From contig NZ_JANJOU010000006.1 of the NCBI RefSeq assembly GCF_024594815.1, forward strand, positions 1 through 64,000: 64,000 bases of DNA, read 5' to 3'. Source of the DNA: Roseomonas populi. Its GTDB lineage: Bacteria; Pseudomonadota; Alphaproteobacteria; Acetobacterales; Acetobacteraceae. Position 1 is the first letter of the stretch. Every line of letters starts with the position of its first letter. The translations under genes were made by a program, and so were the position numbers. The notes below the pieces were generated by a model, which made no database searches, was not told where the DNA came from, and worked only from the letters and a program-made list of their open reading frames with translations. Shown in pieces: positions 1-64,000 of the stretch.

Positions 1-71
1 TGTTTTTTTTTGTTCTACGTCGCTTTTTGGGTGCGCGGGGGGGGGGCTGTGGGGCCGCCGCCGCCTGATCA

Positions 72-106
72 GGGCCGGGCCGCCGAAGGGTGGGCCCGGC
101 CCTTTT
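72..106 (+). terminator. Rho-independent terminator of an upstream gene
   Basis: A GC-rich 10-bp stem (GGGCCGGGCC paired with GGCCCGGCCC) with a loop of about 11 bases is followed at once by TTTT. It lies before the first gene of the window, so it probably ends a plus-strand transcript that starts outside. The first 60 bases hold T and G runs and no gene. Confidence 0.7.
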
Positions 107-157
107 CATGTCCGGGGCGCTGGCGCAGAACATCTCTCCCGACCCGAAGGAGACGGG

Positions 158-841
158 ATGCGGATCCTGCTCATCGAGGACGACGTCGCGGCGGCCGACT
201 ACGTCGCCAAGGGCCTGACCGAGGACGGCCAGGTCGTGGACGTCGCGCATAACGGCAAGGACGGGCTCTTCCTCGCGCTGAACGAGCCCTACGACGTGAT
301 CGTGACGGACCGGATGCTGCCGGGTCCGGACGGCCTCTCCATCCTGCGCGCCCTCCGCGCCTCCGCCATCAACACCCCCGTCCTCGTCCTCACCGCCCTG
401 GCCGAGGTGGACCGGCGCGTCGAGGGATTGGAGGCGGGCGCCGACGACTACCTCGCCAAGCCATTCGCCTTCTCCGAGCTGCGCGCCCGCATCCGCGCCC
501 TCGCCCGCCGCCCCGCAGCCCAGGCGGAGCTGCAGGAGCTGGTGGTGGGCGACCTGCGGATGGACCTGCTGCGCCGCCGCGTGACGCGCGCCGGGCGCCC
601 GGTGGAGCTGCTGCCGACAGAATTCCGCCTCCTCGAGTACATGATGCGCCACCCCGGCGAGGTGCTGACCCGCACGATGCTGCTGGAGAGGGTCTGGGAC
701 TTCGCCTTCGACCCCACGACGAACGTGGTGGACGTCCATGTCAGCCGCCTGCGCCGCAAGCTGGAGGCAGGGGGCGAGACACCGATGATCCGCACGGTGC
801 GCGGTGCCGGCTATACCCTGGCGGGGCCCCTTCCAGGGTGA
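158..841 (+). CDS. OmpR/PhoB-family response regulator
   Basis: This 227-residue two-domain regulator should bind DNA when phosphorylated by the kinase encoded just downstream. The receiver domain covers about residues 1-115, with the acidic pair D8/D9, phospho-acceptor D51 (TDRMLPGPDG) and conserved K101 (YLAKPF). The C-terminal winged-helix domain (about 125-222) ends in the usual VRGAGYTL segment. A purine-rich ribosome site (GAAGGAGA) sits before the ATG. It is the first gene of a pair with the histidine kinase and lies upstream of a degP-type protease, so an envelope-stress or metal role is plausible. That link is inferred from position only. The subfamily (QseB, CusR or other) cannot be told from the sequence alone. 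Confidence 0.93.
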   Translation: MRILLIEDDVAAADYVAKGLTEDGQVVDVAHNGKDGLFLALNEPYDVIVTDRMLPGPDGLSILRALRASAINTPVLVLTALAEVDRRVEGLEAGADDYLAKPFAFSELRARIRALARRPAAQAELQELVVGDLRMDLLRRRVTRAGRPVELLPTEFRLLEYMMRHPGEVLTRTMLLERVWDFAFDPTTNVVDVHVSRLRRKLEAGGETPMIRTVRGAGYTLAGPLPG

Positions 842-863
842 CGCCTCTCCGGGGAATGGGCAC

Positions 864-2201
864 TTGATCCGCCTCCGCAGCTTCGCGCCGCGCATGGCGC
901 TGGCCGTCGCGGTGGTGGTGCTGGTGGCCTGCTTCCTCGGCGCCGGCTGGGGCTGGCTGCGCGCGCAGGACGCCCTGCGGCAGCAGCTGGATCTCGTGCT
1001 GGCGGCGGAGGCCGAAGGGCTGCTGCGCGACTACGAGAGCTACGGCCTGCGCGGCCTCTCCGAGGCGGCGGAGGTCTACACCCGGCGCCGCGGCCCCTTG
1101 CTGGTGTTGCTCCAGGGCCCGGATGGGCGGACCTTAGCCGGGGCCCTGCCCGGGACGCCGCCCGTGCTGCGCGGCTTCGCCACCCTGCAGGCGCAGGGCA
1201 GCGCGCCGCCGCTCCGGGCACTGGGCGCGGTGCTGCCGGGGGGCGTGAACCTCGTCGTGGCGACCGATCTCTCCTCCGTGGACCGCGCCGCCCTCGCCCT
1301 GGCCTGGACGCCGCCCGTGGCGGGCGGCATCGCGGCGCTGGTGGCGCTCGGTCTGGGCTTCCTGCTGGCGGGCCGGCTGGAACGGCGGCTGGCTGCGATG
1401 AGCGGCGCCGCAAGGGCGGTGATGGCCGGCGACCTGGCGCGGCGCCTTCCGGAGAGCGGCACCGGCGACGAGTTCGACCGCCTGGCCGCGACGATCAACG
1501 AGATGCTGTCGCGGATCGAGGCCCTGGTGGCCGAGGTGCGGCAGGTAACGGACGACGTGGCGCACGACCTGCGCTCGCCCCTCTCCCACCTCCGGCAGCG
1601 GCTGGAGGCGGCGCTGGCCCGGGCGCGCGACCCGTCAGCCGATTCCGCCGTGCTGGAGGGCGCGGTCGAGGAGCTGGACGGCATCCTCTCCACCTTCGCC
1701 GCGCTGCTGCGGATCGCGAGGGCCGAGGCGGGAGCCGGGCGGGAGGGCTTCGCGCGGCTGGACCTTTCCGCCCTGGTCGCGGGCGTCGCCGAGGCCTATG
1801 CGCCCGTCGCCGAGGAGGCGGGGCGGCAGCTTGCCACCGATATACCGCCGGGGATTACCGCCACGGGCAGCGCACCGCTGCTGCGCCAGGCGCTGGCGAA
1901 CCTGCTGGACAACGCCCTGGCCCACGGCGCCGGCACCGTCCGCGTCGCGCTGCGGACGGGGCCGCTGCTCGAGGTCTCGGACGAGGGGCCCGGCATTCCC
2001 GCGGCGGAGCGGGACATGGCCGTGCGGCGCTTCTACCGGCTGGACCGGAGCCGGACGACGCCCGGCACGGGGCTGGGGCTCTCCCTCGTCGCCGCGGTTG
2101 CGCGGCTGCACGATGGGGAGTTGCTGCTGCGGGATGCCCGGCCGGGGCCGATGCCAGGCCTCTCGGCCGTGCTCACCCTGCCGCCCGGCCCGGATGCCTG
2201 A
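864..2201 (+). CDS. Sensor histidine kinase, partner of the preceding regulator
   Basis: This is an inner-membrane kinase of about 445 residues. TM1 is near residues 11-31, a periplasmic loop of about 115 residues follows, and TM2 is near 150-170. After that come a HAMP segment, the phospho-accepting H234 in DVAHDLRSPL, an N box (LANLLDNALAHG), DEGPGIP and the G2 box GTGLGLSL. I prefer the TTG start at 864, 22 bases after the regulator stop, because it leaves a short basic N-terminus (IRLRSFAPR) before TM1. An in-frame ATG at 804 would add 20 residues and overlap the regulator by 38 bases. The Asp-for-Glu change in the H box (HDLRSP rather than HELRTP) is common in CusS/QseC-type kinases. The sensed signal is unknown. 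Confidence 0.9.
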   Translation: MIRLRSFAPRMALAVAVVVLVACFLGAGWGWLRAQDALRQQLDLVLAAEAEGLLRDYESYGLRGLSEAAEVYTRRRGPLLVLLQGPDGRTLAGALPGTPPVLRGFATLQAQGSAPPLRALGAVLPGGVNLVVATDLSSVDRAALALAWTPPVAGGIAALVALGLGFLLAGRLERRLAAMSGAARAVMAGDLARRLPESGTGDEFDRLAATINEMLSRIEALVAEVRQVTDDVAHDLRSPLSHLRQRLEAALARARDPSADSAVLEGAVEELDGILSTFAALLRIARAEAGAGREGFARLDLSALVAGVAEAYAPVAEEAGRQLATDIPPGITATGSAPLLRQALANLLDNALAHGAGTVRVALRTGPLLEVSDEGPGIPAAERDMAVRRFYRLDRSRTTPGTGLGLSLVAAVARLHDGELLLRDARPGPMPGLSAVLTLPPGPDA

Positions 2202-2211
2202 CCGCCGATCC

Positions 2212-2225
2212 TGAAAATTCTTTCA
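2212..2225. promoter_or_regulatory. Small palindrome upstream of degP
   Basis: TGAAA-ATTC-TTTCA is a perfect inverted repeat with 5-bp arms in an AT-rich patch 11 bases after the kinase stop and about 90 bases before the protease start. It could be an operator or part of a promoter. No match to a known box is claimed. Confidence 0.3.
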
Positions 2226-2311
2226 TGATCTTGTCGCGGCCTCTCCACCGGGGGGGATGGATGGTGGCGTCATCCGGCGGGGTCTTCCGCCGCAGCGACA
2301 GGACGCACCCG

Positions 2312-3820
2312 ATGACCACTCCCTCGAACCGCCGCCGCGGGGCCGCACTGGGCGCCATGCTGCTGGCCGGCACCGCGCTAACCGGCGCCGCCGGCTGGCT
2401 CGCTATCCCGGCCTTCGCCGAGGGCCCGCAGCAATCCGCCCCCGCCGTGGCCGCGCCTTCCGTCCCGCTGCCGGGCTTCGGCGACCTCGTCGCCCGGGTT
2501 CGGCCCGCCGTGGTGACGATCACCGCGACCGAGCGCGCCAGGGCCGAGAACGTCAACTCGCCCTTCCCCGAGGGATCGCAGCAGGACCAGATGTTCCGCC
2601 GCTACTTCGGAGGCGAGGAGGGCGGCAAGCCGCAGGCACAGGCCCGGCAGGCGCTCGGCTCCGGCTTCATCGTGGACGCGGAAGGCCATGTCGTCACCAA
2701 CAACCACGTCGTGGATGGCGCGACTCAGGTGAAGGTGACGCTGGACGACGGGCGGGAGCTGTCGGCCAAGATCGTCGGGCGCGACCCGCGCACGGACCTG
2801 GCCCTGCTGAAGGTGGATGCGGGCGGCAACCTGCCCTTCCTGAACCTCGGCAACTCCGACGCGGCACGGGTCGGCGACTGGGTGGTGGCCGTGGGCAACC
2901 CCTTCGGCCTGGGCGGCACCGTCACGGCCGGCATCCTCTCGGCGCGCGGGCGCGACATCCACAGCGGCCCCTATGACGACTTCCTGCAGGTGGACGCGCC
3001 GATCAACCGCGGCAACTCCGGCGGCCCGCTCTTCGCGCAGGACGGCTCCGTGATCGGGGTGAACACGGCCATCTACAGCCCCTCCGGCGGCTCCATCGGC
3101 ATCGGCTTCGCCATTCCCTCCAACCTCGTCTCCACCGTGGTGGCGCAGCTGAAGGCGAACGGGCACGTCGAGCGCGGCTTCCTCGGCGCCTCCACCCAGC
3201 CGGTGGACGCCACCATGGCCCGGGCGCTGCGCCTGCCGAAGGCCGAGGGCGCGCTGGTGGCCGGGGTGGAGGAGAACAGCCCCGCCTCCCGCGCCGGGCT
3301 GAAGCCGGGCGACGTGGTGACGGCGCTGGGCGACACGCCCGTCCGCAGCCCGCGCGACCTGGCCCGCGCCGTGGGCGCCCTGCACGAAGGCGCGCAGACC
3401 AGCCTCACCGCCCGCCGCGACGGGCGCGAGACCCGGCTGGACGTGCGGCTGGCCGCGCTGCGCGACGGCGCGGAGCAGGCGCGCGGCGGGCAGGAGGCGC
3501 AGCAGGGCCGCGGCCGGATCGGCATCGGCCTGGCGAGCCTTCAAGAGGCCGAGAGGGCCGGGCTGGAGGTGCCGCGCGGCACGGAGGGCGCGGTGATCGC
3601 CAGCGTGCGGCCGGACAGCCCGGCGGCCGAAGCGGGGCTGAAGCCAGGCGACGTCATCACCGCGGTGGGCGGCAAGGCGGTGAAGGATCCGGACGCGGCG
3701 GTCTCGGCCATCCGCGAGGCGCTTTCCGCCAATGACGGTGCCGTGGCCCTGCAGCTGCTGCGCGACGGGCAGCGCGCCTTCGTGGCGGTGGAGGCGCCCT
3801 CCGGCTCCCGCCAGGGCTGA
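2312..3820 (+). CDS. degP: Periplasmic serine protease, DegP/HtrA (Do) family
   Basis: A periplasmic protease/chaperone of 502 residues that degrades misfolded envelope proteins. The N-terminus has a signal peptide (basic NRRRG, then a hydrophobic stretch to about residue 36). The trypsin-like domain carries the triad H132 (TNNHVVDG), D162 (RTDLALLKV) and S236 (GNSGGP). Two PDZ domains follow at about 275-370 and 395-495, each with the ...AGLKPGDV... motif. The ATG at 2312 is chosen because it begins the signal peptide and follows an AGGACG ribosome site; an in-frame ATG at 2225 would place 29 odd residues before it. It follows a two-component pair in the same direction, as in several proteobacterial degP loci, so that pair may control it (inference). 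Confidence 0.93.
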   Translation: MTTPSNRRRGAALGAMLLAGTALTGAAGWLAIPAFAEGPQQSAPAVAAPSVPLPGFGDLVARVRPAVVTITATERARAENVNSPFPEGSQQDQMFRRYFGGEEGGKPQAQARQALGSGFIVDAEGHVVTNNHVVDGATQVKVTLDDGRELSAKIVGRDPRTDLALLKVDAGGNLPFLNLGNSDAARVGDWVVAVGNPFGLGGTVTAGILSARGRDIHSGPYDDFLQVDAPINRGNSGGPLFAQDGSVIGVNTAIYSPSGGSIGIGFAIPSNLVSTVVAQLKANGHVERGFLGASTQPVDATMARALRLPKAEGALVAGVEENSPASRAGLKPGDVVTALGDTPVRSPRDLARAVGALHEGAQTSLTARRDGRETRLDVRLAALRDGAEQARGGQEAQQGRGRIGIGLASLQEAERAGLEVPRGTEGAVIASVRPDSPAAEAGLKPGDVITAVGGKAVKDPDAAVSAIREALSANDGAVALQLLRDGQRAFVAVEAPSGSRQG

Positions 3821-3837
3821 TCGTTACCGGCAGGAAC

Positions 3838-3867
3838 GGGGCCGCATCCCGCGCGGGGTGCGGCCCC
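3838..3867. terminator. Hairpin between convergent genes
   Basis: A 9-bp perfect stem (GGGGCCGCA with TGCGGCCCC) and 12-base loop lie 17 bases after the protease stop and 9 bases before the lipoprotein stop on the other strand. It probably ends both transcripts. There is no T run. Confidence 0.5.
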
Positions 3868-3875
3868 CGCCCTGT

Positions 3876-4295
3876 TCAGCGGGCGGCCATGGTCCTGAAG
3901 ACGTAGTCGCAGCGGCCGTTGTTCGCGCCGTCCAGCGCCAGCTCCGGCCCGCCGGGCGGGCTGTCCACGGTGCGGCGCAGCACGCTCTCCCGAGTCGCGG
4001 CGAAGCCCGGCGAATTGACGACCACGCGGAAGCGGTCCTGCCCGGCCGGTTCCAGCACCGTATTGAGAAGGGGCGCGCAGACCGCCTCCGCGCCCCGTGT
4101 CAGTTCCACCTGCATGGGGTGCGGCACGGGCGCGACGCCCGGCAGGGAGACGAAGAGAACCCTCGGCGGCAGCGTGGGCGCACGCAAGGGAATCTCGGCC
4201 ATCGGCGCCGGCGGCGGGTTCGTGCCCCCGCAGGCAGCGAGCGCCGTGGCGGCCAGGCCCAGAGCCAGCAACGGGCGCATCAGCATTCGGCGCAT
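3876..4295 (-). CDS. Small predicted lipoprotein of unknown function
   Basis: A 139-residue protein with a type II signal peptide: basic MRRMLMR start, hydrophobic core and lipobox LAAC with C22 as the lipidation site. The mature part is Pro-rich at first (NPPPAPMAEIPLRAPTLPP), followed by about 90 residues with two cysteines and a VVVNSPG stretch, matching no family I recognise. A strong ribosome site (GAGAGGGGA) precedes the ATG. It is transcribed toward degP and away from the second regulator gene, whose stop lies 83 bases upstream. Two in-frame downstream ATGs make the exact start slightly uncertain. Confidence 0.75.
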   Translation of the reverse strand: MRRMLMRPLLALGLAATALAACGGTNPPPAPMAEIPLRAPTLPPRVLFVSLPGVAPVPHPMQVELTRGAEAVCAPLLNTVLEPAGQDRFRVVVNSPGFAATRESVLRRTVDSPPGGPELALDGANNGRCDYVFRTMAAR

Positions 4296-4378
4296 CGGTC
4301 CCCTCTCATCTCTCCGGGCCGGCAACGCGGGGCGGCGCCCCTGGGCTGCAGCCCGGCGAATCCAGGGCGGACTATAAT

Positions 4379-5089
4379 TCATTTCCCGCCGGGCGCAGCG
4401 GGCGTTCCGGCGGCAGGACCGGGCGCGGCCTCCAGCCGGTAGCCGAGGCCGCGCACGGTCTGGATCACCACCCCCGCCCCCGCAGCGCCGAGGCGCGCGC
4501 GCAGGCGGTGGACATAGACCTCCACCGCGTTTGGCTGCACCGCGCCGTCCGGGCCGGCCAGGCGGCTCTCCAGCGTCTCCTTGGAGACCGGGCGGGGCGC
4601 GGCCCGCAGCAGCACCTCCAGCAGGGTGCGCTCGCGCGGCGGCGGGTCGAAGGGCTGGCCGGCGACCGTCAGCGCGCGGGAAAGCGGGTCGAGCGAGACG
4701 GCGCCGAGCACGGTCGGGGCGACGCCGCGCCCGCCGCGGCGGCGGGCAGCGTTCAGCCGTGCCACCAGCTCCCCCAGCGCCACGGGCTTCACCATGTAGT
4801 CGTCCGCGCCGAGGTCGAGCCCCTCCACCACCTCGGCCACCTCGCCCCGGGCCGTCATCATCAGCACGGGCGGCGCGCCGGGCCGGTGGCGCAGGCGGCG
4901 CAGCAGATCGAGGCCGTCGCCGTCCGGCAGGCCGCGGTCGAGCACCACGACATCGTAGTCGCCGGTGGCCAGCGCGGCCTCCGCATCCTCGATGGAGCCG
5001 CCCGTATCGGCCTGCCAGCCCGCGCGGCGCAGGCCCTCCGCCAGCAGCGCCGCAAGCCGGGCATTGTCCTCCACCAGAAGAACGCGCAT
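4379..5089 (-). CDS. Response regulator, OmpR family
   Basis: A 236-residue regulator with receiver domain (D8, phospho-acceptor D51 in VLDRGLPDGDG, K101 in YMVKPV) and a C-terminal winged helix ending VRGLGYRLE. A Gly/Ala/Pro-rich tail (GPAAGTPAAPGGK) is added after it. The ATG at 5089 is the canonical start (MRVLLVEDN); the open frame runs 77 codons further upstream but without domain content. It is divergent from a histidine kinase 252 bases away, an uncommon layout for partners that are usually in one operon. It is the regulator nearest the RND efflux genes and a good candidate for controlling them (inference). Confidence 0.9.
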   Translation of the reverse strand: MRVLLVEDNARLAALLAEGLRRAGWQADTGGSIEDAEAALATGDYDVVVLDRGLPDGDGLDLLRRLRHRPGAPPVLMMTARGEVAEVVEGLDLGADDYMVKPVALGELVARLNAARRRGGRGVAPTVLGAVSLDPLSRALTVAGQPFDPPPRERTLLEVLLRAAPRPVSKETLESRLAGPDGAVQPNAVEVYVHRLRARLGAAGAGVVIQTVRGLGYRLEAAPGPAAGTPAAPGGK

Positions 5090-5341
5090 CCATGGTCCCT
5101 TCACGTCGGGCGCGGAGATTGCGTCGGGCGAGAGGGCCCTGCCAAGCCGCAGCGCCCGGAAATGCCGCTTCTCCGAGCGGAAGTCTTCCACGGAGGACGG
5201 CGCGATGAGGATCACCAGGTCGCCCATGCCGCTTGCCCGCCGCCCTCCCGCCCCTACCCTTCCTGCCCCCACCCGGATCGGCGCCGCCGGCCCGCCCCTG
5301 CCCGCCCCCTTCGCGGGCACGGCAGGCTGATCACTTCAGCG

Positions 5342-6784
5342 ATGGTCCGGCGCACCCACCTTCCCCTGGCGGAGCCCCCCGCCGCGCCGCCGAAGCGGCC
5401 GCACAGCCTCGTCGCGCGCCTGGCCGCCGCCTATGCGGTGATCGGGCTCGGCGCGCTGATTGTCGGCGGGCTCATCCTCCACCAGACCCTCAGCTACGTC
5501 GTCTGGCTGGAGCACCAGCGCGGCATCCTGGCCGCCGGCGCGGAGGTGACGAGCCGCATCGCCAGGGAAGGCCTGGACGGCCTCAACCGCCCTCTCGGCG
5601 GCGAATCCGGGCGGCGCTTCGACGCGGCCAGCGGCTCCATGCTCTTCGCCGTGGCCGATGCGGAAGGCCGTCGCGTCGCGGCCTCGCCCGGCGTGCAGGC
5701 CCAGCTGCCGCGCGTGGCGGAGGACGGGCGCATCCCCGACACCTTCCAGCAGGGGCAGGACGGCACCCGGCTCTGGGGCGTGACGCGCTGGATCACCATG
5801 CCCGATGGCCGGCGCGTGGCCGTGCAGATCGCCCAGGACATGGAACGCTCCTACATCGTGCTGGACGACGTGCCGGCGGCGGCGCTCGGCCCGGTGCTGG
5901 CCGTGCTGACCCTGGGCGGCCTGCTCCTCTTCGCCGCCAATGTCGGCCTGCTCATCCTCCTCTCCGCCCCGCTGCGCCGCGCGGCGCGGGAGGCGGAGCG
6001 GATCGGGCATGGTGGCCCGCCCCGGCTGGAGGAGGGCGAGATCCCCCGGGAGCTGCTGCCCCTGATCCAGGCCGTGAATGGCGCCCTGGACCGCCTGGAC
6101 GACGCGCTGGCCTGGCAGCGGGGCTTCTCCGCCGAGGTGGCGCACGAGTTGCGCACCCCCCTCGCCATCATCCAGGCCGAGCTGGACCTGTTGGATGCGG
6201 GCGACGTCACGGACAGGCTGCGGCGCGACGTGCAGGAACTGGCGGAGCTCGTCTCCGACCTTCTGGAAGCGGCCGAGGCGGCGCGCGACATGCCCGTGGC
6301 CGAGGGCGCCTTCGATCTCGCCGAGCTGGTGGCCCATGTGGGCCATCGCTTCACGCCGATTGCTGCGAGGGAGGGCCGGACCCTGGAAGCCCCTCCCGCC
6401 AACGCCCCGGTCTGGGTGCGGGGCGAGCGGGAATCGATCGGGCGGGCGTTGCGGAACCTCGTGGAGAACGCGATCGCCCACTCCCCGCCCGGCGGCACCG
6501 TCACACTGCGCCTGGGCCCCCCGCACGAGATGATGGCCGTCGTGGAGGTGGCCGACCAGGGCAAGGGTGTGCCGGAGTCCGAGCGGAAGAGCGTCTTCCG
6601 ACGGCACTGGCGCGCCGGCGACGTGCGGCGCCGCGGCCTTGGCCTGGGGCTCTCCATCGTGGAGCGGATCGTGAGCGCGCATGGTGGCACGGCAGAGGTG
6701 GGCGACGCCCCCGGCGGCGGGGCACTCTTCTCCCTGCACCTCCCCATGGCGCCGGCACCGGCGCCGGTCACCGCTGGGGGCTGA
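5342..6784 (+). CDS. Sensor histidine kinase, divergent from its probable regulator
   Basis: A 480-residue membrane kinase. TM1 is near residues 27-48, a periplasmic domain of about 130 residues follows, and TM2 is near 178-208. The dimerisation H box AEVAHELRTPL contains H268, followed by the N box (LRNLVENAIAHSP), DQGKGVP and RRRGLGLGLSIV. The ATP-binding C-terminus ends about 30 residues after G2. The ATG at 5342 starts a short basic and Pro-rich cytoplasmic tail before TM1. The 252-base gap to the divergent regulator gene should hold both promoters; I see no clear box in it. By position it forms a CusRS-like pair with the regulator and neighbours the efflux genes. Confidence 0.9.
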   Translation: MVRRTHLPLAEPPAAPPKRPHSLVARLAAAYAVIGLGALIVGGLILHQTLSYVVWLEHQRGILAAGAEVTSRIAREGLDGLNRPLGGESGRRFDAASGSMLFAVADAEGRRVAASPGVQAQLPRVAEDGRIPDTFQQGQDGTRLWGVTRWITMPDGRRVAVQIAQDMERSYIVLDDVPAAALGPVLAVLTLGGLLLFAANVGLLILLSAPLRRAAREAERIGHGGPPRLEEGEIPRELLPLIQAVNGALDRLDDALAWQRGFSAEVAHELRTPLAIIQAELDLLDAGDVTDRLRRDVQELAELVSDLLEAAEAARDMPVAEGAFDLAELVAHVGHRFTPIAAREGRTLEAPPANAPVWVRGERESIGRALRNLVENAIAHSPPGGTVTLRLGPPHEMMAVVEVADQGKGVPESERKSVFRRHWRAGDVRRRGLGLGLSIVERIVSAHGGTAEVGDAPGGGALFSLHLPMAPAPAPVTAGG

Positions 6785-6950
6785 TCCTGGCGGGGTTCTC
6801 CTTCAACCCCCCGGCCCCCTCTCCATCATCTGCTCCGCGAGTAGGAGGGAGCCCCTCCTGACGGCGTGCCCCGGCTCGTGAGGCCGAGGCGACGGCAAAG
6901 GCAGGATCGGGCCTGATCGTCAGGCACTACGCTTAGAGCCAGCCCAAAGC

Positions 6951-6989
6951 AGGAAGGGGGCTGGACCTGATGGTCCAACCCCCTTCCCT
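6951..6989. terminator. Strong bidirectional terminator hairpin
   Basis: A long near-perfect inverted repeat (AGGAAGGGGG-C-TGGACC against GGTCCA-A-CCCCCTTCC, one mismatch, 3-base loop) lies between the kinase and the convergent efflux adaptor gene. The rest of the 260-base gap holds only a smaller AGGAGGG/CCCTCCT hairpin near 6843-6859. Confidence 0.7.
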
Positions 6990-7044
6990 GCCTGGAATAA
7001 ATCCCGCGGGCCTGCCTGGAGGCAGCTCCCTGGGTCCGGGCGGA

Positions 7045-8346
7045 TCAGTCCTGCGCCGCCCGGTCGATGAACAGGGCGCCGCCGGTCACGATCCGGGCGC
7101 CGGGGTTCAGCCCGTCCGTGATCTGGACCATGCCGTCGGACTGCAGGCCGGTGCGGACGCTCCGCATGACAAAGCGATCGTCGCCCAGCGCCTCCCAGAG
7201 GGAGGTGTTGGCGCCGCGGTAGATCAGGGCACCGGCGGGCACGGCCACCGCGTCCTTCGCGTCGCCCACCGCGATGCGGAAGGAGGCGAACATCTCCGGC
7301 TTCAGCAGGTGCTCGGGGTCGTCCAGCACGGCGCGGACGGTCAGGCGGCGGGTGGTGGGGTCCAGCGAGTTGGCGACGTTCTCGATCCGGGCGCCGAAGG
7401 TCCGGCCGGGCAGAGCGTCCACGGTGACCTGGACCTGCTGGCCCGGGCGCACCATCGGCGCGTCCATCTCCCGCACCCCGGCCACCAGCCACATCTGGGA
7501 CAGGTCGGCGATGGTGTAGATCGGGTCGGAGTTGCCGGCGTTCAGCCACTGGTTCGGGCCGATGCGGCGGAACACCACCGTGCCGGCCAGCGGGGCGGTC
7601 ACGGCCACCACGGCGTTCACGCGGCGGGTCTGCTCGATCTGCACGACCTGCTCCGGGGTGCGGCCGAGCACGCGCAGCTTGTCCCGGGCCGCGGCCAGGG
7701 TCGCTTCGGCCGTGCGCTGGTCGGAAATGGCGTTGGCCAGGTCGGCCCCGGCCTGCTCCACGTCCCGCCGGGCAGCGGCCTTGGCGGCGAAGAGGTCGCG
7801 CTGGCGCGCATCGTTGCGGCGGGCCAGGTCCACCTGGGTGCGGGACTTGCCGGCGGCATCCAGGGCGGAGAGGAGGTCGTTCGCGGCCTGGGTCAGGTCC
7901 GTCGTCTCGATCTCGAACAGCACGTCACCGGCCTGGACCTGCTGGCCGGGCTGGGCCAGGGCACGGACCACGCGGCCCGTATATGGGGAAAAGACGGGGG
8001 TGGACCGCTCCTCGTTGAAGGAGATGCGGCCCTCGGCCACGCGCTCCGGACGGAAGGCGCGGGCGGCCACCGGCTCCACGCGCAGCAGCTTCGCCTCGGT
8101 CGGTGTGATGCGGAAGGACCCGTCGGCCTGGCGGCCGAGATTGGAGGCGGCCTGGGCGGGGGAGATCACGGCCGGCGCCTCATGCCCGCCGAACTCCTTC
8201 CAGGCATAGCCACCCGCGGCGACCACGGCGATGCCGGCCAGCAGCAGGGGCAGCCGGCGCCGGCGGGCCGGCACAGCCGGCTGGGGCTGCGCGGCGGCGC
8301 TCTGGGAGGCAACCTCGGCGATCTGCGGCGGGGTCATCATGTTCAT
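7045..8346 (-). CDS. RND efflux periplasmic adaptor subunit (HlyD/CusB/CzcB type)
   Basis: A 433-residue membrane-fusion protein bridging the inner-membrane pump and the outer-membrane channel. Features in order: a short cytoplasmic N-terminus, a membrane anchor after RRRR (about residues 30-45), a lipoyl/barrel-sandwich half (FSPYTGRVVRALAQPGQQVQAGDVLF), a long alpha hairpin, the second barrel-sandwich half (VTAPLAGTVVFRRI), then beta-barrel and membrane-proximal domains. The ATG at 8346 follows an AGGTGA ribosome site. The gene is divergent from the pump gene, sharing a 270-base promoter region with tandem CTTACAC repeats. No Met- or His-rich metal-binding stretch is visible, so the substrate is uncertain. 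Confidence 0.88.
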   Translation of the reverse strand: MNMMTPPQIAEVASQSAAAQPQPAVPARRRRLPLLLAGIAVVAAGGYAWKEFGGHEAPAVISPAQAASNLGRQADGSFRITPTEAKLLRVEPVAARAFRPERVAEGRISFNEERSTPVFSPYTGRVVRALAQPGQQVQAGDVLFEIETTDLTQAANDLLSALDAAGKSRTQVDLARRNDARQRDLFAAKAAARRDVEQAGADLANAISDQRTAEATLAAARDKLRVLGRTPEQVVQIEQTRRVNAVVAVTAPLAGTVVFRRIGPNQWLNAGNSDPIYTIADLSQMWLVAGVREMDAPMVRPGQQVQVTVDALPGRTFGARIENVANSLDPTTRRLTVRAVLDDPEHLLKPEMFASFRIAVGDAKDAVAVPAGALIYRGANTSLWEALGDDRFVMRSVRTGLQSDGMVQITDGLNPGARIVTGGALFIDRAAQD

Positions 8347-8465
8347 GGCCGTCACCTGTTTCCTGCACCCTGTTAACGCGAGCCGCGCTGAGCGGTCTCC
8401 GGCACCGGCCTGCGGTGCCCATGGCCCCCGCCCCCGGTCCATGGGCAGGGTTATGGGCCGGTCAA

Positions 8466-8483
8466 CTTACACGGCGCTTACAC
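8466..8483. promoter_or_regulatory. Tandem CTTACAC box in the efflux divergent promoter
   Basis: CTTACAC occurs at 8466-8472 and 8477-8483, exactly 11 bp apart (7-bp half sites with a 4-bp spacer). A third copy lies at 8591-8597, just before the pump start. This is the geometry of OmpR/PhoB-family operators. It lies between the divergent adaptor and pump genes. Confidence 0.55.
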
Positions 8484-8616
8484 CCCTGAATTTCCGCTTC
8501 CGATTTGTCTCGGGCCGGGCCAATTGGGGGCCGCGGGCGGGGGGCGCCAGTGGGTTAGCGCCCTGCCCTGCCGAAAGCTACGTCCAGAGACTTACACGCC
8601 CGCGGGAGCCGCGACC

Positions 8617-11600
8617 TTGCGCCACCTCGTCACCCAGGCACTCGAGCGCCGGCCGCTCGTGCTCCTGTTCTTCGCCGTGTTCATGATCGTCGGCGTCCTT
8701 GGCTTCCGCACCCTCAACATCGAGGCCTACCCGGATCCGGTGCCGCCCACCGTGGTGGTCATCACCCAGAACCCCGGCCAGAACGCCGAGGAGGTGGAGC
8801 GGACCATCACCATCCCGATCGAGGTGGCGATGTCCGGGCTGCCGAACCTGACCACGCTGCGCTCCACCAGCCTGTTCGGCCTCTCCGACGTGCGCGTGCA
8901 GTTCAACTTCAACTACACCTACGAGGAGGCGGTCCAGCAGGTCCTGAACCGCCTGGGCCAGCTCGGCGCCCTGCCCAACGGGGCCCAGCCCGGCATCTCC
9001 CCCGCCTCCCCGATCGGCGAGATCATGCGCTACCGGCTGGTGGGCCCGCCCGGCTTCCCGCTGGAGGACCTGAAGACCCTGCAGGAATGGGTGCTGGACC
9101 GCCGCTTCAAGCGCGTGCCTGGCGTGATCGACGTCACCTCCTTCGGTGGCCGCTCCAAGACCTACTCGGTGCAGGTGGACCTGCCCCGGATGAACGCCTA
9201 CGGCCTCTCCCTGCCGAACGTGGTGGACGCGATCCGCCAGGGCTCCGTGAACGTGGGCGCGGGCACGCTGAACGTCGGGCCGCAATCCGTGGTGGTGCAG
9301 GGCATCGGCCTGATCCACTCGCTGGACGATATCCGCAACGTGGTGCTGGGCAGCCAGAACGGGCAGCCCGTCCTCGTCTCGGACGTGGCGACCGTCGGGG
9401 TGGGCAACCTGCCGCGCCTGGGCATCGCCGGGCATGAGGGCGACGACGACGTGATGCTCGGCACGGTGCTGATGCGCCGCGGAGAGCAGACCCTGCCGAC
9501 CATCCACGGCGTGCAGGAGGAGGTGAAGCGCATCAACGAGGGCGGCGTGCTGCCGCCCGGCGTGAAGATCATGCCCCTCTACGACCGCGAGGACCTGGTG
9601 AACACCACCACGGTGAAGGTGGTGCACAACATCCTGGAGGGCGTGCTGCTGATCCTCGTGATCCAGTGGCTCTTCCTCGGCGACCTGCGCGGCGCGATCG
9701 TGATCGCCGCCACCATCCCCTTCGCCTTCTTCTTCGCCGTGCTGATGATGCTGGCGCGGGGGGAGAGCGCAAATCTCCTCTCCCTCGGCGCGCTGGACTT
9801 CGGCCTGCTGGTGGATGCCACCGTGATCATGGTGGAGAACATCTTCCGCCACCTGCACTTGGCCCGCCACCACCTGAAGCCCGGCGAGAAGCCGCGCCCG
9901 GTGGCGCAGACAGTGCTGAAGGCCGCGAGCGAGGTGGACAACGCCATCCTCTTCTCGATCCTGATCATCATCGCGGCCTTCATCCCCCTCTTCGCGATGG
10001 GCGGGATCGAAGGGCGCATCTTCGGCCCGATGGCCAAGACCTACGCCTACGCCATCGGCGGCGCGCTGCTCGCCACCTTCACCATCACCCCCGCCCTCTC
10101 TGCCACCCTGTTCAAGACGGACACGGAGGAGAAGGACACCTTCGCCGTGAAGGGCGTCCGCTGGGCCTATACCCGCCTGTTCAACGGCGGCATGCGGCGG
10201 CGGGGCCTCACCATGCTGGTGGCCGGCGCCATGCTGGTGGGCAGCATGGGCGTGATGTCCCGCCTCGGCGCCGAGTTCCTGCCGACGCTGGAGGAGGGCT
10301 CCATCTGGCTGCGCGCCACCATGCCCTCCACCATCAGCCTGGAGGAGGGGAACCCTGCGGCCAACCGGATCCGCCGCGTGCTGATGGAGTTCCCGGAGGT
10401 GATCACCGTGACCTCTCAGCAGGGCCGGCCGGATGACGGCACGGACAGCGCGGGCTTCTTCAACGCCGAGTTCTTCGTGCCCCTTGTCGCGCAGGAGAAG
10501 TGGACGACGGCGAAGGACCGGGACGGGCTGGTGGCCGCGATCAACAACCGGCTGGAGCAGGAGTTCGCGGGGGTGGAGTTCTCCTTCTCCCAGGCGATCT
10601 CGGATAACGTCCAGGAGGCGGCATCGGGCGTGAAGGGCGCGAACGCCGTGAAGGTGATCGGCCCGGACCCGGCCGTTGCCTCCCGCGTCGCGGACCGGAT
10701 CCGGCGGGAGATGTCCCAGGTGCAAGGCATCGCCGACCTCGGCGTCCTGCTCAGCGTGGGGCAGCAGACCCTCTCCATCACGGTGGACCGGGCCAAGGCC
10801 GCCCGGCTGGGGCTGACGGTGAACGACGTGAACACCGCCATCTCCGCCGCCGTCGGCGGGCAGGAGGCGGGTGCCTTCTACGAGCCGGGCGGGGACCGCA
10901 ACTTCCCGATCATCGTCCGCCTCTCCCAGCAGTACCGGGATGGCCCGGACGCGATCGGCCGCGTGCCCGTGGGCAACAACGCCGTGCTGCGCGACGTGGC
11001 GAAGATCGAGATGATCTCCGGCGCCTCCTACATCTACCGCGAGAACTCCTCCCGCTACGTGCCCGTGCGCTTCTCCGTCCGCGGGCGCGATCCCGCCAGC
11101 GCTGTGCTGGAGAGCCAGGACCGGGTGCAGCGCAACGTGGAGCTGCCCCAGGGCTACCGGCTGGAATGGGTGGGCGAGTTCCGCAACCTGCAGGCGGCGG
11201 TCGCGCGGCTGATGGTGGTGGTCCCGATCGCCCTCGCGGTGATCGCGGTGCTGCTCTACGTCGCCTTCGGGCGCCTGCGGGAAACTCTGATCGTCTTCGC
11301 CATGCTGCCCCTCTCCATCTCCGGCGGCGTGCTGGCGCTGGCGATGGCCGGGCTGAACTTCTCCGTGCCCGCCGCCATCGGCTTCCTGGCCCTGCTCGGC
11401 ATCACGGTGATGGAGGCCATCATCTTCCTCTCGTATTTCAACCAGCTGCGGGAGCAGGAAGGCATGGCCTGGACTCCGGCGCTGACGCGGGCGGGCTTCG
11501 ACCGGCTGCGGCCGGTCATGATGACCTGCTTCGCCTCCTTCTGCGGCCTGCTGCCCATGGCCATGGCCCACGGCATCGGCGCGGACGTGACGAAGCCGCT

Positions 11601-11751
11601 GGCCATCGTGGTGGTGGGCGGGATCGGGCTCGTGCCGCTCTTCATTCTCGTCGTTCTCCCGGTCACGGTGGACCTGCTCGGCCGCAAGCGCGCCGAGCGG
11701 GAGGAGAAGGAGGAGCTTGCCGCCCTGGTGAGGCCCAGCCCCGCCGAGTGA
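8617..11751 (+). CDS. RND efflux permease, heavy-metal (CusA/CzcA) family
   Basis: A 1044-residue proton-driven inner-membrane pump, the normal length for the family. It begins with the classic first TM segment (LVTQALERRPLVLLFFAVFMIV), followed by a large periplasmic loop (IEAYPDPVPPTVVVIT) and six more TM segments. TM4 carries the acidic proton-relay motif GALDFGLLVD followed by MVEN. The second half repeats this plan. The TTG at 8617 is chosen because GGGAG precedes it and the N-terminus then matches family length; an ATG at 8524 would add 31 residues. It forms the pump of a tripartite system with the divergent adaptor and the downstream TolC-like channel. Metal specificity cannot be read from the sequence. 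Confidence 0.9.
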   Translation: MRHLVTQALERRPLVLLFFAVFMIVGVLGFRTLNIEAYPDPVPPTVVVITQNPGQNAEEVERTITIPIEVAMSGLPNLTTLRSTSLFGLSDVRVQFNFNYTYEEAVQQVLNRLGQLGALPNGAQPGISPASPIGEIMRYRLVGPPGFPLEDLKTLQEWVLDRRFKRVPGVIDVTSFGGRSKTYSVQVDLPRMNAYGLSLPNVVDAIRQGSVNVGAGTLNVGPQSVVVQGIGLIHSLDDIRNVVLGSQNGQPVLVSDVATVGVGNLPRLGIAGHEGDDDVMLGTVLMRRGEQTLPTIHGVQEEVKRINEGGVLPPGVKIMPLYDREDLVNTTTVKVVHNILEGVLLILVIQWLFLGDLRGAIVIAATIPFAFFFAVLMMLARGESANLLSLGALDFGLLVDATVIMVENIFRHLHLARHHLKPGEKPRPVAQTVLKAASEVDNAILFSILIIIAAFIPLFAMGGIEGRIFGPMAKTYAYAIGGALLATFTITPALSATLFKTDTEEKDTFAVKGVRWAYTRLFNGGMRRRGLTMLVAGAMLVGSMGVMSRLGAEFLPTLEEGSIWLRATMPSTISLEEGNPAANRIRRVLMEFPEVITVTSQQGRPDDGTDSAGFFNAEFFVPLVAQEKWTTAKDRDGLVAAINNRLEQEFAGVEFSFSQAISDNVQEAASGVKGANAVKVIGPDPAVASRVADRIRREMSQVQGIADLGVLLSVGQQTLSITVDRAKAARLGLTVNDVNTAISAAVGGQEAGAFYEPGGDRNFPIIVRLSQQYRDGPDAIGRVPVGNNAVLRDVAKIEMISGASYIYRENSSRYVPVRFSVRGRDPASAVLESQDRVQRNVELPQGYRLEWVGEFRNLQAAVARLMVVVPIALAVIAVLLYVAFGRLRETLIVFAMLPLSISGGVLALAMAGLNFSVPAAIGFLALLGITVMEAIIFLSYFNQLREQEGMAWTPALTRAGFDRLRPVMMTCFASFCGLLPMAMAHGIGADVTKPLAIVVVGGIGLVPLFILVVLPVTVDLLGRKRAEREEKEELAALVRPSPAE

Positions 11752-11777
11752 CCGGCCGTCACCATCCCATGAACCGT

Positions 11778-11799
11778 GCCGGGCCCCCGGGGGCCCGGC
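11778..11799. repeat. Perfect 22-bp palindrome between pump and channel genes
   Basis: GCCGGGCCCCC is followed directly by its reverse complement. In RNA it would form a very stable hairpin in the 97-base gap between the permease stop and the channel start, on the same transcript. It could attenuate or process the message. Confidence 0.5.
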
Positions 11800-11848
11800 C
11801 TTCCCCCGCACGCCCATCCTCGCAAGACTGACGCGAAGGACTCGTCCC

Positions 11849-13477
11849 ATGACCCGCCTCCCCCACGCCGTCCTCGCGGCCTCCCTGCTCGCCTCCCCCC
11901 TGCTGCCGCAGGGCGTGCTGGCGCAAGGCGTGCCAGCCCCGGCCCCGGCGCGCCCTGTCCCCGCCCTTCCCGGGGCGACCGCGCCCGTCGCCGGGGCTCC
12001 CGCGCCCGCGCCGGTGGTGCCCGGCCCGGCCGCTGTCCCGCCCGCCGTACCGGGGGCCGTGGCCCCGGGCGTGGCGGCCCCCATCGCGGCCCCGGCGCCG
12101 GCACCCCGCCCGGTTCCCGCGCCCCGCCCGGCCCGCGCGCCCTCCACGGTGGACATCCCGATCCGCGCCCCGGCCCTGACGCTCGGCGAGGCGGAGGCGA
12201 TGCTGCTGGACCGCAACCTGGCCGTGGTGGCGGCGCGGCGCGGGGTGGACATCACCCGCGCCCAGCGGCTGGTGGCGGACACGAACCCGGCGGGATCGCT
12301 GGGCTACAGCCAGACCACGGCGCAGGTGAACGAGCGCAGCCGCTTCAGCGGCTACAACGGCGGCCGCTACGTCTCCCCGCTCAACAACGCCTCCGTGAAC
12401 CTCTCCTTCACCATCGAGCGGGGCGGGAAGCGCGAGCTGCGGCGGCGCCTGGCCGATCAGAACATCAGCGTGGCCGAGGCCCAGGTGCTGGACGCGCTGC
12501 GCGGGCAGCTCTTCGCGCTTCGGCAGGCCTTCATCGCGGCCCTACAGGCCCGCGCCAACCTCCAGGTGGCCCTGGCCAACCGCGGCAGCCTGAACGGGAC
12601 GGAGGGCCTGCTCTCCCGCCAGGTGCGGGACGGCGCGATCCCGGAGGCGGACCTTCTGCGCTTCCAGGCCAGCCGCCTGCCTTTCGAGCAGGATGTGGCC
12701 AACGCCGCCCAGGCCTATGCCGTCGCCGCCGCGCAGGTAGCGGCGCTGCTGGGGCAGGATGCCACCCGCACCTCCGAGGCCGCGGCCCGCAGCACCGGGC
12801 GCGATCCCGTGGCCGCCATCCTGGCCGGCATGCCCTTCGACCTGCGTGGCGACTTCACCAACACCCCGCCCCTGGACATGAGCCGCGAGACCCTGGCCGG
12901 CGCGCTGCCGAACCGCCCGGACGTGCTGGTGGCGACGCGCAACGTGAGCGCGGCGGACGCCAACACGCAGCTGGCCGAGGCAGCGCGGTCCCGCGACCTC
13001 TCCGTCTCCGGCAGCGTGACGCGGACGGAGCTGAGCCAGGACCTCCCGGAATCCAGCCGCCGCCTGCGCGCCAACGACACGCTGGGCATCGGCGTCTCCA
13101 TCCCGATCTTCACCAGCCGGATCACGGAGGGGAACATCGCGGTGGCCAACGCCCAGCGCGGGCAGGCCCAGGCCCAGGCACAGGCCGCGCTGGCCTCCGC
13201 GCAGGCGGACCTCGCCGTGGCCTGGGCCACCTACGTCCAGGCCCGCGCCCTGCTGGACCTGACCACTGGCGCCGCGCTCCGCCGGGCGGAGGAGGCCTAC
13301 CGCTCCACCGAGGCCGCCTACCTGGCCGGCGGGCGCACCCTGCTGGACACGCTGGACGCGCTACGGACGCTGAACCAGACCCGCGTGGCCGCCAACGCCG
13401 CGCGCGCGGCCTATCTCAACGCCCTGGCCGGGCTGGAGCAGGCGGCGGGGGTGGAGGGGATCGCGCCCCGGCTCTGA
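11849..13477 (+). CDS. TolC-family outer-membrane efflux channel
   Basis: A 542-residue outer-membrane factor completing the tripartite pump. A signal peptide ends near AQG (about residue 27). It is followed by an unusually long Pro/Ala-rich linker (about residues 28-105, dense in PAPAP-type repeats). Two OEP repeats of coiled alpha-hairpin and beta strands follow, with typical strings such as LGIGVSIPIFTSRITEGNIAVANAQ. The ATG follows GAAGGA. No lipobox cysteine is seen, unlike CusC. The Pro-rich spacer is not typical of TolC proteins and may span periplasm or peptidoglycan. Confidence 0.85.
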   Translation: MTRLPHAVLAASLLASPLLPQGVLAQGVPAPAPARPVPALPGATAPVAGAPAPAPVVPGPAAVPPAVPGAVAPGVAAPIAAPAPAPRPVPAPRPARAPSTVDIPIRAPALTLGEAEAMLLDRNLAVVAARRGVDITRAQRLVADTNPAGSLGYSQTTAQVNERSRFSGYNGGRYVSPLNNASVNLSFTIERGGKRELRRRLADQNISVAEAQVLDALRGQLFALRQAFIAALQARANLQVALANRGSLNGTEGLLSRQVRDGAIPEADLLRFQASRLPFEQDVANAAQAYAVAAAQVAALLGQDATRTSEAAARSTGRDPVAAILAGMPFDLRGDFTNTPPLDMSRETLAGALPNRPDVLVATRNVSAADANTQLAEAARSRDLSVSGSVTRTELSQDLPESSRRLRANDTLGIGVSIPIFTSRITEGNIAVANAQRGQAQAQAQAALASAQADLAVAWATYVQARALLDLTTGAALRRAEEAYRSTEAAYLAGGRTLLDTLDALRTLNQTRVAANAARAAYLNALAGLEQAAGVEGIAPRL

Positions 13478-13528
13478 TCGCTGCGGCATGGCGATCGCGG
13501 CGTGGCGGTTTCGCCCCCCGCAACCTAC

Positions 13529-14347
13529 ATGCCGGGCATGCCCGACACCGCGCGACTTCAGGACTTCATCCACGGCCACGACCGGATCTTCGTGCTGACC
13601 GGCGCCGGGTGCAGCACGAATTCCGGCATTCCCGACTACCGGGACGCCGACGGCCAGTGGAAGCGCGCCCAGCCCATGACCTTCCAGGCCTTCACCGGCA
13701 GCCACGCGGCGCGGCAGCGCTACTGGGCGCGCAGCCTCGTCGGCTGGCGCAGCTTCGGCCGTGTGCGGCCGAACGCTGCGCACGAGGCCCTGGCCCGGCT
13801 TGAGGGGCGGGGCAAGAGCAGGTTCCTGCTGACCCAGAACGTGGACCGGCTGCACCAGGCGGCCGGGAGCCGGCAGGTGGTGGACCTGCACGGGCGCCTG
13901 GACCGGGTACGCTGCCTGGGCTGCGAGCGGGTGATCCCGCGCGAGGAATTCCAGGAGGAAATGACGCGGCGCAACCCGGACTGGGCCGGGCTGGACGCCG
14001 CCCGCGCGCCCGACGGAGACGCCGACCTGGAGGGCCAGGACTTCGCCTCCTTCGACGTGCCGCCCTGCCCGGCCTGCGGCGGCGTGCTGAAGCCCGACGT
14101 CGTCTTCTTCGGCGAGGGCGTTCCGCGCGACAGGGTGGATGCGGCGAACGAGGCGCTGGATGGGGCGGATGCCGTGCTGGTGGTCGGCTCCTCCCTGATG
14201 GTGTGGTCCGGCTTCCGCTTCGTCCAGGCCGCGGCCCGCGCCGGCAAGCCCGTGGCTGCCGTGAACATTGGCCGCACCCGCGCGGACGACCTCCTGGCCT
14301 TCAAGGTGGAGCAGCCCTGCGGCGAGGCGCTGTCCTTCCTGCTCTAG
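13529..14347 (+). CDS. Sir2-family NAD-dependent protein deacylase
   Basis: A 272-residue cytoplasmic sirtuin that removes acyl groups from lysines using NAD. Motifs are the NAD site GAGCSTNSGIPDYR (residues 25-38), QNVDRLHQAAG (103-113), catalytic H121 (DLHG), and a structural zinc site with C129/C132 and C180/C183. GSSLMVWSGF and NIGRTRAD complete the fold. Start codons at 13502 (GTG), 13529 and 13538 (ATG) are all possible; none has a good ribosome site. It follows the efflux channel by about 50 bases and may be co-transcribed. Its stop lies 9 bases from the stop of the convergent receiver gene. Confidence 0.9.
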   Translation: MPGMPDTARLQDFIHGHDRIFVLTGAGCSTNSGIPDYRDADGQWKRAQPMTFQAFTGSHAARQRYWARSLVGWRSFGRVRPNAAHEALARLEGRGKSRFLLTQNVDRLHQAAGSRQVVDLHGRLDRVRCLGCERVIPREEFQEEMTRRNPDWAGLDAARAPDGDADLEGQDFASFDVPPCPACGGVLKPDVVFFGEGVPRDRVDAANEALDGADAVLVVGSSLMVWSGFRFVQAAARAGKPVAAVNIGRTRADDLLAFKVEQPCGEALSFLL

Positions 14348-14356
14348 CCCTCCTCG

Positions 14357-14731
14357 TTATCCCTCGGCCGCCAGCATCGCCGCGTCGATCTGCGAGAGCA
14401 GCTGGGGGAAGTCCACGGGCTTGGGGTGGTAGTCGTCGCAGCCCGCCGCCAGCATCTTGTCCCGGTCCCCCGCCATGGCGTGGGCCGTCAGCGCGATGAT
14501 GGGGATGCGGGCGGTCTCCTCGTCCGCGCGCAGCGTGCGGGCGGCCGTCCAGCCATCCATGACCGGCAGGTTCATGTCCATCAGGATCACGTCCGGCTTT
14601 TCCGCGCGCGCGACGTCCACGCCCTGCTGCCCGTCATGGGCCAGCACCACGTCGAAGCCGCGGCGGCGCAGGCGGCGGGAGAGGAAATCCCACAGCTCCT
14701 CGTGGTCCTCCACCAGCAGGATTTTGGTCAT
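14357..14731 (-). CDS. Single-domain response regulator (CheY/DivK-like)
   Basis: A 124-residue stand-alone receiver with acidic E8/D9, phospho-acceptor D52 ([13 protein letters not shown]) and the lysine in HPKPVDF. There is no output domain. It starts inside the stop codon of the hybrid kinase gene (ATGA overlap), so the two are translationally coupled and it is very likely a phosphate acceptor for that kinase. Such receivers often act as DivK-like diffusible or shuttle components; that role is inferred. Confidence 0.9.
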
Positions 14732-17700
14732 GGCGATGCAATCTCCGTCTGCGCCTTCAACGGCGGGGCTGGCGGGGGGTTCCGGGATGCCGCGATGCGG
14801 CGCAGTTCCGTGAGGAGGGCCTCCGGCGGCTCGTCATCGGCGGGGAAGACGCGCCGGACCTGGCCGCGCAACGCCTCCAGCTCCGCAGGCGCCACGCCGC
14901 CGCCCGCAAGGGCGATGACCTGCACCTCGCTCCAGGCCGGGTTGCCGCGGATCTGCTGGACGAGGTGCAGCCCGTCGCCCTCCGGGCCGGGAATGGCGAC
15001 GAGGACGAGGCCGAAAGGGGTCGCCGAGGGCGCGGAGAGCCGGGCCATAGCGGCCCCGGCGGTCTCGGCCTCCTCCACGCTCCACCCCTCGCTCTCCAGC
15101 AGGCGGCGCAGCTCCACCCGGGGCTCGGCCTCGGCCTCCACCACCAGGGCGGCCCCGGGGGCGCGATAGCGGTCCAGCACGTCCCGCAGTCGGTGCCACT
15201 GCACGGGCTTGATGAGATAGTCGGCGGCCCCCAGCGAAACGGCCAGCGCCTTCTCCTGCACGATGGAAACCATCACCACGGGAATCTCTGCCAACTCGGG
15301 GTCCGCCTTCAGCGCGGTGAGGACGGACCAGCCATCCATGCGCGGCATCATCACGTCCAGCAGGATGGCAGTGGGGCGGAGCTGGCGCGCCATGCGAAGC
15401 CCCTCCTCCCCGTCCGTGGCGCAGCGCACCGCGAAGCCGTCCCGCACCACGAAGCGGGAGAGCAGCTCGCGCGAGGCCGGGTCGTCGTCCACCACCAGGA
15501 CCAGCCCGGCGCCGCCCGCCTCGTCCGGGACATTCGGCATGGTCTGCTCGGCGGCGGGCTCCGGCCCCGTCTCGCGCATGTCCATCGGCACGCGGATGGT
15601 GAAGGTGGTTCCCTTTCCCTCCTCGCTCTCCACGGAGATGTCGCCGCCCAGCAGGGTGCAGAAGGCCCTGGTGATAGCCAGCCCCAGCCCGGTGCCGCCG
15701 AAGCGGCGGGTGGTGGAACTGTCGGCCTGGGTGAAGCGGCGGAACAGCTTCGCCAGCTGCTCCTTGTTCATGCCGATGCCGGTGTCGGCCACATGGAATG
15801 CGATCTCGCGCCGCCCCATCGCGTCCCGCCCGGTCTCGGCGGAAAGGGTGATGCGGCCGCCTTCCGTGAACTTGCTGGCATTGGAGAGGAGGTTGATGAG
15901 GCACTGGCGCAGCTTCACCTGGTCGCTGCGCATGGTGCCCAGCCCTTCCGGCAATTGCACCTCCAGCGCGTTGCCCTTGCGCTGCATCAACGCCTGAACG
16001 GTCGCAACCGTCTCGGAGACGAGGGTCTCGATCTCGAAGTCCTCGACATGCGTCTCCATCCGCCCCGCCTCGATCTTGGAGAGGTCGAGCACGTCATTGA
16101 TAAGGGAGAGGAGGTGGCGGGCATTGGCGCCGATCTTCTGCAGGTCCTTCGTCAGCACCTCGCCGCCCTCGATGTCGGCGGCCTCCTCCTCCAGCATCTC
16201 GGAGTAGCCGATAACCGCAGAGAGCGGCGTGCGGAGCTCGTGGCTCATATTCGCGATGAAGGTGCTCTTCGCGCGGTTCGCGTCCTCCGCGGCCTCGCGC
16301 GCGAGCGTCGCTTCCTCCTGCGCTTCGCGCAGCTCCGTAACGTCCGTGTTGGTGCCGAACCAGCCGAGGATGGCGCCATCCGGGTGCGCCTCGTCCGGCT
16401 CGTCGCGGATCGGCACGGCGCGGGAGAGGAACCAGCGGTAATTGCCGTCCGCGCCGCGCAGCGGGAATGAGTCCTCCCAGGACTGCCCGCTGGCAATCGC
16501 CTGCCGGAAACGGGGGACGACACGGTCCACGTAGTCGGGGTGGTGGACCTTGGTCCAGCCGGAGCCCTTCATCGCCTCGTAGTCCTGGCCGGTGTAGTCG
16601 TACCAGCGGCGGTTGTACCACTCGATCTGCCCGTCAGGGTCCGTCTGCCAGGCAAGCTGCGGCAGCGAATTGGCCAGGTTTCGGAAGCGCGCCTCGCTGC
16701 GCCGCACCCGCTCCTCCGCGCGCTTGCGGCGGGTGATGTCGCTCAGCACGATGCCCGCCCCCTGCCCGTCCGCCGCGGTGCCGGCGGCGGGAAACAGGGT
16801 GACGAGAAGGTGGTGCGCCTCTCCCTCCCGCGGATGGGTCTCCACCTCCAGGTCGGACTGAGAGCGCCCGCCTTCCTGCAGCGCGCGCAGGCGTGGTTCC
16901 AGCTTGGCGGAGACTGCGGGCGGCAGCGGCTGCCCCTGGGCAACCTCCACCCCCATGGCGCGGCGGGCGATTTCCGCCAGGGCGCGGTTGCTGTTACGCA
17001 CCCGCATGTCGCGCCCGATGAAGCCGAGACCGACCGGCGCATTCGCCATCACCGCGTCCAGCAGGGTATTGGCCCGCCGCTCCGCGCGCCGGCGGTTCAC
17101 CGCGTAGCCTGCCAGCAACAGGCAGGCGAGCAGCGCGGCCCCCAGTGCCGCGCCGCCGAACCAGAGGGCGCGCGCACTGGCGGCACGGTTCAGCGCCTCT
17201 ACCCTCTGCCGCGCCGCGGCCTGCTGGGCCGCAACCTCGGCCCGGATGGCATCCATCACCTGGCGGCCCTGGCCGGTCTCCACCATGGCGCGGGCGCGGT
17301 CCGCATCGCCCTCCCGCCGGGCTATGATGGAGCGCTCCGCCTGGCCCTGCCGCTGGGCGACCAGGTCGCGCAGGCGCCCTTCCGCCGGCAGCCCGGCAGG
17401 GCCGCGCAGTGCCTCGACCGCGCGCATGCGTTCCTCCACCGCCGCCAGCCCGGCACGGTAGGGCTCCAGGTATTCGTCCCGCCCGACGAGGAGGTAGCCG
17501 CGCTGTCCCGTCTCCACGTCCTTCAGGGCGGAGAGGGTGCCCTCCAGCGCCACGACCAGCTCGTTGCCAGCGGCGATGGAGTCCGAATCCCGGTCGTCCA
17601 GGGCGTAACTCACGGCGCCAAGCCCCACCGCAACCACGGCCAGGACGGCGGCGAGCAAGGGGACGCGCGGCCAGCGGCGCGGGGCCGGCGCCTGCCCCGG

Positions 17701-17733
17701 GGCGGTCTCGGGCGCGCGAGGTGAATCGGGCAC
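14728..17733 (-). CDS. CHASE3-PAS hybrid histidine kinase with two receiver modules
   Basis: About 1001 residues. TM1 is about 25-45, the periplasmic CHASE3 domain about 48-185 ([11 protein letters not shown]), and TM2 about 189-212. PAS-like 1 is about 222-335, PAS/PAC 2 about 345-470 ([13 protein letters not shown]), HisKA has H498 ([11 protein letters not shown]), and HATPase is about 605-715 (N box [20 protein letters not shown]). Receiver 1 (about 743-856) has D793 and K842. A second C-terminal module (about 862-980) has the receiver fold pattern but Ala913 where the phospho-acceptor Asp should be. The GTG at 17733 is preferred since AAGGA lies upstream; an earlier GTG at 17781 is possible. 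The single-domain receiver downstream overlaps by 4 bases. Confidence 0.9.
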
Positions 17734-17891
17734 GGTCGTTCTCGGATCCTTTTTCGGCGCCCGGTGGCGATGGGGAGGCACCCCTGCGGCCCCACGGCGC
17801 TATCCGGCGCAACGCGGGCGGGGCTGGCGGGTTGAGGCTGGGCGTGGTCCTACCGCGCGCCCTCCCGCTTGAGCCGGACCCGACGCGCCGC

Positions 17892-19685
17892 ATGGCCCCA
17901 ACTGACCGACGCCTTCCCCCCGCCGCCGCGCCGGGCAATTCCGTGGCGGGGGCCGCCATGCTCGTCTCCGCGGCCATCGTCGTGGCGGCGCTGTATTTCG
18001 GGCGGGACGTGCTGGTGCCGCTGGTGCTGGCGGTGCTGCTGGCCTTCGTGCTGGCCCCCATTGCCCGGCTGCTGCAGCGCCTGGGGCTGCCCAAGGGCCT
18101 CGCCGTGCTGGCGGCCGTGCTCGCGGCCTTCGCCCTGATCGGCGCCATCATGGCGGCCATCGGGGCTCAGGGTGCGGATCTGGTAGCGGACATCCCGCGC
18201 TACGCGGCCACGCTGCGGGACAAGCTCGGTGCGCTGCAGGGCCTGGGTGACCTGCTGCGCCGGGCCGAGGGGCTGCTGGGAAGCCTCGGCATCGGCAGCC
18301 CGCTGGAACCGCCCGCCGCGCCGCCCGGCACCGTCGTCGTGGCGCCCGCCCCGCGGTCCGAGGCGGCGCTGCTGAACGTGCTGGGCTCGGTGCTGGGCCC
18401 CATCCTGCACCCGCTGGCGACTGCGGGCCTCGTCATCCTCTTCAGCATCCTCGTGCTGCTCTACCGGGAGGACCTGCGGGACCGGGCCATCCGCCTGGCC
18501 GGCGCGCGGGACCTGCACCGGACGATGACGGCGATGAACGACGCCGCCGCGCGCCTCTCCCGGCTCTTCCTAGCGCAGGTGGCGCTGAACGCGGGCTACG
18601 CGCTGATGGTCTCGGTCCTGCTCTGGGCCATCGGGCTGCCCAGCCCCCTGCTCTGGGGCATCCTGGCCGGGCTGATGCGCTTCGTCCCCTTCATCGGCAC
18701 GCCGATCGCCATTGCGCCGCCCCTGGTCCTGGCCCTGGCAGTGGACAGCGGCTGGTCGATGGCGGCGCTGGTGCTGGCGATGTTCATCCTCGGCGGCGCG
18801 GTGATGGGGCAGGTGCTGGAGCCGCTGCTCTTCGGCCGGCGCACCGGGCTTTCCCCTCTCTCCGTCGTGCTCTCGGCGAGTTTCTGGGCCTTCCTCTGGG
18901 GCCCGATCGGCCTGCTGATCGCGACGCCCCTGACGGTGGGGCTGGTGGTGCTGGGCCGCCACGTCCCACGCTTCGAGTTCTTCGACGTGCTGCTGGGCGA
19001 TCGCCCGCCGCTACAGCCGGAGGAGAGCTTCTATCAGCGCGCCCTGGACGGCGACGCGGACGGGCTGGTGGAGCAGGCGCGCGAGGTGCTGGACGAGCCC
19101 GGCGCGACGCTCGCGGCCTACGGCGACACCGTGGCGCTGCAAGGGCTGGTGCTGGCGCAGACCGATTGGTCGCGCGAGGCGCTGGAGCCCGAGCGGCTGG
19201 ATGTGATCCGCACCCAGGTCGGCACGCTGCTGGACGACCTCTCCGACCTCGGTCTGGCCGCCGAATCATCCCTTCCCGCCGCCTGGAGGGCTGAGGGCGC
19301 CGTGGTCTGCATCGCCGGGCGCGGCCCGCTGGACGAGCTGACGGCGCGGCTGGCCGGGCTGGTGCTGCACCGGGCCGGCCTGGGCGCGCGGGCGGAGCCG
19401 AGCGCGGTGCTGGAGACGGCCAACCTTTCACAACTGGACCCCGCGCTGGTCCGGCTGGTCTGCCTCTCCGTGCTGGAGGAGGGGAACAGCGTGGCAGGGC
19501 TGCGCTACTTCCTGCGCCGGATCGCGCGGCAGCTTCCCCAGGCGAAGGTGATCGTCGGGCTGTGGGACGCGCCGCCGGAAAGCCCCATGCTGGCCGCGCT
19601 GCGCGAGGAAGGGCCGGCGGACGCCATCGTCACCTCGCTCGGCGAGGCAGCCGCGCTCGGCGAGGCGATGGCCGCGCGCGGCTGA
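17892..19685 (+). CDS. AI-2E family transporter-like membrane protein with long C-terminal domain
   Basis: About 597 residues. The first 370 or so form the AI-2E (PF01594) membrane domain, with about eight TM segments and a soluble loop after the third. Recognisable pieces are LVPLVLAVLLAFVLAPIARLL and ILAGLMRFVPFIGTPIAIAPP. The last 220 residues are predicted soluble and Asp/Glu/Leu-rich (from FFDVLLGDRPPLQPEESFYQRAL); long versions of this family carry such an extension, whose function is unknown to me. Family members have been linked to autoinducer export and ion exchange, so the substrate is open. It is divergent from the hybrid kinase gene (158-base gap). The ATG at 17892 is taken; upstream GTGs are possible. 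Confidence 0.8.
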   Translation: MAPTDRRLPPAAAPGNSVAGAAMLVSAAIVVAALYFGRDVLVPLVLAVLLAFVLAPIARLLQRLGLPKGLAVLAAVLAAFALIGAIMAAIGAQGADLVADIPRYAATLRDKLGALQGLGDLLRRAEGLLGSLGIGSPLEPPAAPPGTVVVAPAPRSEAALLNVLGSVLGPILHPLATAGLVILFSILVLLYREDLRDRAIRLAGARDLHRTMTAMNDAAARLSRLFLAQVALNAGYALMVSVLLWAIGLPSPLLWGILAGLMRFVPFIGTPIAIAPPLVLALAVDSGWSMAALVLAMFILGGAVMGQVLEPLLFGRRTGLSPLSVVLSASFWAFLWGPIGLLIATPLTVGLVVLGRHVPRFEFFDVLLGDRPPLQPEESFYQRALDGDADGLVEQAREVLDEPGATLAAYGDTVALQGLVLAQTDWSREALEPERLDVIRTQVGTLLDDLSDLGLAAESSLPAAWRAEGAVVCIAGRGPLDELTARLAGLVLHRAGLGARAEPSAVLETANLSQLDPALVRLVCLSVLEEGNSVAGLRYFLRRIARQLPQAKVIVGLWDAPPESPMLAALREEGPADAIVTSLGEAAALGEAMAARG

Positions 19686-19756
19686 GTCTTTGCGGTATCC
19701 TCCAGCCGCGCGCCTCGTCTAGCCTCCCCTCCGCAGCAGGGATGAGGGCGCGGATC

Positions 19757-21349
19757 ATGGCCGGTGGCACTCCCGTTTCGCGTCGGGTCCTCCTGGCGGG
19801 GCTTCCCCTTGCCCTGACAGCGCAGGGTCAGGCGCCCGCCCCGGGGCAGTCCCTCACCATCGGCGTCGGCACGCCGCCGACCTCGGTGGACCCGCACTTT
19901 CATAACAATGGCCCGAACAACTCGCTCACCATGCACATCTTCGACCGGCTGGTGGACCGCGACGCGCGGGCGCGGCCAGTGCCGGGGCTGGCGGAGAGCT
20001 GGCGCGTGGTCGCCGACACGGAATGGGAGTTCCGGCTGCGCCGCGGCGTGAAGTGGCATGACGGCCGTGACTTCACGGCCGACGACGTCGTCTTCACCTT
20101 CGCCCGCGTGCCAGAGGTGGCGAACAGCCCGGGCGGGTTCGGCGGCTTCCTTCGCCAGGTGGCGCGGGTGGAAGTGGCGGACCCGCACACCCTCCGCATC
20201 CACACGAAGCAGCCGCACCCGCTGCTACCGGTGGACCTAACGCAGATCAGCATCATCGCCCGCCACGTGAACGGCACGGCGACGGAGGACTACAACTCCG
20301 GCAAGGCCGCCATCGGCACGGGCCCTTACCGCCTCGTCTCCTACGCCTCCGGCGATCGCGCCGTGCTGGCGCGAAACGACGCGTGGTGGAGCGGAGCGGA
20401 GCCCTGGGCGGTGGTGAACTACCGCTTCCTGGCGAACGACGCCTCGCGCACCGCCGCGCTGCTCTCCGGCGACGTGGACCTGATCGACCAGATCCCGACG
20501 AGCGACTTGGCGAAGCTGAAGCGCGACCCTCGCGTGGCCGTCTCCGAGATCGCCAGCCTGCGGACGATGTTCATGGCGCCCGTGCATTCGCCGGAGGGCG
20601 GCAGCGCGCAGGTGGCGGACAACAGCGGCGCACCCTTGCCGCGCAACCCCTTCCTCGACCTCCGCGTGCGCCGGGCACTCTCCATGGCGATCAACCGCGA
20701 GGCGCTGGTGGAGCGGGTGATGGAGGGCGCGGCCGAGCCCACCGGCCAGTGGCTGCCGCGCGAGGCCTTTGGCTACAACCCCGATGTGAAGCCCGACACC
20801 TTCGATCCGGACGGAGCGAAGCGCCTGCTGGCCGAGGCAGGATTCCCGCAGGGCTTCCGGCTGGTAATCGCGACGCCAAACGACCGCTGGCCGAATGATT
20901 CAAGGCTGGCCCAGGCTGTGGCGCAGATGTGGACGCGCATCGGCGTGCGGACCACGGTGGATTCGATGCCCTACGCCGCCTTCGTGCCGCGGCGCACGCG
21001 CTTCGAGTTCCCGATGCAGATGGCGGCCTGGGGCAGTTCCACCGGCGAGGCGACGAACTACCTCATCAACATCATCGGCACGCCGAACCGGCAGAAGCTG
21101 ACCGGATCTAACAACATGTGGCGCTACTCCGACGCGATGCTGGACGAGATGGTGGCGCGCGCCTCCGCCACCATGGACGATGCTGGCCGCGAGGCCCTGC
21201 TGCGCGAGGCGGTGGCCCGCTACGCGCAGCAGGTGCCCTACATCCAGCTCCTGCAGCTCACTAACACCTGGGCGTTCCGGCGCGGGCTTCGGCACGACCC
21301 GCGCATGGACGAGCGGACGATCGCCATGGGGGTGCGGGCGGAGGCGTGA
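19757..21349 (+). CDS. ABC transporter substrate-binding protein, family 5 (peptide/opine/nickel type)
   Basis: A 530-residue periplasmic binding protein. It has a short signal peptide (VSRRVLLAGLPLALTAQG) and then the family-5 pattern: TSVDPHFHNNGPNN, LAESWRVVADTEWEFRLRRGVKWHDGRDFTADDVVFTF (in part), GTGPYRL and LDLRVRRALSMAINREALV. The ATG at 19757 follows GAGG by 9 bases; an ATG at 19742 has no suitable site. No permease or ATPase gene lies next to it, so it is an orphan that must work with a transporter elsewhere. It converges with an amidase gene whose stop lies only 7 bases away, and the amidase could act on the imported amide or peptide (inference). Confidence 0.88.
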   Translation: MAGGTPVSRRVLLAGLPLALTAQGQAPAPGQSLTIGVGTPPTSVDPHFHNNGPNNSLTMHIFDRLVDRDARARPVPGLAESWRVVADTEWEFRLRRGVKWHDGRDFTADDVVFTFARVPEVANSPGGFGGFLRQVARVEVADPHTLRIHTKQPHPLLPVDLTQISIIARHVNGTATEDYNSGKAAIGTGPYRLVSYASGDRAVLARNDAWWSGAEPWAVVNYRFLANDASRTAALLSGDVDLIDQIPTSDLAKLKRDPRVAVSEIASLRTMFMAPVHSPEGGSAQVADNSGAPLPRNPFLDLRVRRALSMAINREALVERVMEGAAEPTGQWLPREAFGYNPDVKPDTFDPDGAKRLLAEAGFPQGFRLVIATPNDRWPNDSRLAQAVAQMWTRIGVRTTVDSMPYAAFVPRRTRFEFPMQMAAWGSSTGEATNYLINIIGTPNRQKLTGSNNMWRYSDAMLDEMVARASATMDDAGREALLREAVARYAQQVPYIQLLQLTNTWAFRRGLRHDPRMDERTIAMGVRAEA

Positions 21350-21356
21350 CCCGCCG

Positions 21357-22754
21357 TCACACGACCACGGGCTTCACCTTCTCCAGCATCCAGCGCGCAA
21401 AGCCGGTCACGCGGGCGTCCATGTGGGGATGGCCGATGATCTGCACCCCCATGGGCAGGCCGCGCACGGCCGTCATCGGCACGGTGACGCAGGGCACGCC
21501 GAGCGCCGACGTGGCCGCGTTGTAGACGATGTCGCCGGTCGGCCGGGGCGCCAGCGGCTCGCCGGGCTTGTCACCTTCCCACACAGGCGCAGGGCCGGGC
21601 GAGGCCGGGGCGATCAGCGCGTCGCCCAGGGGCGCGAGGTCCGCCAGCGCGCGCCGCATGGCCTCGCGCTGGATGAGGCGGGCGCGGTATTCGTCCAGCG
21701 TCATCGCCATGCCGCGCGCGTGGCGGGCGAGGAACCGCTGGCTCACGCCCTCCGGGCTGGCCTCGATCAGGTTCTGCTGGCTCCAGCGCGTCTCGAAGCC
21801 GCAGAGGTCGTTCGTCATCGCCTTGGCGTCGGCAATGGTGCGCTCGAAGGCCTCGATCGCCGGGGCGTCGGCGCGGGTGAGGATCTCGACGCCGGCCGAG
21901 CGAAGGTTCTCCAGCACCCCCTGGAACGCCTGGCGGGATTCCTCGTCCAGGACAGCCCAGCCCTCCGCCTCCATGACGATCAGGCGCGTGGGCTTGCTGG
22001 CGACGGGCGGCGTGTTCGGCCCGAAGAGCGAGGGCGCCCCCGGATCACCCCCGGCACGGGTCGCGATGACCTTCGCGACCAGCCACATGTCCTGGATGGA
22101 GCCGGCATGAACGCCAGCGGTGCTCTGGGACAGGCCCTGGCGCTCGCCGCGGTTGATGGCGCCCTGGGTCGGCTTCAGGGCAACGTTCCCGCAATAGGAG
22201 GCGGGCCGGATGATGGAGCCGCCCACCTGCGTCCCGATGGCCGCCGGCACCATGCGGGCGCCCACCGCGGCCGCCGAGCCGGAGGAGGAGCCGCCGGGCG
22301 TGTGGCGGGGATCGAAGGGGTTGGTGGTCGGGCCGGGGTGGCCCTGACCCATTTCCGTCGTCACCGTCTTGCCCAGGACCACCGCGCCGGCATCCCGCAG
22401 GGCGCGGATCATGGCGCTGTCGCGCTTCGGGAAGTTCCCGCGATAGGCCTCGCAGCCCATCTGGGTCGGCATGTCCCGGGTTTCGATCAGGTCCTTGATG
22501 CCGATCGGCATGCCGTCGATGGGGGAGAGCGGGGTGCCGGCCTTCCAGCGGGCCTCGCTGGCATCGGCCGCCTCGCGAGCACCCGCCTCGTTGATCACGA
22601 CCCAGGCCTTCACCCCGGGCTCGCGCTCCGCGATGGCCTCCAGGCAGCGCTCCAGGTAGGCGCGCGGCGAGTCCTTGCCCTTCGCGAAGGCGGCCGCCGC
22701 GTCGTGGAAGGTGAGTTGCCGGTGCGTATCGGGCCGGTAGCCGGCCCCGCTCAT
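21357..22754 (-). CDS. Amidase, amidase-signature (AS) family
   Basis: About 465 residues. It should hydrolyse an amide to acid and ammonia using the Ser-cisSer-Lys triad. Visible are K87 (GIKDL), the Ser cluster HTPGGSSSGSAAAV (about 151-164) and the nucleophile S180 (GTQVGGSIIRPA). The C-terminus (GDIVYNAATSALGVPCVTVPM) fits the family. It is not a GatA of a GatCAB operon, as no gatB or gatC is present. I take the ATG at 22754; an upstream ATG at 22790 adds 12 residues. The substrate is unknown. It converges with an orphan binding protein gene. Confidence 0.88.
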   Translation of the reverse strand: MSGAGYRPDTHRQLTFHDAAAAFAKGKDSPRAYLERCLEAIAEREPGVKAWVVINEAGAREAADASEARWKAGTPLSPIDGMPIGIKDLIETRDMPTQMGCEAYRGNFPKRDSAMIRALRDAGAVVLGKTVTTEMGQGHPGPTTNPFDPRHTPGGSSSGSAAAVGARMVPAAIGTQVGGSIIRPASYCGNVALKPTQGAINRGERQGLSQSTAGVHAGSIQDMWLVAKVIATRAGGDPGAPSLFGPNTPPVASKPTRLIVMEAEGWAVLDEESRQAFQGVLENLRSAGVEILTRADAPAIEAFERTIADAKAMTNDLCGFETRWSQQNLIEASPEGVSQRFLARHARGMAMTLDEYRARLIQREAMRRALADLAPLGDALIAPASPGPAPVWEGDKPGEPLAPRPTGDIVYNAATSALGVPCVTVPMTAVRGLPMGVQIIGHPHMDARVTGFARWMLEKVKPVVV

Positions 22755-22825
22755 GCCATCCACGCCTGTTCTCCCGCTGCCAGCCGGCATTGGGAACCGG
22801 CGGCGCGGCCCTGTCCAGCGGGAAG

Positions 22826-22853
22826 GCGCCGCCCCTGGGTGCGGGGGCGGCGC
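22826..22853 (-). terminator. Terminator-like hairpin after the DUF3597 gene
   Basis: A 10-bp stem (GCGCCGCCCC with GGGGCGGCGC) and 8-base loop begin 7 bases past the DUF3597 stop on the minus strand. No U run follows. Confidence 0.5.
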
Positions 22854-22859
22854 GGCCGT

Positions 22860-23336
22860 TCAGCCCTTCAGGCTGTCCGGCACCTTGCCGCCGTTCTCCG
22901 CCAGCTTCTGCATGACCTGCTTGTGCAGCCAGATGTTCATGCTGGCGGAATCATCGGTGCTGCCAGTGTAGCCCAGCTCCTGCGCCAGCTCCTTGCGGGC
23001 GCCGAGGCCGCTGTCGAGGTTCAACAGCTTCATCAGGTCCACGATGGAGGTCTGCCAGTTCAGCTTCTGCGGGTTCTTGGAGGCCATGTCCGTCAGCACG
23101 GCCTCCACGTCCACCGGCTGGGCGGGCGCGGCGCCGGCGCTGGGGGTGGCGGCGGGCGTGGCCGGGGCGGCACCGGGCATGGGCGCCGTCATGCTGCCCG
23201 GGGCCGGGCCGCCAGGCGCCGCGCCGGTCGGGTCGGAGGCGCTGCCGCCCGGCATGGTGCCGATGCCGCCCGGCGACGGCTGGGCCGCGGCCGGGTGGCC
23301 GAAGATCTTGCCCATGATGTCACGGAAGATGCTCAT
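22860..23336 (-). CDS. DUF3597 domain protein
   Basis: A 158-residue protein of unknown function. It starts with the typical MSIFRDIMGKIFGH segment, has a low-complexity Pro/Gly/Ala linker (about residues 15-75), and ends with a conserved globular domain. That domain (VDVEAVLTDMASKNPQKLNW to the C-terminus) is the region defining DUF3597. The start is fixed by an AGGAG site 6 bases before the ATG. There is no signal peptide. A terminator-like hairpin follows, and the gene lies 82 bases downstream of the Lrp-type regulator, so it may be expressed alone. DUF3597 proteins are common in Proteobacteria without an assigned role. Confidence 0.8.
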   Translation of the reverse strand: MSIFRDIMGKIFGHPAAAQPSPGGIGTMPGGSASDPTGAAPGGPAPGSMTAPMPGAAPATPAATPSAGAAPAQPVDVEAVLTDMASKNPQKLNWQTSIVDLMKLLNLDSGLGARKELAQELGYTGSTDDSASMNIWLHKQVMQKLAENGGKVPDSLKG

Positions 23337-23418
23337 GCGGGGCTCCTGCAATCCTGTGGATGCCCGCACAACGGCCCGCGAGGGCCGGGGTTGTCCCCCC
23401 TCGCCGCCCATCCCGTTC

Positions 23419-23928
23419 CTATCCCTGGGGCAGCTCCTCCAGATCCCGCCCCGCACGATCCCGGAAGTTGGCACGGTGCAGGGGATAGGCGGTGGTGTAC
23501 TTCAGCTGCTCCATGGCGAAGCGCGAGGTGACGTTGCGCATCGGCACGGCCTGGATCAGGCGCTTGTAGAAGGCGTCGAACTCGGCCATCCCCGTCACGG
23601 CCACGCGGAGCATGTAGTCCACCTCCCCGGCCATGCGGTGCGCCTCCATCACCTCGGGCATGGCGCCGATGGCGCGGGTGAAGCTTTCCAGCCAATCCGG
23701 CGTGTGGTCGCCCGCCTCGATCGCGACATAGACGATCAGGCCAACGCCGATCTTCTCCGGATCCACCAGCGCCACGCGCCGGGTGATGACGCCGTTCCCC
23801 TCCAGCTTCTGAACGCGCTTCCAACAGGGGGTGGGCGAAAGGCCGACCCGGTCGGCGAGCTGTGCCACGGAAAGCGTGGCGTCGGCCTGCAGCAGGCCGA
23901 CGATCTTGCGGTCGATCTCGTCCATCAT
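23419..23928 (-). CDS. Lrp/AsnC-family transcriptional regulator
   Basis: A 169-residue regulator. The N-terminal HTH (MDEIDRKIVGLLQADATLSVAQLADRVGLSPTPCWKRVQKLE) has the family's invariant S-T-P-C-W-x-R helix. The C-terminal RAM/ligand-binding domain (about residues 62-145) shows the usual EVMEAHRMAGEVDYMLRV pattern. Family members form octamers and sense amino acids or related ligands. The gene follows the organosulfur operon on the same strand across a 39-base gap that contains a hairpin. It may either respond to products of that operon or be unrelated. Two adjacent ATGs (MM) leave the start uncertain by one codon. Confidence 0.92.
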   Translation of the reverse strand: MMDEIDRKIVGLLQADATLSVAQLADRVGLSPTPCWKRVQKLEGNGVITRRVALVDPEKIGVGLIVYVAIEAGDHTPDWLESFTRAIGAMPEVMEAHRMAGEVDYMLRVAVTGMAEFDAFYKRLIQAVPMRNVTSRFAMEQLKYTTAYPLHRANFRDRAGRDLEELPQG

Positions 23929-23939
23929 CGCGCCCGTCC

Positions 23940-23959
23940 GGCGGGGCCCCTGCCCCGCC
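23940..23959 (-). terminator. Hairpin at the end of the organosulfur operon
   Basis: A 7-bp perfect stem (GGCGGGG/CCCCGCC) with a 6-base loop lies 8 bases after the cupin stop and just before the Lrp-type start. It could end the nine-gene operon or act as a leader hairpin of the regulator gene. No U run. Confidence 0.4.
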
Positions 23960-23967
23960 CGTACCCG

Positions 23968-24483
23968 TCAGACAGGCTTCTTGCCCGGCATGGCGGCCGA
24001 GCTGACATTCACCCACTCCGGCGTCTCGGCCACTTCGATGTCCGGCAGGTTCACCACGACCTCCTCAACGCCGCTGCGGACGAGCGCGCAATGCAGCACC
24101 TCGGTCGCGGAGGCGTTGATCTCCTGGTGCGGAACATAGGGCGGCACGAGGAAGAAATCGCCCGCCTTGGCTTCCGTGATGAACTCCAGCCGGTCGCCCC
24201 AGCGCATGTGGGCGGTGCCGGAGATGATGTAGATCACGCTCTCCAGCTCGCCATGGTGATGCGGACCGGTCTGGGAACCAGCCTCGATCCGGTTGGTGCC
24301 AGCCCAGAGGTGGGTGGAGCCGGTGCGGCTGCCCGAGATGGCCACTTCGCGGTTCATGCCGAGCGTCTCGGGCGTGTCGCAGCTCCGGTCGGCCTTCGAG
24401 ACGTGGCGGATGCCCTTGTTGCGCCAGTCGTAGCCGGCGGCCGGGCCGCTGTTCTGCTGCTTGGTGATGCTGCCGTCGGGCAT
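23968..24483 (-). CDS. Cupin-domain protein
   Basis: A 171-residue single-domain cupin, last gene of the organosulfur operon. The metal-binding motif 1 is seen as GPHHHGELESVIYIISGTAHMRWG (G-x-H-x-H-x-E form), followed by motif 2 PPYVPHQEINAS. A GAGGAG ribosome site precedes the ATG at 24483. Cupins in such operons may be small dioxygenases, isomerases or ligand-binding proteins; the exact role is unknown. It begins 19 bases after the stop of the third binding-protein gene, consistent with one transcript. Confidence 0.85.
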   Translation of the reverse strand: MPDGSITKQQNSGPAAGYDWRNKGIRHVSKADRSCDTPETLGMNREVAISGSRTGSTHLWAGTNRIEAGSQTGPHHHGELESVIYIISGTAHMRWGDRLEFITEAKAGDFFLVPPYVPHQEINASATEVLHCALVRSGVEEVVVNLPDIEVAETPEWVNVSSAAMPGKKPV

Positions 24484-24502
24484 GTCGATACTCCTCGTGT
24501 GA

Positions 24503-25447
24503 TCAGGCGGCGAAGATGGCCGCATTGAAGCCCGGATCGAAGGCCGGCGCCACACGGTGCGCGCGGGGGATCACCTTCAAATTGGCGAAGAAGTCGCTGA
24601 CGCGCTGCTGCGCCGCAACAACGCTATCATCGATCGGCACGGTCCGGGTGGAGGCGACGGTCACCACCTCCCGGCCCACCGGCAGGGGGAACCCCGTGCC
24701 GGCGCTCCACACCTTCGCCTGCTCCTCCGGGTTCGCCAGCCCCCATTCCCGGGCACGGTGAAGGCGGCGGAGGAAGTCGGCCAGGATCTCGCGCTTGCCC
24801 TTGATGGCCGTGTCGGAGGCCATCTGGTAGCTCTGCCCGCTCATCAGGCCGTTGCCGCCGTTCACGATCTCCCGCGCCCCGTCCCCGATCTTGGCGAGGG
24901 CGATGTAGGGGCCCCAGGTCGCCCATCCGTCCACGGAGCCATTGGCCATGGCGGCCTTGGCCGCGTCTGGCGCGATGAAGGCGAAGCGCACGGAATCCAG
25001 CGGCAGCTTCTCCCGCTCCAGCGCGGCCAGGGTGAGGAAGTGGCCGGTCTGCCCGCGCAGTGTGGCGATCGTCTTGCCGCGCAGGTCGGCCACCGTGCGG
25101 ATGGAGGAGGTTCCCGGTACGACGAGGGCCGTGACCTCCCCGCCGGAGCGGACGGCGGAGACGGCCTTCCCCTCAATCCCCGCCGCGACGGCGGAGGTGA
25201 AGGGCGCGTCGCCGATGCCGCCCGTGTCGATGGCGCCGGCGTTCAGCGCCTCCAGCAGCATCGGCGCCCCGGCGAACTGGGACCATTCCACCCGATAGGG
25301 CGTGCCGCCCAGGACGCCCGCAGCCTCCATGAGGGGCTGGATGCCGCCGCGCTGGTCGCCCACGCGCAGAGAGGCCGCCTGTGCCCACGCCGGGCCGATG
25401 ATGGCGGGCGCCGCGAGGAGCCCACCGAGAAGGATGCGCCGCTGCAT
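24503..25447 (-). CDS. ABC transporter substrate-binding protein, SsuA/NrtA type (third copy)
   Basis: A 314-residue periplasmic protein with a signal peptide (MQRRILLGGLLAAPAIIGPAWA). The family pattern follows: LRVGDQRGGIQPLMEAAG, the LLEALNAGAIDTGGIGDAPF ligand segment, VADLRGKTIATLRGQTGHF and VDGWATWGPY. Its closest relatives in the window are two paralogues in the same operon (26258-27208 and 29478-30422), all served by a single permease and ATPase. It starts 4 bases after the aldolase-type gene stop. The likely ligand is an organosulfur compound, inferred from the neighbouring SsuD-like and SfnB-like enzymes. Confidence 0.88.
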   Translation of the reverse strand: MQRRILLGGLLAAPAIIGPAWAQAASLRVGDQRGGIQPLMEAAGVLGGTPYRVEWSQFAGAPMLLEALNAGAIDTGGIGDAPFTSAVAAGIEGKAVSAVRSGGEVTALVVPGTSSIRTVADLRGKTIATLRGQTGHFLTLAALEREKLPLDSVRFAFIAPDAAKAAMANGSVDGWATWGPYIALAKIGDGAREIVNGGNGLMSGQSYQMASDTAIKGKREILADFLRRLHRAREWGLANPEEQAKVWSAGTGFPLPVGREVVTVASTRTVPIDDSVVAAQQRVSDFFANLKVIPRAHRVAPAFDPGFNAAIFAA

Positions 25448-25451
25448 CGGC

Positions 25452-26261
25452 CTAATCCAGAAGGTCGGGTTCGAGCGCGGTGATCGAGGCGTAGAGCGGC
25501 TGGAAGGAGAGCAGCCCACCCTTCTGCGACCCGACCTGGGAATGGGTCAGCTTCGCCACATCGTGCGGGATGGGGCGGGGCTTGCCGGCGGCCTCGGCCA
25601 GAAGCTGGGCCCGGGCGGCATTGTCCATCGACAGGTAGTACCAGGCGGTGGACTCCACCGAGTGCCCGACGGTCAGGATGCCGTGGTTCAGCAGGATCAC
25701 CGCCTTCTTGTCCCCGAGCGCGGCGCCGATGCGCTCGCCCTCCGAGGTGTCCAGCACCACGCCGGTGAAGTCGTCGAAGAGGGCGTGGTCCTCGTAGAAG
25801 GCGCAGCTGTCCTGGCTGATCGGGTCCAGCAGCCGGTTCAGCGAGGCCCAGGCCTTGCCGTAGGTGGAGTGCGTATGCGCCGCCGCCACCACGTCCGGCC
25901 GCGCCTTGTGCAGGGCGGCGTGGATGGCGAAGGCGGCGCGGTTCACGGGCTGGCTGCCATGCACCACCTCGCCATGGTGGTTCACGCGGATCAGGTCGGA
26001 GACGCGGATCTGCGAGAAGTGGCGGCCGAGCGGATTCACCCAGAACTCATCGGGGAACTCCGGGTCGCGCGCGGTGACGTGGCCGGCCAGTCCCTGGTCG
26101 AAGCCCGCGCGCGCGAAGAGCCGGAAGGTGGCGGCCAGGCGCTGCTTGCGGTGCAGCCGCTCCTCCTCGACCGTCCGCGCCGGCTCTCCGTTGCGGAGCA
26201 GGTCGCCGAAGTCCTGGATGTTGGCATCCGTGCCGGACGCGATGCGGGTGATCTGGTTCAT
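25452..26261 (-). CDS. Class II aldolase/adducin-family protein
   Basis: A 269-residue protein with the class II aldolase/adducin fold. The zinc site is recognisable from AAAHTHSTYGKAW (His pair) and the later LLNHGILTVGHSV (third His), with the N-terminal LAGHVTARDPE matching the family's GNxS-type substrate loop in altered form. Family members cleave phospho-sugars or related hydroxy acids, but no sugar kinase is nearby. It overlaps the upstream binding-protein gene by four bases (ATGA), so it is translated in the organosulfur operon. It might process the carbon skeleton left after C-S cleavage; that is inference. Confidence 0.85.
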   Translation of the reverse strand: MNQITRIASGTDANIQDFGDLLRNGEPARTVEEERLHRKQRLAATFRLFARAGFDQGLAGHVTARDPEFPDEFWVNPLGRHFSQIRVSDLIRVNHHGEVVHGSQPVNRAAFAIHAALHKARPDVVAAAHTHSTYGKAWASLNRLLDPISQDSCAFYEDHALFDDFTGVVLDTSEGERIGAALGDKKAVILLNHGILTVGHSVESTAWYYLSMDNAARAQLLAEAAGKPRPIPHDVAKLTHSQVGSQKGGLLSFQPLYASITALEPDLLD

Positions 26262-27208
26262 GCGCGGCGTGCCCCGGCCTGGATGGCGTTGTTGAACGAG
26301 GCATCAAGCAGGTCCTTCGCCTCGATCCGGCGGCGGACGAGGCCGGCGCGGGCATAGAGGTCGATGTTCTTCTGCTCGTCCGCCGCCACGCTGTCGTCGA
26401 TGGGAACCACCCGGGTGGCAGCACGGCGGAACCAGTTCTCGGCCACCGGGGCCGGGATGTTCATCAGGTCTGACCAGGTCTTCGCGTAGCCGGCGACGTT
26501 CGCGTTCGCCCACTCGCGCGCTGCGGCCAGGCGGCGGACGAACTCCGCCAGCTCATCCCGGCGCGCGGCGATCGCATCCGTGCGCGCGGCCTGGAAGCCG
26601 AGGCCGGGGGTGATGCCCTGGCCATGCGCCACGCGGCGGGCGCCGTTCAGCACCTCCTCCTGGCTCACATAGGGCTCCCAGGTCGCCCAGGCCTCGACGG
26701 AGCCGCGGCTCCAGGCCGCCTTGGCATCCGCCGGCAGCAGGAAGACGAGCTGCACCGCATCCAGCGGCAGCCCGGCATTCTCCAGCGCCGCCAGCACGAC
26801 CTGATGGCCGATGGAGCCGCGGCCAGTGGCGATGCGCTTGCCCTTTAGGTCCTGGATCGACTGGAAGGGGCTGTCCTTCTGCACCAGGATGGCGAGGCCC
26901 TCGCGGTTCTCCCGCGTGGCCGCGATCGCCTTGATCGGCGCGCCGGCGGCTGCGCCGAAGGTGAAGGGCGCGTCGCCCACCAGCCCCGTGTCGATGGCGC
27001 CGGCGTTCAGCGCCTCCACCAAGGGGGCGGCGGCGGGGAACTCGCTCCAGGCGAGCTTCTCGCCGAAGCCCTGGAGCTGGCCGGAAGCCTCCATCACCGC
27101 GCGCGCATTGCCGCGCTGGTCACCCACGCGGAGCGGCGCCTGGGCGCGGAGGATTCGGGGGGCGGCCAGCACGGCCGCCGCCCCGAGGACAAGACGACGA
27201 GTGATCAT
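26258..27208 (-). CDS. ABC transporter substrate-binding protein, SsuA/NrtA type (second copy)
   Basis: A 316-residue periplasmic binding protein. The signal peptide is MITRRLVLGAAAVLAAPRILRAQA; then come LRVGDQRGNARAVMEASG, LVEALNAGAIDTGLVGDAPF and SVEAWATWEPYV, closely parallel to the other two copies. Both ends overlap neighbours by four bases (ATGA with the LLM gene upstream and with the aldolase-type gene downstream), showing tight coupling in the operon. Sequence differences in the ligand segment from the third copy suggest a different but related substrate. Confidence 0.88.
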   Translation of the reverse strand: MITRRLVLGAAAVLAAPRILRAQAPLRVGDQRGNARAVMEASGQLQGFGEKLAWSEFPAAAPLVEALNAGAIDTGLVGDAPFTFGAAAGAPIKAIAATRENREGLAILVQKDSPFQSIQDLKGKRIATGRGSIGHQVVLAALENAGLPLDAVQLVFLLPADAKAAWSRGSVEAWATWEPYVSQEEVLNGARRVAHGQGITPGLGFQAARTDAIAARRDELAEFVRRLAAAREWANANVAGYAKTWSDLMNIPAPVAENWFRRAATRVVPIDDSVAADEQKNIDLYARAGLVRRRIEAKDLLDASFNNAIQAGARRA

Positions 27209-28326
27209 TCTGCGGCGACCTTGTGGGCGAGACGCTGGGCGATGAGCCGCTTCGTGGCCGGGAGGAGGGAGCGGCCGTACTCCACCGCATCCTCCAGCGG
27301 GTCGAAGCCGCGGATGAGGAAGGTGGTCACGCCGAGGTCGTAGTATTCGAGGAAAGCCTCGGCCACCTGCTCCGGCGTGCCCACCAGGGCCGTGGTATTG
27401 CCGCGCGCACCCGTCTCCCGCGCGATCGCGGTGTAGAGGCGCCCCTCCGGCCGGTCGCCGAGGGCGGCGGCGGCGAGGAGGCGCTGGGAGCCGGCATTGG
27501 CCGGGGCCCCGTTGGCAGGGCCGAGGGCCGCCTTGCCGCGCACCTCGCGGATGCGCTCCAGGATGCCTTCCGCCTTGGCCCAGGCAGCCTCCTCCGTCCC
27601 CGCCAGGATGGGGCGGAAGGAGAGGGAGAAGCGCACCTGGTCGGCGCGCCCGTGCTTCGCGGCTTCCGCGCGAACGCGGGCGATGATCTCGCGCACCTGG
27701 GCATGGGTCTCGCCCCACAGCGCGTAGACATCGGCGTGCTTGCCGGCCACGCGCAGCGCGGCCTCGGAAGCGCCGCCGAAGTAGAGCGGGATGCGCGGCT
27801 GCTGCACGCTCCGCACCTCCGGGGAGGCACCCTTGATCCGGTAGTACGTTCCCTCATGGTCCACCGGGGACTTCGCGGCCCAGATGGACTTCAGGATCGT
27901 CAGGTACTCGTCCGTGCGGTCGTAGCGCTCGTCCTTGCCCAGCCAGTCGCCGTCGCGCGCCTGGTCCACGTCGTCGCCGCCGGAGATGGTGTGCAGCGCT
28001 GCACGGCCGTTGCTGAGCTGGTCCAGCGTGTTGAAGGCGCGGGCAGCGGTGGAGGGGTTCTGAAAGCCCGGGCGGTGGGCGACGAGAAAGCCGACCTTCT
28101 TCGTGTGCGCGGCGGCATGGGCCGCGATCTGCAGCCCGTCCACGCCGTTGGAGTACCAGCCGATGAGAATGCGGTCGAAGCCGCCTTCGTCATGCGCCTG
28201 GGCGGAGGCGACGTGGTAGCCGACATCGATGGAAGGGCCGCTGGCCGGATGGATCTCGGACTGCAGGCGCGGCTGCACCATGCCGATGAACTCGACGCCG
28301 GCCGTGGGAAGGGTGTTGAGGGTCAT
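27205..28326 (-). CDS. LLM-class flavin-dependent monooxygenase, SsuD-like
   Basis: A 373-residue cytoplasmic monooxygenase expected to use reduced FMN and oxygen to desulfonate an organosulfonate. The bacterial-luciferase-like TIM barrel is recognised by FDRILIGWYSNGVDGLQIAAH, HRPGFQNPSTAARAFNTLDQLSNGR and HTISGGDDVDQARDGD. FRPILAGTEEAAWAKA and GTPEQVAEAFLEYYDLGVTTFLIRGFDPLEDA at the end are strong SsuD-type marks. No FMN reductase (SsuE) gene is in the window, so reduced flavin must come from elsewhere. It lies 15 bases after the acyl-CoA dehydrogenase-like gene and overlaps the next binding-protein gene. Confidence 0.9.
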   Translation of the reverse strand: MTLNTLPTAGVEFIGMVQPRLQSEIHPASGPSIDVGYHVASAQAHDEGGFDRILIGWYSNGVDGLQIAAHAAAHTKKVGFLVAHRPGFQNPSTAARAFNTLDQLSNGRAALHTISGGDDVDQARDGDWLGKDERYDRTDEYLTILKSIWAAKSPVDHEGTYYRIKGASPEVRSVQQPRIPLYFGGASEAALRVAGKHADVYALWGETHAQVREIIARVRAEAAKHGRADQVRFSLSFRPILAGTEEAAWAKAEGILERIREVRGKAALGPANGAPANAGSQRLLAAAALGDRPEGRLYTAIARETGARGNTTALVGTPEQVAEAFLEYYDLGVTTFLIRGFDPLEDAVEYGRSLLPATKRLIAQRLAHKVAAE

Positions 28327-28341
28327 GGCGTTCCCTTTCGT

Positions 28342-29481
28342 TCAGATGGGCAGCAGCGCGGCGCGCCCGGCAGCAAGCAGCGCGGCGTCGGGTTGCGGGG
28401 TGTGAATGCGGGCGCAGAGCACGTCGCGCAGGTGCCGCTCCAACGGGTTGCTGCGGGCCAGGGCGTGGTTGCCACAGAGGGCGACCGCCTCCTGCACTGC
28501 GGCGACGGCGTTCTCGGCGGCCACCGTCTTCACCAGGCCGAGTTCGGCGGCGGTCGTCTCCTCCCGCGCCGCGCTACCCACCAGCCGCTCATTGGTGAGG
28601 ATCAGCGCCTCGATCCGCCCCACCGCCTCCTGCATGCGCGGCAAGGTGGCGAGAGGCTGGCCGAGATTGGCGGGCACGCGGTTGCGGAGGAATCTGATGA
28701 GCCAGTCCCGCGCCGCCCGCGCCACGCCCGTATAGAGCGCGGCGATCAGCAGCGTGTTCCAGGCCGCGGCATCGGCATCGCGCCCGTTCCAGTCCTCGGG
28801 CACACGCAGGTCCAGCGCGTGGTCATCCGGGATCAGCACCTCGTTCATCAGCACGTCGTGGCTGCCGGAGGCTCGCAGCCCCGCCTGGTCCCAGGTCTCG
28901 ACGATCCGCACCCCGGGTGCCCGCATGGGCAGGAGAAAGAGCCCGGTGCGCGGCGCCTCCTCGTCCGTCCGAGCAAACACGAGGCCCCAGTCCAGCGCCG
29001 GGCTGCCCGTCGAGTAGATCTTCCGCCCGGTGAGCGACCAGCCATCCGCCGTGCGGCGCGCCACCGTGGCGGGCAGGCCGCCACGGGCCGGGGTGCCGAG
29101 TTCCGGCTCCACGCGCAGCGCGTTCATTACCTCGCCCCGCTTCACCGCGCCTTCCGCCAGCCGCGCACGCACCGCGCGCGGGATGGCGGCGCTGCGGGCG
29201 ACGCCGCGCTGCTGGATGAACTGCATGGCCAGCACCAGCGCCGTGGCCGGGCAGCCCTCCGCGATCGTGCCGACAATGCGGGCTGCCTCCGCCAGCTCCG
29301 TCCCGGCCCCGCCGAACTCGGCGGGAACGGTCAGGCCGAGCATCCCGGCCTCGCGCAGCGCCGCGATGTTCTCCAGCGGGAAGCTGCCCTCGCGGTCGTG
29401 CTCCGCGGCGGTGCCCGCGAAGCGGCGGGCAAGGTCGCGCACCGGGTCGGGGCGCGTTGAAAGGAGCGTGCCGTCCATCAT
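28342..29481 (-). CDS. Acyl-CoA dehydrogenase-fold flavin oxidoreductase, SfnB/DszC-like
   Basis: About 379 residues with the acyl-CoA dehydrogenase fold. Pieces seen are LGLTVPAEFGGAGTEL, a central beta domain (WSLTGRKIYSTGSPALDWGLVFARTD) and a C-terminal helical bundle (ALCGNHALARSNPLERHLRDV). I see no clear catalytic Glu of fatty-acyl enzymes. Its setting next to an SsuD-like monooxygenase points to the SfnB/DszC group of flavin-dependent sulfur-compound oxygenases. The MM start at 29481 overlaps the stop of the upstream binding-protein gene (ATGA). It probably oxidises an organosulfur substrate imported by this operon's transporter. Confidence 0.85.
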   Translation of the reverse strand: MMDGTLLSTRPDPVRDLARRFAGTAAEHDREGSFPLENIAALREAGMLGLTVPAEFGGAGTELAEAARIVGTIAEGCPATALVLAMQFIQQRGVARSAAIPRAVRARLAEGAVKRGEVMNALRVEPELGTPARGGLPATVARRTADGWSLTGRKIYSTGSPALDWGLVFARTDEEAPRTGLFLLPMRAPGVRIVETWDQAGLRASGSHDVLMNEVLIPDDHALDLRVPEDWNGRDADAAAWNTLLIAALYTGVARAARDWLIRFLRNRVPANLGQPLATLPRMQEAVGRIEALILTNERLVGSAAREETTAAELGLVKTVAAENAVAAVQEAVALCGNHALARSNPLERHLRDVLCARIHTPQPDAALLAAGRAALLPI

Positions 29482-30422
29482 GCCGCGCGCCCCGGGCGCC
29501 AGAAGTTGCGGTCCCACATCGGCGCGACGTCCACTTTGCGGGGAATGATACCAATGCGGGCAAACTCATCCGCGACCGCCTGCTGGGAAGCGATGGCGGC
29601 GTCGTCCACGGGCGCGAGGCTGCGCGGCTGGGAGACATTGTCCAGCAGTGCGCGGATGGTGGCCTCCGGCACGTTCAGGGCGGCCGCCTGGGCAGCCGCG
29701 TACTCCGCCGGGTGCTCCTGGATATAGGGCAGAGCCCGCCGGATGCGGTCCAGCAGGTCGCGCACCGCCTCCGCTCGGGCAGGCTCGTCCCCGATATTGG
29801 CGCGGGTGAAGTAGGGATAGTTGCCGGAGAGGATGCCCTGCGCCGTCCGCAGCACCCGCGCGCCGGACTGCCGCGCGATCGGCACGGAGTAGCCGTAAAT
29901 GGCCCAGGCATCGAGAGCGCCGTTGCGGAAGGCGGCGGCGCCGTCCGCGGGCGTCAGGTTCACCAGCTGCACGTCGGCCAGGGATAGCCCCACCTCGTTC
30001 AGCATGCGCGAGAGATAGTAGTGCGTGGTCGTGGCGCGGACATAGCCCACGCGCTTGCCCTTCAGGTCCTTGATGGACTGGATGGCGCTGTCCTTCGGCA
30101 CCAGCACCGTCTGCTCGTTCACGTCGCCGCGGATCACGGCGACGAGCTTCACGCGGGCACCGGAGACGGCGGCGAAGGTGGGCGGGATCTCGCTGCCATA
30201 GGCCAGGTCCAGGGCGCCGGCATTCGCGGCCTCCAGCATCAGGTTGCCGGAGCCGAACTCCGACCACTCGACGCGGTAAGGCGTGTCGGCCAGGCCCGCG
30301 AGGCGGAGCAGAAGCCCATCCCCCGCCTTGTACTGCGCGGCCCGGACGATAACCGGGGACTGCGCCCGCGCAACGGCCGGCGCGGCCAGCGCGGCGAGGA
30401 GCGCGGTGCGGCGCGAGAGCAT
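29478..30422 (-). CDS. ABC transporter substrate-binding protein, SsuA type (first copy)
   Basis: A 314-residue periplasmic protein with signal peptide MLSRRTALLAALAAPAVARA. Family marks are DGLLLRLAGLADTPYRVEWSEF, LMLEAANAGALDLAYGSEIPP and IKDLKGKRVGYVRATTTHY. It is the most divergent of the three copies (ALDLAYGSEIPP instead of AIDTGxxGDAPF). It lies directly after the ATPase gene, with a one-base TGATG overlap, so it is probably the cognate receptor of the transporter. Confidence 0.88.
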   Translation of the reverse strand: MLSRRTALLAALAAPAVARAQSPVIVRAAQYKAGDGLLLRLAGLADTPYRVEWSEFGSGNLMLEAANAGALDLAYGSEIPPTFAAVSGARVKLVAVIRGDVNEQTVLVPKDSAIQSIKDLKGKRVGYVRATTTHYYLSRMLNEVGLSLADVQLVNLTPADGAAAFRNGALDAWAIYGYSVPIARQSGARVLRTAQGILSGNYPYFTRANIGDEPARAEAVRDLLDRIRRALPYIQEHPAEYAAAQAAALNVPEATIRALLDNVSQPRSLAPVDDAAIASQQAVADEFARIGIIPRKVDVAPMWDRNFWRPGRAA

Positions 30423-31147
30423 CAGGCAGCTTCCCGGATCACCTCGGCCTCGACGCCGAGCTCGGAGAGGAGGCGGCGGCGCAGCGCGACGAAGCGGGAA
30501 TCGCCGTGGGAGCGCGGCCGCGGCATCTCCACCGGGATGTCCGCCGCGATGCGGCCGGCATCCAGCACCAGCACGCGGTCCGCCAGCAGCACCGCCTCGT
30601 CCACGTCGTGCGTGACGATCAGCGTAGTGGGCGTGTGGACGCGCCAGAGGTCCAGCACCAGCGCGTGCATGCGGATGCGGGTCAGCGCATCCAGCGCCGC
30701 GAAGGGCTCGTCCAGCAGCAGCAGGCGCGGCTCCCGCACCAGGGCGCGAGCCAGGGCGGTGCGCTGGGCCTCGCCGCCGGAGAGGGTGGCGGGCCAGGCT
30801 TCCGTATGGCGGTTCAGGCCCACCTCGGCCAGGGCCCGCTCCGCGCGCGCCTTGGCGCCGCTGCCGGGCAGGCCGATGGTCACGTTCTGCCACACCTTCT
30901 TCCAGGGCAGCAGGCGCGGCTCCTGGAAAGCGACGGCGACGGAGGCCGGAACCCTGATCTCCGCATCGGCGGGCGCGGGGTCCAACCCGGCCAGGGTCCG
31001 CAGCAGCGTGGACTTGCCGGAGCCGGAGCGGCCGAGCAGCGCGGTGAAGGAGCCCGGCTCCAGCTCCAGGTCCAGCGCGTTGAGGACGGTGTTGGTGCCG
31101 AAGCGGCGGGTGAGGCTACGAACGGAGACGGCGCGATTGTCGCTCAT
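30422..31147 (-). CDS. ssuB: ABC transporter ATP-binding protein, SsuB-like
   Basis: A 241-residue cytoplasmic ATPase energising the SsuC-like permease. Walker A is GRSGSGKST, the Q-loop is FQEPRLLPWKKVWQNV, the signature is LSGGEAQR, Walker B is LLLLDEP followed by FAALDALTR, and the H-loop is THDVDEA. The PRLLPW motif is characteristic of the sulfonate/nitrate/taurine ATPases. It is the second gene of the operon, 6 bases after the permease gene. Confidence 0.92.
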   Translation of the reverse strand: MSDNRAVSVRSLTRRFGTNTVLNALDLELEPGSFTALLGRSGSGKSTLLRTLAGLDPAPADAEIRVPASVAVAFQEPRLLPWKKVWQNVTIGLPGSGAKARAERALAEVGLNRHTEAWPATLSGGEAQRTALARALVREPRLLLLDEPFAALDALTRIRMHALVLDLWRVHTPTTLIVTHDVDEAVLLADRVLVLDAGRIAADIPVEMPRPRSHGDSRFVALRRRLLSELGVEAEVIREAA

Positions 31148-31153
31148 TGGGAT

Positions 31154-31987
31154 TCAGCCCTTCACCAGGGAGGGGCGCCAGGCCAGCGCACGGCGCTCGA
31201 AGGCGCGCACCAGGGCATCGGCCGAAAGGCCGAGCAGCGCATAGACCAGCAGGCCGACGACGATCACGTCCGTGCGGAGGAAGTCCCGCGCGTCGTTGAT
31301 CAGGAAGCCGATGCCGGCGGTGGCGTTGATCTGCTCCGCGATCACCAGCGAGAGCCAGGCGCTGCCAAGGGCGTAGCGCAGCCCGACAAGGCCGGAGGGC
31401 AGCGCCGCCGGCAACACGACGTGGCGCACCAGCCCGCGCCGGTCCAGCCCGAAGACCTTGCCGGCCTCCATCAGCTTCGGGTCCACGCCGCGGATGCCGG
31501 CGAAGAGCGTCAGATAGACGGGGAAGGCACTGCCGAGCGCGACGAGCGCGATCTTCGGCGTCTCGCCGATGCCGAACCAAAGGATGAAGAGCGGCACGAG
31601 CGCCAGGAAGGGCAGCGTGCGCAGCATCTGCATCGGCGCGTCCACCACCTCCTCGCCGAGGCGGGAGAGGCCGGCGACGAGGGCCAGCGCCGCGCCCGTT
31701 GTGACACCGATGGCAAGCCCGGAGGCGACGCGGCCAAGCGAGACGAGCAGGTGCCGCGGCAACTCGCCGGAGAGGACCAGTTCCCAGGCGCTGGCAAGGA
31801 TGGTGGTGGGCGCGGCAAGGGTGCGCGGCGAGATCAGCCCGGCCATGGAGGCCGCCTGCCAGAGCAGGACAATCACCAGCGGCGAGATGAAGCGGCGGTA
31901 CTGGGAGAGGTTGACGCGCGGCAGGCGGGCGCGAATGGGCTCGGGCGATGCGAGGGCGCCGCGCGCGCCGAGTGCGTGCTCGGACAT
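31154..31987 (-). CDS. ssuC: ABC transporter permease, SsuC-like
   Basis: A 277-residue inner-membrane permease with about six TM segments, starting after a basic N-terminus (RFISPLVIVLLWQAASMAG). The ATPase-contact EAA loop is recognisable in KLMEAGKVFGLDRRGLVRHVVLPAALPSGLVGLR, in the usual place. WLSLVIAEQINATAGIGFLINDARDF is typical of sulfonate/taurine permeases. It is the promoter-proximal gene of a nine-gene minus-strand operon ending with the cupin gene near 23968. No terminator is visible between it and the ATPase gene. Confidence 0.92.
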   Translation of the reverse strand: MSEHALGARGALASPEPIRARLPRVNLSQYRRFISPLVIVLLWQAASMAGLISPRTLAAPTTILASAWELVLSGELPRHLLVSLGRVASGLAIGVTTGAALALVAGLSRLGEEVVDAPMQMLRTLPFLALVPLFILWFGIGETPKIALVALGSAFPVYLTLFAGIRGVDPKLMEAGKVFGLDRRGLVRHVVLPAALPSGLVGLRYALGSAWLSLVIAEQINATAGIGFLINDARDFLRTDVIVVGLLVYALLGLSADALVRAFERRALAWRPSLVKG

Positions 31988-32099
31988 GCTTTGGGAACTC
32001 CGGGCTTTGCGGGGTGCCGCTGAAGGCGCGGCGGCCTGGTCTGGTGCGGCGTTCAGCCGCGACAGAGGCCCGGCCGACAGCCGAACGGGGCAGCGCAGG

Positions 32100-32135
32100 A
32101 GGGCGTGTCGTTCATGCTATTAGGCTAAGAACACG
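32100..32135 (-). promoter_or_regulatory. Likely promoter region of the organosulfur operon
   Basis: An AT-richer patch in a 254-base gap upstream of the permease gene holds a TTAG-G-CTAA inverted repeat (32120-32128). On the minus strand it also holds a CCTAATAGCAT stretch that could include a -10 element. No CysB or sigma-54 box is clearly seen. The rest of the gap holds the hmg operon terminator and nothing else obvious. Confidence 0.3.
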
Positions 32136-32214
32136 CTGCGCCGCGGCAAAGAGCGCGAATTCCCAAAGATCCCCCGCCGCGTAGTCGCGCCATGCTGCGG
32201 GGGAGGTGGGGCAA

Positions 32215-32229
32215 GGGAATGCTATTCCC
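32215..32229 (-). terminator. Hairpin ending the homogentisate operon
   Basis: GGGAAT-GCT-ATTCCC forms a 6-bp stem, extended imperfectly by flanking GGGG and CCCC tracts. It begins 12 bases after the isomerase stop on the minus strand. Followed by a short T/C-rich stretch only. Confidence 0.5.
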
Positions 32230-32241
32230 CTCCCCGTTTCG

Positions 32242-32874
32242 TTACTCAACGTCGGCCTGCTTCTCCGGCGCGGCGGCCGCGAAGGCCGGGTGCCCGGCGC
32301 AGGCCCGGGCGGCCTCGGTGATGCGCGCCAGCCCGGAGGTGTCCGCCCCGAAACGCCTGGCGTTGCCGAGCTGCGGAACGAGGCAGATATCGGCCAGCGT
32401 CGGCGCGGATCCGAAGCAGAGGGGTCCCTCCCCGCCTTGCAGCAGCCCCTCGCAGGCCTCCAGCCCCTCCTGGATGGTGTCGCGCGCCCAACCCGTCACC
32501 ACCTCCTCAGGGTGGCCCAGGGCGCGCAAGCGGGCGAGCACCTTCAGGTTCTGCACGGGGTGGATGTCGCAGGCGATGGCCTGGGCGAAGGCGCGGATGC
32601 GGGCGCGGGCAAGCGCATCGCCGGGCACCAGTCGCGGCTCGGGATGCGTCTCGTCCAGCCACTCGATGATGGCCATGGACTGGGTGAGAACCTGCCCGTC
32701 ATCTGTCTCCAGGGAGGGCAGCAGCCCCTGCGGGTTCAGACACAGGTAGTCGGGCGCGCGCTGCTCCCCCTTGCGGAGGTGGCGGAACAGTTGCTCCGCG
32801 ACCAGCCCCTTGAGGTTCAGCGCGATCCGCACCCGCCACGCGGCGGAGGACCGGAAGTAGCCGTGAAGCCTCAT
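32242..32874 (-). CDS. maiA: Maleylacetoacetate isomerase (zeta-class GST)
   Basis: A 210-residue glutathione-dependent enzyme that converts maleylacetoacetate to fumarylacetoacetate, the middle step of homogentisate breakdown. The N-terminal thioredoxin-like domain has the zeta signature FRSSAAWRVRIALNLKG; the Ser-Ser pair is kept, while the Cys found in the eukaryotic enzyme is Ala. The C-terminal helical domain has LADICLVPQLGNARRFG. NPQGLLPSLETDDGQVLTQSMAIIEWL gives the glutathione site. It is the last gene of the hmg operon, 4 bases after the TctC-type gene. Confidence 0.9.
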   Translation of the reverse strand: MRLHGYFRSSAAWRVRIALNLKGLVAEQLFRHLRKGEQRAPDYLCLNPQGLLPSLETDDGQVLTQSMAIIEWLDETHPEPRLVPGDALARARIRAFAQAIACDIHPVQNLKVLARLRALGHPEEVVTGWARDTIQEGLEACEGLLQGGEGPLCFGSAPTLADICLVPQLGNARRFGADTSGLARITEAARACAGHPAFAAAAPEKQADVE

Positions 32875-32878
32875 CGCG

Positions 32879-33853
32879 TCAGTCCAGCGTGATGCCGAGG
32901 TCGCGGATCAGGGGCAGCCAGATCCCGCGCTCGCGCTCCAGCAGCGCCTCGAACTCCGTCGGGCCGCCGGTCAGCGGCTCCAGCCCGATCTGCTGCATCC
33001 GCGTGCGGACGGAAGCTTCCTTGACCGCGGCGTCCAGTTCCTTCGTCAGCTGCGCCACCACCGCGTCCGGCGTCGCCTTTGGCACCACCACGCCCTGCCA
33101 GGCGAAGGCCTCGAAGCCGCGCAGGTTCAGCGCCGCCTGGATCGTGGGAACGGCCGGCATGTCCTGCAGCGGCTGGGGCGAGAACACGGCCAGCGCCTTC
33201 ACCTTGCCCGAGCGCAGGTATTCGGCGCCCGAAGGGTAGTCCAGCACCATCATCGGGATGTTGCCGGCCAGCAGGTCGTTCAGTGCGGGGGCGGCGCCGC
33301 GATAGGGCACGTGGTTGAACCGCACCCCCGTTTCCCGCGCCAGCCGCTCCATGGCCAGGTGGTGCGGGGAACCGATGCCGGGGGTGGCGCAATCCACGGG
33401 CGACGCCTTCGCCTTCTGGATCAGCTCCTGCACCGTCGCCGCGGGCGGCTTCTCTCCCACCACGAGGAAGAGCGGGAAGCGCGCCATCAGTCCCACCGGG
33501 CGGAAATCCCGCACAGGGTCATAGGGCAGGCGCTTGAAGAGCGCGGCGTTGAAGACGAGCGTGCCGTTGTCCGCCGTCATCACCGTATAGCCGTCCGCGG
33601 GCGCCTTGGCGGTGAACTCGGCACCGATGTTGGTGGCGGCGCCCGGCTTGTTGTCGATCACCACGGGCTGGCCGATGCGCTGGGACAGGGCAGCGCCCAC
33701 AAGGCGGGCCAGCGTGTCCGTGCCGCCGCCCGCCGCATAGGCCACGACCCAGCGCACGGAGCGGTCCGGATAGGCGGCGAGGGCCGGCAGGGGCAGCGCC
33801 GCGGCGAGGCCGGCGCCCATCAGGGCGCGGCGGCCCAGCTTGACGTCTTTCAT
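32879..33853 (-). CDS. Tripartite tricarboxylate transporter (Bug/TctC) binding protein
   Basis: A 324-residue periplasmic receptor with signal peptide (RRALMGAGLAAALPLPALA). The TctC pattern follows: YPDRSVRWVVAYAAGGGTDTLARLV, VVIDNKPGAATNIGAEFTAKAPADGYT, ATPGIGSPHHLAMERLARETG and HVPYRGAAPALNDLLAGNI. No TctA or TctB membrane gene is nearby, so it is an orphan receptor of the Bug type. Its place inside the homogentisate operon, between FahA and MaiA, suggests it binds an aromatic acid feeding this pathway. A GGAGG site precedes the ATG, and a hairpin lies upstream. Confidence 0.88.
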   Translation of the reverse strand: MKDVKLGRRALMGAGLAAALPLPALAAYPDRSVRWVVAYAAGGGTDTLARLVGAALSQRIGQPVVIDNKPGAATNIGAEFTAKAPADGYTVMTADNGTLVFNAALFKRLPYDPVRDFRPVGLMARFPLFLVVGEKPPAATVQELIQKAKASPVDCATPGIGSPHHLAMERLARETGVRFNHVPYRGAAPALNDLLAGNIPMMVLDYPSGAEYLRSGKVKALAVFSPQPLQDMPAVPTIQAALNLRGFEAFAWQGVVVPKATPDAVVAQLTKELDAAVKEASVRTRMQQIGLEPLTGGPTEFEALLERERGIWLPLIRDLGITLD

Positions 33854-33871
33854 GGTTCATTCCTCCGGGAA

Positions 33872-33892
33872 GGCCGGCCTTTGCGGCCGGCC
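33872..33892 (-). repeat. Intercistronic hairpin in the hmg operon
   Basis: Two copies of the self-complementary GGCCGGCC are separated by TTTGC between the fahA stop and the ribosome site of the TctC-type gene. In the transcript it could lower or insulate expression of the last two genes. Confidence 0.45.
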
Positions 33893-33905
33893 CGTTCATT
33901 CGCGC

Positions 33906-35189
33906 TCAGTTGGCCGGCAGAATGGACGCGCGGCAATCCCCGAAGCCGATAGTCGCGAAGCCATCCCGCGCGGCACGGGCCCGCAGAATGATCTCGTCCC
34001 CGTCCTCCACGAACTTGCGCGTCTCGCCGGAAGGAAGCTGCACCGGCTCCTTCCCGCCCTTCGTCGTCTCCAGGAGGCTGCCGAAGCCCTGGGCATCCGG
34101 GGCGGAGATGGTGCCGGATCCCAGCATGTCGCCGGGATTCAGGTCGCACCCGTTGGAGCTGTGGTGCGCCACCATCTGCGCCACGGTCCAGTACATGTGC
34201 TTCGCGTTGGAGAGGGAGAGGCGGTGCGGCGCCAGCCCCTTCTCCCGCATGGCGGGGGTGAGGATCAGCACCTCCAGCGCGAGGTCCAGCGCACCGCCCG
34301 CCTGGTCCGCCTCGTCCTGCAGGTACGGCAGCGGGGCGGGATCACCCTCCGGCCGCGCGGGCTGGGCGATGCGGAAGGGCTCCAGCGCCTCCGGCGTGAT
34401 CACCCAGGGGGAGACGGTGGAACCGAAGTTCTTCGCCAGGAACGGCCCGAGCGGCTGGTACTCCCAGGCCTGGATGTCGCGCGCGGACCAGTCGTTCAGC
34501 AGCCCGTAGCCCGCGACATGGGATGCGGCCTTCGCGACGGGAATGGAATCGCCCAGCGTGCTGCCCGGCCCGATCCAGACCGCCATCTCCAGCTCGTAAT
34601 CCAGCCGCTCGCAGGGCGCGAAGCGCGGCGCGTCGGAATCCGGCGCCTTGAGCTGCCCCTTCGGCCGCCGCACCGGCGTGCCGGAGACGCGCACGGAGGA
34701 AGCACGGCCGTGATAGGCGATGGGAACGTGCTTGTAGTTCGGCAGAAGGGGATTATCCGGCCGGAACACCTTGCCCACGTTGGTCGCGTGGTGGATGCCC
34801 ACGTAGAAATCGGTGTAGTCGCCGATCTTCGCGGGCAGCAACAGCGTGCAGGCCTCCATCGGGTGCAGGTGCTGCTCCAGCTCCGCGCGGTGCGCGCTGC
34901 CCTCGGCCAGGAGTTCGGAGAGCCGCGCGCGCAGCGCCTTGCGCGGCCCCTCCCCCAGCGCGAAGAGCGCGTTCAGCGACGCGTTAGCCGCCGCCTCCCG
35001 CACGTCCTGCTCCACGGGCGCCATGGTGAGGTCCAGCACCATGTCCCCGACGGCCACGCCCACCCGGGCGCTGCCCATGTCAAGCGGGATGAAGACGCCG
35101 AGCGGCAGGTTCTGGATCGGGAAATCCGGATGACCGTTGGCGGATTGCACCCAGCTCTTCAGGGCGGGGTCGTGCGTGGCGTCGGGCAT
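33906..35189 (-). CDS. fahA: Fumarylacetoacetase
   Basis: A 427-residue enzyme that hydrolyses fumarylacetoacetate to fumarate and acetoacetate. The N-terminal SH3-like domain includes LPLGVFIP. The C-terminal catalytic domain has the metal and substrate residues in YTDFYVGIHHATNVGKVFRP, VPIAYHGRASSV and LDYELEMAVWIG. Also seen are NDWSARDIQAWEYQPLGPFLAKNFGSTVSPW and the late GSGTISAP. Length and motifs match the family fully. Its ATG lies 3 bases after the hmgA stop. Confidence 0.96.
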   Translation of the reverse strand: MPDATHDPALKSWVQSANGHPDFPIQNLPLGVFIPLDMGSARVGVAVGDMVLDLTMAPVEQDVREAAANASLNALFALGEGPRKALRARLSELLAEGSAHRAELEQHLHPMEACTLLLPAKIGDYTDFYVGIHHATNVGKVFRPDNPLLPNYKHVPIAYHGRASSVRVSGTPVRRPKGQLKAPDSDAPRFAPCERLDYELEMAVWIGPGSTLGDSIPVAKAASHVAGYGLLNDWSARDIQAWEYQPLGPFLAKNFGSTVSPWVITPEALEPFRIAQPARPEGDPAPLPYLQDEADQAGGALDLALEVLILTPAMREKGLAPHRLSLSNAKHMYWTVAQMVAHHSSNGCDLNPGDMLGSGTISAPDAQGFGSLLETTKGGKEPVQLPSGETRKFVEDGDEIILRARAARDGFATIGFGDCRASILPAN

Positions 35190-35192
35190 GGA

Positions 35193-36530
35193 TTACCGCT
35201 GGTTCGGGTTGAAGTGCTTGGCGAGAGTGTGGCCGTAGTTCGTGTAGCTGCGCTGGAACTGCGGGGCCTCCGCCGCGAAGCGCGTCACCTTCTGGGGCAG
35301 CCGCGTCTCGAACATGAAGGCCATGGTGCCCTCCAGCTTGTGCGGCTTCAACTCCGCCGCGCTCGCCTTTTCGAAGGCGTCCATGTCCGGGCCGTGCGGC
35401 AACATGCAGTTATGCAGGCTGAAGCCGCCGGGGGTGAAGCCACCGCCAGTCTTGGCGTCGTACACGCCCTCGATCAGCCCCATGAACTCGCTCATGACGT
35501 TCATGTGGTACCAGGGTGGGCGGAAGGTGTTCTCCGCCACAAGCCAGCGATCGGGGAAGATCACGAAGTCGATGTTCGCCGTGCCCGGCGTTTCGCTGGG
35601 CGAGGTCAGCACGGTGAAGATCGAGGGATCGGCATGGTCGAACAGGACCGGCCCGACCGGGGAGAAGCGGCGCAGGTCGTACTTGTACGGCGCATAGTTG
35701 CCGTGCCACGCGACCACGTCCAGCGGGGATTGCCCGATCTCCGTCCGCCAGAGCGTGCCGCCGGACTTCACATAGAGCTGCGAAGGCACCTCCCGATCCT
35801 CATAGGCGGCAACGGGGGTGAGGAAGTCGCGCTGATTCGCCAGGCAGTTCGCCCCGATCGGCCCGCGCTCCGGCAGGGTAAAGGCGCCGCCATAGTTCTC
35901 GCACAGGTAGCCGCGGGCCGGGCCGCCCGGGATTTCCACGCGGATCTTCACGCCGCGCGGGATCACCGCGATCTCGGTCGGGCGCAGGTCGATCACGCCG
36001 AACTCCGTCGCGATCCGCAGGCTGCCCTGCTGCGGGACGAACATCATCTCCGCGTCGGCATTGTAGAAGTACTCATCCTCCATGGAGCGGGTGATGAGGT
36101 AGACATGCGCGCCCATGCCGGACTGGCTGCCGGCATCACCCGCCGTGGTGATGGTCCGGATGCCTTCCAGGAAGGAGACCTTCCCCTCTGGCAGCGGCAG
36201 CAGATCCCAGCGCAGCGGCGAGAGGGGCAGGTCCACCTCGGCGCAGGGCGCGGTGCGCCACAGCCCGGCATCCACCTTCTCGAAGGCGCCCCAATGCGCC
36301 ACCGTGGGGCGGATGCGGTAGAGCCAGGACCGCTCATTCGTCGCGCGCGGCGCGGTGAAGGGGGATCCCGAAAGCTGCTCGGCATAGAGGCCGTAGGCGC
36401 AGCGCTGCGGCGAGTTGCGGCCGATCGGCAGGGCACCCGGCAGGGCCTCGGTCTCGAAGCCGTTGCCGAAGCCCGGCATGTAGCCGGTCTCGTTCGTCGT
36501 CAGCGGCTGCGGACGAAAGGGGGCATTCAT
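35193..36530 (-). CDS. hmgA: Homogentisate 1,2-dioxygenase
   Basis: A 445-residue iron(II) dioxygenase that opens the ring of homogentisate to maleylacetoacetate. Typical stretches are [19 protein letters not shown] near the N-terminus, [45 protein letters not shown], and the iron-site region [16 protein letters not shown] with [14 protein letters not shown]. The ATG at 36530 is chosen by its GAGGAGGAG ribosome site; the frame is open 23 codons upstream. It follows the metallo-beta-lactamase-fold gene by 14 bases. Confidence 0.96.
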
Positions 36531-36544
36531 CGCGGACTCCTCCT

Positions 36545-37525
36545 CTAACGATCCAGTTCGGCGGATTTCATCTCGGTGCCGTGCTCCAGCGCCTTCCACA
36601 TCTCCACGTCACGCTCGGCGGTCCAGATGCGGGGATGGTCGAGCCCCTTCGCCTCGTCATAGGCGCGGGAGACGTCGAAGGGCATGCAGTGCTCGAAGAT
36701 TACCCAGTGCCCGTACTTGGGCCGCATGGCCGACATCGCCTCGTCATAGACCTGCTTCAGCGAATGCCCGGCGGCAACGCCCTTCCTGGCGATGCCGAAC
36801 AGGTCGGAGATGAAGTCCGCCGTCCCCTGCAGCCCTTCCTCGATCTGGTCCGGCGTGGTCAGCGAGGCACCCCGCCCCGGCACCAGCGCCACCGGCTTCA
36901 GCGCCCGGATCGCATCCAGCGTGCCAGACCAGTCCGCGAAATGCGCGTCGCCGCAGTACGGGGTCGCGCCGTACTCCACGCAGTCACCGGAGAAGAGCAC
37001 GCGCTCCTTCGGCAGCCACACCACCGTGTCGCCCGCCGTGTGGGAACGGCCGATATGGATGATCTGCACCTCGCGCTTGCCCAGCCACAGCGTCATCTTC
37101 TTCTGGAAGGTCACGTGCGGCCAGGTCAGGCCGGGGATGCTCTCCTTGCCCCGAAACAGGCGGGGAAAGCGGCCGATCTCGCTGTCCATGTCCTGCTGCC
37201 CGCGCTCCACGATCAGGTCGCGCGTCACGTCGGAGGCGATGATCTCCGCCCCCTCGTAGCCGGACGCACCGAGGACACGCACGGCGTGGTAATGCGAGAG
37301 GACGACATGCTTCACCGGCTTGTCCGTCACCTTGCGGATGCGCGCGATCACGTCCGCCGCCATGCGGGGCGTCGCCTGGGCGTCCACCACCAGCACGCTG
37401 TCGTCGCCGATCACCACGCCGGAGTTCGGGTCACCCTCCGCCGTGTAGCCGTAGAGGCCGGGACCAAGCTCGTCGAAGGAGATGGTCTTCTCGGCGAGGT
37501 CGTTCGTGCTGGCAAAGCCGGACAT
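36545..37525 (-). CDS. Metallo-beta-lactamase-fold hydrolase with altered HxHxDH motif
   Basis: A 326-residue cytoplasmic protein of the MBL superfamily. Early strands ([18 protein letters not shown]), the SHTAGD and FSGD metal motifs and a C-terminal helical region are present. The first metal motif reads HYHAVR: the two metal-1 histidines are kept, but the Asp and His of the second metal site are replaced by Val and Arg. It may therefore bind one metal or have a changed activity. It lies between DUF2783 and hmgA genes (14-base gaps), so a role in the same pathway is likely, such as lactone or thioester hydrolysis. That is inferred. Confidence 0.85.
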
Positions 37526-37539
37526 GCGGTTTCCCTTGT

Positions 37540-37767
37540 TCAGGCGCGGGCGGCGAGGACGGCGTCGTGCCCCGCCGGTACGATTCCCTGCCGCGCCCGC
37601 GCCATGGCCTGGCGCAGCACGGCAGCATCGCCGATGTGATTGGAGAGGAGCAGGATCAGGCGCGCATCCACGGCGCGGCTCTGCTCCGGCGTCAGGTTCC
37701 CGTGCAGCGCGATCAGCGCCTCGTAGAAGTCGTCGGGGGAGGCGATGTTGGGCTCGGTGTTCAGCAT
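37540..37767 (-). CDS. DUF2783 protein, possible coupling protein of the adjacent hydroxylase
   Basis: A 75-residue, mostly helical, cysteine-free protein (SPDDFYEALIALHGNLTPEQSRAVDARLILLLSNHIGD). Its start overlaps the end of the FAD hydroxylase gene by 7 bases, indicating coupled, near-equal synthesis. In Pseudomonas putida the 3-hydroxyphenylacetate 6-hydroxylase consists of a flavoprotein (MhaA) and a coupling protein of about 70 residues (MhaB). Size, position and partner here match that arrangement. The assignment to that role is inference; direct similarity was not tested. Confidence 0.75.
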   Translation of the reverse strand: MLNTEPNIASPDDFYEALIALHGNLTPEQSRAVDARLILLLSNHIGDAAVLRQAMARARQGIVPAGHDAVLAARA

Positions 37768-39362
37768 GCGGCCATCTCCGGCACCCGGGCGGTGGCGCGG
37801 TCCAGCGCCGCCCGCAGCTTCGCGGGATCGAACCGGCGCCAGCGCGCACAGATGTGCTGGTCCGGGCGGATAAGATAGGTCGTGCCCGGGCGGGCATCGT
37901 AGCGGCGGGCCGCCAGGCCTTCCACATCCTCTCCGGGCGTCAAGTTCACCACGCGCACACCCTGCGCGGCCGGCGCGGCATCGCCGAAATGCAGCAGGGT
38001 GAAGCCGCCGCCCAGCCGGTCCAGCAGCCAGCCCCCATCCGCCAGCGGCGCGTCCAGCGCGGGGGCGCCGGGCAGCATCGCGCCCTCGAAGCCATCATCG
38101 TCCGGCGTGTTGAGCGGTGAGTTGCGGTAGGTGCTTGGCAGGGAAAGCCGCCCGCTGTTCACCAGCCGGCGCGCGAAGGCGCAGTCCTTCGCCAGGTCCA
38201 GCACCGCGTCGCGGAAGGCACGGCTCGCCTCGTTCTTCGGGGTGATGAAGTCCGTGGAGCGGGTGGAGTTCAGGATGTTCTCGTCCGCCGCCGCCACGCG
38301 CTCGCTGTCGTAGCTGTCCAGGAGCGCGTCCGGCGCCTCACCGCGCAGCACCAGGGCCAGCTTCCAGGCTAGGTTCTCCGCGTCCTGCACGCCGCTGTTC
38401 GCCCCGCGTGCGCCGAAGGGCGAGACCCCGTGCGCCGAATCCCCGGCGAAGAGCACGCGCCCGTGCCGGAACCGCTCCATCCGAAGGCAGGAGAAGGTGT
38501 AGATGCTCACCCACTCCAGCTCGAACTCCGCGTCATGCCCCAGCAGGGCGCGCACGCGGGGGATCACCCGCTCCGGCGCGCGCTCGGCCACCGGATCGGC
38601 GTCCCAGCCCAGCTGGAAGTCGATGCGCCACACGCCGTCCGGCTGGCTGTGCAGCAGCACGGACTGGTTGGGGTGAAAGGGCGGGTCGAACCAGAACCAG
38701 CGCTCGGCCGGGAAGTCCGCCTTCATCTTCACGTCGGCGATCAGGAAGCGGTCGCGGAAGCTGCGCCCCTTGCTCTCCAGCCCCATGGCCTTGCGGATCG
38801 GGGACCGCGCTCCGTCGGCGGCCACAAGGTAATCGGCCGCGAGACAGTACTCGCCCTCCGGCGTCTCCACGGTCAGGGTCACGGCGTCGGCCGACTGCGA
38901 CACGCCCGTGACCTTGTTCTCCCAGCGGATCTCGATGTTCGGCAGCGCCTGGGCCCGCTCCAGCAGGAATCCCTCGACGTAGTACTGCTGGAGGTTGATG
39001 AAGGCCGGGCGGCGATGGCCGCCTTCCGGCAGCAGGTCGAAGGAGTAGACGGGGTCGTCGCGGTGGAAGACCCGCCCGAGATTCCAGGTGACGCCCTTCT
39101 CCACCATGGCGTTGCCGCAGCCCAGCCGGTCGAAGACCTCCAGCGTGCGCTTGGCGAAGCAGATGGCGCGGGAGCCGTTGGACAGGCTGCGGTCGTCATC
39201 CAGCAGCAGCACGCGCTGCCCGGCCTGCGCAAGGTCGATCGCGACGGCCAGACCCACCGGGCCGGCCCCCACAACCACCACCGGATGCCGGGCCACGGCG
39301 GCCGCGGACTGGTCCGGCGAGCGGCGGTACTCGAAGCGGAGCGACTGGTAGTCGACGTGCAA
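37761..39362 (-). CDS. FAD-dependent aromatic hydroxylase (MhpA/MhaA-like)
   Basis: A 533-residue flavoprotein hydroxylase. FAD motifs in order are VVVVGAGPVGLAVAIDLAQAG, then GSRAICFAKRTLEVFDRLG, YLVAADGARSPIRKAMG (DG motif) and GRVLFAGDSAHGVSPFGARGANSGVQDAENLAWKL (GD motif), followed by a C-terminal thioredoxin-like domain. The TTG at 39362 is chosen because a perfect GGAGGAGG ribosome site lies 5 bases before it; a longer frame to 39437 would run into the operator. It heads the hmg operon. It probably hydroxylates a phenolic acid to homogentisate; 3-hydroxyphenylacetate is the best candidate. Confidence 0.85.
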   Translation of the reverse strand: MHVDYQSLRFEYRRSPDQSAAAVARHPVVVVGAGPVGLAVAIDLAQAGQRVLLLDDDRSLSNGSRAICFAKRTLEVFDRLGCGNAMVEKGVTWNLGRVFHRDDPVYSFDLLPEGGHRRPAFINLQQYYVEGFLLERAQALPNIEIRWENKVTGVSQSADAVTLTVETPEGEYCLAADYLVAADGARSPIRKAMGLESKGRSFRDRFLIADVKMKADFPAERWFWFDPPFHPNQSVLLHSQPDGVWRIDFQLGWDADPVAERAPERVIPRVRALLGHDAEFELEWVSIYTFSCLRMERFRHGRVLFAGDSAHGVSPFGARGANSGVQDAENLAWKLALVLRGEAPDALLDSYDSERVAAADENILNSTRSTDFITPKNEASRAFRDAVLDLAKDCAFARRLVNSGRLSLPSTYRNSPLNTPDDDGFEGAMLPGAPALDAPLADGGWLLDRLGGGFTLLHFGDAAPAAQGVRVVNLTPGEDVEGLAARRYDARPGTTYLIRPDQHICARWRRFDPAKLRAALDRATARVPEMAAC

Positions 39363-39436
39363 GACCGCCTCCTCCGGCTTCCGGCCACCTTGCCCATCGA
39401 CGGGCCGGACCGGGATGTTATGATCGTGACGTATCA

Positions 39437-39448
39437 TCTCATATGAGA
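39437..39448. promoter_or_regulatory. Palindromic operator candidate between hmg operon and marR
   Basis: TCTCATATGAGA is a perfect 12-bp palindrome overlapping the ATG of the MarR-type gene. It lies in the 80-base divergent gap upstream of the hydroxylase. Position and symmetry fit a MarR dimer controlling both directions. Confidence 0.6.
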
Positions 39449-39943
39449 CGATTCAAGAGGTCCATCATCGACACGAACGAACCCCCTCCCCTCCGGCTTT
39501 CGAAGTTCCTGCCCTACCGGATCTCGGTTGCGGCGGAGAGCGTCAGCCGTGCATTCGCCGCGCGCTACGAGGCGGAGTTCGGCCTCTCCATCCCGGAATG
39601 GCGGGTCATGGCCGTCCTGGGCGAAGGCGCCCCCCTCTCCACCCAGGCGGTGATCGCCGCGACGGAGATGGACCGCGTGAAGGTCAGCCGCGCCGTGATC
39701 CGCCTGGCCGACAAGGAACTCGTCACGCGCGCCCCGCACCCGGAGGACCAGCGCGCCCAGGTTTTGCGCCTGGCGCCGCAGGGCGAGGCGCTCTATCGCC
39801 GCATCGTCCCTCGCGCCCACGCCCTGCAAGCGGAACTGGCCGAGGCATTAACGCCCGAGGAGATCGTCCTGCTCGGCGGCATGCTGGAACGGCTGCGCCG
39901 CCGCGCCTCCCGCCTGCTTGGAGAGGATGGGGGCGCGGGGTAG
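39443..39943 (+). CDS. MarR-family regulator, probable control of the homogentisate operon
   Basis: A 166-residue winged-helix regulator (LSIPEWRVMAVLGEGAPLSTQAVIAATEMDRVKVSRAVIRLADKELV, wing HPEDQRAQVLRLAPQG). It is divergent from the aromatic hydroxylase gene and likely represses it until an aromatic acid binds, by analogy with other MarR-type regulators of aromatic catabolism. The only in-frame ATG (39443) lies inside a 12-bp palindrome and has no clear ribosome site. The message may be leaderless, or the true start may be a non-ATG codon downstream; the wing and HTH are unaffected. A GGCCCGGGCC palindrome about 165 bases downstream (near 40105) might end the transcript. Confidence 0.88.
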   Translation: MRRFKRSIIDTNEPPPLRLSKFLPYRISVAAESVSRAFAARYEAEFGLSIPEWRVMAVLGEGAPLSTQAVIAATEMDRVKVSRAVIRLADKELVTRAPHPEDQRAQVLRLAPQGEALYRRIVPRAHALQAELAEALTPEEIVLLGGMLERLRRRASRLLGEDGGAG

Positions 39944-40161
39944 GCGGCATCCCGGCAAGGCCTCCTCGCCCCGGCCCGCGCGGAGCTTGCCGCCGCGCTC
40001 CGGATTTCGAAGGTTTCCGCGCCGTTTTCGGGCAGGACATCCGGATGGGGATGCCGACGCCAGATGCTTCCAACGCGATCGTGAACGCCAGGTCGCAAGG
40101 TCGGCCCGGGCCGAAGGAGGGCCGGGTCAGACTGAAATAAGGCAGAGACGTGGCCGCGGCA

Positions 40162-40187
40162 GGAAGCCAGCGCCAGTTCGGGGCGTT
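40162..40187 (+). promoter_or_regulatory. EcfG-like general stress promoter
   Basis: GGAAG, 17 bases, then CGTT matches the alphaproteobacterial EcfG consensus (GGAAC-N16/17-CGTT) with one mismatch. It sits 32 bases before the NepR ATG. CGTTATC occurs again at 40201-40207, 17 bases on. Confidence 0.5.
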
Positions 40188-40219
40188 ATCTTTTGCAAGT
40201 CGTTATCAAAGAGGGCCGC

Positions 40220-40429
40220 ATGTCCTACCGCCCCGCCAACCGCCCAGGCCAGTCCGTTGCGAGCGATCCCTTCGACCTATGGTTGCGCCGCAGCCTGCAC
40301 GAAACCTGGGATAACGCGCTGCATGAGCGCGTGCCGGACGACCTTCTCCGCCTGTTCAGCGACGACAGGGTGGAGTGGGAGGCGATGAAGACTCGCTGGC
40401 TCGCCACCGCACCCCGGCAGGGATCCTGA
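40220..40429 (+). CDS. NepR-family anti-sigma factor
   Basis: A 69-residue protein. FDLWLRRSLHETWDNALHERVPDDLLRLFSDD matches the two-helix NepR core (DLWIGxxLRxLYDxVLxEPVPERFLDLL form). NepR binds the general-stress sigma factor EcfG and is released by the phosphorylated PhyR regulator. The ATG at 40220 follows AAAGAGGG. Neither an ecfG nor a phyR gene is in the window, so this is a NepR apart from the usual cluster and probably an additional copy. The extended C-terminus (RVEWEAMKTRWLATAP) is less typical. An EcfG-like promoter just upstream would give feedback control. Confidence 0.75.
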   Translation: MSYRPANRPGQSVASDPFDLWLRRSLHETWDNALHERVPDDLLRLFSDDRVEWEAMKTRWLATAPRQGS

Positions 40430-40451
40430 CCGGAGAACCGCCGGGCCCGCC

Positions 40452-40745
40452 TCAGTGCCGCCCAGAGGTGCGGGGCGACCGGCGAGAGGCCGCGATCCGG
40501 TCCAGCATCATCGTGGCGAAATGGCTGGCGTCGTGCAGGCGCGGGGAGCCCTCCGGCAGGTCCGTAATCTCGCCCGCCGCCGCCTCGGAACTCTTCGCCA
40601 CGAAGACGAGCATGGAGACGACCTCCTCGAAATCCACCTGGGGCAGCCGGGCGGCGATGGCCGCCACGGTCATCTCCAGCACCAGCAGGCGCACCTCCTG
40701 GTCCTCGGAAGCGGCTGACGCGGCAAGCTCGACCTGGCTGGACAC
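40452..40745 (-). CDS. Small acidic protein of unknown function
   Basis: About 97 residues with an amphipathic helical middle (EVRLLVLEMTVAAIAARLPQVDFEEVVSMLVFVAKSS) and a polar C-terminus. I do not recognise the family. The GTG at 40745 is preferred because AGGGG lies 6 bases upstream; a TTG two codons earlier is possible. It converges with the NepR gene (22 bases between stops) and is divergent from hutF, with a perfect inverted repeat upstream. Size, helix content and place beside a NepR gene would fit a small regulatory protein, but this is speculation. Confidence 0.6.
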   Translation of the reverse strand: MSSQVELAASAASEDQEVRLLVLEMTVAAIAARLPQVDFEEVVSMLVFVAKSSEAAAGEITDLPEGSPRLHDASHFATMMLDRIAASRRSPRTSGRH

Positions 40746-40776
40746 ACACAACCCCTGCGCGATGACCGATGCAGCT

Positions 40777-40793
40777 TACGGTAGTGGACCGTA
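40777..40793. promoter_or_regulatory. Inverted repeat upstream of the unknown gene and hutF
   Basis: TACGGT-AGTGG-ACCGTA is a perfect 6-bp inverted repeat, 31 bases before the minus-strand gene start and about 100 bases before hutF. It could be an operator for either. The binding protein is unknown. Confidence 0.45.
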
Positions 40794-40891
40794 GCGGCGC
40801 AACCGGAACGAAAGCCGCCGCCCCTGTGGCCTCTTTGGCCGCCTGCCGTACCCCGGCCTAATCTCCCGTCCCTATGGATCGCGGGGTGGGA

Positions 40892-42256
40892 ATGACGACG
40901 CGCCGGCTTCTGCTTGAGACCGCGCTGCTGCCTTCGGGCTGGGCGAGCGATGTGGTGCTGGACATCGACTCGGGCTGGATCCGCGCGGTCCGGCCCGCCG
41001 CCGTGGCCGAGGAATGCGAGCGGGTGCCCGGCATCGCCCTGCCCGGCCTGCCCAACCTGCACAGCCATACCTTCCAGCGCGCCATGGCCGGGTTGGCTGA
41101 GACGCGCGGCCCCGGGGAGGACAGCTTCTGGACCTGGCGGCAGGTGATGTACGGCTTCCTCGCGCGGCTGGGGCCGGAGGAGGTGCAGGCCGTCGCCGCC
41201 CAGGCCATGGTGGAGATGCTGGAGGGCGGCTTCACCGCGCTGGCGGAGTTCCACTACCTGCACCACGACCCGGCCGGCCGCCCCTACGCGAACCCGGCCG
41301 AACTCGGCGCCCGCGTGGCCGCCGCGGCGGAGGAGACGGGGATCGGCCTCACGCTGCTGCCCGTGCTCTACACCCATGGCGGCTTCGGGGCGCAGCCCGC
41401 CACGCCCGGCCAGGCCCGCTTCCTCCACGATGTGGACGGCTACGCCCGCCTGCTGGAAGCCTCGTCCGCCGCCCTCGCGCCGCTGGAGGACGCGGCGCTC
41501 GGCATGGCGCCGCACTCCCTCCGCGCCGTGGCGCCGGAAGGGCTGAGGGAGATGCTAACTCTGCGGGCGGAAGGCCCGGTCCACATCCACGTCGCGGAGC
41601 AGGTACGGGAGGTGGAGGACTGCCTCGCCTGGTCCGGTCAGCGCCCCGTCGAGTGGCTGCTCTCCCACGCTCCGGTGGACCAGCGCTGGTGCCTCGTCCA
41701 CGCCACTCACATGAATGCGGCGGAGGTGCAGGACTTGGCCCGCTCCGGTGCCGTGGCCGGGCTCTGCCCGGTCACCGAGGCCAATCTCGGCGACGGGGTT
41801 TTCGAGGCGCCCAGCTTCCTTGCCGCCGGCGGCCGGTTCGGCGTCGGCTCCGATTCCAACGTTGAGATCAGCGCGCCGGGCGAGTTGCGGATGCTCGAGT
41901 ACTCCCAGCGCCTCGCCCGACGCGGCCGCAACCTCCTGGCGGCCAGGCAGGGCGCCTCCACCGGCCGCAGCCTCTACGAGGCGGCGCTCGCCGGGGGCGG
42001 CCAGGCCGCCGGCCGCCGCATCGGCCGGATCGAGCCCGGCCACCGCGCGGACTTGGTGGTGCTCGACGGCTCCCACCCCTCCCTGGCACTTGCGGAGAGC
42101 GACGGCTGGCTCGACGCCTTCGTCTTCAGCGCCGGGCAGGCTGCCGTGGGAACCGTGATGGTAGGCGGCCGGACCGTTGTCTCCGGCGGGCGCCACCACC
42201 GGCGGGACGAGATCGCCCGGCGCTACAAGGCCGCGCTGGCCGGGCTGGCGGGATAG
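40892..42256 (+). CDS. hutF: Formimidoylglutamate deiminase
   Basis: A 454-residue amidohydrolase that deaminates N-formimino-L-glutamate to N-formyl-L-glutamate, in the five-step histidine pathway. Metal ligands are LPNLHSHTFQRAM (HxH), VHIHVAEQ, VHATHM and the late GSDSN Asp. EFHYLHHDPAG and CPVTEANLGDGVFE are HutF marks that separate it from other deaminases. Other hut genes are not nearby, so it is a detached pathway gene. The ATG at 40892 is preferred over one at 40874 because a GGGGTGGGA stretch directly precedes it. Confidence 0.9.
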   Translation: MTTRRLLLETALLPSGWASDVVLDIDSGWIRAVRPAAVAEECERVPGIALPGLPNLHSHTFQRAMAGLAETRGPGEDSFWTWRQVMYGFLARLGPEEVQAVAAQAMVEMLEGGFTALAEFHYLHHDPAGRPYANPAELGARVAAAAEETGIGLTLLPVLYTHGGFGAQPATPGQARFLHDVDGYARLLEASSAALAPLEDAALGMAPHSLRAVAPEGLREMLTLRAEGPVHIHVAEQVREVEDCLAWSGQRPVEWLLSHAPVDQRWCLVHATHMNAAEVQDLARSGAVAGLCPVTEANLGDGVFEAPSFLAAGGRFGVGSDSNVEISAPGELRMLEYSQRLARRGRNLLAARQGASTGRSLYEAALAGGGQAAGRRIGRIEPGHRADLVVLDGSHPSLALAESDGWLDAFVFSAGQAAVGTVMVGGRTVVSGGRHHRRDEIARRYKAALAGLAG

Positions 42257-42284
42257 GCCTGCTAGCGATTGATGAGCGGCGGTT

Positions 42285-42302
42285 CGGTGACCGGGATCAC
42301 CG
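42285..42302. terminator. Weak hairpin after hutF
   Basis: A 6-bp stem CGGTGA/TCACCG with a 6-base loop lies 28 bases past the hutF stop, inside a larger imperfect GGCGG/CCGCC fold. No T run. The gap to 42421 holds nothing else clear. Confidence 0.3.
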
Positions 42303-42421
42303 CCTGGAACATGAATCTTTCCTGAATTCGATCCTGCCGCCTGAACGCCCGAAGCCGCCTCCGCCATGCTCCGCGCCATAACTGCGCCGGCGCAGACCCG
42401 CCGCGCGACGACGGAGCGAGG

Positions 42422-43134
42422 ATGCCCGACACCGGTCTACCCCCCGCCACGGCCTTCTCTGGGCGCGCCGCCTCGACCGCCCCGAACCGCTGGACGATGC
42501 GGCCGTGGAAGCGGCGCTGGCCGGGGGCATCCCACCCATGGAGCTCTGGCTGCACTTCGACCTGCGCGACGCGCGGGCGCACCGCTTCCTCCAGGCCCTG
42601 CCTGGCCTGCCCCCCGTGGCTCGCGCGGCGCTGGACGAGCGCGCCGAGATCGCCCACCTCGACACGGACGGCACCGCGATCTGGGGCACCCTCCCGGATT
42701 TCCACCACGAGGCGCTGGAAGCGCCCGACCCCCTGCAGATGGGCGTCCTGCACATGCCCATGGCGCCGCGCCTGTTGGTTACGGCCCGGCGACACCCCCT
42801 CCGCGCCCCGCAGCTCGCGGGTGAGGAAGCGGTCTCCGCCGAGACCGCCGCGCAGCAGTGGGACATTCTGCTACGCGCCATCCTGGAAGGCATCGGCCGC
42901 GCCTCGGCAGCCCTCTCGCAACGAATGAACGGGATCGAGGACCGCCTCCTCCAGGACCGCGACGTGGCCCGCTTCAAGCTGGCGCGGACCCGGCGCGACA
43001 CCCTGCTGCCGCCCACCCTCGTCACCGGCATCTTCGGCATGAACGCCACGGACCCCTCGCCGTCCTCGTTCTCAACGTCCTCGACTCCATCCGCCCGGGC
43101 CGACGCCGCGCGCGCCGCTAACACCAGCCACTGA
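42422..43134 (+). pseudogene. Decayed CorA/ZntB-type metal transporter gene
   Basis: The frame from about 42448 reads HGLLWARRLDRPEPLDDAAV and continues ELWLHFDLRD, LLRAILEGIGRASAALSQRMNGIEDRLLQDRD and LLPPTLVTGIFGMN, all CorA/ZntB-like. The natural ATG at 42422 is one base out of frame; one more C in the C6 tract at 42440-42445 would give a smooth MPDTGLPPRHGLLW start. About 90-100 residues of coiled coil and first TM expected before LLPPTLVTG are missing. After GMN the frame runs into Ser/Thr-rich nonsense, while the next frame still shows a hydrophobic stretch and a basic tail. Together this indicates a pseudogene with deletion and frameshifts. Confidence 0.75.
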
Positions 43135-43159
43135 CACCACCGGGAGCGTCGCGTGGCGT

Positions 43160-43201
43160 TTGACACAGTTCCTTCATCAAACGGAAACGCTGCTGTCAGC
43201 G
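43160..43201 (+). promoter_or_regulatory. Possible promoter/operator of the Ugp-like operon
   Basis: A TTGACA box (43160-43165) is followed by an inverted repeat CGCTG-CTGT-CAGCG (43188-43201), about 40 bases before the GTG start. No good -10 at 17 bp is seen, so only the -35-like element and repeat are supported. Confidence 0.3.
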
Positions 43202-43241
43202 CCCATGCGTAGTCCCCGCCCGTGATTGGCGGGGGCCACAA

Positions 43242-44384
43242 GTGGACGGCATTTCGATCGCGGGCCTGGGCAAGGGCTTCGGCGGCGCGCAGGTGTTGCG
43301 CGGCGTCTCCCTCGGCGTGGCCGCGGGCGAGTTCGTGGCCCTCCTCGGTCCTTCAGGCTGCGGCAAGTCCACCCTGCTCCGCTGCATCGCCGGCATCGAG
43401 CGGCCGGACTCCGGCAGCATCCGCATCGGCGGGCGCGAGGTGACGGGGCTGCGCCCTTCGCAGCGCGACGTGGCCATGGTGTTCCAGTCCTACGCCCTCT
43501 ACCCGCACCTGACGGTGGAGGAGAACGTCGCGGTGCCGCTGGCCATGCGGCGCCTGAACGCGGCGCAGCGCCTGCCCCTCATCGGCGCCCTCCTGCCCGG
43601 CACGCGCGCCGCGCGGGACAGCATCACACGAGACGTGCGCGGTGCCGCGGAGGCCCTCGGCCTCGGCCCCATGCTCTCCCGCCGCCCCGGCCAGCTCTCC
43701 GGCGGGCAGCGGCAGCGCGTCGCCCTGGCGCGCGCCATCGTGCGCCGCCCCGCCGCCTTCCTGATGGATGAACCGCTCTCCAATCTCGACGCCAGCCTGC
43801 GCGTGCAGACGCGGCGGGAGATCGTGGCAATCCACAAGGCCGCCGGCGTCGCCACCGTCTACGTCACCCACGACCAGTCCGAGGCCCTGACCATGGCCGA
43901 CCGGGTAGCGGTGATGCAGGCCGGCGAGATCCTGCAGATCGCCCCACCCGCCGAGATCTACGCCGACCCGCAGGACCTGCGTGTGGCCACCTTCATCGGC
44001 TCGCCGCGCATCAACACCCTGGACGCGGAGGCGGATGTGGATGGCGTGCTGCGCGTCGCGGGCCAGGCCGTGGGGATGCGCGTATCCGGCACCGGCCCCA
44101 TGACCCTCGCCCTTCGTCCGGAGGACCTGCAGCTCGCCGGCGCGGGCCTGCCCGCGATGCTGGAGGGGGTGGAGTTCCTCGGCGAGAGCCTGCTCGTCCA
44201 CCTCCGCCACGCCGCCCTCGGAACGCCCCTGGTCCTGCGCCTCGCCCCGGAGGACCGCGAGACGCTGCCGCCCGAGGGCGAAATCACCCTGCGCTTCCCC
44301 TTCGGCCGCGCCCTCGTCTTCAACGGCCTGGGCAGGCGCGTTCCCGTGCACGCGCTCTCGCCGGAAGCAACCACCCTTGTCTGA
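43242..44384 (+). CDS. Carbohydrate ABC transporter ATPase (UgpC/MalK type)
   Basis: A 380-residue ATPase. Walker [11 protein letters not shown]-loop [13 protein letters not shown], signature LSGGQRQR, Walker [13 protein letters not shown] and H-loop THDQSEA lie in the first 240 residues. A C-terminal TOBE/MalK regulatory domain follows ([10 protein letters not shown]). An insert between the Q-loop and signature ([27 protein letters not shown]) is longer than usual. GTG start at 43242 after a GGGGG stretch. It is the first gene of an operon with two permeases and a binding protein; the order C-A-E-B differs from the E. coli ugpBAEC. Confidence 0.92.
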
Positions 44385-45288
44385 AGCCACCCTCGCCCTG
44401 CCCGCCCCGCGCCTCTCCGCCGGGGAAGCCCTGGCCGGCTGGATGCTGACAGCCCCAGCCGCCCTCGCCTTTCTGCTGATGCTGCTGGCGCCGACGCTGG
44501 CCACGATCGCCCTCGCCTTCACTGACTACGAGTTGGGCGCACCCGCCCTGAACTGGATCGGGCTGGAGAACTTCGCGGAACTCCTTCAGGACCGCGGCTT
44601 CGCCATCGCGCTGCGGAACACGATCCTCTACGTCGCCATCGTCGCGCCCACCTCCGTCCTCGGTGGCCTTGCACTGGCGATGCTGATCGAGGCCGGCACG
44701 CGCGGCCGCGCCCTCTTCCGCGCGATCTTCTTCCTGCCCGTCGTCTCCCTTCCGGTGGCGATGGCGGCGGCCTGGCAGTACCTGCTGCACCCCACCATCG
44801 GCCCGCTGAACGCCGCCCTGCGCGCGGTGGGCGTCGCCGGCCCGAACTGGCTCTCCTCCTCCGACACGGTGCTGATCTCGCTCGCCGCCATCGGCGTGTG
44901 GGAGAATATCGGCTTCAACCTCGTCCTATTTCTCGCCGGCCTCACCGCCATCCCGCGGGAACTCTACGCCGCCGCTGAGGTGGACGGCGCGGCCCGCGCC
45001 TGGGACCGCTTCCGCCTTGTCACCTGGCCGCTTCTCGGCCCCACCACCCTCTTCGTCGTCACCATCACCATGACGCGCGCCGTGCGCGTCTTCGACAGCG
45101 TGGCGGTGCTGACCCAGGGCGGCCCGAACAAGGCTTCGGAAGTGCTGCTCTACGCGATGTACGAGGAGGGCTTCACCTATTTCCGCCTCGGCTACTCCGC
45201 GGCCATCACCCTCGTCTTCCTCGCCATCGTCCTCGCCCTCGTCTGGCTCCAGACCCGCGTGATGGAGCGGCGCATCCACTATGCCTGA
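44377..45288 (+). CDS. Carbohydrate ABC permease, UgpA/MalF-like
   Basis: A 303-residue inner-membrane permease with six TM segments and the EAA loop ELYAAAEVDGAARAWDRFRLVTWPLLGPT. The TTG start overlaps the ATPase gene by 8 bases, showing translational coupling. It pairs with the downstream permease to form the pore. Confidence 0.9.
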   Translation: MSEATLALPAPRLSAGEALAGWMLTAPAALAFLLMLLAPTLATIALAFTDYELGAPALNWIGLENFAELLQDRGFAIALRNTILYVAIVAPTSVLGGLALAMLIEAGTRGRALFRAIFFLPVVSLPVAMAAAWQYLLHPTIGPLNAALRAVGVAGPNWLSSSDTVLISLAAIGVWENIGFNLVLFLAGLTAIPRELYAAAEVDGAARAWDRFRLVTWPLLGPTTLFVVTITMTRAVRVFDSVAVLTQGGPNKASEVLLYAMYEEGFTYFRLGYSAAITLVFLAIVLALVWLQTRVMERRIHYA

Positions 45289-46114
45289 CCGCTCCCTTCT
45301 CCGCGACCTGCCGCGCCTCGCCCTGCTGACGCTGCTCGGCCTGCTCGTCCTGATGCCCTATATCTGGATGGTCGCCGCCAGCCTGAAGCCGCTGGACGAG
45401 ATTTTCCGCGCCTCCCTCTCCCTGCTGCCGGAGCGCTTCTACGCGGTGGAGAACTACGGCAAGGTCTTCGCCAAGGTTCCGGTCTGGCGCTATCTCTGGA
45501 ACGGCGTCGTCGTCTGCGGCGGCATCCTCTTCTTCCAACTGCTCTTCGCCGTGCCCGCCGGCTACGCGCTGGCCAAGCTGCGCTTCCCCGGTAGCGGCCT
45601 CGCCTTCGGCGCCGTCATGCTCGGCCTTCTCGTGCCTTACCACGTGCCCGCGCTGCCGCTCTATGTCGGCTTCAGCCAACTGGGCCTGCTGAACAGCTAC
45701 ACGGCCCTGATCGCGCCCGCGACCATCTCCGTCTTCGCGATCTTCCTCTTCCGCCAGTTCTTCAAGTCGCTGCCGGACGACCTGATCCACGCCGCCCGCA
45801 TGGACGGCCTGGGCGAGGCGGAGATCGTCTGGCGCATCGTGCTGCCGAATGCCTGGCCCGCCGCCACGGCCTTCGCGATCTTCTCCGTCGTCGCCCACTG
45901 GAACGACCTGTTCTGGCCGCTGATCGTCGTGAACGGCCCGGCCCACGCCACCCCCGCCCTCGGCGTCCTCTACTTCCGCTCGGATGAGGCGGGCGACGAT
46001 TTCGGCTCCCTCATGGCGGCCGCGGTGCTGATGACCGCGCCCCTCGTCCTCGCCTTCCTGCTGGCCCAGCGCCGCTTCATCGAAGGCATCGCAACCACCG
46101 GCCTCAAGGGATGA
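45281..46114 (+). CDS. Carbohydrate ABC permease, UgpE/MalG-like
   Basis: A 277-residue inner-membrane permease with six TM segments. It has the EAA loop DLIHAARMDGLGEAEIVWRIVLPNAWPA and the family's LMPYIWMVAASLKPLDEIF after TM1. It overlaps the first permease gene by 8 bases. Confidence 0.9.
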   Translation: MPDRSLLRDLPRLALLTLLGLLVLMPYIWMVAASLKPLDEIFRASLSLLPERFYAVENYGKVFAKVPVWRYLWNGVVVCGGILFFQLLFAVPAGYALAKLRFPGSGLAFGAVMLGLLVPYHVPALPLYVGFSQLGLLNSYTALIAPATISVFAIFLFRQFFKSLPDDLIHAARMDGLGEAEIVWRIVLPNAWPAATAFAIFSVVAHWNDLFWPLIVVNGPAHATPALGVLYFRSDEAGDDFGSLMAAAVLMTAPLVLAFLLAQRRFIEGIATTGLKG

Positions 46115-46134
46115 GGCCGGATGTGGAGACAATC

Positions 46135-47415
46135 ATGACGATCACCACCCGCCGCGCGGCGCTGGCCACGCCCGCCGCCATGCTCTTCATGCCGCGCGTC
46201 CTGCGCGCGCAGGCGCAGACGGAGATCACCGTCCACTACGCCCAGCCCTTCATCTACAAGGAGGCCTACGACGCCATCCTGGCCGCCTTCGCCAAGCGCG
46301 AGCCGGGCATCAAGGTGAACTACGTCACCACCCCGAACTACGAGGAGGGCGCACAGCTCATCCTCCGCCAGGCCGCCACCAACCAGCTCCCCGACCTCTC
46401 CTACCAGGGCTTCAACCGCCTGCGCGTCTTCGCTGAGCGCGGCATCGCCCAGGACCTCATGCCGCTGGTCAAGGCGGAAGCCGCCGACCCCGCCACCATC
46501 GGCTACACCTCGAACCTGCTCGCCCTCGGCCATTTCGGCGGCTTCCAGTCCGGCCTCGCCTTCGCCGCCTCCAATCCCGTCACCTACTACAACGCCGACC
46601 TCGTCCGCCGCGCCGGCGGCGACCCCGACAACTTCCCCACCAACTGGGGCGACGTGCTGCAACTGGCCGGGAAGATCGACCGCCTCGGCGACGGCACCGA
46701 GGGCATGTGGTTCACCTGGAACGGCGACGACTGGATGTTCTCCGCCCTCCTCTTCGGCCATGGCGGCCGGATGCTGACGGAGGACGAGCGCGACGTCGGC
46801 TTCGCCGGCCCCGACGGCTTGGCCTCGCTCCGCCTGATCGACCGCATGGTGAAGGAGGGCGGGATGCCCAATCTCTCCGCCACCGCCGCGCGCCAGGCCT
46901 TCACCGCCGGCAAGCTCGGCATGATCTTCCAGACCACCGCGCTCGTCCGCGGCATGAAGGAGGGCGCAGGTAACAACTTCGCCCTCCGCACCACGGGAAT
47001 GCCCGTCATCGACCTGGCGAAGGGCCGCCTGCCCACCGGCGGCGCCGCCGGGATGTTGACCGCGAAAGACCCCGCCAGGCGCGACGCCGCCTGGAAGTTC
47101 CTGCGCTTCTCCACCGGGCCGGAGGGCCAGGCGCTGATGGTGCGCAACACCGGCTACCTGCCCTGCAACCAGATCGCGATCGACGATCCGCAATATCTCG
47201 GCCAGTTCTACCGCGAGAACCCGCTCTTCCTCGCGGCGGTGAAGCAGATCCCGATCTCCATCCCCTGGTACGCCTTCCCCGGCACGAACTCCGTGCGCGT
47301 GACGCAGACGATGGTGGACAACATCGCCCGCATCGTCGAAGGCCGCGCCACGCCGGAGGAAGTCCAGCGCGACATGGCGGCCGAGGTGCGCCGCCTGCTG
47401 CCGCGCCGTTCCTGA
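46135..47415 (+). CDS. ABC transporter substrate-binding protein, family 1 (UgpB-like)
   Basis: A 426-residue periplasmic receptor of the same operon. It has a signal peptide with a Tat-like RR start (TTRRAALATPAAMLFMPRVLRAQA), then TEITVHYAQPFIYKEAYDAILAAFAKREPGIKVNYV, WFTWNGDDWMFSALLFGHGG and TAGKLGMIFQTTALVRG. The ATG at 46135 follows GGAG by 7 bases; an in-frame ATG at 46111 overlaps the previous stop and is an alternative. With a metallophosphoesterase following, a glycerophosphodiester or sugar-phosphate ligand is plausible. Confidence 0.9.
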   Translation: MTITTRRAALATPAAMLFMPRVLRAQAQTEITVHYAQPFIYKEAYDAILAAFAKREPGIKVNYVTTPNYEEGAQLILRQAATNQLPDLSYQGFNRLRVFAERGIAQDLMPLVKAEAADPATIGYTSNLLALGHFGGFQSGLAFAASNPVTYYNADLVRRAGGDPDNFPTNWGDVLQLAGKIDRLGDGTEGMWFTWNGDDWMFSALLFGHGGRMLTEDERDVGFAGPDGLASLRLIDRMVKEGGMPNLSATAARQAFTAGKLGMIFQTTALVRGMKEGAGNNFALRTTGMPVIDLAKGRLPTGGAAGMLTAKDPARRDAAWKFLRFSTGPEGQALMVRNTGYLPCNQIAIDDPQYLGQFYRENPLFLAAVKQIPISIPWYAFPGTNSVRVTQTMVDNIARIVEGRATPEEVQRDMAAEVRRLLPRRS

Positions 47416-47424
47416 ACCCGATCC

Positions 47425-47447
47425 GGGGCCGGCCAGCCGCCGGCCCC
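47425..47447. repeat. Hairpin between the binding-protein and phosphoesterase genes
   Basis: A perfect 9-bp stem (GGGGCCGGC/GCCGGCCCC) with a 5-base loop lies 9 bases after the binding-protein stop. It may be a partial terminator or may stabilise the upstream message. Confidence 0.5.
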
Positions 47448-47472
47448 ATCCTCCCTCAGAAGGACGGCCCCC

Positions 47473-48312
47473 ATGACCTTCCGCCTCGCCCAGATCAGCG
47501 ACACCCACCTCTCCGACCGTGTGCCCGGCTTCCGCGCGAACTTTGATCTCCTGGCCGATCACCTGCGCGCGTCGCGGCCGAACCTCGTGATCAACACCGG
47601 CGACATCTCGCTGGACGGCGCGGACCGTGCCGAGGACCTCGCCTTCGCCCGCGTGGCGCATGAGGAGCTGGGCCTGGACTGGCTGGCCGTGCCGGGGAAC
47701 CACGACATCGGCGACGACCCCCTGCCGGGCTGCCGCCAGCCCGCGAACGCTGAGCGCCTGGCCCGCTGGCGCGCCCATCTCGGCCCCGACACCTTCGTGC
47801 GCGACGTGCCGGGCTGGCGGCTGATCGGCCTGGACACCCAGATCACCTCCACGACGCTGCCCGAGGCCGAGGAGCAGATGGAGATGCTGGTGGAGGCCCT
47901 GCACGGCACCTCCGGCCGCGCCGTCGCCGTCTTCATGCACAAGCCCCTCTGCCAGGAGCGGATGGACGAGACGGAAAGCACCTACTGGTGCGTCCAGTCC
48001 CGCCCGCGTCACCGCCTGGTAGACCTCCTCCTGCCGCAGCGGCCGGCCTTCATCGCCAACGGCCATGTCCACCAGTGGCGAGACCGCGGCATCAGCGAGG
48101 GCCTGCGCCAGATCTGGGGCCCTTCCGCCGCCTTCATCGTGGGCGACGCCTATCAGGAGACGGCGGGCGAGAAGGCCGTGGGCTATGTGGAGCACCTCCT
48201 CCACCCCGATGGAGGCTTCGAGACCCGCATGGTCCCCCTGCCCGGCCTCGTTCGCCACGACATCGGCGAGATGCCGGAGATCTACGGCCCGCAGAAGCGC
48301 CTCGCCGCCTGA
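47473..48312 (+). CDS. Metallophosphoesterase, CpdA/GpdQ type
   Basis: A 279-residue cytoplasmic calcineurin-like phosphoesterase. The metal motifs occur in order: QISDTHL (D9, H11), INTGDISLDG, VPGNHDIGD, the single His in FMHKPL, and ANGHVHQW. Family members hydrolyse cyclic AMP or glycerophosphodiesters. As the fifth gene behind a Ugp-like transporter, splitting an imported glycerophosphodiester is the more likely job (inference). No signal peptide is present, so it acts inside the cell. Confidence 0.88.
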   Translation: MTFRLAQISDTHLSDRVPGFRANFDLLADHLRASRPNLVINTGDISLDGADRAEDLAFARVAHEELGLDWLAVPGNHDIGDDPLPGCRQPANAERLARWRAHLGPDTFVRDVPGWRLIGLDTQITSTTLPEAEEQMEMLVEALHGTSGRAVAVFMHKPLCQERMDETESTYWCVQSRPRHRLVDLLLPQRPAFIANGHVHQWRDRGISEGLRQIWGPSAAFIVGDAYQETAGEKAVGYVEHLLHPDGGFETRMVPLPGLVRHDIGEMPEIYGPQKRLAA

Positions 48313-48333
48313 GCGGCGACGAGGCGCGGGCGC

Positions 48334-49326
48334 TCAGTCCGCGTAGACGCCGGCGGCCTGGATGATCGGCCGCCACCGTGCCACCTCCGCGGCCAGGTGG
48401 CGCCGGTGCGCCGCCGGCGTCGCCTGCTCCGGCGTCGCCACCTCCGTCACCAGCTCCGCGAAGCGCGCCCGCAGCCGCTCCTCCCGCAGCGCGGCGCGGA
48501 GAGCGGCGGAAAGCCGCTCCACCACCGGCTCCGGCGTGCCGGCCGGTGCGTAGAGCCCGTGCCAGGTGCTCATCGCCACGCTCGGCTCCCCGGCCTCCGC
48601 CGTGGTCGGCAGGTTCAGCCCCTCCACGCGGCGGTCCAGCGTCACCGCGTAGCTCCGGATCCGGTTGTCGCGGATGAAGGGCACGGTGTTCGTCGCCTGG
48701 TCGCAGAACACGTCGATCCGCCCGGCCATCAGCTCCGTCAGCACGGGCGCGGAACCGCGGAAGGCGACGGTGTTGAGGTTCGTCTTCGCCGCGTACTGCA
48801 TCAGCACGCCGCAGAGATGGTTCGCGCCGCCCACCCCGGCATGGGCGAGGTTCAGCTTGTCGCCCTGGCGCCTGATCTCCGCCATCAGCCCCGCGAGGTC
48901 GTTCGCCGGGAAGTCCGGCCGCGCCACGATCGTCATCGCCGCGTCGGAGACGAGGCCGAGCGGCGCGAAGGACTTCTCCACGTCGTAGGTCAGGTTCCGG
49001 TAGAGCGTGGCGGAGGTCGCATGGCCGATATGGTGCGCCAGGATGGTGTAGCCGTCAGGCCGCGCGTTCGCCACGCGCGCCGCGGCGATGGTGCCGCCCG
49101 CCCCCGTCACGTTCTCCACCACCACGGGCTGGCCGAGGTCCTTGGACATGCCCTCCGCGACGAGGCGGTTGATCACGTCGGTCGGCCCACCCGCCGCGAA
49201 GGGCACGATGATCGTGATGGGGCGGTTCGGGAAAGCCTGCGCCAGGGCGGGAGCCGGCCCGACGAGAGCGCCCGCACCCAGCAAGGTCAGGGCGGCCAGC
49301 ACGGACCGCCGGGAACGCTTGGACAT
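48334..49326 (-). CDS. Tripartite tricarboxylate transporter (Bug/TctC) binding protein
   Basis: A 330-residue periplasmic receptor. The signal peptide is RRSVLAALTLLGAGALVGPAPALAQA, followed by FPNRPITIIVPFAAGGPTDVINRLVAEGM, ENVTGAGGTIAAARVANARPDGYT and HAGVGGANHLCGVLMQ. The ATG at 49326 has a GGAGGAAGAG site. No TctAB membrane pair is nearby. It follows the tartrate dehydrogenase gene by 79 bases, with a hairpin between, so tartrate or a similar hydroxy acid is a reasonable ligand (inference). Confidence 0.88.
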   Translation of the reverse strand: MSKRSRRSVLAALTLLGAGALVGPAPALAQAFPNRPITIIVPFAAGGPTDVINRLVAEGMSKDLGQPVVVENVTGAGGTIAAARVANARPDGYTILAHHIGHATSATLYRNLTYDVEKSFAPLGLVSDAAMTIVARPDFPANDLAGLMAEIRRQGDKLNLAHAGVGGANHLCGVLMQYAAKTNLNTVAFRGSAPVLTELMAGRIDVFCDQATNTVPFIRDNRIRSYAVTLDRRVEGLNLPTTAEAGEPSVAMSTWHGLYAPAGTPEPVVERLSAALRAALREERLRARFAELVTEVATPEQATPAAHRRHLAAEVARWRPIIQAAGVYAD

Positions 49327-49369
49327 CTCTTCCTCCGTTTCTTTCTTGCAAGCATCCTGCACCCGCCCG

Positions 49370-49394
49370 GGCGCGCCGTCAGCCCCGGCGCGCC
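49370..49394 (-). terminator. Hairpin after the tartrate dehydrogenase gene
   Basis: Two copies of self-complementary GGCGCGCC separated by 9 bases lie 11 bases past the dehydrogenase stop and 43 bases before the TctC-type start. It may reduce read-through. Confidence 0.45.
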
Positions 49395-49405
49395 AGGGCA
49401 GTCCG

Positions 49406-50506
49406 TCAGGCCGCCGTGGCGCCCGAGGGGGTGTTCGCGCCCTCGATCGCGGCGATCACCGCCCGCGTCACCGTCTCGGTGTCCGCCGTGCCGCCCAGGT
49501 CGGCCGTCAGCACGCCATCGGCGCAGACCCGCTCCACCGCAGCCATCAGGGCCTTCGCCGCGTCCCCCTCGCCCAGCTGCTCCAGCATCATCGCGCCGGT
49601 CCAGAAGGTGGCGACGGGATTGGCGACCCCCTTGCCCATGATGTCGAAGGCCGAGCCGTGGATCGGCTCGAACATCGAGGGCGCGCGGCGCGACGGATCG
49701 AGGTTCGCGGTCGGCGCCACGCCGAGTGAGCCCGCCACGGCTCCGGCGAGGTCCGAGAGGATGTCGGCGTGCAGGTTCGTCGCCACGACCGTGTCGATGC
49801 TGGCGGGCTTGCGCACCATGCGCGCAGCCATGGCGTCCACCAGCTCCTTCTCCCAGGTCACGTCCGGGTAGTCCTTCGCCACCAGCGCCGCGATGTCGTC
49901 CCACATCACCATGCCGTGGCGCTGCGCGTTGGACTTCGTCACCACCGTCAGAAGCTTGCGCGGGCGGCCGCGCGCGATGTCGAAGGCCACGCGCATGATC
50001 CGCTCCACGCCCGCGCGGGTGAAGATGGCGGTCTCCGTCGCCACCTCCTCCGGGTGGCCGCGATGGGCCCGCCCGCCATGGCCGGCATACTCGCCCTCGG
50101 AGTTCTCCCGCACGATTACCCAGTCGATGTCGCCCGGCTCCACCGCGCGCAACGGGCTGGTCAGACCCGGCAGCACCCGCGTGGGGCGGATATTCGCGTA
50201 CTGGTCGAAGCCCTGGCAGATCTTCAGCCGCAGTCCCCAGAGCGTGATGCTGTCCGGCAGTTCCGGGTCGCCCACCGCGCCGAAGTAGATGGCGTCGAAG
50301 CCGCGCAGCGTCTCCAGCCCGTCCTCGGGCATCATCTCGCCCTTCTCGCGGTAGTAGTCGCTGCCCCAGGGCAGCGTCTCCACCTCCAGGGAGAAGCCGC
50401 CGTCGCGCTTCGCCAGCGCCTCCAGCACCCGCAGCCCGGCGGGAATGACCTCCTTGCCGATCCCGTCCGCGGGAATGGCGGCAATCCGGTGCACGCGCTT
50501 GCTCAC
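49406..50506 (-). CDS. ttuC: Tartrate/D-malate dehydrogenase (isopropylmalate dehydrogenase family)
   Basis: A 366-residue NAD- and divalent-metal-dependent decarboxylating dehydrogenase. Marks are IPADGIGKEVIPAGLRVLEAL, DAIYFGAVGDP, the substrate stretch VIVRENSEGEYAGHGG, and VTKSNAQRHGMVMWDD with its catalytic Lys. The metal/NAD region is VVATNLHADILSDLAG, with FEPIHGSAFDIMGKG. Lack of leu genes and its neighbours (glycerate kinase, pyruvate kinase) favour tartrate or D-malate over isopropylmalate. It is divergent from a GntR-type regulator with only 53 bases between starts. Confidence 0.87.
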   Translation of the reverse strand: MSKRVHRIAAIPADGIGKEVIPAGLRVLEALAKRDGGFSLEVETLPWGSDYYREKGEMMPEDGLETLRGFDAIYFGAVGDPELPDSITLWGLRLKICQGFDQYANIRPTRVLPGLTSPLRAVEPGDIDWVIVRENSEGEYAGHGGRAHRGHPEEVATETAIFTRAGVERIMRVAFDIARGRPRKLLTVVTKSNAQRHGMVMWDDIAALVAKDYPDVTWEKELVDAMAARMVRKPASIDTVVATNLHADILSDLAGAVAGSLGVAPTANLDPSRRAPSMFEPIHGSAFDIMGKGVANPVATFWTGAMMLEQLGEGDAAKALMAAVERVCADGVLTADLGGTADTETVTRAVIAAIEGANTPSGATAA

Positions 50507-50559
50507 GATGAAATCCTTCCCTGTTGGAATATGCGGCGCCGGCTGGCATCCAGCGCCCG

Positions 50560-51255
50560 ATGAGCCAGGACCCGATCAAAGACGAAGGGGCGGCGCGCCC
50601 CAGCCTCGCCGAGTCCGCCTACCGCGCCCTGCGCGCCCGGCTGCTCGACATGAGCCTCGCCCCCGGCGACGAGGCGACAGAGGGCGACCTCGCCGCCGGC
50701 CTGGGCATGAGCCGCACCCCCGTCCACGAGGCCGTGCTGCGCCTGCAGTCCGAGGGCTTCCTGGCCGTACGTTCCCGCCGCGGCCTGCGCGTGCTGCCGA
50801 TCGACCCGGCGGGCATGGCCGAAACCTACGAGGTGCTGATCGCGCTCGAAGGCGCCGCCGCCGCGCGGCTTGCCGTCAACCCGAACGCCGGGGCCACCGC
50901 CGCCATGGCCCGCGCCACGGAAGCCATGCGCGCCGCCCTCTCCGCCGGGGACCGCCGCGCCTGGGCCGCGGCAGACGACGCGTTCCACCGCGCCCTCCTC
51001 CAGGGCTGCGGCAACGCGCGCCTCGCCCGCCTGGCGCAGGAGGCGGCCGACCTTGCCCAGCGCGCCCGATTCGCCACGGCCGCGCTGCGCCCGGAACCCG
51101 CCGGCTCCGCCGACGAGCACGCCCGCATCCTGTCCGCACTGGAGGGCGGCGACCCGGAGGCCGCCCGTGCCGCCGTCTCCGCGCACCGGCAGCGCGCGAG
51201 CGCGGAGATCCTGCGCACGCTCTCCCTGCCCCTGATGCGCCTCGGCGGCTCCTGA
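50560..51255 (+). CDS. GntR-family (FCD) transcriptional regulator
   Basis: A 231-residue regulator. The N-terminal winged helix is ESAYRALRARLLDMSLAPGDEATEGDLAAGLGMSRTPVHEAVLRLQSEGFL. The C-terminal all-helical FCD ligand domain has metal-site type residues in DDAFHRALLQ and EHARILSALEGGD. It lies between the divergent dehydrogenase gene and the downstream kinase gene, so it likely controls tartrate use. The ATG at 50560 is preferred; a TTG at 50524 would add 12 residues. A 12-bp tandem repeat after its stop may be its operator for the kinase promoter. Confidence 0.9.
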   Translation: MSQDPIKDEGAARPSLAESAYRALRARLLDMSLAPGDEATEGDLAAGLGMSRTPVHEAVLRLQSEGFLAVRSRRGLRVLPIDPAGMAETYEVLIALEGAAAARLAVNPNAGATAAMARATEAMRAALSAGDRRAWAAADDAFHRALLQGCGNARLARLAQEAADLAQRARFATAALRPEPAGSADEHARILSALEGGDPEAARAAVSAHRQRASAEILRTLSLPLMRLGGS

Positions 51256-51287
51256 CGGCACGGCCCCTCCTCCCGAGCCCCTTCTTC

Positions 51288-51310
51288 CATACCACCAAGC
51301 ATACCACAAG
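51288..51310 (+). promoter_or_regulatory. Tandem repeat upstream of the glycerate kinase gene
   Basis: CATACCAC at 51288-51295 is repeated at 51300-51307, a 12-bp period, each followed by CAAG or AAG. It lies 60 bases before the kinase TTG, a fitting place for a GntR-family operator. Confidence 0.45.
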
Positions 51311-51366
51311 CCTCTTGCCGCGCCCGCGCCCGCCGCCATGATGCGCGCCGCCGGGGAGGACCGAAC

Positions 51367-52647
51367 TTGACCGACTGGAACGACAGCCGCGCCCGCGACG
51401 CCCTGCGCCGCCTCTTCGACGCCGCCGTCCGCAGCGCCGATCCCCGCGCCATCCTGAAGGACTTCCTGCCGGAGAGGCCGAAGGGCCGCGTGGTCGTGGT
51501 GGGCGCTGGCAAGTCCTCCGCCGTCATGGCAGCGGCGCTTGAGGATGCCTGGCCCGACGTTCCGATGACCGGCCTCGTCGTCACCCGATACGGCCACGCC
51601 GTGCCCACCCGGCACATCGAGGTGCTGGAAGCCTCCCACCCCGTTCCCGACGCAGCCGGCGAGGTTGCCGCTCGCCGCATCCTGCAGGCCGTCGGGGGCC
51701 TGGCGGAGGATGACCTCGTCCTCGCCCTCATCTCCGGCGGCGGCTCCGCCCTCATGCCGCTGGCCGCCCCCGGCCTGACCCTGGCGGACAAGCAGGCCGT
51801 CAACCGCGCCCTGCTGGCCTGCGGCGCCACCATCAACGAGATGAACGTCCTTCGCCGCCACCTCTCCGCCATCAAGGGCGGGCGCCTCGCGGCGGCGGCG
51901 CATCCCGCTCGCATGGTCACCCTCGCCATCTCGGATGTCCCCGGCGACGACCCGGCCGCTATCGCCTCCGGCCCAACCGTCCCGGACCCCAGCAGCTTCG
52001 AGGACGCGCGGCGCATCGTCGCCCGCTACGGCATCGACCTTCCCGCCCCCGTCCGCGCCCATCTGGAGGCGGCGGAGGAGGAAACCCCCAAGCCCGGCGA
52101 CCCGCGCCTCGCCCGCGCCGAGTACCGCCTGATCGCCACCCCCCTCATGGCCCTTCAGGCCGCCGCGAGAGAGGCGGAGGCGCTGGGCCTCGCCCCCCTC
52201 ATCCTCGGGGACGCGCTGGAAGGCGAGGCGCGGGAGGTCGGAACCCTCCTCGCCGGCATCGCCCGTTCCGTCGCTGCCCACGGCCAGCCGGTGGCCGGGC
52301 CCGCCGTCCTCCTCTCGGGCGGCGAGACCACGGTCACCCTCGGCGGTGCAAAGGGCGCGGGCGGCCGCAACGGCGAGTGCCTCCTCGGCCTCACCGCAGC
52401 CCTGGGCGGCCATCCCGGGATCTGGGCGCTGATGGGCGACACGGACGGGATCGACGGCGCCATGGACAATGCCGGCGCCATCGCCGCCCCGGATACCCTG
52501 TCCCGCAGCCGCGCCGCCGGCATGGATCCGATTGCGGCCTTGCACGCCCACCGCAGCCACGACGTCTTCAGGGTTCTGGACGACCTCGTCACCACCGGCC
52601 CCACCTTGACGAACGTCAACGACTTCCGGGCCATCATCATAGCTTAA
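51367..52647 (+). CDS. ttuD: Glycerate 2-kinase (MOFRL family)
   Basis: A 426-residue kinase that phosphorylates D-glycerate to 2-phosphoglycerate. Marks are VVVVGAGKSSAVMAAALE, ASHPVPDAAGE, LVLALISGGGSALMPLAAPG, INEMNVLRRHLSAIKGGRLA, ISDVPGDDPAAIASGPTVPD and the MOFRL end GGRNGECLLG with MGDTDGIDG. TTG start at 51367 after GAGGA. The product feeds enolase and then the pyruvate kinase encoded next. In tartrate loci of the ttu type this gene was first called a hydroxypyruvate reductase; sequence supports the kinase. Confidence 0.92.
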   Translation: MTDWNDSRARDALRRLFDAAVRSADPRAILKDFLPERPKGRVVVVGAGKSSAVMAAALEDAWPDVPMTGLVVTRYGHAVPTRHIEVLEASHPVPDAAGEVAARRILQAVGGLAEDDLVLALISGGGSALMPLAAPGLTLADKQAVNRALLACGATINEMNVLRRHLSAIKGGRLAAAAHPARMVTLAISDVPGDDPAAIASGPTVPDPSSFEDARRIVARYGIDLPAPVRAHLEAAEEETPKPGDPRLARAEYRLIATPLMALQAAAREAEALGLAPLILGDALEGEAREVGTLLAGIARSVAAHGQPVAGPAVLLSGGETTVTLGGAKGAGGRNGECLLGLTAALGGHPGIWALMGDTDGIDGAMDNAGAIAAPDTLSRSRAAGMDPIAALHAHRSHDVFRVLDDLVTTGPTLTNVNDFRAIIIA

Positions 52648-52682
52648 TAAATATAAGTCCGAAGGCCCTCGCATATGTAACT

Positions 52683-52704
52683 TAGGGCGCCTAACTTCGC
52701 CCTA
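52683..52704. promoter_or_regulatory. Palindrome abutting the HTH-pyruvate kinase start
   Basis: TAGGGCG-N8-CGCCCTA is a perfect 7-bp inverted repeat whose last base is the A of the ATG. It overlaps a second repeat TTAGG-GCG-CCTAA. Upstream lies an unusually AT-rich patch (52640-52680) with a possible -10 (TATGTA). A dimeric HTH protein bound here would block translation start and transcription. Confidence 0.6.
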
Positions 52705-54338
52705 TGCGCGACAAGCTCCTCGAAGACCTTCTCGCCCGCCGTGGCGCCGTCACCCGGATCGCCACCGGGCTCGGCATCTCCACCGCCGCTGTCTCCCAGT
52801 GGCGCCGCGTCCCCCCGGAGCGCGTGGAGGAGGTGGCCCGGATCATGGAGGTCCCGCCCGAAACCCTCCGCCGCCCGGTATTCGAGCAGATAGGAGGCCC
52901 CCGCTTGGCCAGCCGCATCCCCATCCGCCGCCGCCGCCGCACGAAGATGATCGCCACCCTCGGCCCGGCCAGCGCCGACCCGCAGGTGATCGAGCGGCTG
53001 TTCCGCGCCGGCGCCGACGTCTTCCGCCTCAACTTCTCCCACGGCAGCCACGAGGATCACGCCGCCCGTATCGCCACCATCCGCGAGATCGAGCGCCGCA
53101 CCGGCCGCCCCATCGGCATCCTGGCGGATGTCCAGGGCCCGAAGCTCCGCGTCGGCAAGTTCGGCGGCGGCCGCGTCCAGCTCCAGCAGGGCCAGTCCTT
53201 CCGCCTGGACCTCTCCCCCGTGCCCGGTGACGTGCGGCGCGTGCAGCTGCCCCACCCCGAGATCATCGCCGCCGCCCGCATCGGCACCACCCTGCTGCTG
53301 GATGACGGCAAGCTTCGCCTCGGCGTCGTTCGCCAGCGCGACGACCACCTGGAGACGGAAGTCCTCGTCGGCGGCGCCCTGTCCGACCGCAAGGGCGTGA
53401 ACGTGCCGGACGTGGTGCTGCCCATCCCCGCACTAACGGAGAAGGACCGCGCCGACCTCGACTTCGTGCTGGAGCAGGGCGTGGAGTTCATCGGCCTCTC
53501 CTTCGTCCAGCGCCCGGAGGACGTGGCCGAGGCCAAGGCCATCGCCAACGGCCGCGCCTGGATCATGGTGAAGATGGAGAAGCCACAGGCGGTGGAGCGG
53601 ATGGACGACATCCTCGACATCGCCGATGCCGTGATGGTCGCGCGCGGCGACCTCGGCGTGGAGTGCCCGCCGGAGGAGGTGCCGCTGATCCAGAAGCGCA
53701 TCGTCCGCGCCGCCCGCACCCGCGGCCTGCCCGTGGTGGTGGCCACCCAGATGCTGGAGAGCATGATCTCCGCACCCACGCCCACCCGCGCGGAGGCGTC
53801 CGACGTGGCGACCGCGGTGTTCGACGGCGCCGATGCCGTCATGCTCTCCGCCGAGACCGCGGCCGGCAGCTACCCCTACGAGGCGGTGAACATCATGGAC
53901 CGCATCGTCGCCCGGACCGAGCAGGACCCGGGCTGGCGCGCCATCACCGACAACAACCGCCCGGAGCCGCGCCACACCTCCTCCGACGCCATCGCCGCCG
54001 CCGCGCGCCAGGTGGCCAGCACCATCGACGCCGAGGCGATCGGCGCCTTCACCTCCACCGGCTCCACCGTGCTGCGCGTGGCACGGGAACGCCCCGCCGC
54101 CCCCATCATCGGCATGACGGCGAACGAGCGCACGGCACGCCGCCTCGCCCTCGTCTGGGGCGTGCATCCCGTGCTGAGCAAGGAACCGGCGAGCATGACG
54201 GACATGGTCGCCAAGGGCGTCCGCGCCGCGGCGAGCGAGGGCTTCGCGACCACCGGGGACGAGGTGGTGGTGGTCGCCGGCGTCCCCTTCGGCACGCCCG
54301 GCACCACCAACGCGCTGCGCGTGGCGGTCGTGGAGTAG
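52704..54338 (+). CDS. pyk: Pyruvate kinase with N-terminal YdaS/Cro-like helix-turn-helix
   Basis: A single 544-residue frame. Residues 1-60 read as a YdaS/Cro-type HTH: GAVTRIATGLGISTAAVSQW, then RRVPPERVEEVARIMEVPPETLRR. Residues 75-544 are a complete pyruvate kinase (normal length about 475): TKMIATLGPAS, FRLNFSHGSHEDH, DVQGPKLR, LSFVQRPEDV, VKMEKPQAV with catalytic Lys, MVARGDLGVE, ATQMLESM, TRAEASDVATAVFDGADAVMLSAETAAG, and the C-terminal domain. A TTG at 52905 (L68) with perfect GGAGG would give the enzyme alone. It makes pyruvate and ATP, and corresponds to ttuE of tartrate loci. The HTH may sense flux or autoregulate; this is inference. Confidence 0.9.
   Translation: MRDKLLEDLLARRGAVTRIATGLGISTAAVSQWRRVPPERVEEVARIMEVPPETLRRPVFEQIGGPRLASRIPIRRRRRTKMIATLGPASADPQVIERLFRAGADVFRLNFSHGSHEDHAARIATIREIERRTGRPIGILADVQGPKLRVGKFGGGRVQLQQGQSFRLDLSPVPGDVRRVQLPHPEIIAAARIGTTLLLDDGKLRLGVVRQRDDHLETEVLVGGALSDRKGVNVPDVVLPIPALTEKDRADLDFVLEQGVEFIGLSFVQRPEDVAEAKAIANGRAWIMVKMEKPQAVERMDDILDIADAVMVARGDLGVECPPEEVPLIQKRIVRAARTRGLPVVVATQMLESMISAPTPTRAEASDVATAVFDGADAVMLSAETAAGSYPYEAVNIMDRIVARTEQDPGWRAITDNNRPEPRHTSSDAIAAAARQVASTIDAEAIGAFTSTGSTVLRVARERPAAPIIGMTANERTARRLALVWGVHPVLSKEPASMTDMVAKGVRAAASEGFATTGDEVVVVAGVPFGTPGTTNALRVAVVE
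52893..52907 (+). promoter_or_regulatory. Internal ribosome site and TTG start within pyk
   Basis: GGAGG at 52893-52897, a 7-base spacer and in-frame TTG at 52905 would start a 477-residue protein (ASRIPIRRRRRTKMIATLGP) matching an ordinary pyruvate kinase. It is better placed than any site before the ATG at 52704. Confidence 0.6.
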
Positions 54339-54397
54339 CGCCCGCCCCCATTCACAGACCGGCCCGCGCGCCCGAGAATGCGGCGCCGGCCGGGACC

Positions 54398-54832
54398 ATG
54401 CGCCGGGTAATGAGGACGATGATGAAGCGTATGATGATGGCGGCCCGCTGGCTTCCCATGGTGGCCGTGGCCGGGCTGTCCCTGGCCGCCGCGCCCGCCC
54501 AGGCTCAGCGCAACGGCCTCTACGAGGTGAACGGCGTCAGCCCGGAAGGCACCGCCTACAACGGCACCATGATCATGCAGCAGGTCGGCCTCGCCTCCTG
54601 GCGCGTCGCGTGGCAGGTCGGCGAGGCGCGGTTCGAGGGATACGCCATGTCCGCCGGCCCGAGCTTCGCGATCGGCTTCACCGTGGCCGAGCGTCCGGGC
54701 ATCGCGATCTTCCAGCGCGCCGATGACGGCAGCCTCAACGGCCAGTGGACCATCGTCGGCAGCAGCGGCATCGGCACGGAAACGCTGACCCCGCGCGACC
54801 GCCCGAGCGGCGCGCCCGCCGCACCGCGCTAG
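54398..54832 (+). CDS. Small periplasmic protein of unknown function
   Basis: About 144 residues. It has a Met/Arg-rich start with several possible ATGs (54398, 54410, 54419), then a signal peptide ending AAAPAQAQ. A beta-rich mature domain follows (RNGLYEVNGVSPEGTAYNGTMIMQQVGLASWRVAWQVGEARFEGYAM). The repeated G-x-Y-x-G and aromatic pattern suggests a small beta-barrel or lipocalin-like fold, but no named family is recognised. It lies 59 bases after pyk on the same strand and 25 bases before a membrane protein gene. Confidence 0.7.
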   Translation: MRRVMRTMMKRMMMAARWLPMVAVAGLSLAAAPAQAQRNGLYEVNGVSPEGTAYNGTMIMQQVGLASWRVAWQVGEARFEGYAMSAGPSFAIGFTVAERPGIAIFQRADDGSLNGQWTIVGSSGIGTETLTPRDRPSGAPAAPR

Positions 54833-54857
54833 CCCTGCGAGCGGCGCGCGAGACACC

Positions 54858-55553
54858 GTGCCGGCCGCCCTCCTCCCTCTGGCCGTCGCGGCGCTCGGCT
54901 GGGCGGTGCTGCTTGCCGCGGGACCTCGGGCGGGGCTCGCCGCCTATCCCCTCGCGCCGCTGCTCTACCTCTTGCCCTGGCTCGGCCTCGGCTCCGCGCC
55001 GGCCGGACGGGTCACGATCGCCACGATCCTCGTGATGGCCATCTTCCTCTTCGTCGTCCCCCTCGGCCTTCCGGTTGGGCTGATGGCAGGAACCGCGCTG
55101 GCCTGGTCGGCGGCTGCCGTGCTGGCCTGGCTCGGGGCCGAGCCCACCGGCGTCTCCAGCCTCTGGGGCTTCGCGTTGGTCTCGCTCTGGTTCGGGCCGC
55201 CGATCATCCTGGCCGGTGCCGCTCTCGCCCACATGGCCCATGTCGTGCGCGGCTGGGCGGAGCGCGCGCCGGCCCGCGCCCCGGGGGGAACCGCTGCTGG
55301 CGGCGCACTGGCCGCCCTTGCCATCACCTACGCCATCACGATCCGCCTGGGAGGCTCAGCGGAGGCGCTCCTGCCCTTCGTGGTCCTGCTCGTCGGCTTC
55401 GCGCCGCACGCCCTGCTCACCCGGCACGAAGGCATGCCCGGCGTCCTTCGCCTGCTGCTCGTCGCCACGATCGTCGTCACGTTGCCGCTCCTGCTGCTCG
55501 CATCCGGACCCGCGCCCCTTCCAACCGAGTTCGAGGGCGGGCTGTCCACCTGA
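54858..55553 (+). CDS. Predicted integral membrane protein of unknown function
   Basis: A 231-residue hydrophobic protein with about seven TM segments (for example LLPLAVAALGWAVLLAA, TIATILVMAIFLFVVPLGLPVGL and LLVATIVVTLPLLLLA). No catalytic or transport motif is recognised. GTG start at 54858, with a weak ribosome site. It is on the same strand as the preceding periplasmic protein, with a 25-base gap, so they may be made together. Confidence 0.65.
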   Translation: MPAALLPLAVAALGWAVLLAAGPRAGLAAYPLAPLLYLLPWLGLGSAPAGRVTIATILVMAIFLFVVPLGLPVGLMAGTALAWSAAAVLAWLGAEPTGVSSLWGFALVSLWFGPPIILAGAALAHMAHVVRGWAERAPARAPGGTAAGGALAALAITYAITIRLGGSAEALLPFVVLLVGFAPHALLTRHEGMPGVLRLLLVATIVVTLPLLLLASGPAPLPTEFEGGLST

Positions 55554-55555
55554 TC

Positions 55556-55600
55556 GACGCGCCGCGACCAGTGCGCCAAACGGTTCAGGACGCGCCGCGA
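55556..55600. repeat. 12-bp direct repeat
   Basis: GACGCGCCGCGA occurs at 55556-55567 and 55589-55600, 33 bp apart (about three helical turns), in the short gap between two convergent genes of unknown function. It may be chance in GC-rich DNA. Confidence 0.3.
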
Positions 55601-55621
55601 TGGGGGCCGGCAACCTCCTCC

Positions 55622-55876
55622 TCAGCCCGCCAGGAACACCCGCCAGAGCCCCACCAGCAGGGCCACCACGGCGCCCAGCACCGTGACCCAGAGCAGCAGC
55701 CGCACCGCCCGCAGCCGCGCGGCGCCCCGCCGCTCCTCCTCGGTCCAGAGCTCCTTCGGCGCCTGGGTGTCCCAGGGCGCCTGGTCAATCCCGGCGAACC
55801 GGTCCACCGCCGCCTCCCGCGGAGGGTGGGACCCCTTCTTCCTGAAGACGTTGTCATAGGTCGAATGGCGTTGCAC
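55622..55876 (-). CDS. Small single-TM protein of unknown function
   Basis: An 84-residue protein with a soluble polar N-terminus (MQRHSTYDNVFRKKGSHPPR, then a WTEEERRGAARLRAV stretch) and one C-terminal TM helix (LLLWVTVLGAVVALLVGLWRVFLAG). The layout suggests a tail-anchored inner-membrane protein. No family is recognised. It reads away from the Ada gene region, and the ATG has a GGGAGGT stretch upstream. Confidence 0.6.
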   Translation of the reverse strand: MQRHSTYDNVFRKKGSHPPREAAVDRFAGIDQAPWDTQAPKELWTEEERRGAARLRAVRLLLWVTVLGAVVALLVGLWRVFLAG

Positions 55877-55977
55877 GCGCCCTGACCTCCCTGTTGCACC
55901 TTATGCAAGCCCCATCATCCGCATTCGCGCGCAACGGACAATCCACTCCGCGTGAGATCGCGGCGCGGCGCGGGGCC

Positions 55978-57060
55978 TCACGCCGCCCCGCCGCGCTCCC
56001 GCGCCAGGAGCGCCGCCTTGCGCGGCAAGCCCCAGCGATACCCGCGCAGCGATCCGTCCCGGCCCACCACGCGGTGGCAGGGCACGGCCAGTGCCACGCC
56101 GTTGTCAGCGCAGGCCCGCGCCACCGCGCGCGCCCCGCGCGGCAGGCCCAGTTCCCCCGCCAGCGCGGCGTAGTCCGTGGTGGTGCCGGACGGGATGGCC
56201 CGAAGCGCCTCCCACACGCGCCGCTGGAAAGCGGTGCCGCGCAGGTCCAGCGGCAGGTCCAGCGCGCCGCGCGGCTCCTCCATCCAGTCGAGCACCCGCG
56301 CAACCGCCGCCCGCACCGCCTCGTCCGCCGGCTCGATCCGCGCCTGCGGGAAGCGGGCGGCGAGCGAGGCCCGCAGCGCCGCCTGGTCATCGCCCAGTTC
56401 AATGGCGCAGACGCCGCGCCCGGTCATCCCCACCATCACCAGCCCCAGCGGGCCGTTGCCGAAGGCCACGCGGATCACCTCCCCCGCCCCGCCCCGCCGC
56501 GCCACGCCCGGGGTCATGCCCAGCATCCGCGCGCCGTCCTCATACACGCGGCTCTCGCTGCCGATCCCCGCCTCCGCCACCGCGTCCACAACCCGCCCGC
56601 CGGAGGCCAGCGCATCGCCCAGCCGGCGGGTCCGCAGCGCCGCCGAGAAGGCGTGGGGCGTCACCCCCGCCACCTCCCGGAACAGCCGCAGAAAGTGATG
56701 GCGTGCGTAGCCCGCCTTCCCGGCCAGCGCGGCGAGGGACGGCACCGGCTCCCCGGCCTCCGCCGCCGCCTCGATGGCAGCGCAGGCCGCGCGCACGGCG
56801 GCAGCGTGAATCGCCGCCCGCTCTCCCGCCGGGTCGCAGCGCAGGCAGGGCCGGAATCCCGCCTCGCCCGCCTCCGCCACGCTGGAGAAGTAGCGCGCGT
56901 GCCGCCGCAACGGCGGCCGGGCCGGGCAGCCGAAGCGGCAGACGACGCCCTGCGTCGTCACGCCGTAGAAGCGGCCGGGCAATGGATCCCGCCGGAGCAG
57001 CGCCTGCCACAGCGCCTCGTCATCGGAGGGGATGGGGATCAGCTCGGGTGTGTCTCGCAT
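55978..57060 (-). CDS. ada: Bifunctional Ada: methylated-DNA repair protein and transcriptional activator
   Basis: A 360-residue protein that repairs alkylated DNA and activates its own regulon. The N-terminal zinc domain has C41, C45, C72 and C75 (VVCRFGCPARPP, FRPCLRCDP); C41 is expected to accept methyl from phosphotriesters. A middle AraC-type HTH follows (LAALAGKAGYARHHFLRLFREVAGVTPHAF). The C-terminal O6-alkylguanine transferase has active C328 in VPCHRVVG and the preceding VWEALRAIPSGTTTDYAALA. The ATG at 57060 follows GGGGGAGA. An adjacent alkA gene is not seen. Confidence 0.93.
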   Translation of the reverse strand: MRDTPELIPIPSDDEALWQALLRRDPLPGRFYGVTTQGVVCRFGCPARPPLRRHARYFSSVAEAGEAGFRPCLRCDPAGERAAIHAAAVRAACAAIEAAAEAGEPVPSLAALAGKAGYARHHFLRLFREVAGVTPHAFSAALRTRRLGDALASGGRVVDAVAEAGIGSESRVYEDGARMLGMTPGVARRGGAGEVIRVAFGNGPLGLVMVGMTGRGVCAIELGDDQAALRASLAARFPQARIEPADEAVRAAVARVLDWMEEPRGALDLPLDLRGTAFQRRVWEALRAIPSGTTTDYAALAGELGLPRGARAVARACADNGVALAVPCHRVVGRDGSLRGYRWGLPRKAALLARERGGAA

Positions 57061-57134
57061 GAGGCTTTCTCCCCCGCCCGGCCCCGCAAGGGCCATCCGG
57101 CCGTTGCGCCGGAATGACGCCCCGGGCCGCCCTG

Positions 57135-57764
57135 CTAGGTGGCGTCCCCCTGCGCCCGCCGCGCCATGTCCCGGCGCCGCGCCGTGCCGCCCGCCAGGCG
57201 CGGGTTGATCTTCAGCGCCGCGTCCAGGCTCCGAAGGGCCCCGGCCAGGTCCCCCGCATCCTCCTGGATGTCGGCCAGCGCGAGGAGCGCGCCGAAATGC
57301 CGGGGCTCCAGCCGCAGCGCCTCCCGCAGGTCGGCTGCCGCCGCCTGGCGCTCACCCGCCGCCGCCTGGGCCTGGGCCCGCAGCACCCAGGATTCCGGGA
57401 AGTCCGGCTGCAGGGTGATCGCGGCGTCCAGGTCCTCCACCGCGCTGCCCGGGTCGTTGGCCTCCATCGCCCGCAACCCCTTCCGCAGCAGCAGGCCCAC
57501 CGCCGGGGTGCCCCCTTCGGCCCAGAGCGCCTGGATGCGTGCCTGCAGCGGCGCCGCCGCCTCGTCGCTCGGCGCCTGGGGCAGGGCGTCCAGCAGCCGG
57601 TCCAGCTCCGCCCGCCTCGCCTCCGCCGCGCCCGGCTTCGGCACGGGCACGGCGAGGGGCGGCACCGCCGGCCCCACCCCCGCCCCGCCACCCGGCACGG
57701 GCAGCACCTGTGCGGATGCGCCCGCCGAGAGAAGCAGCCCCGCCATCACAGCCCAGCGCATCAT
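57135..57764 (-). CDS. Exported TPR-repeat protein
   Basis: A 209-residue periplasmic protein with a signal peptide (MMRWAVMAGLLLSAGASAQ), a Pro/Val-rich spacer and about three tetratricopeptide repeats (NDPGSAVEDLDAAITLQPDF, GERQAAAADLREALRLEPRH, GDLAGALRSLDAALKINPRL). TPRs mediate protein contacts; no enzyme domain is present. It lies 62 bases after glcF on the same strand. The second in-frame ATG is directly adjacent. Confidence 0.8.
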   Translation of the reverse strand: MMRWAVMAGLLLSAGASAQVLPVPGGGAGVGPAVPPLAVPVPKPGAAEARRAELDRLLDALPQAPSDEAAAPLQARIQALWAEGGTPAVGLLLRKGLRAMEANDPGSAVEDLDAAITLQPDFPESWVLRAQAQAAAGERQAAAADLREALRLEPRHFGALLALADIQEDAGDLAGALRSLDAALKINPRLAGGTARRRDMARRAQGDAT

Positions 57765-57826
57765 CCACCCTCTCCCGCCGAGACCAGGACCGGAAGATGG
57801 GGCCGGCGCCCCCGGCGCGCCAAGGC

Positions 57827-59155
57827 TCAGGCCGTCCCGGCCCGCTCCCGCAGGGCCGCAACCGCCGCCGGCGCCGGGCCGCCCGCCATCCAGTCCAGCA
57901 GCTCCACCGTGTGCGCCACCGGCATCCCGCCGCCGAGCTGCGTCAGGCACCCGATGTTGCCCGATGCGACGAGGTCCGCCCCCGTCGCCGCCAGGTGGTC
58001 CAGCTTGCGCTCTCTCAGCCGCCCCGCGATCTCCGGCTGCAGGATGTTGTAGGTGCCCGCGCTTCCGCAGCAGAGATGGGCCTCCGCCGGCACGCGCACG
58101 TCGAACCCCGCCCGCTCCAGCAGCGCCTTCGGCACGCCCGTGATCCGCTGCCCGTGCTGGAGGGAGCAGGCCGCGTGATAGGCCACCGCGATCCCCGGCC
58201 TCTCGCGCACGGGGTCGTACCCGAACGCTTCCAGCACCTCGGACACGTCCTTCGCCAGTTCCGCCACCAGCGCCGCCTTGTCGCGCAGCCCCGGCTCCGC
58301 CTCGCGGAACATGTGGCCGTAATCCTTCACCGTGGTACCGCAGCCGGAGGCGTTCACCACGATCGCGTCCAGCCCCTCCCCGCGCGCCTCGGCCGCCCAG
58401 ACCTCGATGTTGCGGCGTGCCTGGGCATGGGAGGAACCCTGCTTGCCCATGTGGTGGGTCAGCGCGCCGCAACAGCCCTGCCCCGCCGTCACCACCACCT
58501 CGATCCCCATGCGCGTCAGCAGCCGGATCGTCGCCTCGTTGATGGAGGGTGCCAGCACCGTCTGCGCGCAGCCCGTCAGCAGCGCCACACGCCCGCGGCG
58601 CCGCCCCTCCGCGCGATGCACCATGGGCTTCGCGGATTCACCGGGTTCCGGCACCGCCTCCGGCGCCAGGTCCAGCATCGCCCGCAACCGCTTCGCCGTC
58701 ATGGACGCCCCGCCGAATAGCCCCCGCAGCGGCCGCGCCAGCCGCGCGCTGGCCAGCGCCGCGCGGAAGAGCCGGGGCCGCGGCAGCACCAGAGACAGCA
58801 CGGCGCGGATGCCGCGCTCCATCAATGGCCGGCTGTACGTCTTCTCGATGTGGCTCCGCGCATGGTCCACCAGGTGCATGTAGTTCACGCCGCTCGGGCA
58901 GGTGGTCATGCAGGAGAGACAGGAGAGGCAGCGGTCCACGTGCCGCACCTCCTCCTCCCGCGCCGCGCGGCCGGATTCCAGCATGTCCTTAATGAGGTAG
59001 ATGCGCCCGCGCGGGCTATCCAGCTCGTCGCCCAGCAGCACGAAGGTCGGGCAGGTGGCCGTGCAGAAGCCGCAATGCACGCAGGTGCGAAGAATCCCGT
59101 TGGACTCGCGGATGTCGGGATCAGCCAGCTGCGCCGCCGTGAACTCGGTTCTCAT
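57827..59155 (-). CDS. glcF: Glycolate oxidase iron-sulfur subunit
   Basis: A 442-residue electron-transfer subunit. Two 4Fe-4S ferredoxin motifs are C25/C28/C31/C35 ([12 protein letters not shown]) and C76/C79/C82/C86 ([12 protein letters not shown]). Two CCG-type domains follow ([26 protein letters not shown]). In the usual enzyme GlcD and GlcE carry the flavin and oxidise glycolate to glyoxylate. Here no glcD or glcE lies next to it, so either they are elsewhere or the subunit serves another dehydrogenase. A GGGGGC/GCCCCC hairpin lies in its leader. Confidence 0.9.
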
Positions 59156-59182
59156 CCGTTTCCCCGTCCGACAAATCGTGAC

Positions 59183-59199
59183 GGGGGCAACCCGCCCCC
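59183..59199. repeat. Hairpin in the glcF leader
   Basis: GGGGGC-AACCC-GCCCCC forms a perfect 6-bp stem 28 bases before the glcF start. The 333-base gap between glcF and purA otherwise holds only a possible small gene and a terminator. Confidence 0.35.
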
Positions 59200-59272
59200 G
59201 CCGCGTCCCGTTCTCCGCACACTAGAACAAGCTTTGACCACGGCCAAAACAAGACAGGAACGCCAACCCAGA

Positions 59273-59470
59273 ATGCCGACGCTTTCCACCCAGCAAACCC
59301 GCCCCCTGAGGCCGGACGCACTGCGCCTCGGCCCCGAAGAGGCCCGCCGCCAGGCCGCGCTCCTGGCCACTCCGGGCCAGGCGGGCCGGCTCTATCCCGG
59401 AGATGGCGGCGGTTCCCTGCCAGCAGCCGGAGCGAGCCCGCTCCGTGCGGATCGGCAGGAGGGGCGCTGA
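59273..59470 (+). CDS. Possible small protein, unknown function
   Basis: A 65-residue frame between divergent glcF and convergent purA, rich in Arg, Leu, Pro and Gly ([20 protein letters not shown]). It has no TM segment or known motif. The ribosome site is weak (AGGA 13 bases upstream), but the stop falls in the loop of a strong terminator hairpin, which argues for a real plus-strand transcript. Could be a chance frame. Confidence 0.35.
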
Positions 59471-59480
59471 TCGCCCCTCC
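59458..59480. terminator. Bidirectional terminator between the small ORF and purA
   Basis: A perfect 9-bp stem GGAGGGGCG/CGCCCCTCC with a 5-base loop lies 8 bases after the purA stop on the minus strand. On the plus strand it is followed by CCCCTTCTCC. Confidence 0.6.
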
Positions 59481-59488
59481 CCCTTCTC

Positions 59489-60778
<1,290 letters not shown>

Positions 60779-60782
60779 GGCC

Positions 60783-61934
60783 CTACTCCTTCTCAAGCGC
60801 CGCGGGCTCGCCGCCGCGCAGCTCATGCGTGCAGCCCAGCGCACGCGCATCGTCGGCGGCCGAAAGCGCCGCCACCGTCACCCATCCCGCGCGCCGCAGC
60901 TTCGCGGCCACCGCGGGATCATGCCCTTCCGGCAGGAAGACCCGGTCCGCCGGGGGCGCCACGGGCGCGGCGCGCAGCGCCGCGTCAGGATAGAGGCTGA
61001 GGCCCGTCGCCGGCTCCTCGCCGCTCATGTAGCGCCCGCCGCGCCCCAGCTCGCCCGTGCGCCCCGGCCCGTAGAGGGTGAAGGCCACCCCCGTGTGGTA
61101 GCGGAAGCCCCGGAACTCCACCGGGTCCAGCGTGATCCGTAGCCCCGGCACACGCCGCCGCAGCGCCGCGACCACGTCCGCCGCGTTGTCCGCGATCCGC
61201 CGCGGCCCATCCGGCAGCGGGGCGGCCCGCAGCGCCGCCAGCGCGCCATCGGCCGGCCCGGCCGCGGCCAGCAGCCCCGTCAGGAAGATCGCCGGCGGCC
61301 CCGCCGCCTCGGCCAGCACGGCCACCTCCGCCGCGTCCTTGCGGTCCAGGGCGCGGGCCAGGCGCTGCCGCGCCGCGCCCTCAAGCCCCGCCGCGTCCAG
61401 CAGCGCGGGCGACATGGCGGGCAGCGTGATGTCCAGCGCCACGTCCGTGATGCCGGCCGCGGCCAGCGCCTCCACGCCCAGCGCCGCGGCCTCGGCATCC
61501 GCCTCCGCGCTGTCCACGCCGATCAGCTCCACCCCCAGCTGCGGCAATTGCCGCGCGGGCGCGATCTGCGTGCCGCGCACCCGCAGCACCTGCCCGGCAT
61601 AGGACAGCCGCAGGGGCCGGGGCGCCTCCCTCAGCCGCGTGGCCGCGATGCGCGCCACCTGCGGCGTGGTGTCCGCCCGCAGCCCCATCATGCGCTGGGA
61701 GACCGGGTCCATCAGCCGGAAGGTCTGGTCCGCCAGCGCGGCGCCGGAGCCGGTCAGCAGCCCCTCCTCGAACTCCAGCAGCGGCGGCTTCACCCGCTCG
61801 TACCCGTGGGAGGCGAAGACGCCCATCATCGCCTCCACCAGCGCCGCCTCCCGCGCCGCCTCGGGGGGCAGCAGGTCGGAGAGGCCGGCGGGCAGCAGCG
61901 CCGAATTGGCGAGAAAGGGCTCGTCGTCAGTCAT
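60783..61934 (-). CDS. hisZ: ATP phosphoribosyltransferase regulatory subunit
   Basis: A 383-residue paralogue of histidyl-tRNA synthetase that lacks aminoacylation and activates the short HisG enzyme. Marks are [14 protein letters not shown] near the start, [43 protein letters not shown], and the class II core [24 protein letters not shown]. No anticodon-binding domain follows. The presence of HisZ implies a short HisG elsewhere. It is upstream of purA with a 4-base gap, a common arrangement in proteobacteria. Confidence 0.93.
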
Positions 61935-62106
61935 AGAGAGGATGGGGCATGACGGAGGCGGGGACGCTCTCGGCTTTTTCGCGGGGTGAATGGCAGCGCG
62001 CGCCCCGCGCCGCAACCCCGCCGGCCGCCGATCAGCCGCCCCGCCCGGGAATGGGCCCGGCGAGAGGTGCCGGCAACCGTCCCGCGCGGCCCCACGTTGC
62101 GGCCGC

Positions 62107-62640
62107 ATGAAGCGCGCCTCCCTCCTCCTCGCCCTCCCCCTCCTCGCCGCTCCTATCCTCGCCGCCTGCAGCGACGATCGCGCCCTCAGCGACTACATTC
62201 CCGTCGCCGACCCGCTGCGCGAGCCCGCCCGCGCCGCGCCCTTCGAGTACGGCCGCTCCGGCTGGATCCAGGGCAGCCCGGTCCGCGCCGCCCAGGCTGC
62301 GGCCGAGATCGAGGCCTTCACCGATGCGGCGGAGAACGACCCGCTCTGGACCCATCCGCGCAGCGCCGTCCTCCTGCCTCAGCTCCAGATCGCACGGCGG
62401 GAGTTCCGGGAGGCGCTGGGCGTCTCGCCGCGCATCCCCTCCGCCGTCGCCGCCCGATCCTTCGCGACCGCCGCGGAGGCGCTGCGCCGGTACAACGAGC
62501 CAGCGGCCGCCGCGGCGCTCGGCCCGGTCGGCGGCACCGCGACCCTCGCCCGCCTCTCCAACCTCCCCCGCCTGCCGCGTGTGGAGGAAGCCGCACAGGC
62601 CGTCGCGATCGAGGTGAACCAGCCCGGCCGCAACCGTTAG
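62107..62640 (+). CDS. Predicted lipoprotein of unknown function
   Basis: A 177-residue protein with a lipoprotein signal (MKRASLLLALPLLAAPILAACS, Cys at 21). A mainly helical mature part follows (AAEIEAFTDAAENDPLWTHPRSAVLLPQLQIARREFREALG). No family is recognised. The ATG at 62107 is the only one giving a clean signal. It is divergent from hisZ. Confidence 0.75.
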   Translation: MKRASLLLALPLLAAPILAACSDDRALSDYIPVADPLREPARAAPFEYGRSGWIQGSPVRAAQAAAEIEAFTDAAENDPLWTHPRSAVLLPQLQIARREFREALGVSPRIPSAVAARSFATAAEALRRYNEPAAAAALGPVGGTATLARLSNLPRLPRVEEAAQAVAIEVNQPGRNR

Positions 62641-62693
62641 TTCACCAATCCCGGCGCATCCTCCCCTCCAGCCCAAAAAGGCCGGAGGACAGC

Positions 62694-64000
62694 GTGACGG
62701 AACCCCTCGCCGAAGCACCGGGCGCGACAATGTCCCGCGCCCTCGCCCTGCACCGCGCCGGCGACCTCGCGGCGGCGGAGCCGCTCTACCGCGCCGTCCT
62801 GGCAGCCCAGCCCCGGCATTTCGGCGCCCTCCACCTGCTCGGCCTGCTGCGCGCCATGGCAGGCGACCCGGCCGGCGCCGTGCCTCTCCTCCGCGCCGCG
62901 ATCGCGGCCGATCCGAGCCACGGCTTCGTCCACAGCAATCTCGGCAACGCGCTGGTGGAGCTGGAGCACGCCGAGGAGGCGCTGGAGTCCTTCAACCGAG
63001 CCCTGACCCTCTCCCCGGACCTCCTGGAGGCACGGGTCGGCCGCGGCAACGCCCTCCAGGCCCTGGACCGCCACGCGGAGGCGTTGGCCGAGCTGGAGGG
63101 GGCCGCCGCCCATGGCGCCGACATGCCGGAACTGCACAACAACCGCGGCAACGCCCTGCGCGCCCTGATGCGCCCGGCGGAGGCCCTGGCCGCCTACGAC
63201 GCCGCCCTCCTCCGCAACCCCCTCTACGCCGCAGCCCACGGCAACCGCGCCACCGCCCTGGTGGACCTGGACCGGGACGTGGAGGCGCTGGCGAGCGTCG
63301 CGATCGCCCTCACGCTCCGCCCCGGTGATCCGGGCTACCTGAACACCCAAGGCGTCGCCCTTCGCGCCCTGCACCGGCCTGAGGAGGCGCTGGCGAGCTT
63401 CGACCGCGCCCTCGCCGGCGATCCCGGCCTGGTCAACGCCCATGCCGGCCGCGCCGCCGCCCTGTCCGACCTCAACCGCCACGAGGAAGCCCTGGCGAGC
63501 GCCGACGCGGCCCTCTCCCTCTCCGCCAGCGCCGCAGCCCACCGCAACCGGGCCGCCGCCCTCACCCTTCTCGGCCGCCACTCGGAGGCGGAGGCGGCGG
63601 ACGGCGCCGCCCTGCGCGCCGATCCCGCCTGCGCGGAGGCCTGGAACGGCCGCGGCAACGCCCTGACGGAGCTGGGCCGCTTCGAGGAGGCGCTGGACTG
63701 CTTCGACCGGGCCGAGGCCCTGTACCCCGGCAGCCGCAGCATCCCCTACAACCGCGGAAACGCCCTGCGCGGCCTGAACCGCCACCGGGAGGCCATCGCC
63801 TGCTTCCAGGAAGCCCAGGCGATCGACCCGGGCTTCGCGGATGCCCACTGGAACGAGGCGCTGAGCCGCCTGGCCCTGGGCGACCTGGAGACGGGCTTTG
63901 CCGGATACGAGTGGCGCTGGCGCCGCAAGGGCAATCGGCCGCATCGCCACGCGGACCATGCCCTCTGGCAGGGGGAGGCGATGGAGGGCCGCACCCTCCT
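62694..64000 (+). CDS. TPR-repeat protein, 5' part (gene runs past the window end)
   Basis: At least 435 residues, open to the edge. GTG start at 62694 with a GGAGG site. About eleven degenerate TPR units of 34 residues are seen, many with the phrase GNAL/GRGNAL at the second helix and EEALASFDRAL in the first. After the last unit the frame reads LGDLETGFAGYEWRWRRKGN, a sequence typical of TPR proteins whose C-terminus is a glycosyltransferase-41/9-like domain. That C-terminal part is outside the window, so the enzyme activity is only inferred. Paralogous repeats may make assembly or recombination changes here likely. Confidence 0.8.
   Translation, partial: MTEPLAEAPGATMSRALALHRAGDLAAAEPLYRAVLAAQPRHFGALHLLGLLRAMAGDPAGAVPLLRAAIAADPSHGFVHSNLGNALVELEHAEEALESFNRALTLSPDLLEARVGRGNALQALDRHAEALAELEGAAAHGADMPELHNNRGNALRALMRPAEALAAYDAALLRNPLYAAAHGNRATALVDLDRDVEALASVAIALTLRPGDPGYLNTQGVALRALHRPEEALASFDRALAGDPGLVNAHAGRAAALSDLNRHEEALASADAALSLSASAAAHRNRAAALTLLGRHSEAEAADGAALRADPACAEAWNGRGNALTELGRFEEALDCFDRAEALYPGSRSIPYNRGNALRGLNRHREAIACFQEAQAIDPGFADAHWNEALSRLALGDLETGFAGYEWRWRRKGNRPHRHADHALWQGEAMEGRTL

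Follow-up and report, generated by a model that had tools for sequence, protein, structure and literature searches.

Does a pyruvate kinase that begins with a DNA-binding-type domain control its own gene? One open reading frame in the window analyzed here, a stretch of 64,000 nt at the start of a Roseomonas populi contig (NZ_JANJOU010000006.1), raises this question. The initial annotation had read the frame as a helix-turn-helix (HTH) domain fused to a full pyruvate kinase (PK) and had suggested that such an enzyme might regulate its own transcription. From the comparative data presented below, we consider it probable that the gene encodes an autogenous regulator-enzyme, the HTHs of which bind dyads in its own promoter and thereby likely repress the pyruvate kinase gene (pyk).

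A pyruvate kinase with a helix-turn-helix head

The frame (52704 to 54338, plus strand) starts with ATG, is open from end to end, and encodes 544 amino acids, so that an enzyme and a DNA-binding-type domain lie in one chain, as had been claimed. Residues 1 to 60 (52704 to 52883, plus strand), including the segment STAAVSQW, form an HTH of the P22-Cro/YdaS type by Pfam and by profile relatives in the PDB. A linker that evolves fast in Roseomonas and then the basic stretch RIPIRRRRR follow (52884 to 52934), and the barrel and C-terminal domains of PK, recognized by Pfam and NCBIfam, occupy 52935 to 54335 on the same strand. With the whole protein, Pfam places the PK barrel (PF00224) at residues 78 to 395 with 366 bits and PK_C (PF02887) at residues 428 to 540 with 126 bits, both domains being complete and above their curated cut-offs, and the NCBIfam pyruvate kinase model PRK06247.1 scores 687.5 bits from residue 75 (cut-off, 623). 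The proposed assignment of the head to the YdaS/Cro group also proved right: P22_Cro reaches 32.6 bits with residues 1 to 67 alone, above its cut-off of 30.2, and 28.3 bits, slightly below it, in the full-length protein, while YdaS_toxin, at 27.1 bits for residues 1 to 67, does not reach its cut-off of 30. By sequence profile, the chains of known structure closest to the head are 3bd1 (Cro, 2.7e-7) and 1rzs (P22 Cro, 2.3e-6), with 5w8y also matched. Ordinary PK structures such as PDB 7oo1 share the barrel and C-terminal domain with the fused protein over residues 78 to 543 but differ in the head, as none of the best 60 of 105 PDB matches aligns to residues 1 to 72. Across 24 diverse fused proteins, M1, R2, D3, and AAVSQW are invariant in the head, and RLNFSHG, MVK.EKP, and MVARGDLGVE, which we take to be PK active-site segments, are invariant in the enzyme.

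The fusion is not confined to this genome. Matches to residues 1 to 67 at E up to 1e-3 occur in 125 of 397 Acetobacteraceae genomes, and reading of the junction DNA placed the head in frame with PK in at least 68 of the 397, from 13 genera, a count that is a lower bound since at most 15 candidates per genome were scored in that search. At 441 and 453 amino acids, the PK frame is short in two of the 68. Not one of the 68 has a stop between head and PK, the arrangement as a separate HTH gene that the initial annotation had named as the outcome that would speak against a fusion. At E up to 1e-14, 71 head matches were found, of which 68 are PK fused and three stand alone (G170, G177, and G364), with no PK anchor in the 2.8 kb around these three. 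A separate HTH gene mis-joined to pyk is thus ruled out. Within Roseomonas, the genus of the window, 11 of 15 genomes carry the fusion; the other four (G003, G004, G011, and G013) have a plain PK without the HTH head.

Wider searches gave the same picture. A scan of 84,980 genomes, one per species, with the HTH alignment confirmed 83 relatives, and the best 80 of these 83 are all PK fused, a proportion that favors this exact HTH segment because a single peptide pattern was used. By their identical sequence starts, 50 of these 80 loci were already among the 68. The 80 come from Roseomonas, Pararoseomonas, Falsiroseomonas, Neoroseomonas, Paeniroseomonas, Plastoroseomonas, Belnapia, Siccirubricoccus, Roseococcus, Rubritepida, Craurococcus, and Humitalea, as well as from metagenome bins. 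At the level of the class, the HTH profile has matches (E up to 1e-5) in 8 of 337 genomes, and among these eight matches, only the window's own is PK fused.

The head evolves under purifying selection. Its dN/dS, pooled within each set, is 0.056 for the three closest genomes, 0.169 for all 11 fused genomes of Roseomonas, and 0.189, 0.235, 0.126, 0.096, and 0.173 in five other genera, values that cover seven sets from 6 of the 13 genera (with 8 of 12 members for g118). The PK barrel of these sets gives 0.052 to 0.156. The linker, by comparison, has a dN/dS of about 1.0 over residues 61 to 74 in the genus set. Together with the conservation in 68 genomes, these ratios rule out a chance open frame or a sequencing error.

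Is the fused protein the enzyme of the cell? In R. populi, the fused gene is the sole PF00224 match in the genome. The same holds for 63 of the 68 fused genomes, an upper bound since at most five candidates were scored per genome; two matches were found in G001, G006, G012, G044, and G092. Since the fusion supplies the only match in most of these genomes, we regard it as presumably a working PK. The start codons at the junction bear on the same point. Between 32 and 5 codons before the TLGP motif, a start codon is accompanied by four or more Shine-Dalgarno bases in 28 of the 68 loci and lacks such a sequence in 35, and 5 loci have no ATG, GTG, or TTG at all. At the ancestral position of the PK start, the codon is gone in 19 of 68, one of which (L047) is merely shifted by one codon, leaving 18 losses, two of them reading CTG. 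All but one of these 18 genomes (the exception being G044) have a single PF00224 match, as do all five without any junction start codon. With no start left in the junction, the fused protein must supply the cell's PK there.

In the window, the ancestral start survives: an internal Shine-Dalgarno sequence, AGGAGG (52892 to 52897, plus strand), precedes a TTG (52905 to 52907) that would give a PK of 477 amino acids. R. populi may therefore also make plain PK, so that the protein could exist in a long and a short form. The pair of AGGAG or AGGAGG and an in-frame TTG or ATG at 7 to 8 nt is kept in all 11 fused genomes of the genus, where the short form is likely and where much of the PK may be of this kind. 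The type strain Roseomonas rosea DSM 14916 is one that retains the internal start. This opens the way for a division of labor in the window's genus, in which the internal start makes much plain PK while the HTH-PK joins mixed tetramers as a less abundant, regulatory form. Besides the 11 of 11 conservation and the 28 loci with a Shine-Dalgarno sequence at the junction start, the low synonymous change in the linker of the genus and the scarcity of four-base Shine-Dalgarno sequences before the head start (missing in 66 of 68 loci) speak for such a scheme. The retained start may, however, be a relic, and the loss of the ancestral start in 18 of 68 makes the short form from it dispensable in those genomes. 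We would put this division of labor at slightly less than an even bet. It is compatible with autogenous regulation by the fused protein rather than exclusive of it.

Paired dyads before the fused gene

Two operator-like dyads of the form CTTA-N7-TAAG precede the fused gene in R. populi. The first, CTTAATAAATATAAG (52643 to 52657), matches all eight defined positions and overlaps the stop codon that closes the glycerate-kinase-type gene upstream; the second, CTTAGGGCGCCTAAC (52681 to 52695), matches seven of eight, begins 23 bp before the ATG, and would overlap the -10 box. They lie 38 bp apart, within the 38 to 40 bp seen across the genus. Taking the best score within fixed stretches (-27 to -19 for the proximal and -72 to -55 for the distal site), we found that the 15-bp proximal dyad, 23 or 24 bp before the ATG, reaches 7/8 or better in 62 of the 68 fused loci (8/8 in 46), and the distal dyad does so in 47. 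Both are present in 43 loci, with start-to-start distances of 37 to 42 bp, 41 bp being the spacing in 22 of them. While 41 bp is close to a whole number of helical turns, the 38 to 40 bp of the genus correspond to about 3.6 to 3.8 turns. A 7/8 match is missing at the proximal site in 6 loci and at the distal one in 21, and two fused loci (L096 and L100) have no 7/8 dyad, so that a two-site scheme is not universal.

The position of the dyads goes together with the fusion. Over the 320 nt that precede the PK domain, the best score of the fused genes is 8/8 in 61 cases, 7/8 in 5, and 6/8 in 2, whereas none of 34 unfused PK genes exceeds 6/8 in a stretch of the same length. These 34, drawn from the few hundred available, comprise 29 from the family and 5 from other families and include four genomes of the window's genus and four of g60. 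Of 1,360 shuffled fused upstream sequences, 37 reached 7/8.

Genome-wide counts point in the same direction. Of 397 genomes, 26 contain the exact double dyad, which stands at the fused pyk in 25 of them and at another place in G322; its reversed counterpart, used as a control, occurs in one genome of the 397. Exact single dyads number 0 to 4 per genome in the genus, against 4 to 30 for the reversed control, and 0 to 6 against 3 to 34 in 53 other fused genomes; the unfused G003 and G004 have two each. As a control, the reversed pattern has a weakness: CTTA and TAAG contain triplets that act as stop codons and are avoided in GC-rich coding DNA, and the low counts owe something to this rarity of TTA and TAA. 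The comparison between fused and unfused promoters is the stronger evidence, and these conserved putative operators make the autoregulation put forward in the initial annotation very probable.

The dyads also allow a tentative reading of the promoter. In the 43 loci with both sites, the right half of the proximal dyad and an almost fixed T (at +16 of the dyad in 36 of 43) read TAAGnT, and positions 15 to 10 nt upstream of that dyad favor C-C-x-T-x-G. On these conserved columns, the -10 element in the window would be TAACTT (52692 to 52697, plus strand), and a TTGGCA-like -35 box would lie 18 nt before it, clear in L053 and weak in the window; a general sigma-70 scan did not list the TAACTT promoter. 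The TAAG of the proximal dyad could in part be retained as a -10 box, an explanation that does not extend to its CTTA or to the distal dyad. All 68 fused loci have an ATG at the start of the head, and a four-base Shine-Dalgarno sequence precedes it in only 2, as expected for a leaderless mRNA. Transcription would start at or next to the ATG.

Autogenous control and its alternatives

Considering the conserved fusion, the selection on its head, and the place of the dyads, we propose the following model. The N-terminal HTHs of a working PK would bind one or two CTTA-N7-TAAG dyads in the promoter of their own gene. Occupancy of the proximal dyad would cover the probable -10 box and the start of transcription, block the polymerase, and repress pyk, a negative feedback on the amount of PK. 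It is because the proximal dyad covers this region that repression is the likelier sign. PK normally forms tetramers, and since it does, one enzyme could offer two HTH pairs to two dyads and might bridge them. In the window's genus, the internal start would probably supply plain PK alongside the regulatory form.

The model can be extended to the signal. In this scenario, the allosteric state of PK, set by phosphoenolpyruvate, a sugar phosphate, or a nucleotide, determines the spacing of the four Cro-like heads and thereby whether they grip or release the dyads, so that glycolytic flux sets the transcription of pyk. We offer this extension tentatively, as a possibility that we would sooner doubt than adopt. 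A self-regulating PK, conserved in 13 or more genera together with candidate operators, would serve as a natural, compact sensor and as a clean test of whether transcription can directly report the allosteric states of a glycolytic enzyme, with the unfused G003, G004, G011, and G013 of the same genus as ready-made controls.

The sign of the regulation could also be the opposite one. Forty-seven of the 68 loci have a distal dyad on the upstream side of the predicted -35 region, and a protein bound there might recruit polymerase and raise its own transcription. The proximal dyad is better conserved, though (62 of 68), and it is this site that covers the inferred -10 and start region; the palindrome of the stand-alone relatives described below sits in the same place in 7 of 9 cases, and Cro proteins are repressors. 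An activator is for these reasons improbable.

We find it still harder to accept that the head merely parks or localizes the enzyme, or makes protein-protein contacts, while the dyads belong to another regulator. The few dyads elsewhere in the genomes, including two unfused ones, would agree with a separate regulator, but the lack of a 7/8 dyad before the 34 unfused pyk genes and the similar palindromes before 7 of 9 stand-alone heads make this very unlikely. As for an annotation artefact, in which the HTH part is untranslated or open by chance owing to the high GC content and the short PK is the sole genuine product, a good internal Shine-Dalgarno sequence and start in the window would suit it, but it is scarcely credible given the purifying selection on the HTH, the ATG and open frame in 68 of 68 loci, the ancestral start lost in 18, and dyads that accompany the HTH and are absent before the 34 unfused genes.

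How does the autogenous regulator-enzyme that we favor compare with known systems? Few enzymes are known to regulate their own genes by means of a DNA-binding head in the same chain, and presumably PutA is the best-known case. Trifunctional PutA of enteric bacteria is a metabolic enzyme whose N-terminal domain binds DNA and represses the gene that encodes it (PMC5293562). The HTH-PK resembles it in combining a metabolic enzyme and an N-terminal DNA-binding-type domain in one chain and in its predicted autogenous role, but PutA has a ribbon-helix-helix, oxidizes proline, and switches to the membrane, whereas the protein described here carries a Cro-like HTH on a pyruvate kinase, for which switching is a conjecture. 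A second comparison is BzdR, a dedicated regulator that joins an XRE-type HTH to a shikimate-kinase-like domain and recognizes benzoyl-CoA, with enzyme activity lost in the authors' model (PMC3602430). It shares with the HTH-PK the order of a bacterial HTH before an enzyme-like kinase domain; the difference is that the HTH-PK keeps the PK segments and is the sole PF00224 match in at most 63 of 68 genomes.

The P22-type Cro/YdaS proteins belong to the same sequence family as the head, but the PDB-matched Cro chains are separate proteins of about 60 to 80 amino acids, and the domain is here the head of a housekeeping enzyme. An HTH-pyruvate kinase was not found in the open-access literature, in line with the initial annotation, which knew of no described case.

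Origin of the head and its surroundings

The stand-alone HTH relatives share the layout of the fused gene. In 7 of 9, two near-identical pairs among them, a TTA-N7-TAA palindrome starts 22 to 23 nt before the ATG; background pieces of 40 nt contain this pattern in 17 of 574 cases. Because these relatives have their palindrome in the same place, the head and its operator-promoter may have been captured together before pyk. We therefore picture a phage-Cro-like autoregulatory gene, probably with its operator-promoter, that an ancestor within the Roseomonas group would have acquired in front of pyk and joined to it in frame.

A strict single clade of fused genes is nevertheless rejected on the PK-domain tree (p-AU 0.0005), and unfused genes of g1 and g60 sit among the fused ones, so that losses or transfers are needed. 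The fused state requires 6 changes over 102 rows, compared with a mean of 28.6 after shuffling, and 5 over a 92-row tree that omits eight long or outgroup rows and two short fused rows. Because head, start, and dyads are alike throughout, we read this as one origin followed by losses of head and dyads together, although transfers may have played a part. On well-supported branches, two independent pairs show joint loss of head and dyad; they agree in direction but are too few for significance.

Two plus-strand genes, one of the glycerate kinase type (PF13660/PF05161) and one for a GntR/FCD regulator, lie upstream of the fused gene; in the same neighborhood, an Iso_dh-family dehydrogenase and a TctC receptor are encoded on the minus strand. 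The dehydrogenase (called a tartrate dehydrogenase in the initial annotation), the divergent regulator, and the glycerate-kinase-type gene together span 49406 to 52647 and adjoin the HTH-PK. The initial annotation had placed the fused gene at the end of a tartrate/glycerate pathway. The glycerate-kinase-type neighbor is real, but a special tie to tartrate is not shown, because a glycerate kinase C-terminal motif lies no more than 400 nt upstream in just 43 of the 68 fused loci and such a gene also precedes some unfused PKs (L021 and L022).

We also considered a wider glycolytic regulon. In three genomes (G000, G014, and G012), a full CTTA-N7-TAAG lies 57 to 58 bp upstream of a gene that by eye resembles class II fructose-bisphosphate aldolase, at 1501 in loci L126 and L128 and, in L148 of G012, on the minus strand 58 bp before the gene. 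No 7/8 dyad precedes the aldolase-like gene in G006, G002, and G010 (L149 to L151), and a search of 30 fused genomes detected the gene itself in just 6, each of them one of the 7 searched from the genus. A conserved second target is thus not borne out, the aldolase dyad being confined to three near relatives.

The head is also found on other proteins. In L105, L110, L112, and L113, all from the family, the HTH module heads a CcdA-type antitoxin (in L105, Pfam gives 66 bits for CcdA and 43 bits for YdaS; the others were named by eye). In L114, L232, L233, L234, and L236, it heads a TorD/NarJ-like chaperone (PF02613 at 91.5 bits in L114; the others by eye), those from L232 onward belonging to other alphaproteobacterial families. 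In a single case, L235 (minus strand, 588 amino acids), a related HTH is in frame with what appears by eye to be a bifunctional NAD(P)HX epimerase/dehydratase. The occurrence of the same head on CcdA-type, chaperone, and NAD(P)HX-repair-like proteins suggests a portable module. At 11 loci where the head sits on another protein (CcdA-type, chaperone, and others), TTA-N7-TAA is absent before the start in every case. The notion that the head carries its operator wherever it goes thus holds for the stand-alone heads (7 of 9) but for not one of these 11. The window's genome itself holds a second, diverged Cro/YdaS-like HTH in a frame of 129 amino acids (L111; G000:C34:375034-375186).
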